Below, piece after piece: positions 1 through 36,153 of a DNA stretch of 36,153 nucleotides. This DNA is from a virus. The stretch lies in IMG/VR virus record IMGVR_UViG_3300027810_000028, positions 1 through 36,153 of that record; one strand, written 5' to 3'. The notes beneath the pieces are model-generated. The model was not told the origin of the DNA, searched no databases, and worked only from the letters and a program-made list of their open reading frames with translations. Within the stretch, counting starts at the first letter, position 1, and the number at the start of each line of letters is the position of its first letter. Made by a program: the position numbers and the translations under genes.

Positions 1-219
1 TTCTAGCAAAGTCTGCCACATAATATCTCTGGCCTGACCCTGCGTAGGAGCAACGTAAAAAACCTTACCATCCTTTTCAGAAAGTGCGTTTACTATTAGC
101 ATCCAAGCAGCTAACCTACTCTTACCAGTTCGTCTACCAGCAGCTACTACCTTAAACCTAGCATTACTTTCGTATACCTTTTCTTGCCAAGGTAATAGCT
201 TTATGTTTAACTCAGCCAT
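1..219 (-). CDS. terL: Terminase large subunit, N-terminal part (gene split by window ends)
   Basis: This is the N-terminal 73 codons of the DNA-packaging ATPase/nuclease. The reading frame is open to base 1 and continues in the same frame at 36099, because bases 1-54 repeat 36100-36153. The start ATG at 217-219 overlaps the lysozyme stop by 8 nt. A Walker A motif (AAGRRTGKS, about residues 26-34) binds ATP, followed by the VAPTQGQARDIMW segment typical of phage large terminases. Joined to the part at the right end, the full protein is about 419 aa, a normal length for the ATPase plus nuclease domains. The split comes from where the circle was opened, not from a broken gene. Confidence 0.93.
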   Translation of the reverse strand, partial: MAELNIKLLPWQEKVYESNARFKVVAAGRRTGKSRLAAWMLIVNALSEKDGKVFYVAPTQGQARDIMWQTLLE

Positions 220-697
220 GTAGTTGTGCCTCTAAAGCAGATACAAAATCTTTTACTCTACGTGGCGTTTGTTTATTCCAAGATGATAGTTCAGTACTAC
301 CCTCCTTCCTGTATTTTATTTCTTGAATAGCTCTACCCCATTTACCATTTTTCATGTGACTCCAAGCAGTAGGAAACTTTCTAGTCCAACCAGAACCTAG
401 TTGGAAGTTTACACTTACAAGAGCAACCTTTAACTCTTCAACTTGTTTAGCTTTATCTAAGAATTTAATCTGTCTGTCAGTAGCATCCATTGCTTTTTCT
501 GTATCTTTCTCGTACCAACGATATAAAATATCCTCTGGTATGTTTGTATCTAAAGGGTATAACTCTTGTTCTGATAACGATAATAGATGCCCTACTCCAC
601 CAGTAAGTTTACCAAGAGAATCTTTATATACATAATCCCTAAAGCCTTCAGCTAAAATAAGATGCCGTTTTACTTTATTGGCATAATCATTCTGCAT
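212..697 (-). CDS. Phage lysozyme (endolysin), T4-type GH24
   Basis: This 161 aa protein should cleave the glycan backbone of peptidoglycan at lysis. The catalytic pattern of T4 lysozyme is visible with exact spacing: E17 in AEGFR, D26 in YKDSLG and T32 in LTGGVGH, matching T4 E11, D20 and T26. There is no signal peptide or N-terminal membrane anchor, so it would need a holin for release; a holin candidate lies far away at 27044-27277. The gene overlaps terS at its start and terL at its end, so it sits inside the packaging cluster and is probably translationally coupled to both. Confidence 0.93.
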   Translation of the reverse strand: MQNDYANKVKRHLILAEGFRDYVYKDSLGKLTGGVGHLLSLSEQELYPLDTNIPEDILYRWYEKDTEKAMDATDRQIKFLDKAKQVEELKVALVSVNFQLGSGWTRKFPTAWSHMKNGKWGRAIQEIKYRKEGSTELSSWNKQTPRRVKDFVSALEAQLHG

Positions 698-1088
698 CTA
701 TTATGTCACCCTCTATATCTTTTATCTCAGGAGAACCAATACCACTAATAGTAATATTAATACTAGACTTATCACTAGCCATTTTCTCTTTCTCAAAATG
801 AGACAGAGGCATTAGCCTATCCATAACTAGTTTCCAAGCAGCAGCTTGGTTCTTATGCTCATCATCTAAAGCAGCATCTAATATAGTATCTAATACCCTT
901 TTACTTTTAGGGGACGCAAGAAGCCTAGCCTTATACTCTTTAATAGCAGTAGCTTCTCCAGCAGGTCTACCTACTTTACCTTTACTAGTACTAACTTCAC
1001 TTAGTCTTGGTCTACCCCTTTTCTTTTTAAGTTCAGGGGCAACATGTTTATAACTGGGATTGGTATTCTTTTTTTTCTTTGCTGGCAT
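687..1088 (-). CDS. terS: Probable terminase small subunit
   Basis: This 133 aa basic protein is the first gene of the leftward late operon and lies directly before lysozyme and terL. The N-terminus is lysine-rich and holds an AT-hook-like core RGRP (residues 24-27) and a second GRP at 40-42, fitting DNA recognition. The middle (about 60-95) looks helical, followed by an acidic tail. Small terminases recognise the packaging site and assemble as rings with the large subunit. The assignment rests on position, size and basic DNA-binding character, not on a diagnostic motif. An AAGG ribosome site precedes the ATG, and a perfect sigma-70-type promoter lies about 140 nt upstream. Confidence 0.72.
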   Translation of the reverse strand: MPAKKKKNTNPSYKHVAPELKKKRGRPRLSEVSTSKGKVGRPAGEATAIKEYKARLLASPKSKRVLDTILDAALDDEHKNQAAAWKLVMDRLMPLSHFEKEKMASDKSSINITISGIGSPEIKDIEGDIIDAE

Positions 1089-1136
1089 TATGTACCTTAA
1101 TGTTATCCAGAAGGTTGTGGCAATATCTCCCGCCTT

Positions 1137-1150
1137 CTTAAAATTTTAAG
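1137..1150. repeat. 14-bp perfect palindrome in the late leader
   Basis: CTTAAAATTTTAAG reads the same on both strands. It lies between the late promoter and terS, where a regulator could bind or a short hairpin could form in the transcript. No binding protein is known. Confidence 0.4.
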
Positions 1151-1229
1151 ATGAAAGAAGAAGAAGATGTAAGTTAAAATTAACTAACTAATAATTAATT
1201 CCTAACTTTAATTTTCTATAATAAGAAGT

Positions 1230-1258
1230 ATTATATCATACTTTTTTTAATGTGTCAA
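1230..1258 (-). promoter_or_regulatory. Sigma-70-type promoter for the late operon
   Basis: On the minus strand the sequence reads TTGACA (1258-1253), a 17-nt spacer and TATAAT (1235-1230), a perfect match to the bacterial housekeeping consensus. Transcription would start near 1222 and run through terS, lysozyme and terL. An AT-rich run lies in the spacer. Confidence 0.8.
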
Positions 1259-1675
1259 GCCTTATTTTCAAGAGTATTATATAGGCCACTTTTAATTAAA
1301 CTTTTACTTTAAAATTTTACTAGGTAAATCAATAAGATGCAAGGGTTCTTAATTTAACTTTTTTATGTAATTAGGCGGGTACTATAATACAAATAGCTGT
1401 CTGGCCTCCCCCCCGCCCCCTCCAGATGCGCATTCTTCTATATATAAGGAGTAGACGCACATAAAATTCTATATATATATAGCTTATCCACTTTCGATGG
1501 GGTGGGTGTGTGGTGGTAGGTACACTCACCAGCAAGGCCACCATATAAACCTAGTCGATGCCTTGGATATGTAGTCATAGCCTAGCTGTATCAACGGTTC
1601 ATATTTATTTTACTCTGTAAGTCATTGATATTATTGAGGTATTCAAATTAGATTGGTTTATTTGCATTTAGGGGG

Positions 1676-1704
1676 TTGACAGTCTTATGGCTGGCTGGTT
1701 TAAT
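1676..1704 (+). promoter_or_regulatory. Sigma-70-type early promoter
   Basis: TTGACA (1676-1681), a 17-nt spacer and TTTAAT (1699-1704, 5 of 6 to consensus) face the early gene block. Transcription would start near 1711, leaving a leader of about 320 nt before the first gene. Confidence 0.75.
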
Positions 1705-1979
1705 AGTCCTCAAGTTATCTGATACAAGAACTTGTTGACGGGTAAATACTTAGACGGTCGAGGTGCATTGGCGCTTTAGTTGATTTAGTCCGAAGTTAAA
1801 CGATAAGATAACTTACCTGCAATAGCAGGCGATAAAGCATCTATATAGAGCCAGTGTAATCTTGATGCTTATGACCCTATCCTCTGCAGACTACGATACT
1901 TCCGCTAGCGCAGCTATGTCTTATGAGTGCCTCTTAAGGGTTAAGACAGTTAAACGGTTAAGCTGGCGGGGTATTGTTA

Positions 1980-2036
1980 AACATATTAAAACTAGTATGT
2001 TTAATAATACTAACCAAGGAGTTTTAATATTATGTT
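1980..2036 (+). promoter_or_regulatory. Hairpin over the first early start codon
   Basis: In the early leader, 1985-1993 can pair with 2020-2028 (9 bp), and after a 3-nt bulge 1980-1984 pairs with 2032-2036, which includes the ATG of the next gene. A nested hairpin (1994-1998 with 2007-2011) sits inside. The AAGGAG ribosome site (2016-2021) is mostly in the junction between the stems. This could control translation of the first early gene; the pairing was found by eye. Confidence 0.4.
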
Positions 2037-2160
2037 GCATAAAAAAGTAGAGCTATACAAGGCTGGTTTAATATCAGCGGCAGAGCTTCAAAAAGCAATA
2101 GACTTTGAAAACATGGGCAGTGATACGAGATTCCTAACGATAGAGGACTTGATAAAATGA
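2032..2160 (+). CDS. Small early protein, 42 aa, unknown function
   Basis: This is the first gene after the early promoter. The ATG follows a strong AAGGAG ribosome site with 10-nt spacing, and the stop overlaps the next start as ATGA. The protein (starting MLHKKVELYKAGLISAAEL) is short, mixed-charge and probably helical. I do not recognise a family. Its position suggests expression immediately after infection. The start codon may be held in a leader hairpin. Confidence 0.7.
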   Translation: MLHKKVELYKAGLISAAELQKAIDFENMGSDTRFLTIEDLIK

Positions 2161-2549
2161 AACAATACGAAGATGCGATGAAGATTTATAATATCGGTAT
2201 TAAATATTATAAGGACAAGAATAACTGTTCCGTGGTAGCCGTTGCCGTGACTACAGGTGTTGCCTATGGTGCTGCCTTCAAAGCTTTAGAAAAAGCTGGT
2301 AGGGTTCGAGGAAGGGGCGCAACCACTGGACAAATAAAAGAAGCTTTAGATTATTTAGGATACACAACGAGGGCAGTTGTAGAACAGTTTAAAACAGTCA
2401 GGACAGTGACAGATTATTTACCAAGCACTGGCAACTTTCTAGCGTACAGCCCGAGCCATGTTTTATCTATCCGTAACGGTAGGGTCATAGATTGGACTGA
2501 AGGCAGAAGGCACAGAGTTTATACAGCATCAGAAGTTATTAAGAAATAA
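2157..2549 (+). CDS. Putative papain-like/C39-like cysteine protease, early
   Basis: This 130 aa protein has the layout of a small papain-fold peptidase. A cysteine begins a hydrophobic helix (NNCSVVAVA, C24), and a later strand pair carries a histidine then an aspartate (SPSHVLSIRNGRVIDWT, H101 and D112), matching a Cys-His-Asp triad. There is no signal peptide, so it would act in the host cytoplasm. The gene overlaps the preceding one by ATGA. The enzymatic call rests on this pattern alone; it could be an inactive relative or another fold. If active, an early protease could act on host factors, but no substrate can be read from the sequence. Confidence 0.5.
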   Translation: MKQYEDAMKIYNIGIKYYKDKNNCSVVAVAVTTGVAYGAAFKALEKAGRVRGRGATTGQIKEALDYLGYTTRAVVEQFKTVRTVTDYLPSTGNFLAYSPSHVLSIRNGRVIDWTEGRRHRVYTASEVIKK

Positions 2550-2552
2550 AGT

Positions 2553-2592
2553 TTGCATTGTGAAACCTGCTAAGGTAAAGTAGGTTTTGCAA
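2553..2592 (+). promoter_or_regulatory. Intergenic RNA hairpin after the protease-like gene
   Basis: AAACCTGC (2563-2570) pairs with GTAGGTTT (2580-2587, one G-U), and flanking TTGCA (2553-2557) can pair with TGCAA (2588-2592) around a one-sided bulge. No U-run follows directly, so a processing or stability element seems more likely than a terminator. Confidence 0.4.
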
Positions 2593-2622
2593 TACAGATT
2601 TTAACAACCAAAAGGTAAAATT

Positions 2623-2811
2623 ATGACTTATATGGAAATGTATGATGAGTTAAGAAAAGGGGGAAATGTTTTAGTAACATTAGAGGAACAGCAAGGGCTT
2701 TTTTCTTACTGCCTAAAAGCCAGCCAGACTGTTGATTGGAGACAAGACAAGTTCTGTGTTGATTGGAGACAAGAGAAAGTAGGTGATTTATATAGTATAT
2801 GGAGCGCATAA
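2623..2811 (+). CDS. Small early protein, 62 aa, unknown function
   Basis: An AAGG ribosome site precedes the ATG. The 62 aa product begins MTYMEMYDELRKGGNVLV and contains an internal duplication: VDWRQ occurs twice nine residues apart, encoded by a 17-bp direct repeat (2731-2747 and 2758-2774). I recognise no family. It lies in the string of small early plus-strand genes and ends just before the next start. Confidence 0.65.
   Translation: MTYMEMYDELRKGGNVLVTLEEQQGLFSYCLKASQTVDWRQDKFCVDWRQEKVGDLYSIWSA
2731..2774 (+). repeat. 17-bp in-frame direct repeat
   Basis: GTTGATTGGAGACAAGA occurs at 2731-2747 and 2758-2774, offset by 27 bp (nine codons), duplicating VDWRQ in the host gene. It keeps the reading frame. 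Confidence 0.85.
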
Positions 2812-2812
2812 A

Positions 2813-3094
2813 ATGAAAACATTTATAAGTAACAGAGAAGCAATCGACCAACTCTCAGGCATGACATATTTTAGTTATAGTGCTTGTGAAATGATTATTA
2901 AACATTATGAGGTTACGGATGATGAATATTTATTCGACCCCACAGAAATTTCTGAGGGTTGGCATGAGTATACAGCCGAAGAGATAATGGAGGAGCATGG
3001 CGTGACACCCCGGGAATTGTGTGATAGTGTAGTACATTTTTACCCAGTAAAATCGGACATAGGCCGCACCTTTCTATTCACCTTTGGAGATTAA
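2813..3094 (+). CDS. Early protein, 93 aa, unknown function
   Basis: The ATG at 2813 is preferred over an upstream ATG at 2783 because GGAG (2801-2804) stands 8 nt before it and it follows the previous stop directly. The protein is acidic, with a region reading YSACEMIIKHYE and a later EEIMEEHGVTPREL. It has no membrane segment or known motif. It belongs to the early operon. Confidence 0.7.
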   Translation: MKTFISNREAIDQLSGMTYFSYSACEMIIKHYEVTDDEYLFDPTEISEGWHEYTAEEIMEEHGVTPRELCDSVVHFYPVKSDIGRTFLFTFGD

Positions 3095-3099
3095 CTAAG

Positions 3100-3291
3100 A
3101 TGAGATTACACGAGCAAGTTAAGCATCAAAAGGAAGTTATTGAAGGCTATCAAATCGGTATTTCTGAAATAACGAGATACTTAGAATTAGACAAGTTTTC
3201 ACAAGATATATACGTAAACAAAAACGACATTTTTTTAAGGCTGGACGAAATAAAACATTATATTTTAACCATTGAAGGGGCATCAAAATGA
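3100..3291 (+). CDS. Small early protein, 63 aa, unknown function
   Basis: GGAG stands 9 nt before the ATG, and the stop overlaps the next start as ATGA. The product is probably all-helical and charged (MRLHEQVKHQKEVIEGYQIG at the start), possibly a short coiled coil. No family recognised. Confidence 0.65.
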   Translation: MRLHEQVKHQKEVIEGYQIGISEITRYLELDKFSQDIYVNKNDIFLRLDEIKHYILTIEGASK

Positions 3292-3512
3292 AGATTAAAA
3301 CAATAGGCAGTAATATGAAAGAGCTAGAAACGGGTAAAGTTAGCATCATGTTCAGCTATGAAACACCAGTGGCAGGATGGGACGATGAAGGGGCATTTAA
3401 GACGGCTACACATTATTCAGCCACCACTACAAGGCATATTAATAAATACCTAGACGGAGCGCCAGCGAGAAGCGTAGAGCAGTCTTACATTAACAGTATA
3501 GCAACTAGCTAA
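3288..3512 (+). CDS. Conserved small phage protein (SYxTPVA / TTxRHINK type)
   Basis: This 74 aa protein has a pattern I recognise from many phage and plasmid small proteins: FSYETPVA (about residues 22-29) followed by SATTTRHINKYL near residues 44-55. The function is unknown. Its start overlaps the preceding stop (ATGA), so it is probably translationally coupled. It lies in the early operon and is followed by a strong hairpin. Confidence 0.72.
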   Translation: MKIKTIGSNMKELETGKVSIMFSYETPVAGWDDEGAFKTATHYSATTTRHINKYLDGAPARSVEQSYINSIATS

Positions 3513-3524
3513 GGTTATAGCGTG

Positions 3525-3549
3525 AAGCAAGTTATTAATTAGCTTGCTT
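3525..3549 (+). terminator. Hairpin after early genes, possible weak terminator
   Basis: AAGCAAG (3525-3531) pairs with CTTGCTT (3543-3549); a U-G and two A-U pairs extend it to about 10 bp with a 5-nt loop. A run of T lies about 10 nt downstream (about 3560-3565), further than in a classical terminator, so it may attenuate or mark an RNA processing site. Confidence 0.4.
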
Positions 3550-3586
3550 TGCCATATAATTTTTTATAAACCACGGAGTAAACACA

Positions 3587-3766
3587 ATGAACGATAAAAA
3601 TATAGCCGAGTGGCTTAAAGCTAGGCCAGAAGTTGGCGTTTTAAACGGGGGCAAGTATTACGTCCACCTATACAAAGAAGGCAGCCCAACTATTTATAAA
3701 GAAATCGCAGTTTTTGACATGTACACTGGCAAACCAACGGAGCAAACACAATGCAAATTTTATTAG
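3587..3766 (+). CDS. Small early protein, 59 aa, unknown function
   Basis: The ATG follows CGGAGTAAACACA, a ribosome site layout repeated almost exactly before the next gene. The product begins MNDKNIAEWLKARPEVGVLN and looks like a small alpha/beta protein with several tyrosines. Its 3' end overlaps the next gene by 16 nt in another frame. No family recognised. Confidence 0.65.
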   Translation: MNDKNIAEWLKARPEVGVLNGGKYYVHLYKEGSPTIYKEIAVFDMYTGKPTEQTQCKFY

Positions 3767-3912
3767 CTTTAGCAATTTTATTAGTAGTTATAGGTAGTGA
3801 CCCACAAGATGAACAAGATTTAATACCCTCAACAAAATACGAAAGGTGCTTGATAATGTACGGAGAAACAAGAGAAGAGAACACCCAATGTAATTGGAAC
3901 GGAACAAAATAA
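3751..3912 (+). CDS. Small single-pass membrane protein, 53 aa
   Basis: The first 14 residues (MQILLALAILLVVI) are very hydrophobic, giving a membrane anchor or uncleaved signal, followed by an acidic, polar tail with two cysteines. The ATG follows CGGAGCAAACACA. It could act at the inner membrane, but no function is evident from sequence. It starts inside the end of the previous gene. Confidence 0.65.
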   Translation: MQILLALAILLVVIGSDPQDEQDLIPSTKYERCLIMYGETREENTQCNWNGTK

Positions 3913-3924
3913 AAAAAATAAAGC

Positions 3925-3952
3925 TTGACAAGTTTTTGATAGCTGTTAAACT
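3925..3952 (+). promoter_or_regulatory. Sigma-70-type promoter, second early unit
   Basis: TTGACA (3925-3930), a 16-nt spacer and TAAACT (3947-3952) preceded by TGT, giving an extended -10 (TGTTAAACT). It lies in the gap before a new group of small genes and primase-helicase. Confidence 0.6.
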
Positions 3953-3972
3953 AAAAAAGAGAGAAAAGAAAT

Positions 3973-4125
3973 ATGATTGATAACGATTATACATATACTA
4001 TTAATTTATATTTAGATAGCAAAAACAACAAAAGTATCAGCGACATTATGAAGGATGAAAACGTAAGTTTTGAAAAAGCACTAGACTTAATTCAACAAGG
4101 AAAGGATAGTTATTATGACCATTAA
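3973..4125 (+). CDS. Small early protein, 50 aa, unknown function
   Basis: This is the first gene behind the promoter at 3925. A purine-rich GAGAAAAG precedes the ATG. The product begins MIDNDYTYTINLYLDSKNNK and ends in a helical segment with FEKALDLIQQGKD. No family recognised. It overlaps the next gene by 11 nt. Confidence 0.6.
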   Translation: MIDNDYTYTINLYLDSKNNKSISDIMKDENVSFEKALDLIQQGKDSYYDH

Positions 4126-4303
4126 AAAAGATAATTCATATCATATGGAAAGACTAGAAAGTCAGTTAGATTACTTAGAAAAAAGGCACACTTTCGGAGT
4201 GCATGATGACGGAGAGGACAGCCTTAGACAGTTAGAAATACAGAAAAATGCAGTCAAAACCATGATACAATTAGAAATGATACAACAACAGGGGATTAAA
4301 TAA
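4115..4303 (+). CDS. Small early protein, 62 aa, probable coiled coil
   Basis: AAGGAAAGG precedes the ATG. The product is rich in charged residues with heptad-like leucines (MERLESQLDYLEKRHTFG), then a short acidic linker and a second helix, so an antiparallel coiled coil is likely. No family recognised. Confidence 0.65.
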   Translation: MTIKKDNSYHMERLESQLDYLEKRHTFGVHDDGEDSLRQLEIQKNAVKTMIQLEMIQQQGIK

Positions 4304-4304
4304 C

Positions 4305-4475
4305 ATGAGTAAAATAAAAGCACTATACGAAGATACACTGGAAACAATGGAGACAAAGTACGGATACGGGTATACGTCAGACTACAAAGACGAGGCGCTA
4401 GTACGTATACTAGAAAGCTACGAGGCAGAGTCACTGTCTAGGGTGACAGATTTAGGATGGTCATCAGAAGATTAG
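4305..4475 (+). CDS. Small early protein, 56 aa, unknown function
   Basis: The ATG begins one nucleotide after the preceding stop. The product begins MSKIKALYEDTLETMETKYG and is acidic and probably helical. It overlaps the next short reading frame by 19 nt. No family recognised. Confidence 0.6.
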   Translation: MSKIKALYEDTLETMETKYGYGYTSDYKDEALVRILESYEAESLSRVTDLGWSSED

Positions 4476-4594
4476 AAAAAATGTTTAACTTTTTAATAAA
4501 CTTTACTTCAACACATGCGTTTAAATTAGTATTACTCGCAGTGGAAATAATAACAATGTTAGCTATAATAGTTAACGTCATTCACCATTGGTGA
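4457..4594 (+). CDS. Small membrane protein, 45 aa
   Basis: After a short basic start (MVIRRLEK) the frame encodes a hydrophobic helix of about 20 residues (KLVLLAVEIITMLAIIVNVI) and ends in HHW. An internal ATG at 4481 is an alternative start. The ribosome site is weak, so expression may rely on coupling to the preceding gene. It might be a small inner-membrane effector or holin-like protein; the early position argues against lysis. Confidence 0.5.
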   Translation: MVIRRLEKMFNFLINFTSTHAFKLVLLAVEIITMLAIIVNVIHHW

Positions 4595-4605
4595 GGGGGG
4601 ACAAC

Positions 4606-6255
4606 ATGAACAGTCAGGGAACAGCAGCATATAAAATAGCTTGCCCAGAATGTGGCAGTAGGGACGGCAACCAAGTTTTCACGTATGAAGATAAAGAAGA
4701 CGATAGTTATTGTTTTGCATGCTCTACGCTGTTCCCTTCTAATAACAAAAAGGAAACATTTGTAATGCCAGAACAAAACAAAAACTTTAATCCTAAAATG
4801 TTTGACACTAACCCAGCGTTAGCTTTAACCGATAGAGGTATTAGGAAAGAAGTAGTTGAGATATACGGCGTAAAGGTTGGACTTAATGAGTCAGATGGTA
4901 AAACAATAACGCATCACTATTACCCTGATCACAAAGACGGTAAGGTATCAGGCTTTGAAGTTAGAGAAGTAGATACTAAAAGCTTTAAAGGAGTAGGTGA
5001 CCGAAAAGGAAGCCTTGATTTATGGGGGCAACACTTAGCAGGGAAGAACGGAAGCAACAAGTTGTTTATCACCGAGGGCAGGTGCGATGCCATGGCGCTT
5101 TATCAAGTTATAATAGACAACACGCCAGCTAAGTTTAAGTCTTACCTTCCATCAGTAGTTAGCTTAACACGAGGAGCTACTACAGGACTAAAGGATATAA
5201 TAAACAACAGAGAATTTGTAGACACATACAAAGAAGTCATACTAGTATTAGACGGTGACGAGGCTGGACAGAAAGCAACAAAGGATATTCTAAAAGCGTT
5301 TAACAACTTCAAAGTAGCCAAGCTACCACTGAAAGATGCTAATGATATGCTGATCCAAGGTAGAGGCAAAGAGCTATACCAGAAAGCAGTATGGGATAGC
5401 ACAGTAGTTAGACAAGGTGAGGTGTTAGATATTGAAGACTTCATTGACAAGGCACTGGAGCAACCTAAGATGGGGCTATCATTTCCTTGGCCTACAGTCA
5501 CCAAGGCTTGCTTTGGAATTAGACCCAACACTATTCATATCGTAGGAGCAGCACCAAAGATAGGCAAGACTGACCACCAGCACCAACTAGTTACTCATCT
5601 TGTTTATCAAGAAGAGGTTAGCGTGGGTATGTTTGATTTAGAAAATTCACCAGCTAAAACAGCTAAGAAGTTAGCAGGAAAGAGAGACAAGGTAGACTAC
5701 ACTAGACCAGATGCGCAGTACGACACAGACAAGTTAAGAAGCACACTGTTAACTATGCAGGGTAAGGTTAGGTTCTACGATAGAAGTGCAAGCAGAGATT
5801 GGAATGACATCAGAATAGCTATAGAAGAAATGCACTTACTAGACGGTATTAATATATTTATCATAGACCCATTGACTGCACTAATTAGTAGATACGCATC
5901 AAGCGAGGCCAATGATAAACTCAACGAGATTATGACAGACATGGCAGACTTGGTACTAAAATACCCGATAACTATTTTCTGCTACAGTCACGTAAACCCT
6001 AAACCCAAGGGCAACAAGTCGCACGAGCAGGGCGGGAAGGTCTATTCACATGAGTTTACAGGCTCAAGGGCTATGGAGAAATGGGCGCATTATGGACACG
6101 GAATTAGCAGAGATAGGTCAGAGGATTGCCCACCAGAGAGAGAGAACATATCAGAATTTAGAATGTTATTTGACAGAGACTTCGGACAAGGGTATAGTTG
6201 TGATGTAATGTTTGACGAAAGAACAATAACTTATTTAGAGCCAAGGAGATACTAA
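4606..6255 (+). CDS. Primase-helicase, T7 gp4-like
   Basis: This 549 aa replication protein should unwind DNA and make RNA primers at the fork. The ATG at 4606 follows a GAGGGGGG ribosome site and is preferred to the upstream ATG at 4588. Domains in order: zinc-binding primase module (C13, C16, C36, C39), a TOPRIM domain (FITEGRCDA, then LVLDGDEAG near residues 215-225), and a RecA/DnaB-type helicase with Walker A GAAPKIGKT near 312-320 and an IFIIDPLTAL Walker B-like strand. Length matches T7 gp4 (566 aa). It is followed by a methyltransferase and DNA polymerase with no gaps. Confidence 0.94.
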   Translation: MNSQGTAAYKIACPECGSRDGNQVFTYEDKEDDSYCFACSTLFPSNNKKETFVMPEQNKNFNPKMFDTNPALALTDRGIRKEVVEIYGVKVGLNESDGKTITHHYYPDHKDGKVSGFEVREVDTKSFKGVGDRKGSLDLWGQHLAGKNGSNKLFITEGRCDAMALYQVIIDNTPAKFKSYLPSVVSLTRGATTGLKDIINNREFVDTYKEVILVLDGDEAGQKATKDILKAFNNFKVAKLPLKDANDMLIQGRGKELYQKAVWDSTVVRQGEVLDIEDFIDKALEQPKMGLSFPWPTVTKACFGIRPNTIHIVGAAPKIGKTDHQHQLVTHLVYQEEVSVGMFDLENSPAKTAKKLAGKRDKVDYTRPDAQYDTDKLRSTLLTMQGKVRFYDRSASRDWNDIRIAIEEMHLLDGINIFIIDPLTALISRYASSEANDKLNEIMTDMADLVLKYPITIFCYSHVNPKPKGNKSHEQGGKVYSHEFTGSRAMEKWAHYGHGISRDRSEDCPPERENISEFRMLFDRDFGQGYSCDVMFDERTITYLEPRRY

Positions 6256-6935
6256 TGTCAGAAGAGTTTAACGAGTTCTGCAACTATGTATTGTACAGAG
6301 AAAATTTAGATGGAGGCGGCAGAGAGTTAGCCCCAGACTTTGAAAGGATTATCAGTGAGGAAAACAGGGTTTATGATAACTTATTAGAGGCTGGTTGTGG
6401 GGCAAGTTGGATCGGATTGTGGTTAAACGAGAGTGGACACTGTAATAACCTACACTTAATGGACATAAACCCAGAGGCTATAGAGGTAGTCAACGAAACA
6501 GTTAAGGGGTTTGAAAGAGTTACCACTTACGTATCAGATATGTTTAAGGCTATACCAGAAGATGTAAAGTTTGACTGTATAGTTACTAACCCTCCTAACT
6601 ACTTTGATATACAATCAAGCCATTCAAAGTACGGGTATTTAAGTAACGACTTGAGGCCATCAGATAGAGGTTGGAAGTTCCACAAAGAGTTTTACAAACA
6701 AGCGAGTGATAGACTTGCACCCAATGGTGTTATATTTATATCAGAGATAAACATGTTTTCGGATACGGTAAGTTTTGATGGGGAGGTTTATGACAAAAGA
6801 AATAGGCCAGCCTTTGAAGACTTCAAGGACATGATAGAAGATAACAACTTAGAAATAAAAGATATAAGATATTTAGGTGACGTTTCAAAAAGATGCTATG
6901 TACCAATACATATACTAAAGGTAGGGAGGAAGTAA
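6255..6935 (+). CDS. Class I SAM-dependent methyltransferase with NPPN motif
   Basis: This 226 aa protein has SAM-binding motif I (LLEAGCGAS, residues 43-51), an acidic end to strand 2 (LMDINPEA) and motif IV DCIVTNPPNYF (N112-P-P-N115). An NPP[YFWN] motif IV is typical of enzymes that methylate planar amino nitrogens, such as N6-adenine in DNA or RNA, or the glutamine amide in HemK/PrmC. The substrate cannot be told from sequence. The ATG overlaps the primase-helicase stop by one base and has an AAGGAG site; DNA polymerase follows after 1 nt. That placement suggests work on phage DNA or a replication partner, which is inference. Confidence 0.75.
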   Translation: MSEEFNEFCNYVLYRENLDGGGRELAPDFERIISEENRVYDNLLEAGCGASWIGLWLNESGHCNNLHLMDINPEAIEVVNETVKGFERVTTYVSDMFKAIPEDVKFDCIVTNPPNYFDIQSSHSKYGYLSNDLRPSDRGWKFHKEFYKQASDRLAPNGVIFISEINMFSDTVSFDGEVYDKRNRPAFEDFKDMIEDNNLEIKDIRYLGDVSKRCYVPIHILKVGRK

Positions 6936-6936
6936 G

Positions 6937-8784
6937 ATGGAACACATAATAGATATTGAATGTGATGGGCTTAACCCAACTAAGATACACTGTGCCATTG
7001 CTAATGGTACTACAGTATCTAAAAGTTTTTTTGAGTCCCTAACTAAAGATGATGTACTTATAGGCCACAACATAATCAGGTTTGACATACCAGTCCTAGA
7101 ACGTCTACTAGATATTAAGATTAAAGCTAAGTTAATAGACACACTAGCACTTAGTTGGTACTTATACCCAGAAAGAAACAAGCATGGGCTAGCTGATTGG
7201 GGAGTGGACTTAGGAGTTCCTAAACCTAAGATAGATGATTGGGAGAACCTAACTCTGGAAGAGTACACACATAGGTGTAAGGAAGATGTAAAGATAAACA
7301 CATTACTTTGGAAGAGACAACAGGTGTTCCTTAAAGAGCTGTACCCAGAAGGATACCAGCACCTACTAGACTACCTAAACTTTAAAATGCACTGTGCCAT
7401 GCTACAAGAGAAGAACAAGTGGAAGCTAGACGTAGGTAAGGCAGAAGAGTTATTGTTTAAGCTAACTGAGAGCCAAGCACACGCAGTTGTTTCACTAGAA
7501 GGGGTGATGCCAAGGGTACAGACTTATAAGAAGGTGAGTAGACCTACAAAGCCATATAAGAAAGATGGCAGCTTATCAGTAACAGGTGAGAAGTGGACAC
7601 AGTTGTGTAAAGATAACGATATTAATTTTGATAGTGATAAGGAGTACAGTGTACCTGCTGCACTTAAAGAACCTAAAGCAACATCACCAGTACAGGTTAA
7701 GGATTGGTTGTTCGGTTTAGGTTGGAGTCCTATGACATTTAAGTATGTTGAGGATGGGGTAGATCACAGAGGTATGCCACAGAAGAGAGCTATACCACAG
7801 ATAAAGAAAGGAGATAACTTGTGCCCCAGTGTAGTCAAGATGATTAACAGCAAGCCTGAGATTAAACACCTTGAAGACTTTGGTATTGTTGCACACAGAA
7901 AGGGGCTAGTCACTGGTTTACTAAAGAACGTAGATGATAATGGTTTTGTTATCGCAGGTATACAAGGGCTGACTAATACACTTAGATTTAAACACGCAGT
8001 GTGTGTTAACATTCCTAGCCCACGTATGCCATACGGTACAGAGATAAGAAGTCTTTTAACTTCTTCATCTAACGAGCATGAGTTATGTGGTAGCGACATG
8101 AGCAGTTTAGAAGATAGAACCAAGCAACACTACATGATGCCCATTGACCCTGACTACGTAAAAGAAATGAACAAGGATGGGTTTGACCCACACTTAGACA
8201 TTGCAGTGGAGGCTGGCTTCTTAACTCGTAAACAATCAGAGGCTTATAAGGCTGGTAACTTTAGTGTGTACAACAAAGCAGAGTTAACAGCACAAAGACA
8301 CAAAGGAAAGACCACTAACTATGCCTCTACCTATGGGGCAGGAGCAGAGACTATAGCAAGAGGTGCTGATGCAACAGTAGCAGAAGGCAAGAGATTGCAT
8401 ACAGCATATTGGGAGCGCAACTGGAGTCTCAAGGCTATAGCAGACGAGCAGATAACTAAGACATTAAATAGAAACAACTGGTTGTATAACCCAGTCAGTA
8501 AAATATGGTATGTCTTAAGAAGCAAGAAGGATATATTCTCGACACTTAATCAAGGCACTGGTACTTATTGTTTTGATATGTGGTTAAAGGAAATGCTAAA
8601 GAAAGATGTTAAGTTCTTAGGTCAGTTCCATGACGAGATTATATTTGAAGTACCACTAGGCTATAGGGTAGGAGTTACTAAGTACCTGAAGTCTTGTGTA
8701 AGTGAGGTGAACAAAACGCTAAACTTAAATAGAGAGTTAGACGTAGATGTAGACTTTGGTTTTAATTATTCAGAGATACATTAA
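6937..8784 (+). CDS. Family A DNA polymerase, T7-like
   Basis: This 615 aa replicative polymerase begins with a 3'-5' exonuclease domain (DIE at residues 6-8, then GHNIIRFD) and ends with the polymerase domain. Motif A is DMSSLEDR, motif B is R454...K458...Y462...Y466-G467, and motif C is H565-D566-E567. The residue equivalent to E. coli F762 is tyrosine (Y462), as in T7; tyrosine there is linked in published work to fast lytic phages and to low discrimination against dideoxynucleotides. A GGGAGGAAG ribosome site precedes the ATG. Length is somewhat shorter than T7 gp5 (704 aa), and no separate processivity factor was recognised. Confidence 0.95.
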   Translation: MEHIIDIECDGLNPTKIHCAIANGTTVSKSFFESLTKDDVLIGHNIIRFDIPVLERLLDIKIKAKLIDTLALSWYLYPERNKHGLADWGVDLGVPKPKIDDWENLTLEEYTHRCKEDVKINTLLWKRQQVFLKELYPEGYQHLLDYLNFKMHCAMLQEKNKWKLDVGKAEELLFKLTESQAHAVVSLEGVMPRVQTYKKVSRPTKPYKKDGSLSVTGEKWTQLCKDNDINFDSDKEYSVPAALKEPKATSPVQVKDWLFGLGWSPMTFKYVEDGVDHRGMPQKRAIPQIKKGDNLCPSVVKMINSKPEIKHLEDFGIVAHRKGLVTGLLKNVDDNGFVIAGIQGLTNTLRFKHAVCVNIPSPRMPYGTEIRSLLTSSSNEHELCGSDMSSLEDRTKQHYMMPIDPDYVKEMNKDGFDPHLDIAVEAGFLTRKQSEAYKAGNFSVYNKAELTAQRHKGKTTNYASTYGAGAETIARGADATVAEGKRLHTAYWERNWSLKAIADEQITKTLNRNNWLYNPVSKIWYVLRSKKDIFSTLNQGTGTYCFDMWLKEMLKKDVKFLGQFHDEIIFEVPLGYRVGVTKYLKSCVSEVNKTLNLNRELDVDVDFGFNYSEIH

Positions 8785-8788
8785 TTGT

Positions 8789-8817
8789 TTGACAATACTA
8801 ATAAGTTAGTATATACT
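8789..8817 (+). promoter_or_regulatory. Strong sigma-70-type promoter before lipoprotein/SSB genes
   Basis: TTGACA (8789-8794), a 17-nt spacer and TATACT (8812-8817). The spacer holds an inverted repeat ACTAA-TAAG-TTAGT (8797-8810), where a repressor could block RNA polymerase. It would boost the lipoprotein, SSB, nuclease and nucleotide genes downstream of DNA polymerase. Confidence 0.78.
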
Positions 8818-8849
8818 GTAAATTCTTATAACAAGAAAGGAAAGAAACC

Positions 8850-9017
8850 ATGAAAAAATTATTAACTGTAGTACTAGTAGCTTCAACATTTCTAATAACA
8901 GCATGTGGTGTTCAAGAAGATGAAGCAGTAGGAACAGCTAAACAAGTTAGCTTAGTTACAGCAGACTACCATGCAAAAATGGCAAGTGTTGAGGTCTTAA
9001 AAGAAGGAACTAAATAA
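8850..9017 (+). CDS. Small phage lipoprotein, 55 aa
   Basis: The protein starts MKKLLTVVLVASTFLITACG: two lysines, a hydrophobic stretch and a lipobox LITA-C, with the lipidated cysteine at residue 19. The mature part is only about 37 residues, polar and acidic. It should be exported and anchored in the inner or outer membrane. GAAAGGAAAG precedes the ATG, and a strong promoter stands directly upstream. Small phage lipoproteins expressed early are known superinfection-exclusion factors (for example T5 Llp blocking FhuA). A similar role is plausible here but not shown; the mature part resembles no exclusion protein I know. Confidence 0.82.
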   Translation: MKKLLTVVLVASTFLITACGVQEDEAVGTAKQVSLVTADYHAKMASVEVLKEGTK

Positions 9018-9018
9018 C

Positions 9019-9669
9019 ATGGCTATTAAAAGATTAGCAGTAGCACCAGTAGGAACGGAGACAATAGACATACCCAACCTAGGGGCAGGTGAGCATGAAG
9101 GTAGGTTAAGGTATGTTGCAGACTTAGGTATGCAAGAACGTACACCTTTCCAAAAGGGTGATCCAGAACGCGCACCATGTCAGCAGTTATCTTTGGGTAT
9201 TGAGATTGTTGGAGAGACTATTGAGGTAGACGGTAAGACATTACCTAGACTGTTATGGTCACCACCTTTTAACGTGTTCAATACTATGAGTGGCCTCGGA
9301 AAAGAGTTAAAGTTCTTCAAGGCTTTTGATTCTTCCGCTAAAGAAGACACTGTTGCAGATTGGGATTCAGTATTAAATGAACCTTGTAACGTAACAACTG
9401 TCTTAAATGAGGGGAAGGGTGCAAGTGCAGGAAGAACCTTTGACAACATCGTAGGTATCGCAGCTATCCCAGCTAAGTATAAGGCTGGTGTAGAGAAAGG
9501 TATAGTGACTGATGGTTGCACTGGTGATTGTGAAGATGATGATAACCCAGCACAGTCTAACATGTACGGACTACCTGATGTATTACATAGTAGACGTATC
9601 ACTTCTTCTGTTACTAAGGTAGAGACAGTAGAAGAAATGTTAGAAGATGCCGAAGCTGTTCCATTCTAA
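9019..9669 (+). CDS. Single-stranded DNA-binding protein, T7 gp2.5-like role
   Basis: This 216 aa protein lies between DNA polymerase and the 5'-3' exonuclease. Its C-terminus is acidic and ends in an aromatic residue (EEMLEDAEAVPF), the hallmark tail of SSBs that contacts other replication proteins. The body is consistent with a beta-rich OB-type domain, and an acidic insert (GDCEDDDNPAQ) lies near residue 170. T7 gp2.5 (232 aa) has the same size and tail. AAGGA precedes the ATG, one base after the lipoprotein stop. The fold is inferred; the tail and context are the main evidence. Confidence 0.72.
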   Translation: MAIKRLAVAPVGTETIDIPNLGAGEHEGRLRYVADLGMQERTPFQKGDPERAPCQQLSLGIEIVGETIEVDGKTLPRLLWSPPFNVFNTMSGLGKELKFFKAFDSSAKEDTVADWDSVLNEPCNVTTVLNEGKGASAGRTFDNIVGIAAIPAKYKAGVEKGIVTDGCTGDCEDDDNPAQSNMYGLPDVLHSRRITSSVTKVETVEEMLEDAEAVPF

Positions 9670-9670
9670 C

Positions 9671-10390
9671 ATGGAGCTTCTGATAGATGGTGATGTAATA
9701 GTATACCGTATTGGTTTTGCTACGCAGCACAAGGACGAGGAGGGGGAGGTCGTGGCTGACCCCCTCGCCTATGCCTTACACAGTTGTAAGCAGTACCTAA
9801 ATGGTATGATAAAAGATACTAAGGCAGATAGTTACAGGTTGTTTTTAACAGGCCAAAGTAATTTTAGAATATACATAGATGGAGAATACAAAGCTAACAG
9901 GAAGGATACAGCAAAGCCTGTACACTATCAGGCTATTAGGGATTATATGGCTAAGAGTTTTAAAGCAGAAATAGTACATCACATGGAAGCTGATGATGCT
10001 CTAGCACTTAATCAAACTAAAGACACAATGATAGCAAGCATAGACAAAGACCTGCTGATGGTAGCAGGAGAGCATTATAACTTTGTCAAGAAAGAGTACA
10101 AGACAGTAACACAAGAAGAAGGTACTCATTGGTTTTATATGCAGATGCTAATGGGAGATAAGGTTGATAACATTATTGGAATACGTGGTATCGGCCCGAA
10201 AAAAGCTGAAAAGATATTGGCTGAAAGTAAGGATTGGGATACTACTGTGGAAAGCTACTACAAAGATTTCTTTACAGAGGAAAACTGGTATCAACGTATG
10301 GTACAAAATACTCAGCTACTTTGGATGCTTCAAAAAAATGTGAAGATGCCAATGGATATAAGAGGTAACCTTTGCTATGAATACTTATAG
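9671..10390 (+). CDS. 5'-3' exonuclease (T7 gp6 / flap-endonuclease family)
   Basis: This 239 aa nuclease degrades DNA from 5' ends, for primer removal, recombination or host DNA turnover. Visible signatures: LLIDGD at the N-terminus (metal-binding D6, D8), EADDALAL, IASIDKDLL, and a helix-hairpin-helix segment GIRGIGPKKAEKIL. The start at 9671, one base after the SSB stop, is preferred because the recognisable fold begins there (MELLIDGD); an upstream ATG at 9647 would add 8 residues. Neither start has a strong ribosome site, so translational coupling to SSB is likely. Its end overlaps endonuclease I by 14 nt. Confidence 0.9.
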   Translation: MELLIDGDVIVYRIGFATQHKDEEGEVVADPLAYALHSCKQYLNGMIKDTKADSYRLFLTGQSNFRIYIDGEYKANRKDTAKPVHYQAIRDYMAKSFKAEIVHHMEADDALALNQTKDTMIASIDKDLLMVAGEHYNFVKKEYKTVTQEEGTHWFYMQMLMGDKVDNIIGIRGIGPKKAEKILAESKDWDTTVESYYKDFFTEENWYQRMVQNTQLLWMLQKNVKMPMDIRGNLCYEYL

Positions 10391-10772
10391 AAGTAAGTTT
10401 GAAGAAAGACTTGCCAAAGATTTAATTAACTTTACTTATGAATGTACTACCCTCCTGTATAACAAACGGACTAATAGAAAGATGGAGTGTTTAGATTGTG
10501 GTAGCGCACACGTACTACAGAAAGCTAAGTACCTAACAGACTTTAGATTATCTAATGGTATATACATAGAAGCAAAGGGTTGGTTTAAGCCTAGTGATAG
10601 AACTAAGATGGAGTCAGTCATTAAGTGTAACCCTGATGTTGATATTAGAATGTTGTTTCAAAAAGATGGTTGGACTACTAAGAAAAAGATACAGAAGTAT
10701 TCTGAGTGGTGTGATAAGCGTAAAATAAAATGGGCTGTTGGTAAAGTTCCTATTGAATGGGTGAGGGAGTAA
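10377..10772 (+). CDS. Endonuclease I-like Holliday junction resolvase, T7 gp3-like
   Basis: This 131 aa protein carries the catalytic set of T7 endonuclease I: an FEERL helix near the start (E9/E10), D55 in YLTDF and E65-x-K67 in YIEAKGW; the D, E and K positions coincide with T7 numbering. The family cuts branched DNA and helps break host DNA and resolve replication intermediates before packaging. A CxxC pair (C38, C41) lies between the two catalytic parts and is not part of the T7 enzyme as I know it. The gene overlaps the exonuclease, as expected for a T7-like recombination module. Confidence 0.9.
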   Translation: MNTYRSKFEERLAKDLINFTYECTTLLYNKRTNRKMECLDCGSAHVLQKAKYLTDFRLSNGIYIEAKGWFKPSDRTKMESVIKCNPDVDIRMLFQKDGWTTKKKIQKYSEWCDKRKIKWAVGKVPIEWVRE

Positions 10773-10775
10773 ACT

Positions 10776-11066
10776 ATGAGTACAGAAACAGCTTGTTATA
10801 ATTGCGGTGCAAGAAACCCAGACTTCACTACTGACGGATACTCTCGTAGTTGTAGTGAGTGTGACGTTAAAGGTACGGTACTTACAATAACGGAAATGTG
10901 TGACTACATGTTTGATTTAGACCTAAGAGGACACATAAACCACACTAAGTATGAAGACTTTATTGATGAAGACTTTGATAAGATAGACTTAGACTTTAGT
11001 GATGATGAACAAACACTAGCATACAACGATGCTTACAAAGACTATTTAGAAGAGGACGAGCTATGA
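10776..11066 (+). CDS. Zinc-ribbon protein with acidic tail, 96 aa
   Basis: Four cysteines in two CxxC knuckles (C7, C10, C26, C29) form a likely zinc ribbon. The rest, from about residue 50, is very acidic (many D and E). GAGGGAG precedes the ATG and the stop overlaps the metallophosphoesterase start (ATGA). The function is unknown; zinc ribbon plus acidic tail might bind nucleic-acid enzymes or mimic DNA, but this is speculation. Confidence 0.7.
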   Translation: MSTETACYNCGARNPDFTTDGYSRSCSECDVKGTVLTITEMCDYMFDLDLRGHINHTKYEDFIDEDFDKIDLDFSDDEQTLAYNDAYKDYLEEDEL

Positions 11067-11818
11067 AGATTTTAGTGATACCTGATACACAAGTTAAGAA
11101 AGGTGTACCGTTAAGTCACCTGCTACATGCTGGCAAGTACGCTGCTGCCATGAAGCCTGATGTTATCGTACACATAGGTGACCATTGGGATATGCCTAGC
11201 TTATCTTCTTATGATAAAGGCCGTAAGTCTTTTGAAGGTAGACGATACAACGATGATATAGAAGCTGGCAACAAGGGTATGAATTTGTTTATGCAACCTA
11301 TCAGAAAAGAAATGAATAGGTTAAAGAGTAACAAGAAGAAACAGTGGAAGCCTCGTATGGTATTCACAATGGGAAACCATGAGAACCGTATTAACAGGGC
11401 AGTAGATGCAGATGCTATTCTTGAGGGTGTAATAGGAGAGAAAGACTTTGATCTTAAAGGTTGGGAAGTGTCTCCTTTTTTAGAACCTGTTATTATTAAT
11501 GGTGTTGCTTTTGCTCATTACTTTTGCAGTGGCGTAATGGGTAGGCCAGTGTCTAGTGCTAGAGCCATGATAAATAAAAAGCACATGAGTTGTGTGATGG
11601 GACACGTACAAGATAGAGACATAGCATTTAGTAAGAGGGCAGATGGTACTGCAATTACTGGTATCTTTGGTGGTATCTTCTATCAACAAGATGAAGAGTA
11701 CCTAACACCACAGACTAACGGGAGCTGGAAAGGTATATGGATGCTTAACGATGTACAAGATGGCAGCTTTGATGAAATGCCTGTTAGTCTTTCATACTTG
11801 GAGAAGAAGTATGGATAA
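11063..11818 (+). CDS. Calcineurin-like metallophosphoesterase
   Basis: This 251 aa protein has the metal-binding motifs of the family in order: PDTQ (D8), GDHW (G39-D40-H41), GNHE (104-107), H152 in AFAHYF and GH (180-181). The first motif is DxQ instead of DxH, a form I know from phage members. Such enzymes hydrolyse phosphomono- or diesters; in phages the substrate is usually unknown. It sits between nucleases and nucleotide genes, so a nucleic acid or nucleotide substrate is likely. Its end overlaps the next gene by 8 nt. Confidence 0.88.
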   Translation: MKILVIPDTQVKKGVPLSHLLHAGKYAAAMKPDVIVHIGDHWDMPSLSSYDKGRKSFEGRRYNDDIEAGNKGMNLFMQPIRKEMNRLKSNKKKQWKPRMVFTMGNHENRINRAVDADAILEGVIGEKDFDLKGWEVSPFLEPVIINGVAFAHYFCSGVMGRPVSSARAMINKKHMSCVMGHVQDRDIAFSKRADGTAITGIFGGIFYQQDEEYLTPQTNGSWKGIWMLNDVQDGSFDEMPVSLSYLEKKYG

Positions 11819-12119
11819 GAGTTACAGTAGACATAACCTAACTATTGCTGTTAACTCTATCTTAACACACAGTGAAGTGATGGTTTATTGGGATGGAGAA
11901 GGATTCCAAGCAGTTGCTGATGATGGTACTTACCCATTAAATTCTATACACAGTACTAGGAACTTGCTTGGTAAGTACAACAGTTGGTCTACTACTAAAG
12001 ATATACTTGATGATGCAGACTTTTTTATGAAACAACTTAATGAGGTTGTGTGGCCTGAAGAAGCAAGGATAGATGCCATAGGCCAGAATGGAAACACTGG
12101 AGAACATTATGAAAGATAA
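11811..12119 (+). CDS. Unknown protein, 102 aa
   Basis: The ATG at 11811 is preferred because GGAG lies a few bases before it and it overlaps the metallophosphoesterase stop; the longer reading frame from 11751 lies inside that gene. The protein begins MDKSYSRHNLTIAVNSILTH and has a tryptophan- and acid-rich middle. No membrane segment, no known motif. It is part of the tightly packed nucleotide-metabolism stretch. Confidence 0.68.
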   Translation: MDKSYSRHNLTIAVNSILTHSEVMVYWDGEGFQAVADDGTYPLNSIHSTRNLLGKYNSWSTTKDILDDADFFMKQLNEVVWPEEARIDAIGQNGNTGEHYER

Positions 12120-12300
12120 GCAGATAGGAGGCACTCACTACAAGCAGCACAAGATACAACCTTGGGACATTATAGACGAGTACAAGTTATCTTTTTATGA
12201 GGGTAACGCATTAAAGTATCTGCTTAGAAACAAAGGTAAAAGAAAAGAGGACTTACAAAAAGCTATTCACTACTTAGAAAAGATAGTAGGAGGTTTGTAA
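12109..12300 (+). CDS. DUF3310 protein
   Basis: This 63 aa protein matches the phage DUF3310 pattern closely: GGTHYK near the start, QPWDII, an FYEGNALKYLLR core and EDLQKAIHYLEKI at the end. The family is common in phages, sometimes annotated as nucleotide kinase-like, with no proven activity. GGAG stands 7 nt before the ATG, and the start overlaps the previous gene by 11 nt. It lies just before the ribonucleotide reductase genes, consistent with nucleotide supply. Confidence 0.88.
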   Translation: MKDKQIGGTHYKQHKIQPWDIIDEYKLSFYEGNALKYLLRNKGKRKEDLQKAIHYLEKIVGGL

Positions 12301-12572
12301 TGGAAGACGATGATAATAGTAAGTTTAAGTTTAGTTATGTGCCAGCAGAGATAGACGAGTACGGTAACTTTGTTGTCTTTGGTTACCCCTTGATTGGAGG
12401 TTGGTTACCCAAGCTGGCTTTTGAAAGTGAAGTAATGTATGATGATGTGTTTGACCCAAAAGAAAAAAAGAAGTATAGTATATTTATAGCCGAGTGGTTC
12501 TTAGTAGGATACATGGTTGTATATAAAATAGAAACCACCAGTATGTTTGAGGAAAACAAAGATGATAACTGA
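12300..12572 (+). CDS. Unknown acidic protein, 90 aa
   Basis: The ATG overlaps the DUF3310 stop (TAATG), so the two are coupled. The product is acidic, with aromatic-rich strands (FVVFGYPLIGGWLPKLAF) and a moderately hydrophobic segment (IAEWFLVGYMVVY) that may be a strand pair or a weak membrane segment. The end overlaps nrdB. No family recognised. Confidence 0.68.
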   Translation: MEDDDNSKFKFSYVPAEIDEYGNFVVFGYPLIGGWLPKLAFESEVMYDDVFDPKEKKKYSIFIAEWFLVGYMVVYKIETTSMFEENKDDN

Positions 12573-13521
12573 CACACAAGAAGCATACATAATAGAGTAC
12601 CCACAAGCAGAGGTATTCGCAGAACAGCAGGAAGATATTTTCTGGACTGCTAAAGAGATAGGTATGGAAAAAGACCTACACGATTTACACAACAGCCTTA
12701 CAGAAGCAGAGACACATGGAGTAGTCACAGTACTTAAGTTGTTTACTAAGTACGAGGTACACGTAGGCAATGAGTACTGGTTAGACTTTGTACGTAGGAA
12801 GTTCAAACGTCCTGAGATACAACGCATGGCATCTTTGTTCGGCATGTTTGAATTGAATGTCCATGCCCCATTTTATAATAAGATAAACGAGGTTCTTAAC
12901 CTTAACACAGAAGAGTTCTATAACAGTTACATAGAAGACAAGACTTTGAAAGGGCGTATGGATTGGTTAGACAGTCAGTTCGATGGTGATGATACACTGT
13001 ACTCTCTGGCTGTTGGTTCTATTGTAGAGGGTGCTGTACTCTATTCTAACTTTGCGTTCTTAAAACACTTCCAAGCGGAAGGTAAGAACAAGTTGGTTAA
13101 CTTAACAGCAGGTATTAACTTCTCTGTACGTGACGAGAACTTACATAGTCTTGCTGGAGCATGGTTGTTTAACACCTTAAAGGAAGAGTCAGAGTTAGAT
13201 ATAATAGCTACAGATAGGTTAACTCAAAAAGTTAACAAGACTTGCAATAAGATACTAGAGCATGAGAGTAGAATTATTGACATGATATTTGAGAAGGGTG
13301 ACATACGTGGTATAACAGAACACCAGATGAAACAGTTTATTAAAGCAAGATTAAACTTATGTCTTAGTCAAATAAACCTTGAACCTTTGTATGAAGTAGA
13401 GTATGATCCTATTAGTAAGTGGTTTTATAAGAATATAAATAGCGGTCAGTTACATGACTTCTTCCACAAGCAAGGTAATAATTATAATAGGGATCATAGC
13501 GAGGCTAAGTTTGTATGGTAA
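12562..13521 (+). CDS. nrdB: Ribonucleotide reductase small (beta) subunit, class I
   Basis: This 319 aa protein houses the metal/radical cofactor that lets NrdA turn ribonucleotides into deoxyribonucleotides. Aligned by eye with E. coli NrdB, ligands are E65 (in KYEVHVG, E. coli D84), E97 and H101 (FELNVH), E156 (VEGAVLYSNF), and E192/H195 (RDENLH); Y105 in HAPFY falls at the radical tyrosine. Two oddities: glutamate replaces the first aspartate, and E97-H101 is spaced ExxxH, not ExxH. The start at 12562 is preferred to 12547. It precedes nrdA, the reverse of the usual order, and overlaps it by 7 nt. Confidence 0.92.
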   Translation: MITDTQEAYIIEYPQAEVFAEQQEDIFWTAKEIGMEKDLHDLHNSLTEAETHGVVTVLKLFTKYEVHVGNEYWLDFVRRKFKRPEIQRMASLFGMFELNVHAPFYNKINEVLNLNTEEFYNSYIEDKTLKGRMDWLDSQFDGDDTLYSLAVGSIVEGAVLYSNFAFLKHFQAEGKNKLVNLTAGINFSVRDENLHSLAGAWLFNTLKEESELDIIATDRLTQKVNKTCNKILEHESRIIDMIFEKGDIRGITEHQMKQFIKARLNLCLSQINLEPLYEVEYDPISKWFYKNINSGQLHDFFHKQGNNYNRDHSEAKFVW

Positions 13522-15221
13522 ATAGTAACAAGTCAATATATCAAGACCTAAGTGACGAAAGAAAACAATTACAAAGCGTAGGTAAACTACCACAATGGTA
13601 CTCAACTTCCGCATGGCAGTTACTAAAAGAAAAGTATACAACGGATAAGTACCCAGACTTATACTCAATCTATAAAAGAATAAGTAACGCAGCATCAAAG
13701 CACATGGATGATGAAGAACACTGGGACAAAGTATTCTTTAACTTATTATGGTCAGGGCATTTAGCATGTAGTACACCAGTGTTAGCTAACATGGGTACAA
13801 CAAGAGGATGTCCTGTTAGTTGTTCAGGTAATTATGTAGGAGATAGTGTATATGAATTTTACGAGTCACAAAAAGAAACAGCGATACTTACAAAAAATGG
13901 CTTCGGAACTTCATCTTATCTTGGAGCAGTCAGAGGAAGAGGAGATTCTATCAGCTCGGGGGGTAATGCTTCTGGGGTACTGCCAGTACTTAGAGGCTAT
14001 ATCCAACTTAGCAGGGACGTTAGCCAAGGAAATACAAGACGAGGTGCGTGGGCTGGGTATATCGAAATAGACCATCCAGACTTCTGGGAAGTTGTAGCTT
14101 ACATATTAAACAATCCTGATGATTGTAATGTAGGTTGGTTAGTATCAGATAAGTTTATACAAGAGCTAGAGAATGGCAACGAAGAGTCTATCAATCGTTA
14201 CCAACGTGCATTAAAAACTAAGATGGTAACTGGTAAAGGTTACTTTGTATTTATTGATAGAGTTAACAGGGCAAACCCAGAGTCATATAAAAAACATGGC
14301 TTAACTGTTAAGGCTTCTAACTTATGTACTGAGATAACATTACCCTCTGACGAGTTCCATACCTTTACTTGTGTGTTAAGCTCTATGAACTTAGCTAAGT
14401 ATGATGAATGGAAAGATACTGATGCAGTACAAAACGCTATAATATTCCTTGACTGTGTAGCAGAAGAGTTTATACAGATGGGTAGGGGTATCAAAGGCCT
14501 AGAGAAAGCAGTACGATTCACTGAGTCAGGCAGAGCATTAGGACTAGGTACGCTAGGCTTTCACAGTTACCTACAGCAGAACATGATTGACATAGAGTCT
14601 ACAGAAGCTCACATGTTAAACAACACTATGTTCAAGGGCATACAGAAGGAGGCTAAGAAAGGCTCTCAGTGGCTTGCTAAGGTTAAAGGAGAACCTAAGT
14701 GGTGCAAGGGGGAAGGGGTACGCAACACGCACCTTCTAGCCATAGCTCCTAACAGTTCAAGTGCTTTGATATGTGGTGGTGTTAGTCAAGGTATTGAACC
14801 TGTATACAAGAACGTGTTTGTGCAGGGTACACCAGCAGGAGAGATTAACCGTATCAACCCTGTACTAGTAGACTTAATGAAAGTTAAAGGTGTATTTAAC
14901 CATGATAACATTGATGCTATTATAAAAGATAACGGTTCAGTACAGTTAGTAGATTGGCTAACTGATGAAGAGAAGGTAGTATTTAAGACTGCCTTTGAGA
15001 TTAACCAAGAGGTATTACTTAGGTTAGCTAGTGTTAGACAAAGACATATCTGTCAAGCACAATCTTTAAACCTGTTCTTTCCTGCTGAAGTATCAGAGGA
15101 AGAAGTTAGCAGGATACATAAGATAGCTTTCAAAGATAAGTATATTAAGTCCTTGTACTATGTACGTAGTGAAGCAGGGGTTCGTGGTTCAACAGGAGAA
15201 TGTGTTGCTTGTGAGGGTTAA
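13515..15221 (+). CDS. nrdA: Ribonucleotide reductase large (alpha) subunit, class I
   Basis: This 568 aa catalytic subunit lacks the N-terminal ATP-cone, so overall activity control by ATP/dATP is probably lost. Active-site residues are present: C103 in SCSGNY, N-L-C271-x-E273 in SNLCTEI, C286 in TCVLSSMN, the LYY tyrosine pair near the end, and a C-terminal C563-x-x-C566 that passes reducing power from thioredoxin or glutaredoxin. E. coli NrdA is about 760 aa; the difference is mainly the missing cone. No thioredoxin gene is seen, so the host must supply the reductant. It overlaps nrdB, and supplies dNTPs for phage replication. Confidence 0.95.
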   Translation: MVNSNKSIYQDLSDERKQLQSVGKLPQWYSTSAWQLLKEKYTTDKYPDLYSIYKRISNAASKHMDDEEHWDKVFFNLLWSGHLACSTPVLANMGTTRGCPVSCSGNYVGDSVYEFYESQKETAILTKNGFGTSSYLGAVRGRGDSISSGGNASGVLPVLRGYIQLSRDVSQGNTRRGAWAGYIEIDHPDFWEVVAYILNNPDDCNVGWLVSDKFIQELENGNEESINRYQRALKTKMVTGKGYFVFIDRVNRANPESYKKHGLTVKASNLCTEITLPSDEFHTFTCVLSSMNLAKYDEWKDTDAVQNAIIFLDCVAEEFIQMGRGIKGLEKAVRFTESGRALGLGTLGFHSYLQQNMIDIESTEAHMLNNTMFKGIQKEAKKGSQWLAKVKGEPKWCKGEGVRNTHLLAIAPNSSSALICGGVSQGIEPVYKNVFVQGTPAGEINRINPVLVDLMKVKGVFNHDNIDAIIKDNGSVQLVDWLTDEEKVVFKTAFEINQEVLLRLASVRQRHICQAQSLNLFFPAEVSEEEVSRIHKIAFKDKYIKSLYYVRSEAGVRGSTGECVACEG

Positions 15222-15223
15222 GT

Positions 15224-15382
15224 ATGTGTGATTATGATATGAAGGTAATACAAGAGTGGATAGATAAAGCAAGTAGTTTAGATAGTGCTTACGAAAGGAT
15301 AGCAATATCACAAGGGTTGGTTACTAGCCCATCCTTTAAAGAAAACTATATCAATCCTATATTTAAATACGAAGAAGACTGA
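15224..15382 (+). CDS. Small protein after nrdA, 52 aa
   Basis: This is the last gene of the plus-strand operon. GAGGG precedes the ATG, which lies 2 nt after the nrdA stop. The product begins MCDYDMKVIQEWIDKASSLD and is acidic and probably helical. The rightward terminator follows within 10 nt. No family recognised. Confidence 0.7.
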   Translation: MCDYDMKVIQEWIDKASSLDSAYERIAISQGLVTSPSFKENYINPIFKYEED

Positions 15383-15388
15383 CAAAAG

Positions 15389-15423
15389 AAAGCCCCAAGG
15401 AATTTTCCAAGGGGCTTTTTTTT
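15389..15423. terminator. Terminator between the converging operons
   Basis: AAAGCCCC (15389-15396) pairs with GGGGCTTT (15411-15418), with GGAA/TTCC pairing further in, followed by a T-run to 15423: a good intrinsic terminator for the plus strand. The other side is A-rich, so it may also stop leftward transcription leaving alkB at 15438. Confidence 0.9.
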
Positions 15424-15437
15424 ATCTTAAAGTTTTA

Positions 15438-16622
15438 CTATCCTAGATAGGGGCGTAAGACTTTTCCTCTTCTGGCATAGCATAACCAAGACTGCTCATT
15501 AATTTTAGCAGCAATCTCTAACTCGCCTTCTGTAGCAAAGTCTCTATCCCATGTTGCTAATTTTTTCTTCATCATCATATGGTATAGAGGTGGAATTAAC
15601 GCTACAGTAAACTCTGTAAAGTAACCCCAACGAGCGTTAGGTGAACCTACTTCATCTAATTCCCAGAAGTGAGTCTCGCCTCTGTCATGGTGGTCACCTT
15701 GTCTACCTATCTCTATAAAGAACCAGCTTGTAAACAAGTTGCTGTTATCCCATGAGTGGCGGTAGTCAATCGGTTGACCCTTCTCTCTAATAAGACCGTA
15801 GTGTTCCATGTAGTTTAACGCTTCTAACTCGAAGTTAGATATTGTTAATACTAAGAACATAACAGCTATACCTACAGCACCACCAGCGTATGTAAACAAT
15901 AGCATTGTTGGTAGTGTCATTGCATACCCACGTATCCAACGGTTCTCTAAAGATATAAAGTTCTTGCCTAGTTTAGCCAAGCGAGTCTTTTCCATTCTGA
16001 ACAAGAATTTTGATTGACCCATGTGTGACAACCAGAAATGTCTGTAGATAGAACGACCGCGTGGTGAAGTAGCAGGATCATCTTCATGTGCTAATTCTAG
16101 ATGGTGGTTGTATACGTGAGCATACGCAAAGTGTGAAGAACCACTTAAACCCATCATCAAACGAGAAATAACAAAGCTGAAACCTTTAGTATGAGATAGC
16201 TCATGTCCGTAGATAATACCGATACCTGCAAAGATACCTGTAGACACTGCGGCTACTGCTAATTCAAGCCCTGTAATACCCATTGTTACTGGTACAATAC
16301 CATACATAGTAGTTGTGATTGCAGTACCATCTACATACTGCATTACACGCCATGCTAGAGCAACTTGTAACAATGCGAATACTGGTAGCATCACGTACAT
16401 TACTGTGTTCTGTAATGTGGGCATGCCCATTGTATCTCCATTATCATCGAAGCCAGCACCCGCTGGATGGAAGGGCATAGTAAGTGTGTCAAGAATAATA
16501 CCTACACCAAATAGTGCAACACCTACCCATACAAACATGCCACCCATTATTATACTTGCTAGCGTTACCAAAATTAAAGTTGGTGCTAACCAGTACCGAA
16601 TGTTGATCAATAATTTTTTCAT
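15438..16622 (-). CDS. alkB: AlkB-type alkane 1-monooxygenase-like membrane di-iron oxygenase
   Basis: This 394 aa integral membrane protein (P. putida AlkB: 401 aa) should oxidise a methyl or methylene C-H bond, typically alkane to 1-alkanol, at the inner membrane. Several hydrophobic segments surround the iron-binding boxes: HELSH (H140, H144), AHVYNHH (H169, H173, H174) followed by DPATS, NYMEHYGL (H274) and RQGDHH (H311, H312). Aligned by eye with P. putida AlkB, eight of nine conserved histidines are kept; the ninth (H312) is Q308, and the glutamate of EHxxxHH is A168. GAGG precedes the ATG, 17 nt after the previous gene, so it is the last gene of the late operon. No rubredoxin or reductase is present. 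A fatty-acyl hydroxylase or desaturase-like role is possible. Confidence 0.88.
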   Translation of the reverse strand: MKKLLINIRYWLAPTLILVTLASIIMGGMFVWVGVALFGVGIILDTLTMPFHPAGAGFDDNGDTMGMPTLQNTVMYVMLPVFALLQVALAWRVMQYVDGTAITTTMYGIVPVTMGITGLELAVAAVSTGIFAGIGIIYGHELSHTKGFSFVISRLMMGLSGSSHFAYAHVYNHHLELAHEDDPATSPRGRSIYRHFWLSHMGQSKFLFRMEKTRLAKLGKNFISLENRWIRGYAMTLPTMLLFTYAGGAVGIAVMFLVLTISNFELEALNYMEHYGLIREKGQPIDYRHSWDNSNLFTSWFFIEIGRQGDHHDRGETHFWELDEVGSPNARWGYFTEFTVALIPPLYHMMMKKKLATWDRDFATEGELEIAAKINEQSWLCYARRGKVLRPYLG

Positions 16623-16639
16623 GTGTAACCTCTTAAGGA

Positions 16640-16735
16640 TTATTTACGTTTCTTTTTCTTAACTGTCATAGCTTTCTTAGCTGCTTTCTTACCCTTCAAT
16701 GTATAAGGATAAGTCTTTCCATTTACCTTTGGCAT
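16640..16735 (-). CDS. Tiny lysine-rich protein, 31 aa
   Basis: A perfect ribosome site (AAAGGAGG) stands a few bases before the ATG. The product is MPKVNGKTYPYTLKG followed by a lysine-rich tail (KKAAKKAMTVKKKKRK). Small basic proteins of this kind recur next to late genes of marine phages and may bind DNA or coat the virion interior; the function is unknown. It lies between the DUF6321-like gene and alkB. Confidence 0.75.
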   Translation of the reverse strand: MPKVNGKTYPYTLKGKKAAKKAMTVKKKKRK

Positions 16736-16750
16736 CTTAAACCTCCTTTA

Positions 16751-17035
16751 CTACCATTTGACCTTTGAAGACCAGTAAGCCGCACTCATCTTCCCCCTTG
16801 CAATGTTCTTAGCATGTCTAGCCTTGAACGATTTCTTTCTAGCTTTTTCTGCTGGACTAGTTGGATTTTTTCCAGCACCTCTAACACCTGCCTGACCAAA
16901 TCTTATAGTCTTAGTTTTGTCTCCCACCTTGGCAACAACTACGTGGCTTTTAGTTGCATGGTTAGGCGTACCCTTGGGGATGTTATAACCAGATACTCCA
17001 GCGTTAGTTAACTTACTATCTTTTTTAGTAGCCAT
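16751..17035 (-). CDS. Small basic phage protein, DUF6321-like
   Basis: This 94 aa basic protein has a recognisable pattern: TIRFGQAGVRG in the middle and ARKKSFKARHAKNI...AAYWSSKVKW at the C-terminus, as in the DUF6321 family of marine phages. Function unknown. AGGAG precedes the ATG, and it starts directly after the large ejection protein gene, so it is a late protein and possibly packaged in the virion. Confidence 0.8.
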   Translation of the reverse strand: MATKKDSKLTNAGVSGYNIPKGTPNHATKSHVVVAKVGDKTKTIRFGQAGVRGAGKNPTSPAEKARKKSFKARHAKNIARGKMSAAYWSSKVKW

Positions 17036-17037
17036 GT

Positions 17038-20000
17038 TTATCTCCTCTTGTACTCTCTTACAACTGAACTTTTCAAGGCTCTAGCTTTCCTAAGTCCATC
17101 GTATTCTTCTGGGTACATTCTTAAATAAGCAAGTTGATCTTCAAAATTTAATCGTTTAATAAGAAGTTCTCTTTCACTCAAGTCCATACGCTTTTCTTTT
17201 ATACGACTTATAAATTCTCTTTTTAATTGTTTAGCAAGTCTAGGGTCATTTTTAAATATCCTAGATATTTCAGCGGTTATAAACTTCCTACTTTTATCTG
17301 TAAACATTTCATCATAGTTTTCAGCTACAGATTTTTTAGGATCTGTTTCCATTGGAAGGTATGTGTTCTTATCGACAGAAAGAATATCTTTTGTTTTAAC
17401 ACCAGCATCTTTCATTATTTTGAAAGCACTTTCTTGTGATTCACCAAGAGTAATAAGACTTTGATAATGAGTTCTTACTTTACTAAGGTTATCCTTTCTA
17501 ATCCTATTAGCTTCTGCATAAGCAGATTGCATTTGTTGTGGTGTAGCATCCTCTGATTCTACTAAGCGATTATATTTTGACTGTACTTGTTGAGCGTTAC
17601 TAGCACTTTCTCTAATAGCAAAGGTAGCACTTCTTTCAACATCAATTTTATTAAACCTTAGACCAGCTTGCCTAAGTACAAGATCCCCCATTTCATAATC
17701 AGGTTCTTTAGCATCCATAGTGTTAATAACTTTATCAAGCTCCCTAGCAAATCCCGGTTTAAAAGATTCAGAAATGAAAAAGTTAAGTTTATCTTTGGCT
17801 ATTAGAATACCTTTGTCTTCATTAGAAATATTTGCACCAGAAGTAGTTCTACCACTTAACGCGCCTAATGCAGCCCGAATAGGAAATGCCCCTTCTCCTA
17901 CAAAGTTATCTGACAATACAGAAGTAAGATTTTCTAAAGGTTTATCACTTACAGCAGCGTTAAAAGCCTCTGCTGCCATTGCATGTGGAGATATGTAAGA
18001 CATGTTTAAATAAGACACGTTACCTTTAGAGTCTTTATTAAAGATTAAAGATTTATTTTTATCCCAATGAGGTACAAAAGTTTCTCTATATGCTTTCTCT
18101 TCTGCCTCAGTAACTCCTTCACTTTCATTCCAGTTTCTTCTAATAGCTTCACCACCAGCAATAATACCTACTGTTGCTGCTAATCTAGTAGCACCTTCAA
18201 CTTGCATTTTACTTTTATTAAAACCTTTTGCTACATCTATTCCAATGTCTTTACCAAACGTACCTCTTACCATTTGTGTAGCAAACTTTGCATTGTTGTA
18301 CACATTACGCATAAGTTCTGCTGTAAAAGATACAAACTGTGGCATCATACCGTAACGTGAAGCTGAACGTAGTGAGGTATTTAATTTATCATAGTTTTGA
18401 AAAGTGTCGTTTGTAAGTCTAGCTGCTGCTAATTTTAAGTCATCACCTTTTAAATGAGGAAAGACCGAGGAAAGAGTGTCTTGATTTGTTCTCCATACTG
18501 CGTACCTTGCTGCTGTATCAGTAACAGAATAAGCCTTACCAAAACCCCCAAAAACTTTCTTTACTTTATTACTCAAGTAACCATCATTTAATGTATTACT
18601 TCTAATATCAGAAGCTATTATGTTAGCATTAGATATACCATACTGAGCCATTTCTTCGACATCATCTAAGAATTGCTTTCTTCCTTTAGCAGTACCACCA
18701 CTAATATATCTACCAACATTATCAAACTGACCAGCAGCTAGTTTTGCACCTTTAAAATACGAGCGTTTAAAAGGATTAATACCACTACCTAGCATAGTAA
18801 TTACACCACCAAAATAGTTTACTGCATAAGACGGTGGGTTTAATACTACCTTAACAGCCTTTGATGCACCAATAGAAGCATCTAAAGCATCAAGAAGAGT
18901 AGTTACAAAACCATTACTTTTACCAGATTTTGTTTCATCATTTAGTTTTTCTAAAGCAAACTGAACTTCATTAGGTACATAAACATCAGGTGTTTCTATG
19001 TTATCTAGGTCTAACTTTTGATAAGACATGCTTTGAGGTATAGGGCTGTTTGAACCTTGTGGTACAGTAATAGCTAGACCTGCTTTTTGAAGACCATTAA
19101 GAGTTTGTATATCTTTTTGCGTTCTATAAACATTAGAACTAAGTTTAGTTAATGTACCTCTAACTCTTTCACCAGCATCAACTATCTCACCTAGGTATTT
19201 TCTTTGTGCAACACCTACATCTTTCATAGATTTAGATAAAGCAGAACCTGCTGATCCAGTAGCCCCTGCTCTATATTTAGCTGTTGTTGATCTATAACCT
19301 TCTAGTTTTTCTACTGCTAATTTTTTAGCTTCTATCTGTATTTTTTTATCTTTTAGTTTTTGCTTTGCAATAGAAAGTTTCTTTGGTTTACTACCACCCG
19401 CAAAACGACCTTTATCTCTTTTAACCTCAGCTTTTTGTGCCTTTCTAACAAGACTTGTTCTATAAGATTCTGTTAATTCTGCAAGAGCAGCAGGATATAA
19501 TCTGTTATCAAACTCAAAAGAGTCATCAGTAAAAGCTTTATACTCTCTAGTTACATAACCTTTATTTTTAGATTTTTTAATCAACCTTAGTAGTTTAACT
19601 TGATCAGCACGCTTCATACTTTTAAAGGCTTTAGTCTCTAACTGCTCTATTAATTTTTCAGTTAGTTCTCCTTTTGTTTTATTAAAAGCATTTAGATCAC
19701 CTTCTAAAGCTGTACCCTTAATACGAGGTGACAGTTCTCCCCCATCTAAAAAAGTATTAATATCTTTTTCTATAGAAGGATCTTTCTTTACTGCTGCTTG
19801 TATGCTACTAGCTAATCTTCCACCTTTTTCTTGTACTGATCTTAGACCAGCAGTGTTGTAGAATTTAGCTTCGTTTGCTTCTTGTCCTATTATTTTACTA
19901 GGACGAAAAGTTCTTACTGTCTTTTGCCACCATGATACATTATTACTATTAGCTTGTTCAAGAGTTTCTATTGCTTGTCTACTAGCAGTTTTCTGTACAG

Positions 20001-20733
20001 CAGCTTGATAAATTTTAGTAGCTTCTTCTTCTGACATTGCTGTACCTTCTCGTACTTCTCTTACAGCATCTTCTTGTGTCATTCTAGCAAGTGATTCGTC
20101 TACTTCATCAACAGATTTACCAGTTTGTTTGCTTATAGCTTTAGTTAGATTAGGAGCAGCAGCACCTAGCAAACCACCAAAGGTAGCACCACCTAGTCCA
20201 TACAAAGCCATGTCTAAAGGATCAGCCATTTCACCATTATCAACAGCAGATATTATGTTAGCTTCTACAACACCAATAGCAGCACCACGTTTAGCTTCTT
20301 TAGCAGCACTACGTTTTATTAGCTCACCAGTAATTTTAGTAGAACCTGTAATTGGTTTAGCAGCACCACCAAACGGTATTAAGTTTGTGAGTCCTGCTGC
20401 AACCATTCTTCCGTAAGAAAGGTCTTCTCTTTTTTCTATTTGTTGGGATGTGTAACTACCTAATGCGCCACCAGCAAAGTTACCTATAATATATCCCGGC
20501 AAACCTGCTCTTGCTACAAACATAGAAGCTGCACCAGCTATACTAATCTCAGCACTAATACCTAAAGCTATATCTCCACCTGAAGGTGAAGTAGTATCCG
20601 ATGGAGTATCAGTGCTAGCTGTATCTTCTTCTACCTCACCATCAAAACGAGCATAGTTATCCGTACCCTCTTCTGCTTTCCATAGCTGCCCGTCATCATC
20701 ACGTATTAAAGTACTACTTATTCTTTCTGCCAT
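17038..20733 (-). CDS. Large internal virion (DNA ejection) protein, 1231 aa
   Basis: This is the longest gene. Size and position after the tail genes fit the largest core/ejection protein of podoviruses (T7 gp16 is 1318 aa), which forms a channel for DNA entry through the cell envelope. The N-terminus is acidic; about residues 55-250 hold glycine/alanine-rich hydrophobic stretches (for example GGALG, GLGGATFGGLLGAAAP) suited to membrane insertion. The middle is lysine-rich and helical (about 450-550), and the C-terminal third is helical and charged. I see no lysozyme or transglycosylase motif, so wall-degrading activity is not supported. AGGAAA precedes the ATG. Confidence 0.75.
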   Translation of the reverse strand: MAERISSTLIRDDDGQLWKAEEGTDNYARFDGEVEEDTASTDTPSDTTSPSGGDIALGISAEISIAGAASMFVARAGLPGYIIGNFAGGALGSYTSQQIEKREDLSYGRMVAAGLTNLIPFGGAAKPITGSTKITGELIKRSAAKEAKRGAAIGVVEANIISAVDNGEMADPLDMALYGLGGATFGGLLGAAAPNLTKAISKQTGKSVDEVDESLARMTQEDAVREVREGTAMSEEEATKIYQAAVQKTASRQAIETLEQANSNNVSWWQKTVRTFRPSKIIGQEANEAKFYNTAGLRSVQEKGGRLASSIQAAVKKDPSIEKDINTFLDGGELSPRIKGTALEGDLNAFNKTKGELTEKLIEQLETKAFKSMKRADQVKLLRLIKKSKNKGYVTREYKAFTDDSFEFDNRLYPAALAELTESYRTSLVRKAQKAEVKRDKGRFAGGSKPKKLSIAKQKLKDKKIQIEAKKLAVEKLEGYRSTTAKYRAGATGSAGSALSKSMKDVGVAQRKYLGEIVDAGERVRGTLTKLSSNVYRTQKDIQTLNGLQKAGLAITVPQGSNSPIPQSMSYQKLDLDNIETPDVYVPNEVQFALEKLNDETKSGKSNGFVTTLLDALDASIGASKAVKVVLNPPSYAVNYFGGVITMLGSGINPFKRSYFKGAKLAAGQFDNVGRYISGGTAKGRKQFLDDVEEMAQYGISNANIIASDIRSNTLNDGYLSNKVKKVFGGFGKAYSVTDTAARYAVWRTNQDTLSSVFPHLKGDDLKLAAARLTNDTFQNYDKLNTSLRSASRYGMMPQFVSFTAELMRNVYNNAKFATQMVRGTFGKDIGIDVAKGFNKSKMQVEGATRLAATVGIIAGGEAIRRNWNESEGVTEAEEKAYRETFVPHWDKNKSLIFNKDSKGNVSYLNMSYISPHAMAAEAFNAAVSDKPLENLTSVLSDNFVGEGAFPIRAALGALSGRTTSGANISNEDKGILIAKDKLNFFISESFKPGFARELDKVINTMDAKEPDYEMGDLVLRQAGLRFNKIDVERSATFAIRESASNAQQVQSKYNRLVESEDATPQQMQSAYAEANRIRKDNLSKVRTHYQSLITLGESQESAFKIMKDAGVKTKDILSVDKNTYLPMETDPKKSVAENYDEMFTDKSRKFITAEISRIFKNDPRLAKQLKREFISRIKEKRMDLSERELLIKRLNFEDQLAYLRMYPEEYDGLRKARALKSSVVREYKRR

Positions 20734-20766
20734 GTTATTTCCTAGAATTTAATAAGTTAGTTTAGA

Positions 20767-21777
20767 CTAAAGATTTTCTGAGAGCCATGTTTTAAAAGAG
20801 TCAAAGTTTGCTCTTTTGTTTCTTTCAGTAGTATCTGTTTGATTTAGTTCATCACTAGCTTTTGTTCTTATTGCTTCTAAGTCTTCTTTGTTTTTAACAC
20901 CTTTTATATTATTTTTTTGTAAGTAGTTTTTTACTTGATTATCATCAGCTCGTTTTGAGCCAGAGTTCATCCTAGCTGCCCTTACAAACATGTCTTCTTC
21001 TTCTGGACTATTCTGTCCACCAGCCATAAGTTCTTCAGCAGATTTATAAGATGTTCCACTAGCATTATTAGTTGATGGTCTATTAGTATCACCACTACCT
21101 TCAGGAGCCTTACCTAAATTTTGAAGGCTTTTGTATTTTTCCGATGCTTCATCTGCTGTAGTCATGCCATTAGCCATCATCTGTCTTATGAAGCTCATTC
21201 TTTCTTTTTCTTTTGATTCGGTTTGTGCTAACCCTACATTTGTAAACTTCATGGCATCCCCATACTGCTTATTTTTATAAGCATGTTCTGCCATAGCATT
21301 AGGATCACTTAACATATCTCTAGTTATACCTTCTTTATATGACTGTCCATATACAGAATCTTGCATATCTTGTGGAAGCATACCTATTCTTTCTTCTGTG
21401 TAGGCTTGGTTTTGTGATATAGCTTCTTGCCTAATTGCATCACTGTAACCTCCACCTTCAGCCCCTGCATAACTTGAGTTTTCTATTCGTGGAGCATCAG
21501 CAGCATCTATAGCAGATTGTTCCATAGCAGCAGTATCATCTTGTGAGCTTCTTACTGCATCTAGGTTTTCACCGTCTTGACCACCTTCACCAAACTTTGC
21601 TTTTGCAAAAGAAGTAAATGCAGCCGCTACATCAAAGGCAGCTTTTTCTGAAGTTGCTGCTGCTGTGTTATCTCTTCTTTTATTTGAAGCTATTATACCC
21701 ATAGTGTTTTTTCTAGTTGCTTCTTGTCTATCCCTTAGAATAGATTCAGCAGTTTGCATACCTAACATACCAGCCAT
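20767..21777 (-). CDS. Putative internal virion protein, 336 aa
   Basis: A polar, alanine-, serine- and methionine-rich protein with low-complexity acidic parts and no membrane segment. It lies between the S74-domain protein and the 1231 aa ejection protein; its ATG overlaps the upstream stop (TAATG). In podoviruses this place usually holds ejection/core proteins (T7 gp14-gp15 equivalents). The call rests on context and composition only. Confidence 0.6.
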   Translation of the reverse strand: MAGMLGMQTAESILRDRQEATRKNTMGIIASNKRRDNTAAATSEKAAFDVAAAFTSFAKAKFGEGGQDGENLDAVRSSQDDTAAMEQSAIDAADAPRIENSSYAGAEGGGYSDAIRQEAISQNQAYTEERIGMLPQDMQDSVYGQSYKEGITRDMLSDPNAMAEHAYKNKQYGDAMKFTNVGLAQTESKEKERMSFIRQMMANGMTTADEASEKYKSLQNLGKAPEGSGDTNRPSTNNASGTSYKSAEELMAGGQNSPEEEDMFVRAARMNSGSKRADDNQVKNYLQKNNIKGVKNKEDLEAIRTKASDELNQTDTTERNKRANFDSFKTWLSENL

Positions 21778-22790
21778 TATTTTATTGCTCCATAGTTAAC
21801 TCGTAGGAAACCATCAGTACCTTTTGATACAGCTTCAGGGAATACTAACATAGCTTCTTGAGCCATGACACCTACTGTTGGTTGTAAAGGATCTGCAAGT
21901 TCTTTACCTTTACTATTCCAAGTCCAAGTGTAGATATTTAAACCACTTGCATACTGACCAACCTTAGTAATATTTTCTTTTAAGTTAATATCACTCATTG
22001 CTACTGCCGCACCTGAGATTAAAGCACCTAGTATATTAGGTTTTTGTTCTGGTTTCTGCATGTTAGCAGCCATACCACCAGCCGCTGAAGCAGAAGCAGC
22101 ACCCCTAGATTGTTCACCCTGAAGACCAAGAGACATAAGAGAAGCTTCTCTATCAGAGATTGCTTCGCCAAACCCAAGCATACCAGTAGCACCTTGTAAT
22201 AAATTAGTGCTTTGTTGTTGTAGCTGTTCTTGGTTAGCTCCAAACATTCCAGCTTCCATATCAAATTGCTGTTGTTGCTCACCAAGTGCTTGTTCTCTTG
22301 AACCAACAGCTAAGTTTGCTAACGTCTGAGACTGCGCTCTACCAAGTCCATAAGCATCAGGGTTAACCATGCCACCTGCACCTGCACCTGCAGCATCACC
22401 AGCTATCATAAGACCCATACGACCACTACCAAACAAGTCATTCTTTAGCTGACTTCTTTGTTGTGCAAATTCAGGTTGTAGTAAAGCTGATTGTTGACTG
22501 AATATATCTTGTGTTCTGCTAGCTGTATCTCCAGTATCAAAACCAAATTGTGCAGCATCTCTTCCGTAAGATTCACCCATTTGTTCCATAAGACCACCTA
22601 CACCAGCATAACCTTGGTTTTGAATACCAGTTAAAGTTGGGTTCATGTCTGTAGTAAACGAATTAGTTTCTTCATCCCAAGTTGTAGAGCCAGTACCCTG
22701 AGTTAAGTTATAGGCTTTAAACTCAGCGTTCTCTGCCATCTTAAGCGCTCTTGGATCAATCCTTGCAGCTTTTTGTCCTCCCTTACTCAT
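21777..22790 (-). CDS. Virion protein with C-terminal S74-type chaperone-like domain
   Basis: This 337 aa protein has a glutamine-, glycine- and methionine-rich N-terminal two thirds and a C-terminal part (about 265-337) matching the intramolecular chaperone (Peptidase S74) pattern: SDINLKENI, LNIYTWTWN, VGVMAQE and VNYGAIK. In endosialidases and fibre proteins this domain trimerises the protein and often cuts itself off. Here the protein is in the ejection module, not among the fibres, and the domain is short. The start overlaps the upstream stop, so expression is coupled. The precise role (internal virion or DNA transfer) is inferred. Confidence 0.72.
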   Translation of the reverse strand: MSKGGQKAARIDPRALKMAENAEFKAYNLTQGTGSTTWDEETNSFTTDMNPTLTGIQNQGYAGVGGLMEQMGESYGRDAAQFGFDTGDTASRTQDIFSQQSALLQPEFAQQRSQLKNDLFGSGRMGLMIAGDAAGAGAGGMVNPDAYGLGRAQSQTLANLAVGSREQALGEQQQQFDMEAGMFGANQEQLQQQSTNLLQGATGMLGFGEAISDREASLMSLGLQGEQSRGAASASAAGGMAANMQKPEQKPNILGALISGAAVAMSDINLKENITKVGQYASGLNIYTWTWNSKGKELADPLQPTVGVMAQEAMLVFPEAVSKGTDGFLRVNYGAIK

Positions 22791-23215
22791 TACTCTATCC
22801 CCTTAACTGGTAATTCATAGAATGTAAAACGGGACACAAACCCATCTTCTTTAAATATTTTTTCCCAACCACTTCTGCCATTCGATTCAATAATGTCACA
22901 GCCTGTTGTGTAGGCAAAACTCTGTATAGTTTTTAGCATATCTGCTTTCCATTTAATTAGTTCTTTACCACCAGTGAAGTCCATAGTAAGTGCCTTTGTT
23001 TGTGGATATAGTGTAGGAGATGCAATTACAAAACCAAACACTTCATCACCTTCATGTGCAATCCACAGAAAGCTGGTAGTACTATTAAGTATTTCGTTTC
23101 TAATATCTTGTGCTGTATACCTGCCGTAAGAATACTTGGCAGCACCCTCAAAATAATCCTTTAGTCTTGTCCAAAGAACATCTATACTTTCATTAGGGAA
23201 TAATGTAATTTCCAT
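22790..23215 (-). CDS. GNAT-like acetyltransferase fold protein, 141 aa
   Basis: The pattern FLWIAHEGDEVFGFVIASPT resembles the central strands of a GNAT fold, followed by an ALTMDF strand and a C-terminal FKEDGFVSRFTFYELP typical of GNAT ends. Phages often carry such a protein next to tail or ejection genes (T7 gp13-like position), where it may assist virion assembly. The start at 23215 (MEITLFP), one base before the fibre stop, is preferred to the ATG at 23245, which would overlap the fibre gene. The acetyl-CoA binding loop is not clear, so enzymatic activity is uncertain. Confidence 0.6.
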   Translation of the reverse strand: MEITLFPNESIDVLWTRLKDYFEGAAKYSYGRYTAQDIRNEILNSTTSFLWIAHEGDEVFGFVIASPTLYPQTKALTMDFTGGKELIKWKADMLKTIQSFAYTTGCDIIESNGRSGWEKIFKEDGFVSRFTFYELPVKGIE

Positions 23216-23216
23216 G

Positions 23217-23933
23217 CTACGCTGTACGTTTCCACATGTATACAACTATGTATGGTTGTAAGTTTTTGTCAGTTGCATCCACACCAACCGCCACGTTAGT
23301 GATTGTAATATTAGCATTAGTTGCTATAACAGAACGGCCTTGATCAGGATCAGTGGCGGTTTGAAGGGCGTTACCACCACCAAAGGCTTCACCTCTAGTT
23401 TCAGATAAACCAGCAGAACCATTTATAGTACCACTAGTCTTATGAAAGTGGCCTGCATCAGTTAGTGAGTTTGCGTGATTATGGCTAGGAACAACAGCGT
23501 CTTTAGTACCACCTGTAGACCCAGCGTTATATCCAGTACCCTGCCCAAGTAATACTTGACCGCTACCGAAAGCAATCCAAGTACCAAAACCAAATAATAT
23601 ATTAGGGTTACTAGAATTAGTAGCGTTCATATAGACAGAACCTACAGGATACATACCTTGTAAAGCAGCGTTACCTGATAAGGCTTCTGCTGCAACAGCA
23701 GCTATTACATAACCTGTAGTAGCTAACTGTGTAGTATTAGTCCCAGTAGGTGCTGTAGTTGCAGTAGGCGTACCTGTTAAAAAAGCATTATTATAATCAG
23801 CCTTAGAATTTATAGCAGTTTGAATAGCATTAAACTCTGTATTTATTTCTGTACCATTAATAATCTTTAATGCGTTACCTGAGAGTAGCGAATCTTTTGC
23901 TGCAAAGTCTGTGGTTTTTGTATAATTACTCAT
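23217..23933 (-). CDS. Tail fibre/collar-type receptor-binding protein
   Basis: This 238 aa protein has a short N-terminal part and a collar-type C-terminal domain: PVGSVYMNATNSSNP, FGFGTWIAFGSGQVLLGQG, a histidine cluster PSHNHANSLTDAGHFH and the end LQPYIVVYMWKRTA. This pattern recurs at the ends of phage fibre and baseplate proteins, where the HxH pairs bind metal in a trimeric tip. It is likely part of host recognition or of the tail tip. It follows the nozzle gene and precedes the GNAT-like gene. Confidence 0.82.
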   Translation of the reverse strand: MSNYTKTTDFAAKDSLLSGNALKIINGTEINTEFNAIQTAINSKADYNNAFLTGTPTATTAPTGTNTTQLATTGYVIAAVAAEALSGNAALQGMYPVGSVYMNATNSSNPNILFGFGTWIAFGSGQVLLGQGTGYNAGSTGGTKDAVVPSHNHANSLTDAGHFHKTSGTINGSAGLSETRGEAFGGGNALQTATDPDQGRSVIATNANITITNVAVGVDATDKNLQPYIVVYMWKRTA

Positions 23934-23948
23934 GTCTTATATTTACCT

Positions 23949-25517
23949 TTAAATTATTTTTCCAAGTTTGACATATACATCTAATCTTTGTATGCTAAAA
24001 GCTGCACCATCAATAGTCGTTTCAAAGCCTGTTTGTAGTATAGTGCCACTACCAGAACCAGCGTTAATAACATTTACAATACCTACGCCCCCAGTATATT
24101 CTGCTATGTTATACTCTGATACTCCATAAAAAGAATTAGCCGCAGTGCCACCTATTGTAAAAGTATTAGTGTAGTAGTTTGTAGAGTAGTCGTAACCAAT
24201 CTTTGAAATAACTACTTGGTTAGCAGGTGCTATTAAAGTAGTTGCAGTTTTCTTAACCATCTTTAAAGTGTTAGCAGAACCTAAATCAAAATAGTTTGAG
24301 AAATAGTTAAATGTATAACTTTCTCCATCATCTTGATAACCAAAGTATTCTGCTAAACCTTTTGTGCCAGCAAACAAAAGTTTTCTATCTTCTGTATCAT
24401 AAACAAAACTAGCATGTGTAACATCGTTCCATTGAGTTACACGATAAGATCCATCCTCTAAAGGAGTTCTTGTGTCAAAACAATATACTGTTTTAGTAGT
24501 AGGAAAAAGAAGTAGGTAAAAAGCAAAGACAGGACAATAGACAGCTTCTATCTTAGATGTATTACTTTCATTTTCCACAAAGGTCATTAAATCATCACGT
24601 ATATTTTTAGATACGTTATTTAAAGGTTGAGACTTTTCTTGTATTGTTCGTCCTAAAGACCTTACACCAGTAGCAGATAAAAACAAAACATCATCACCAA
24701 CATTCTGTATAGTTTTAGGAGACAAGCAACCTATACCATCAATAGTTTCTACTAGTGTAATTGTTGTTACATCAAAACTACTAGTAAAATCATCTGTATC
24801 TTTAAATATCATTATAGAGTTTTTACAAAAAACTACTAAAACTCCGTTATGTGCAGCAAGACCTGTAATTACATCACTGTTCTTAGCAAACGTACCAACT
24901 ATGTTTATAGAACCAGCAGAACCAGAACCCCACTTAGTACCATCTAATAAGTCAGAAAAATAAACAGTAGTTTTATTACCACCAACATCAGCAGCCCACA
25001 ACCTACCGTAAGCCGAGATAGCTATGTTAGCTAATGGTGCTGTTCCGTCATTACCTGTAAAGGTATCTATACTTTTAAATTCACCAGCAGTGTTCTCATT
25101 AGTGTAGACTAAAGGTTTATAACCTAACTGGAAAAAGTAAGTTCTATCATTTAAAGTAGCTGCTGTCCAGCTGCCTGTCGAAACAGTGTTAGTAGTACTA
25201 GGTGTGATCTCAACAAGGTTTGTATAACCAGTGTGAAACTTAGTAGCGTTCCAAGAAAAATAAGTTTTAGTACCAGACAAATCTATAGATACGTGAGCGC
25301 CTAATAAGTTTACACCTACGTTAGCATCTGTTACCCCACCTTTCTGAGTTGTCCTGTATACCCAACCCTTACGTGCGCCTAACCTGCCGTACTTATCAAT
25401 GATAGTATTGTCTGCTTGTAAAGCAAAACCATTATCTAGTGACACGCCAGAGTCTTGTGTGTTAAGACCATAAAATCCGGGAGCTGCTATAAATGATGTT
25501 TGTAATTGTTTAGCCAT
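23949..25517 (-). CDS. Tail nozzle / P22 gp10-like stabilisation protein
   Basis: This 522 aa protein begins with a pattern common in podovirus tail proteins: GFYGLNTQDSGVSLDNGFA, then ADNTIIDKYGRLGARKGW. The rest is beta-rich with no helices of note, as expected for a propeller-like tail nozzle. It would extend the short tail below the adaptor ring. It overlaps the upstream 155 aa gene by 8 nt and lies with the adaptor and collar fibre. Confidence 0.8.
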   Translation of the reverse strand: MAKQLQTSFIAAPGFYGLNTQDSGVSLDNGFALQADNTIIDKYGRLGARKGWVYRTTQKGGVTDANVGVNLLGAHVSIDLSGTKTYFSWNATKFHTGYTNLVEITPSTTNTVSTGSWTAATLNDRTYFFQLGYKPLVYTNENTAGEFKSIDTFTGNDGTAPLANIAISAYGRLWAADVGGNKTTVYFSDLLDGTKWGSGSAGSINIVGTFAKNSDVITGLAAHNGVLVVFCKNSIMIFKDTDDFTSSFDVTTITLVETIDGIGCLSPKTIQNVGDDVLFLSATGVRSLGRTIQEKSQPLNNVSKNIRDDLMTFVENESNTSKIEAVYCPVFAFYLLLFPTTKTVYCFDTRTPLEDGSYRVTQWNDVTHASFVYDTEDRKLLFAGTKGLAEYFGYQDDGESYTFNYFSNYFDLGSANTLKMVKKTATTLIAPANQVVISKIGYDYSTNYYTNTFTIGGTAANSFYGVSEYNIAEYTGGVGIVNVINAGSGSGTILQTGFETTIDGAAFSIQRLDVYVKLGKII

Positions 25518-25977
25518 TTATATTCACCGTCCCTGAAGTTTCTTCAACAGTTAGAACACAACTAACACCAGCAATAGAAGACCTAGCTCTAATTATATCT
25601 CCTGTTTCTAACATAAGATAAGAACTGTTACTACTTAATTCTATATAATCTTGTGCTGCTATAGCTGTATTATTTAATATATTTGCATCAGAAGAACTAT
25701 CAATTTGTAAATCAACAGAAACAATGTTAAGCGTACCTGAAGCATCTACAGCAGACTGTCCTCCAGATATAGTACCACCCGCACCGTTAGTACCAAAATT
25801 AGATACAACACCTGCAATATAAGGAACTGCTGGTACAAAATTACTAACAAGATTATTAGACAATACAGTGTATATTAATTTTGCCCTTGTGTTAGAGGGT
25901 ACAGTGTATAGTACTGAAGCCGCATCAGATAAAGCATTTGTGGTTAGCTGTGCTTTAAGGACTGTCTTAGCCCTCAT
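25510..25977 (-). CDS. Structural protein near tail genes, 155 aa
   Basis: A beta-rich, serine/asparagine-rich protein (for example VLSNNLVSNFVPAVPYIAG) without charged helices. Its ATG overlaps the adaptor stop and its end overlaps the nozzle gene, so the three are translated together. It may be a small head-tail or tail decoration protein; no family recognised. Confidence 0.6.
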   Translation of the reverse strand: MRAKTVLKAQLTTNALSDAASVLYTVPSNTRAKLIYTVLSNNLVSNFVPAVPYIAGVVSNFGTNGAGGTISGGQSAVDASGTLNIVSVDLQIDSSSDANILNNTAIAAQDYIELSSNSSYLMLETGDIIRARSSIAGVSCVLTVEETSGTVNING

Positions 25978-26624
25978 TAATCAACTCTCCAAACTAACTC
26001 TTCTGGATGCTTACCTGCATCTAATGCAATAGCATCTGACAATGCTGTTTGTCCTAACGCATAAGCTGTTGCAGGATTAAACCCACCATCCTCACCACGT
26101 TCTTCTACAACCATTGCATAGGCTAAAATTTCTATAGGTCTAGTGGGGATTAAGAATATTTCTGATTCACCAACTAGCTCTGGTGTTCTTTGTACCATGT
26201 TAAAGCGTAACGTATAAGCCTTATCAGGTATAGGGTATAAGTCTACTTGAGAGTCACCGTCTGGACTAACACCATTAAAACTGTAGTAGTAAGGAGAACC
26301 CTTTTCAGGAGAAGCATCGTTAAACATTTGATTGTATTCTGATGCGCTTTTGTAATGTAGGAAAGTACCATCAGTTACATTGATAGCATCTAACATAGTA
26401 AAGTTATTTTGACTGCCGTTTAATTCATAACCAAACGTACCATCTATGGTAGTAGCAGTTAACGTATTACGTAAACCAGACCAACTCCATGCTTCTTCTA
26501 CAACTTGTTTTGCATCATTAACAAATATACCTACTAGTGCAGAGTAAGCGTTTTCATTAATAGAAGAGACTTCTCGTTCTCTTAAACGTCTAAGTATTTT
26601 ATTTACTATTTGTAAGTAAGTCAT
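25977..26624 (-). CDS. Head-tail adaptor / tail tubular protein A-like
   Basis: This 215 aa protein begins TYLQIVNKILRRLRE and continues VNDAKQVVEEAWSWSGLR, a pattern I recognise from podovirus adaptor proteins (T7 gp11 / P22 gp4 type) that form a 12-fold ring under the portal. Later strands (LDLYPIP-like VDLYPIPDKAYTLRFN) fit the same family. A sigma-70-type promoter stands just upstream (26655-26683). Confidence 0.83.
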   Translation of the reverse strand: MTYLQIVNKILRRLREREVSSINENAYSALVGIFVNDAKQVVEEAWSWSGLRNTLTATTIDGTFGYELNGSQNNFTMLDAINVTDGTFLHYKSASEYNQMFNDASPEKGSPYYYSFNGVSPDGDSQVDLYPIPDKAYTLRFNMVQRTPELVGESEIFLIPTRPIEILAYAMVVEERGEDGGFNPATAYALGQTALSDAIALDAGKHPEELVWRVD

Positions 26625-26654
26625 ATTAATTATTAATTCCTAAGAATGTTTTAG

Positions 26655-26683
26655 AGTATATCATATTTGAGAAGGTTTGTCAA
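26655..26683 (-). promoter_or_regulatory. Sigma-70-type promoter before the tail genes
   Basis: On the minus strand: TTGACA (26683-26678), a 17-nt spacer and TATACT (26660-26655). It lies in the 71-bp gap between the phospholipase-like and adaptor genes and would start transcription near 26648. Confidence 0.75.
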
Positions 26684-26695
26684 GTCTTATTTACG

Positions 26696-27040
26696 CTATA
26701 CTTTATTGTCCCAAAAGGCAGCTTCTCCAAAAGTCTTTACTACCCAGTACATCTTCAAGGCTCGTCTTCTCCTTAAAAATCTAAACCATTTATTATTATC
26801 GTCTATCTTTCTTACAAGGTTATTTAAGAAAACCCTGTCAGCATATTCTTTATCTTGTAGTGTTGTACCTCGACTGTACATATAGTCGTGTATATTACAA
26901 ACGTCTGTTATATTCAAACCCCATATTGAGTCAGGGACTAGCCAGCCTCCTAAACCCTTTGACCCGCACCCATTACAACAGGCTTCCTTTTCAGAGGCAG
27001 AGAGAGCCTTGTAGCCAGCAGGTTCGTATAACTTAACCAT
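26696..27040 (-). CDS. Phospholipase A2-like protein
   Basis: This 114 aa protein has a cysteine- and glycine-rich loop (ACCNGCGSKGLGGW, residues 20-33) followed by the core VCNIHDYMY (C48, H51, D52, Y55), which matches the CxxHDxxY catalytic helix of secreted phospholipase A2, where His and Asp act on the ester bond with calcium. A second Asp in ADRVF (D68) follows. There is no signal peptide. It lies directly after the holin-like gene, so it may damage membranes during lysis, or be a virion enzyme used at entry. The fold is inferred from the motif; activity is unproven. Confidence 0.6.
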   Translation of the reverse strand: MVKLYEPAGYKALSASEKEACCNGCGSKGLGGWLVPDSIWGLNITDVCNIHDYMYSRGTTLQDKEYADRVFLNNLVRKIDDNNKWFRFLRRRRALKMYWVVKTFGEAAFWDNKV

Positions 27041-27043
27041 CTG

Positions 27044-27277
27044 TTACTTGTCTACCTTATTATCTAGTTTGTCTACAATTCTAATTAGCATAGCTTTAAT
27101 CTCTGCTATATCTAATTGATAATCATCACGCCTAACAAAAGTTGTAGGCACATATCGTTCTATTTCTTTAACATCTGATTGCAAAGATGTTATTGCTGAC
27201 CACACTACTCTTAAATACCAACCAATAAAGACTGATAGTAAGCCAAGGCCAGCATTAAACAAAGACTGAAATTCCAT
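27044..27277 (-). CDS. Holin-like membrane protein, 77 aa
   Basis: One strong membrane segment near the N-terminus (about residues 7-27, GLGLLSVFIGWYLRVVWSAI) is followed by a charged helical tail (DVKEIERYVP...KAMLIRIVDKLDNKVDK), a layout of class II/III holins and holin-like proteins in marine phages. It would form inner-membrane lesions to release the lysozyme encoded at 212-697. AAGGTGA precedes the ATG. A role as another membrane factor cannot be excluded. Confidence 0.65.
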   Translation of the reverse strand: MEFQSLFNAGLGLLSVFIGWYLRVVWSAITSLQSDVKEIERYVPTTFVRRDDYQLDIAEIKAMLIRIVDKLDNKVDK

Positions 27278-27286
27278 TGTGTCACC

Positions 27287-27745
27287 TTAGATTGATTCAA
27301 CTTCTTCTATATCTAAAGCATCTGCAACTAATGCTTCCCTTTCATTACCACTAGCTCTTAACTCTTCTACTTCTTTCCATTGAAGTTCGTAAGTAGTGAC
27401 AACACCATCTGTTTTTTTAGCGTTTAGATACTCAGCCAAAAGATTACGCTGGCTTGTAGCATTACCTACAACCTCGATAATATTGGCAGCAGTCTGCGCA
27501 TCAATCTCAGCTATCTTTAGGGCTTTAGCTTCTACAAGTTCTTCTGCTAAACGTAAAGCTGCTTCCGCTTCTAATCTTTCAGCTTCTAATTTATCGGCAT
27601 TTTCTTTAAGCACTAACTCACCATCTACAAGCTCATAAGATGATGCGTTGTACTTGCTAAAAAAATTATCAGGTACTTGCATATCAAGCTGTTCAATATA
27701 GCTAGCTTTGACAATCTCACCGTCAACTATCTTTAGCCCCATCAT
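27287..27745 (-). CDS. Coiled-coil protein in the fibre region, about 152 aa
   Basis: The start at 27745 overlaps the upstream stop as ATGA; an ATG at 27760 is possible. The N-terminus (MMGLKIVDGEIVKA) is beta-like, then residues about 45-90 form an alanine- and glutamate-rich coiled coil (EAERLEAEAALRLAEEL). The C-terminus is acidic. It may be a fibre chaperone or fibre assembly protein by position, without a diagnostic motif. Confidence 0.6.
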   Translation of the reverse strand: MMGLKIVDGEIVKASYIEQLDMQVPDNFFSKYNASSYELVDGELVLKENADKLEAERLEAEAALRLAEELVEAKALKIAEIDAQTAANIIEVVGNATSQRNLLAEYLNAKKTDGVVTTYELQWKEVEELRASGNEREALVADALDIEEVESI

Positions 27746-28263
27746 GCGTTGGTCGCCCACTTGACCATGTGTTCGCCGTCACTACGCTCAACAACTATTC
27801 GATATTGAATACCGTAGCTTGTGGAGGCATTGCTAGATTGGTTAAAAATAAAAGTGGTGTCTTTTTCTAATGGAATGCCTAGCGAGTTTCGAGCAGCCGA
27901 TGAGTGATTTGTAAGGTATGTAGTTGGCCCAACCATCATTTCATACACAGCGTAATACTCAAAACTACCACTGGTTATATTGCCTGCCTTGTCATTAAGC
28001 TGTCTCCAAACGGGAGCAAAAGTATCCGTAGCGCCAGCAGCAGATGTACCGTATGAGCCTTTAAACCTATAATGATTAGCTGCTGTGTCTTTGTACCTTT
28101 TGGCATAAACGTGAACCATACCATCTGAAGTGTATGATAAAGTTTCTAGGTCGGTATCCGAACCGTTTCCGGTAACCGTTTTCCAACCACTGTCGTAAAG
28201 TATAGGGCTAAGTCCTGCGACTGCTGCTGCTACTGCATCTGGTACTGTTGATACTAAACTCAT
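27742..28263 (-). CDS. Putative fibre-associated structural protein, 173 aa
   Basis: A beta-rich protein with many S, T and N and a probable jelly-roll-like body (MVHVYAKRYKDTAANHYRFK, later YAVYEMMVGPTTYL). It lies among the fibre genes, 1 nt after the 432 aa gene, and overlaps the next. It may form the tip or attach to the fibre. No family recognised. Confidence 0.6.
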   Translation of the reverse strand: MSLVSTVPDAVAAAVAGLSPILYDSGWKTVTGNGSDTDLETLSYTSDGMVHVYAKRYKDTAANHYRFKGSYGTSAAGATDTFAPVWRQLNDKAGNITSGSFEYYAVYEMMVGPTTYLTNHSSAARNSLGIPLEKDTTFIFNQSSNASTSYGIQYRIVVERSDGEHMVKWATNA

Positions 28264-28264
28264 G

Positions 28265-29563
28265 TTATGCTACTCCCTCTATTAAGACACCATCGGCGTA
28301 TACTTTATGTGTGACTGCTCTTGCTTTAGATCCTGCAACTGTTGTGTGGATAGGGATATTAGCAAATGACGATCCGTTACCACCACTTGTGATTGATTGC
28401 CCATCAAAACCAACACTAGCTGCTGTAGCTGTTGCTGATGCACCCGTCATTGTATTCGCGTCTATCCAAATAAAAGCATTATTGTAAAAGAATAAACCTA
28501 GTCCGGGAGCGACTTCTAAGCCTAAGTTGCCATACTCAGTTGATGTATTTAGGTCTGCGCAAGTAATTTGAGTAACAACCTCTGTTGATAAATTAATAAC
28601 ATAGGCTCTGTTAACAGCATTTCCGCCTACTTCAATAAGGTAAAACACCCCATCAGCACCTTTAGTTGTTATAGCACCAGCACTATAAGTACCAACATTA
28701 AGCAGCGAATTAGAAATACTTGTGGTAGCCCCTGTTGTAACATTAGTTTTGTATACTACAGTTGCTGGCCCGTTGACTTTAGAGTAAACAAAACCATCAG
28801 CATAAAGCACAAAAGATGATTGGTTACCTGCCGATTGTCCAGCAAAGCTCACATCAGTTGTTATATTTATCGCAGTATCAGTACCTATTGCTACCCTGCC
28901 CAACGTAGTATTAGCTGACTGATGTTTAAAATAAAAATATGTTCCGTCAGTACAGCCTCCATGAACCCCACTAGGTATGTTACTGTAAGATGAAGGGGTA
29001 GCTGTAGATCCATCTTCGTTAAAAACATACATATCTCCACTAAACACTCTGGCATACTGTTTAGTTCCATCAGCATTTATCCAACCAAAAGCTGAATTTG
29101 CACTAGTAGTTGTAGCACCGCCACTATTGCTATCAGCAAAAGTACCTAGTGTTGCGAATGTAGTTGCAGTTGACCCCCTACTTGCTGTTGTTGTATCAGC
29201 AAATTTTATTATTGTTGATCGATCAATAGAAAAATATCTAGCATCTTGGTATCCAGTTCCGGGAATGTCTGCTCCAGTATCAAATGTAAGGTTTACTGTG
29301 CTACTCACATCTACAATCTGACTACCGCTAAGATTGTCAGAATTTTTAACAGTTTTTGCTGTTGTCTTTGGCGTGGTTAAATTAGCATTACCGTTGGTAA
29401 GCGTTGCCGTAACAGGGTATTCTGGGTCGGTAGCCTCGTAGCTTATAGTTTTTAAGACAGCTTGCTCACTTGAGCTTGTTGTTTTGATAGCAACATTAGT
29501 TATTGCTGAACTTGATACAGTGCTTGCAGTGTTTACAAACACCTTTAATTTTTCAGTTGCCAT
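28265..29563 (-). CDS. Putative tail fibre/appendage protein, 432 aa
   Basis: A threonine-, serine- and alanine-rich beta protein with repeated strand-turn units (for example GTDTAINITTDVSF, GAITTKGADGVFYLIEVGG), suggestive of a beta-propeller or a fibre shaft. It lies between two fibre-region genes. Host recognition is the likely role by context. I cannot assign a named family. Confidence 0.6.
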   Translation of the reverse strand: MATEKLKVFVNTASTVSSSAITNVAIKTTSSSEQAVLKTISYEATDPEYPVTATLTNGNANLTTPKTTAKTVKNSDNLSGSQIVDVSSTVNLTFDTGADIPGTGYQDARYFSIDRSTIIKFADTTTASRGSTATTFATLGTFADSNSGGATTTSANSAFGWINADGTKQYARVFSGDMYVFNEDGSTATPSSYSNIPSGVHGGCTDGTYFYFKHQSANTTLGRVAIGTDTAINITTDVSFAGQSAGNQSSFVLYADGFVYSKVNGPATVVYKTNVTTGATTSISNSLLNVGTYSAGAITTKGADGVFYLIEVGGNAVNRAYVINLSTEVVTQITCADLNTSTEYGNLGLEVAPGLGLFFYNNAFIWIDANTMTGASATATAASVGFDGQSITSGGNGSSFANIPIHTTVAGSKARAVTHKVYADGVLIEGVA

Positions 29564-29576
29564 TTTATTTAATTCC

Positions 29577-30470
29577 TTAGATGTAAGCCATTATACTAGC
29601 TTGAGTTAAACCACCAGCAGATACTTGTGCTTTACCATCGTATCTAATGCGAGACAGTCTGTAATGAGTTGTACTAATTGCTTTAACAATTATCTGGTCG
29701 TTAGCTGCGCAAGTGATAGTATCACCAGAATTGACACCATCAATTAAAAAGTAAGTACCCGCAGTAAAACTACACGCACCTGCACACATTAATGTTCTTT
29801 CTATACCTGCTTTTGGAGCATTAGGGAAAGCAGTAGTAGTTACCGTTCCTGTCCAATCTATCTGGTTTCCTGCACCTGTCCAGATGTCAGCCGTAGTCGC
29901 ATGAGATGCAACAGTTATTCGTGATAAGTTTAATGCACCTGTTAGGTTTAATGCCCCTGTTAGGTTTAATGCCCCTGTAAGTACTTTATCATTAAGGTCT
30001 AAGTTACCACCTAGTTGTGGGCTTGTATCAGAAGATAAAGAAGTAATACCATCTTGTAGTATTACCCAAGCTGCTCCACTATAAACTTTTAATTTGTTTG
30101 TTGTTGTATTGAAATACGCTGAACCTGCTGTCAGGCTATTTCCATCATTATCTACAACAGGATCGGTAGACTTAGCACCTAGCCATATATCATCAAAACT
30201 ATCTAGTGCTAGTTCTGCTGCTGTCTGAGCAGCCTGTGCTGCTGTTAAACTATTACCTGCTGTAGTAGCACTACTAGCTGAAGCTGTAGCACTTGTAGCT
30301 GCCGCTGCTGCTGAGATAACAGCTTCCGCTGCCCTAGCTGCTGCCGTAGCTTCTGAGGTTTGAGCTAATGCTCTGTCTGCTGCTGTTTGTTGAGCTAAAC
30401 CTGATACAAGGTTAACTGAAGCATCACTACTAGCATCTCCCGGCCCTCCAATTCCTCTGTATATACTCAA
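29577..30470 (-). CDS. Tail fibre protein with alanine-rich shaft, 297 aa
   Basis: After an N-terminal anchor (MSIYRGIGGPGDASSDASVN) comes an alanine-rich coiled shaft (about 25-90, AAARAAEAVISAAAAATSAT), then a segment DDIWLGAKSTDPVVDNDG...YFNTTTNKLKVYSGAAWV that occurs in many marine phage fibres. Residues about 165-182 repeat LTGALN three times, encoded by 18-bp tandem repeats. It directly follows the coat protein gene and a terminator-like hairpin, so it is probably made in smaller amounts than coat protein. Confidence 0.82.
   Translation of the reverse strand: MSIYRGIGGPGDASSDASVNLVSGLAQQTAADRALAQTSEATAAARAAEAVISAAAAATSATASASSATTAGNSLTAAQAAQTAAELALDSFDDIWLGAKSTDPVVDNDGNSLTAGSAYFNTTTNKLKVYSGAAWVILQDGITSLSSDTSPQLGGNLDLNDKVLTGALNLTGALNLTGALNLSRITVASHATTADIWTGAGNQIDWTGTVTTTAFPNAPKAGIERTLMCAGACSFTAGTYFLIDGVNSGDTITCAANDQIIVKAISTTHYRLSRIRYDGKAQVSAGGLTQASIMAYI
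29925..29978 (-). repeat. 18-bp tandem repeat (3 copies) in the fibre gene
   Basis: TAGGTTTAATGCCCCTGT occurs at 29943-29960 and 29961-29978, with a degenerate copy (two changes) at 29925-29942. The unit is six codons, so copy-number change keeps the frame. Confidence 0.9.
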
Positions 30471-30505
30471 AGCAAAATCCTTTATTTAATAAAAATAAAA
30501 GGTAA

Positions 30506-30522
30506 GGGGGGACGAACCCCCC
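30506..30522 (-). terminator. Hairpin after the coat protein gene
   Basis: GGGGGG (30506-30511) pairs with CCCCCC (30517-30522); on the transcribed strand the loop reads TTCGT, and a T-rich stretch (TTACCTTTTATTTTT) follows. It would cut part of the transcription beyond the coat protein gene, a common way to make coat protein most abundant. Confidence 0.7.
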
Positions 30523-30545
30523 AAACCCTCTTTAAAATTTTACTA

Positions 30546-31493
30546 CTACGCTGGGACAGCTATACTTAAAGCTGACTCAGGACGTAATACTTGTACACCG
30601 TAAAGTGTATCAGCAGTAAACAAGTCACCCAACCACTCTTGTTTGTACTGTGATTGTGAACGGACACCCATTTGTTCAACAAGAACTAGAGCATCTTTAT
30701 GACCAATCATAGCACCAACAGTGTCAACAGCAGATGCACTGTTATCACCAGCAGTTTCAACTACAGGGCAGTTAGAAGATACATAAACATCAATACCGTA
30801 TAAAGAACCGATTTGACCATTCATTACACCACGACCATCAACAAAGTCACTACTTGTGTAGCGATCAATACCCATGATTGTTTGACGTACTGAAGGTGGT
30901 ACAATAATGAAACGGTTGTCCATTGGAGTATCAGCATCATCTAATTGTTTAACAGCCATACGGAAAGCAAGATCCGTAAATACATCTGTTGCAGCTACAG
31001 TATCAACTGCGTAAGCAGCAAGACCGTTAGCAGCATCAATGTAGAAGCTGTTACTATGTACATAGTCAGAACCAGAACCGTTATCATCACCTAGTTTTTT
31101 ACCTAGAGCAAAGAGATCAGTATCTACTTGACGAGCTAGAGCGTGACCAGCATCATCTGTGTAAAACTTACGCATAGAAGCTAGAGCTTGTACATCTGTA
31201 ATGTCTTCAATCATACGAGAGTACTCGTAATGTTTGTCAACAGTAACTTGCACTTCGTTTTCAGTAGCAGCAATCAAGGTTACTTGAGTTGAAGCTGCCT
31301 TAGCAGAAGCAGAACCACGAGTAGGTTTAGGGATATGAAGTGTATCACCCTTCTTACCTTTCATTGGCATTGTGTTAACTAAGTTCGCAAGAACCAAGTT
31401 TGATTTGTAGGCCGCAACAATTTCATCACTCCAAATTTCTGGAATGAATTTAGCTGCGGTTGCGTTGGTTACGTGTGCTGTTCCTAAAGCCAT
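30546..31493 (-). CDS. Major capsid protein, HK97/P22-type fold
   Basis: This 315 aa protein follows the scaffold gene and has the pattern of marine podovirus coat proteins: PEIWSDEIVAAYKSNLVLANLVN near the start, GDTLHIPKP, HYEYSRMIEDITD and a C-terminal YGVQVLRPESAL. It forms the icosahedral shell. AAAGGTAA precedes the ATG. A strong hairpin follows the stop. Confidence 0.92.
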   Translation of the reverse strand: MALGTAHVTNATAAKFIPEIWSDEIVAAYKSNLVLANLVNTMPMKGKKGDTLHIPKPTRGSASAKAASTQVTLIAATENEVQVTVDKHYEYSRMIEDITDVQALASMRKFYTDDAGHALARQVDTDLFALGKKLGDDNGSGSDYVHSNSFYIDAANGLAAYAVDTVAATDVFTDLAFRMAVKQLDDADTPMDNRFIIVPPSVRQTIMGIDRYTSSDFVDGRGVMNGQIGSLYGIDVYVSSNCPVVETAGDNSASAVDTVGAMIGHKDALVLVEQMGVRSQSQYKQEWLGDLFTADTLYGVQVLRPESALSIAVPA

Positions 31494-31519
31494 TTTTTAT
31501 ATTACCTTTCTAATTTAAG

Positions 31520-32344
31520 TTAAGCCCTAACACGACCTTCTTCATAAGCTATTAATAATTCATCAGCTAGTTGTTGGTATCGTTTAGGATCATTTTGCAT
31601 CAAGTTCATAATTTCAGAGCGCCTGTAAATCTTCTTAGATTTTGACTCACCTGTACCTTTAGCTGATCCAGTAGAAGCAGCCTTACGCTGTTGTCCTCTA
31701 TCCTTATTAGCAATCTCTTTTGTTTGTGAAGCCACCTGTAATTTTTCCTTCCAATTTGTAAGGAGTTCATCAGCGGCATCAAAGTCAAACTTAGAATCTG
31801 CTCTAACTAATAGTTCAGTACGTACCTTAGAGGCTTTTATCCATTCTTGGAAAGGCTCACTTTGAGCAGTTGCCATAAAATCTGGATGGACACTATTAAG
31901 TTTCCCTATAGCTTCCTGTTTTAATAGTTCTTGTTTCAACTGTTTTATTTCCTGAATATCAGGATTAGCCGAGATAGTTCTATTTATAGACTCTTGAGGT
32001 TTGTCAAAAAAATCAATCTCTTCTTCGGGTTCATTCGCTCCTTGGGCGTTACTGTTGAGGTTTGTTTTAACAAAATCATCTACAAGTTTCCGCAGTTCCC
32101 CAACTTCAGAGCTTTGTCTACCCACTAGTTTTTCAGCTTCCGAGTGCATCTGAACAATTTCAGTTACGCTCTTGCCTCTATACTTTTCAGGTAGTTCTTC
32201 CTCTTCTGCTACGTTACCATCAGCTTCTACTTCTTCACTTAGGCTATCCTCTTCAGGTTCTAAGCTATTAAAGGTTTCTAGCTGTTCATCTTCTTGCAAA
32301 GACTCTTCGTTAAATTCCTCTGGTTCTTCTACAAATGTTGCCAT
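31520..32344 (-). CDS. Scaffolding protein
   Basis: This 274 aa protein is very acidic in its first 60 residues (runs of E and D), helical in the middle and basic at the end (GESKSKKIYRRSEIMNLM), the usual makeup of a podovirus scaffold whose basic C-terminal helices bind coat protein. It lies directly before the coat protein gene. It guides procapsid assembly and then leaves the shell. Confidence 0.85.
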   Translation of the reverse strand: MATFVEEPEEFNEESLQEDEQLETFNSLEPEEDSLSEEVEADGNVAEEEELPEKYRGKSVTEIVQMHSEAEKLVGRQSSEVGELRKLVDDFVKTNLNSNAQGANEPEEEIDFFDKPQESINRTISANPDIQEIKQLKQELLKQEAIGKLNSVHPDFMATAQSEPFQEWIKASKVRTELLVRADSKFDFDAADELLTNWKEKLQVASQTKEIANKDRGQQRKAASTGSAKGTGESKSKKIYRRSEIMNLMQNDPKRYQQLADELLIAYEEGRVRA

Positions 32345-32388
32345 TTTATTATAAACTCCGTACTTAAAAAAGTATTGTGGATTAAGGG

Positions 32389-32607
32389 TTAATGTTTTCT
32401 AGCGGCTTTGCTGTGATCTCTAGCCCATTTCATAGTTGCCCCAGGAAAATCCCCAGATACAGCATCTAATACAGAGGTCACAGGCGAAATTATCCGCTTG
32501 GCTTTACTATCACACTCTGTACACTTTGTTTCCTTCTCTTCGGAATCAATGAAGTGTTCAGTTATGTGACCATCGGGACACTTAAAATCAAACAGTCTAC
32601 GTGTCAT
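32389..32607 (-). CDS. FmdB-like zinc-ribbon protein, 72 aa
   Basis: The N-terminus (FDFKCPDGHITEH) and a later KCTECDSKAKRII resemble the FmdB-type ribbon, but the first knuckle is CPDGH, with His in place of the second Cys. A C-terminal basic part follows. This is common among small phage genes near portal and scaffold. It overlaps the upstream 84 aa gene by 11 nt. It is not a rubredoxin. Confidence 0.75.
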   Translation of the reverse strand: MTRRLFDFKCPDGHITEHFIDSEEKETKCTECDSKAKRIISPVTSVLDAVSGDFPGATMKWARDHSKAARKH

Positions 32608-32851
32608 AATCAGGCGTGTTCTCTTGAATGATTATAGAATCGTAAGCTGCTTGTACAGTGTCTTCCATGTTTAATAAAGTATTCAAAATAAAAATTTGCC
32701 CTTGCGTTTGAAACAAGTGCCTTTCATTTTCAATACCTTCTATCTCAAAATTATTCTTATCTATCTCTACTTGCTTTATAAGTTGACTCCACCCTTCGGT
32801 ATTAAATAAGTCAAAGTAAGTTTCGTAGTACTTCTGATCTTCTGGTGTCAT
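32597..32851 (-). CDS. Conserved small protein near the portal gene, 84 aa
   Basis: AGGAG precedes the ATG. The product (MTPEDQKYYETYFDLFNTEG at the start) is acidic and helical, and resembles small proteins found between portal and scaffold genes of marine podoviruses. Function unknown. It is the first gene after the minus-strand promoter at 32918-32946. Confidence 0.75.
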   Translation of the reverse strand: MTPEDQKYYETYFDLFNTEGWSQLIKQVEIDKNNFEIEGIENERHLFQTQGQIFILNTLLNMEDTVQAAYDSIIIQENTPDYDT

Positions 32852-32870
32852 ACATTCTCCTAATTAGGTG

Positions 32871-32899
32871 TTGACATTTTTTATACAATATGTTATAGT
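32871..32899 (+). promoter_or_regulatory. Sigma-70-type promoter pointing against the late genes
   Basis: TTGACA (32871-32876), a 17-nt spacer and TATAGT (32894-32899). It would start an RNA near 32906 running rightward, antisense to the 46 aa and portal genes. No credible plus-strand gene follows. Confidence 0.55.
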
Positions 32900-32911
32900 T
32901 CTTTCAACTAT
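32895..32911. promoter_or_regulatory. Inverted repeat between face-to-face promoters
   Basis: ATAGTT (32895-32900) and AACTAT (32906-32911) form a 6-bp inverted repeat around CTTTC. It covers the -10 of the plus promoter and the probable start sites of both promoters, a fitting place for an operator. No binding protein is known. Confidence 0.4.
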
Positions 32912-32917
32912 GACGCG

Positions 32918-32946
32918 AGTATACCACACTAATATACTTTTGTCAA
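32918..32946 (-). promoter_or_regulatory. Sigma-70-type promoter for the capsid genes
   Basis: On the minus strand: TTGACA (32946-32941), a 17-nt spacer and TATACT (32923-32918). It starts near 32911 and would feed the 84 aa, zinc-ribbon, scaffold and coat protein genes. Confidence 0.78.
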
Positions 32947-32949
32947 GTA

Positions 32950-33090
32950 TTATTTTTTATTTATTTTCTTAGCTGGTGGAGTACACTTACAACTTGGTTC
33001 TCCTTCTAGTTTAACAAGTCTTTTTTCTATGCTTGCTAAGATAGTGTTTATCTCTATTAGGACACCATCTAACTCTTGCTTACTAACCAT
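32950..33090 (-). CDS. Small protein after portal, 46 aa
   Basis: The ATG overlaps the portal stop by 8 nt, so it is coupled to portal translation. The product begins MVSKQELDGVLIEINTILAS, forms a probable short coiled coil, then has a CKC motif and a lysine-rich end. No family recognised. The stop lies at the edge of the downstream promoter. Confidence 0.65.
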   Translation of the reverse strand: MVSKQELDGVLIEINTILASIEKRLVKLEGEPSCKCTPPAKKINKK

Positions 33091-35056
33091 TTTTATTTCC
33101 CATTTGTAGTTTAACAATATTTTCTTTAGTGTCTAACTCTTGTTGTTTTAGGCTTAACTCTGCCATAGCAAGAGCTTGTTGGAACTCGTCAGCGGGTAAA
33201 GTCTTAGCAATAGCAGCTATACGATCTGTTTCTTCTGCAACAGGAAGTAACTGAGTTTCAACTTGGTTCTGCATTACACGACTTTGTATCTCAGCAGCTT
33301 CTAACTTCATTTTTTCTAGGTTTACTTTAGCCATTTCTAACTCAAACTGTTTACGCAGTTGTTGTTCTTGCATTGCAGCTTGTTGTTCTTGTGGGCTAGG
33401 TGGTTGGTTAGCTTGTTTAATAGTAGATATAATTTCTTCTCTACGAGATAAGTTCATAGACTCTACAATAGACTCAACAAGTATACTGTACATAGGACTT
33501 TCTGCTGGCATTGTTTGTAGAAGCTGTACTAGTTGTGTTACTTCATACTCACGAGCAATGATACCTAAAGAACTAGAAGCAACAAACTTGTGGTCTTGAG
33601 CTTTGTATAGTTCAGGATCAAACTGCATGTACCTGTGCATTGCTTTCTCAACAAAAGGTATTAAGAAAGTATCTTGGAAGTTTAACAATGTACGCTTGTG
33701 TCGTTTAATAATAGCACCAAGAGACATAGACATGCCAGCAGCAGTACCATCAGGACTCATAGGACTTGTATTATCTACAGCACCAGTAGCTTGCTGCACC
33801 ATTGTTTGTAATTGAGTACCTTGAGAGAATGTAATATTATCTACAGCACCAAACTTAAACGGTTGTAGGATCTCAGAAGGGTTACCATTAGTTAGTAAAG
33901 TTTTTCCGGGAGCTATTGATAGTTGTGAACCACGAGGCATACGAGAAGCATCTACTGCCATCATAGGATGTACTGTTAGTGCTAAAGCATCTATACGTGC
34001 GCGTAGCTCCGTGTCTAATGCTTTCTGACTGTTATACCCCTTCTCACATATTCCACGACCCCAGAAGCGACTAGGGACGTTATCCCATTTAAAGGCTACA
34101 ATAGGTCTGTCTTCCATCATATACGGATTTGCTACAACTTTTAGTAGAGTTGTTTCATTAGCAATTATAACTATAGCTTCTACATAAGAAGAATCTGTAT
34201 CTTCTTTACTACCGTAAGGATTAAGAGCAACAGCAATTTCATCTTCTTGTAAGTCTTCGTCTTCTGCATCTTCAAATAAAGTTCTAGGAACTAAGCCATA
34301 GTATTTAGTTAGTCGAACTCTATCATCTGTTTCGTATGTCATTTCTTGGTCAGGCTCTAACTCTGAATCTGACTCTACAGTACCAACCTCAACATCACGA
34401 TAAATACCTTTTTCAATATCCATTTCTACTTGGTGTTTAGGTACGTACATATCTACTGCACAACCTAGAGCTTCTTCTATGCTAGTAGCTAGAGGATCAA
34501 TAAGAAAGTTTTGTGGCATGATAGGACGTAGCTTAACTAAAAATCTATTTCTTTCTAGTACACCACCAGCTTGCATACCTTCAGGTGTTTGTTGTGTGTG
34601 TGGGATATGTTCTTTAGTTTCTTCTAAGTATACTTCACCAATACCTGTACCAAACACAGCAGCATTAAGCAAACACTCTGATATAGAAGAACGTGCTTTA
34701 CCAAACTGCATGTCTTCATCAAGTTGTTTTCTGGTAAACTCTATATCAGCAGAACCATTTTGGTCTTGAACATCATCTCTAATGTCAAACCAACGCCCTC
34801 TACCGAAAGTAGCTTCCTCTACTTCTGCTACACTAGACTCTACTGCTTGTTGTAGTGCAGGTGTAATGATGCGACTACGTTCAGTATCTCGCATACTATC
34901 TTCTTTAGCCCAGATACCACGCCATAGCCTGTAGTATTCATCATGGCTAGTACGATAGTTATTATTGTAGTTGTCTCTCCAACCATCACACTTATCTATA
35001 ACCCATTGCTCTAGCTTTTGTCCAGAGTATATATTATCGTTTGTTTCATTTTCCAT
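33083..35056 (-). CDS. Portal (head-tail connector) protein
   Basis: This 657 aa protein follows terL and has portal features: an N-terminal WRDNYNNNYRTSHDEYYRLWRG segment, RSRIITPALQQAVESSVAEVEEA, RFWGRGICEKGYNSQKALD and a long C-terminal coiled-coil rich in Q and E (about 550-650). It forms the ring at one capsid vertex through which DNA enters and leaves. Its size is within the larger podovirus portals. It starts 2 nt after the terL stop. Confidence 0.9.
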   Translation of the reverse strand: MENETNDNIYSGQKLEQWVIDKCDGWRDNYNNNYRTSHDEYYRLWRGIWAKEDSMRDTERSRIITPALQQAVESSVAEVEEATFGRGRWFDIRDDVQDQNGSADIEFTRKQLDEDMQFGKARSSISECLLNAAVFGTGIGEVYLEETKEHIPHTQQTPEGMQAGGVLERNRFLVKLRPIMPQNFLIDPLATSIEEALGCAVDMYVPKHQVEMDIEKGIYRDVEVGTVESDSELEPDQEMTYETDDRVRLTKYYGLVPRTLFEDAEDEDLQEDEIAVALNPYGSKEDTDSSYVEAIVIIANETTLLKVVANPYMMEDRPIVAFKWDNVPSRFWGRGICEKGYNSQKALDTELRARIDALALTVHPMMAVDASRMPRGSQLSIAPGKTLLTNGNPSEILQPFKFGAVDNITFSQGTQLQTMVQQATGAVDNTSPMSPDGTAAGMSMSLGAIIKRHKRTLLNFQDTFLIPFVEKAMHRYMQFDPELYKAQDHKFVASSSLGIIAREYEVTQLVQLLQTMPAESPMYSILVESIVESMNLSRREEIISTIKQANQPPSPQEQQAAMQEQQLRKQFELEMAKVNLEKMKLEAAEIQSRVMQNQVETQLLPVAEETDRIAAIAKTLPADEFQQALAMAELSLKQQELDTKENIVKLQMGNKNG

Positions 35057-35058
35057 TA

Positions 35059-36153
35059 TTAGTAACCTGCTATTGGATCAATAAATGTAAACTCGTTATC
35101 ATCTTCAAAATCAAAACTATAAGCTACTATAGCTAGTTGATCTATGTATGCCAACGAATCAATTAAGTCATCATGTACTAAAGGGTTAGGGAACTGGAAC
35201 AATTCATCTAAGAACTCTGCGTTCCAATCTCCTACCCCTAGTGTTATCACACCCTGCTCGAATCTGCCCTGTAGTCCCCAGATTACCCTGTCTATCTTAC
35301 GTTTGTTACCGTGAGTTAACTCTTCTAAACGAAAAAACTTCTGTCTTGACTTCTGTAAGTCCATCAGGTACGGAAGCACCGCGTTTTTCAACGCGCCCTT
35401 TTCTATACCCACTGCAATAGGCTCATACTTAGCAACCACGTTAAAAATCTTCTGTGCAGTTTTCTTTATATCCCACCTACCGTAGACAATATCCTCTACG
35501 AACCACCCATCTTCATTAACTTTTACTACACTAATAGCAGTCTGATCTAATTTTTTACTTTTAGATGTAGTTGCTTTGGCAACATCTGCAAAACCTGCTA
35601 AATCTATGGCGATATAGTACTCACCTATAGCTGGTGGTTCATCTGCAAACTTAACCCACTCTTCTTTAAAGATTTCACTACCCATAGCCTCAAAAGAAGC
35701 CATAAATTCTTGACGAAACGAATAAGTAGACATAGATTTCTTTGCAATTTCTATTTCTTCTGGGTCTAACAGAGGGTTATCGTAGCTTGTAAAGTGCCAA
35801 CCCTCGTATGTTTCATCATCACCTAGCTCTGCGTACTTATATAACTCATAGAAATGATTTCTTCCCATTGGAGTACCAATGAATAGTGTCTCACCCTTGT
35901 TATCTGCTAGAGCTGGACGTAAAATCTGTTCAAATACAGTAGGCTTCATGTCAGCATACTCATCAAGAACTAAAAATTTTAGACTAACACCCCTCATTGT
36001 CTCAGGCCTGTCTGCACCTTTTAGAGATATAACAGCACCGTTAACTAAAGTTATCTGTAAGTTGTTTATATGTGCAGATTTGATAACAGGACTTCCTAGT
36101 TCTAGCAAAGTCTGCCACATAATATCTCTGGCCTGACCCTGTGTAGGAGCAAC
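35059..36153 (-). CDS. terL: Terminase large subunit, C-terminal part (open at the window end)
   Basis: This part holds Walker B (KFLVLDEYADM), a TPMGRNHFYELY coupling segment, and the nuclease domain: YIAIDLAGFAD with a metal-binding Asp, later GIEKGALKNAV and HDDLIDSLAYI near the end. The frame stays open to 36153; the last 54 bases repeat bases 1-54, so the gene continues at 219-1. The complete protein is about 419 aa. It cuts and pumps DNA into the capsid through the portal encoded next to it. Confidence 0.94.
   Translation of the reverse strand, partial: VAPTQGQARDIMWQTLLELGSPVIKSAHINNLQITLVNGAVISLKGADRPETMRGVSLKFLVLDEYADMKPTVFEQILRPALADNKGETLFIGTPMGRNHFYELYKYAELGDDETYEGWHFTSYDNPLLDPEEIEIAKKSMSTYSFRQEFMASFEAMGSEIFKEEWVKFADEPPAIGEYYIAIDLAGFADVAKATTSKSKKLDQTAISVVKVNEDGWFVEDIVYGRWDIKKTAQKIFNVVAKYEPIAVGIEKGALKNAVLPYLMDLQKSRQKFFRLEELTHGNKRKIDRVIWGLQGRFEQGVITLGVGDWNAEFLDELFQFPNPLVHDDLIDSLAYIDQLAIVAYSFDFEDDNEFTFIDPIAGY
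36100..36153. repeat. 54-bp terminal overlap with bases 1-54
   Basis: The last 54 bases match the first 54 except at 36142 (T) versus 43 (C), a synonymous change in a Thr codon of terL (ACA versus ACG). The repeat lies inside a coding gene, which fits a circular assembly overlap better than a physical terminal repeat. Confidence 0.93.

Follow-up and report, generated by a model that had tools for sequence, protein, structure and literature searches.

A marine podovirus encodes a predicted AlkB-fold membrane oxygenase from a clade with one iron-ligand histidine replaced

The DNA analyzed here (the window, 36,153 bases) is the entire IMG/VR record IMGVR_UViG_3300027810_000028. The phage is a lytic-type marine podovirus, in which early genes (primase-helicase, family A polymerase, 5'-3' exonuclease, NrdB and NrdA) were read rightward and late genes (terminase, portal and others) leftward (Table 1). 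Its nearest cultured relatives were distant: the portal protein was 22-27% identical to that of HMO-2011-type phages, NrdA reached up to 61% identity to cultured relatives, and g23 was 60-72% identical to proteins from Zobellviridae and elsewhere. When both contig ends were joined, a 441-codon open frame was obtained in terL, and an uninterrupted TerL of the same kind was present in a relative (L074). As the ends join in frame within this gene, the record most likely represents the whole genome, opened inside terL; the closing rests on the reading frame, because no exact terminal overlap of at least 10 bases was found between the contig ends.

Table 1. Features of the oxygenase locus and of the contig ends in the window
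Feature	Position	Strand	Remarks
nrdB, ribonucleotide reductase small subunit	12547..13521	+	
nrdA, ribonucleotide reductase large subunit	13515..15221	+	left border of the slot
Intrinsic terminator, convergent, dividing the nrdA-side early unit from the late unit that the oxygenase gene closes	15382..15424	.	from hairpin energy
AlkB-fold membrane oxygenase (RQxDHH clade; fold predicted)	15438..16622	-	394 aa; ATG at 16622, stop at 15438
Small basic ORF, 32 aa, MPKVNGKTYPYT...	16641..16739	-	between the oxygenase and g23; read from sequence
g23, 94 aa, phrog_7595	16751..17035	-	conserved in Zobellviridae (cobaviruses)
g24, 1231-aa late protein	17038..20733	-	right border of the slot
Portal protein	33083..35056	-	
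terL, terminase large subunit, C-terminal part	35059..36120	-	in-frame continuation over the contig ends into 1-219 (-)

The oxygenase gene ended the leftward late unit and faced the rightward nrdB-nrdA pair, in keeping with the sequence-only reading, which had put it with a replication module on one side and virion genes on the other and had given its coordinates and length exactly, leaving the minus strand unstated. An AGAGG resembling a ribosome-binding site lay upstream of the ATG. The hairpin separating the two units had a folding energy of -21.5 kcal/mol (z -5.2) on the plus strand, where it carried a T run, and of -20.1 kcal/mol (z -5.0) on the minus strand. At the other border of the slot, g24 had no Pfam match, and its identity ranged from 33 to 89% among otherwise close phages.

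Besides the window, eight contigs from eight different metagenomes (L001-L003 and L005-L009) held the oxygenase in the same slot beside nrdA. Four gene-less relatives (L276, L318, L327 and L341, NrdA 71-85% identical) had neither the oxygenase nor g23, and their nrdA stop abutted the convergent stop of g24. Values of dN/dS were 0.01-0.22 among phage copies of the oxygenase and 0.04 between the copy in L009 and that of Methylophaga thiooxydans, indicating that the gene has been kept functional. Assembly chimerism and host contamination are ruled out by the eight other contigs, the gene-less relatives and the closing of the genome, and purifying selection likewise argues that the gene is no artefact. 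A decayed gene or a non-catalytic product would fit the missing metal ligand described below, and IMG/VR records are themselves computed predictions, but with an intact reading frame, an arrangement common to nine contigs, a genome that closes, low dN/dS and a replacement (Gln) that is fixed in bacteria also, an artefactual or non-catalytic origin is very improbable and has been largely refuted. The term auxiliary metabolic gene, as used in the sequence-only reading, appears fair, since the gene looks host-derived and is maintained under purifying selection in a real phage genome; its metabolic effect during infection is presumed. In another podovirus group, related to the first (L073, L074 and L077), a 62% identical oxygenase lay near terL rather than after nrdA, probably as an independent acquisition in this sister group.

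The protein possessed six long hydrophobic helices, and its reading frame contained all of the boxes reported earlier: HELSH, AHVYNHH with DPATS, NYMEHYGL and RQGDHH. A profile search, which had been put forward as a check of the AlkB assignment, matched Pfam FA_desaturase (PF00487) with 93.4 bits against a gathering cut-off of 29.7 (E=2.5e-26), and together with the HEXXH, HxxxHH and HH boxes this places the protein in the AlkB/XylM His-box superfamily. Profile searches with PHROG and NCBIfam returned no model matches, and the sole significant sequence matches of phmmer in the PDB were the AlkB chains 8sbb (1.9e-28) and 8f6t (1.7e-26). An AlphaFold2 model built from 53 family sequences (pLDDT 81, pTM 0.86) was aligned by VIA-align to FtAlkB with Z 30.1 for 8f6t (354 residues, rmsd 3.3) and Z 27.6 for 8sbb, and the same two entries alone were significant in Foldseek (E 1.4e-10 and 2e-9). 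Stearoyl-CoA desaturase aligned with Z 3.6, too weak for use, and a Foldseek search of BFVD yielded nothing significant among viruses, the best match (E 0.016) being a giant-virus desaturase. The phage oxygenase is therefore modeled, at the level of fold, as an AlkB-type protein whose six transmembrane helices would carry a His-box domain on the cytosolic side.

In FtAlkB of Fontimonas the iron is held by nine histidines and Glu271, with His311 binding Fe2 (PMC10113152), and these nine histidines have been called invariant across species and indispensable (PMC10110569). The phage oxygenase retained eight of the nine (H140, H144, H169, H173, H174, H274, H311 and H312) plus E273, and Q308 sits at the position of FtAlkB His311 (chain numbering in the ligand alignment is +3). 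Though the boxes had been listed correctly, RQGDHH had been given without comment, when the AlkB counterpart is RHSDHH and one iron-ligand histidine is thus gone. The change is a property of the whole family: every one of the 159 full-length members whose sequence could be read had RQ[A/G/C]DHH as its third box (the 160th has an X there), and the His311 equivalent was Gln in 65 of 65 aligned family members and His in 6/6 AlkB, 3/3 XylM and 2/2 other relatives. Residues E304, R314, E316, W320 and E321 were invariant in the RQxDHH family, and H318 nearly so; judging from this conservation, one of them could complete the iron site. Because one iron ligand is replaced, an RQxDHH protein need not be a hydroxylase, or have oxygenase activity at all. 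The likeness to FtAlkB extends beyond fold and ligands to length, His-box order, an equivalent of Glu271 and NYxEHYGL, but identity is only ~22-25% over the fold. The AlkB sequences used for comparison were those of Fontimonas, Rhodococcus, Acinetobacter, Marinobacter and Phaeobacter.

A quick tree, in which reference branches were long, set all references (AlkB, XylM, and the Hydrocarboniclastica and Polaromonas proteins) across a 99-support branch from the RQxDHH family, which was ~30% identical to both AlkB and XylM. The comparison with bacterial and viral homologues suggested earlier thus leaves the phage protein outside canonical AlkB and inside the AlkB/XylM superfamily, where it belongs to a distinct clade. 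What stands of the name AlkB-type alkane monooxygenase is a full-length homologue of AlkB-fold membrane oxygenases; against the remainder are the separate clade, the lost histidine and bacterial neighbors that are mostly of 2Fe-2S/XylA type rather than rubredoxin. Sponge-associated Gammaproteobacteria encoded, within a few kb of their oxygenase gene, proteins of ~820 aa with a more AlkB-like RHADHH domain (L096 9430-11880, L097 12985-15441 and L102 12163-14661).

Bacterial neighborhoods differed between groups. In Methylophaga and relatives the genes after the oxygenase encoded a truncated globin, a GST, a BenC/MmoC-type Fer2-FAD-NAD reductase and a FadL/TodX protein; a lone Fer2 ferredoxin adjoined it in SAR86; and MerR and FabA genes lay divergently beside it in Thiothrix-like SAGs. 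Among 51 bacterial loci with flanks, we counted GST in 21, ferredoxin or reductase in 17, MerR in 13, FabA in 11, globin in 10 and FadL/TodX in 9. Rubredoxin and aldehyde dehydrogenase genes are adjacent to AlkB in the reference loci, and neither was among the conserved annotated neighbors of RQxDHH genes; a rubredoxin-like motif, sought by regular expression only, occurred in 9 of 80 bacterial loci versus 3 of 4 AlkB references. Four host genomes (G001-G004) did contain rubredoxin away from the oxygenase locus. On the phage side, no Fer2 family member was found in 12 phage records other than the window (11 of them carriers of the oxygenase), and no rubredoxin in the window and three other carrier phages. 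The neighboring g23 was considered as an electron partner and is not a likely one, because this lysine-rich protein has no cysteines and occurs in Zobellviridae that lack the oxygenase.

These neighborhoods bring to mind XylM of pWW0, which the phage protein resembles in sequence (27.5% identity), in an AHxxxHH box and in having an adjoining gene for a XylA-type 2Fe-2S reductase in bacteria. The protein could then be a XylM-like hydroxylase of some other exogenous hydrophobic compound (an aromatic, terpene or alkene) that is taken up through FadL/TodX and oxidized with electrons from the XylA-type reductase, with GSTs dealing with reactive products and the phage sustaining the activity. The bacterial set of oxygenase, globin, GST, Fer2-FAD-NAD reductase and FadL/TodX would suit this reading, a 2Fe-2S protein adjoins the XylM references too, and the Glu at the E304 position is common to XylM. 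Yet XylM has NHINHH, NYFQHYGL and His rather than Gln at the replaced ligand, the tree separates the clades, other RQxDHH clades have FabA and MerR neighbors instead, and a benefit to the phage is not evident. Box and tree keep the protein out of the NHINHH clade although XylA-type reductases adjoin its bacterial relatives, and we regard a XylM-like role as rather improbable.

SoxB was present in 5 of 8 carrier genomes tested, that of the closest relative included, and methanol dehydrogenase was above the cut-off in 2 of 7 (in both cases mostly MAGs or SAGs of unstated completeness). Carriers, which include SAR86 and Woeseiaceae, are mostly thiosulfate-oxidizing, methylotrophic and other marine Gammaproteobacteria and not known alkane degraders. 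A working terminal hydroxylase of alkanes or long-chain hydrocarbons, acting for example on seawater hydrocarbons with Gln308 or a nearby conserved residue completing the iron site, would agree with the AlkB fold (Z 30), the eight ligands and Glu273 retained, the FadL/TodX outer-membrane proteins in 9 of the 51 bacterial neighborhoods and the presence of SAR86 and Woeseiaceae. We nevertheless consider it unlikely: the clade lies outside AlkB, every member has a replacement at a ligand described as invariant and indispensable, the rubredoxin and aldehyde dehydrogenase of AlkB references are missing from the conserved annotated neighbors, and the carriers are largely thiosulfate oxidizers and methylotrophs.

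The window copy and that of L001 were sister to a copy from a gammaproteobacterial MAG of Arctic origin (L147; second copy L082), with 91-94% identity, and a putative host can be assigned from such closest homologues. An obligate methylotroph was rejected as host, as FRAM18_bin228, which has the closest bacterial copies, possessed SoxB and had no methanol dehydrogenase above the cut-off; the host is thus not simply Methylophaga. A link to phage sulfur metabolism was also dismissed, with no DsrC in 49 carrier contigs. The copies L082 and L147 (CAJIZI010000001.1) were ~77 kb apart in one bacterial MAG, each 93-94% identical to the phage protein and in differing neighborhoods.

At least 184 IMG/VR stretches matched our search pattern, all 184 of them encoding a relative of the oxygenase; viral counts and shared-gene groups refer to the 80 loci kept. 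Large phages with tail fibers, NrdA and a T4/cyanophage-type family formed a shared-gene group of 45, and a group of 20 had a T4-type Gp23 capsid; the rest comprised two podovirus groups, L010 with another capsid type and a few singletons. NrdA was the only one of the commonest viral-neighbor families listed that was also found in bacterial loci. Lipase_3 (20 of the 80 viral loci) and PRPP synthetase (19 of the 80) were confined to phage lineages other than that of the window. On the quick tree described above, which has some long reference branches, the virus label needed 9 changes, at least 7 of them forced by starred branches. The AU test rejected a single viral clade (p 7e-6), and the oxygenases that share the podovirus slot did not form one clade either (p 2.6e-7). 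Viral copies come from several phage lineages, and by these quick trees they were exchanged repeatedly with Gammaproteobacteria. A 319-aa protein with neither a Pfam nor a PHROG family (L024 8599-9558 (+), and relatives) adjoined the oxygenase in ~27 viral contigs, often together with PRPP synthetase and a class 3 lipase.

We rank modification of lipids or acyl chains first, and give about an even chance to the view that the oxygenase is a late-expressed, host-derived auxiliary enzyme that oxidizes (hydroxylates or desaturates) a long aliphatic chain, most likely a host fatty-acyl chain or membrane lipid, with electrons from host 2Fe-2S proteins. The enzyme would be made late in infection and inserted into the host inner membrane. 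There it would use O2 on the aliphatic chain, its electrons supplied by the host through a 2Fe-2S ferredoxin or a XylA-type reductase; no such partner was recognized in the phage. Oxidation of acyl chains or lipids might then keep or change the properties of the host membrane while virions are made. The substrate preference leans on the FabA neighbors in bacteria and the Lipase_3 neighbors in 20 phage loci; FadL/TodX and GST neighbors lean toward external hydrophobic compounds, and in some bacteria they would suit a pathway that takes up and oxidizes such compounds no less than one that modifies lipids. An exogenous alkane is a less likely substrate, since most carriers oxidize sulfur or are methylotrophs and few of the usual AlkB partners are encoded nearby. 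As a member of a separate family without one normally essential iron-holding histidine, the protein probably alters host fatty chains, rather than being a proven oil-degrading enzyme.

Cyanophages encode lipid desaturases. Fatty acid desaturases encoded by phages from Arctic brine (vFAD) have been described as well (PMC7300359), and the oxygenase is comparable by enzyme type to both, as desaturase-type enzymes in marine phages that are thought to modify host lipids. Our literature search for the RQxDHH clade in phages found no paper describing it. More tentatively, and with clearly less than even confidence, the clade may form a class of AlkB-fold diiron oxygenases that has yet to be described, whose iron site is altered and whose chemistry or substrate differs (e.g. 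membrane acyl chains being desaturated or hydroxylated in-chain), and may rank among the metabolic genes that have been recruited anew more often by phages infecting marine sulfur-oxidizing and methylotrophic Gammaproteobacteria. If so, phages of these bacteria would control a membrane oxygenase for which the literature searched contained no assay, and phage-host exchange could be traced at one genomic slot. Viral 'alkB' calls made by PF00487 or BLAST can fall in a clade whose iron site has changed, and claims of virus-aided oil degradation that rest on such calls therefore need checking. Hydrocarbon-degradation genes have been claimed in aquatic phages by Ru et al. 2023, as cited for virus-encoded genes of this kind in a passage of the review PMC13343209. 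An alkane 1-monooxygenase is also annotated in a phage record, the 'alkB1' of Acinetobacter phage MD-2021a (CAKLQH020000011.1), but unlike the oxygenase described here it is a canonical AlkB with RHSDHH, flanked by ppiD and acyl-CoA dehydrogenase genes, and the record looks like host bacterial chromosome.
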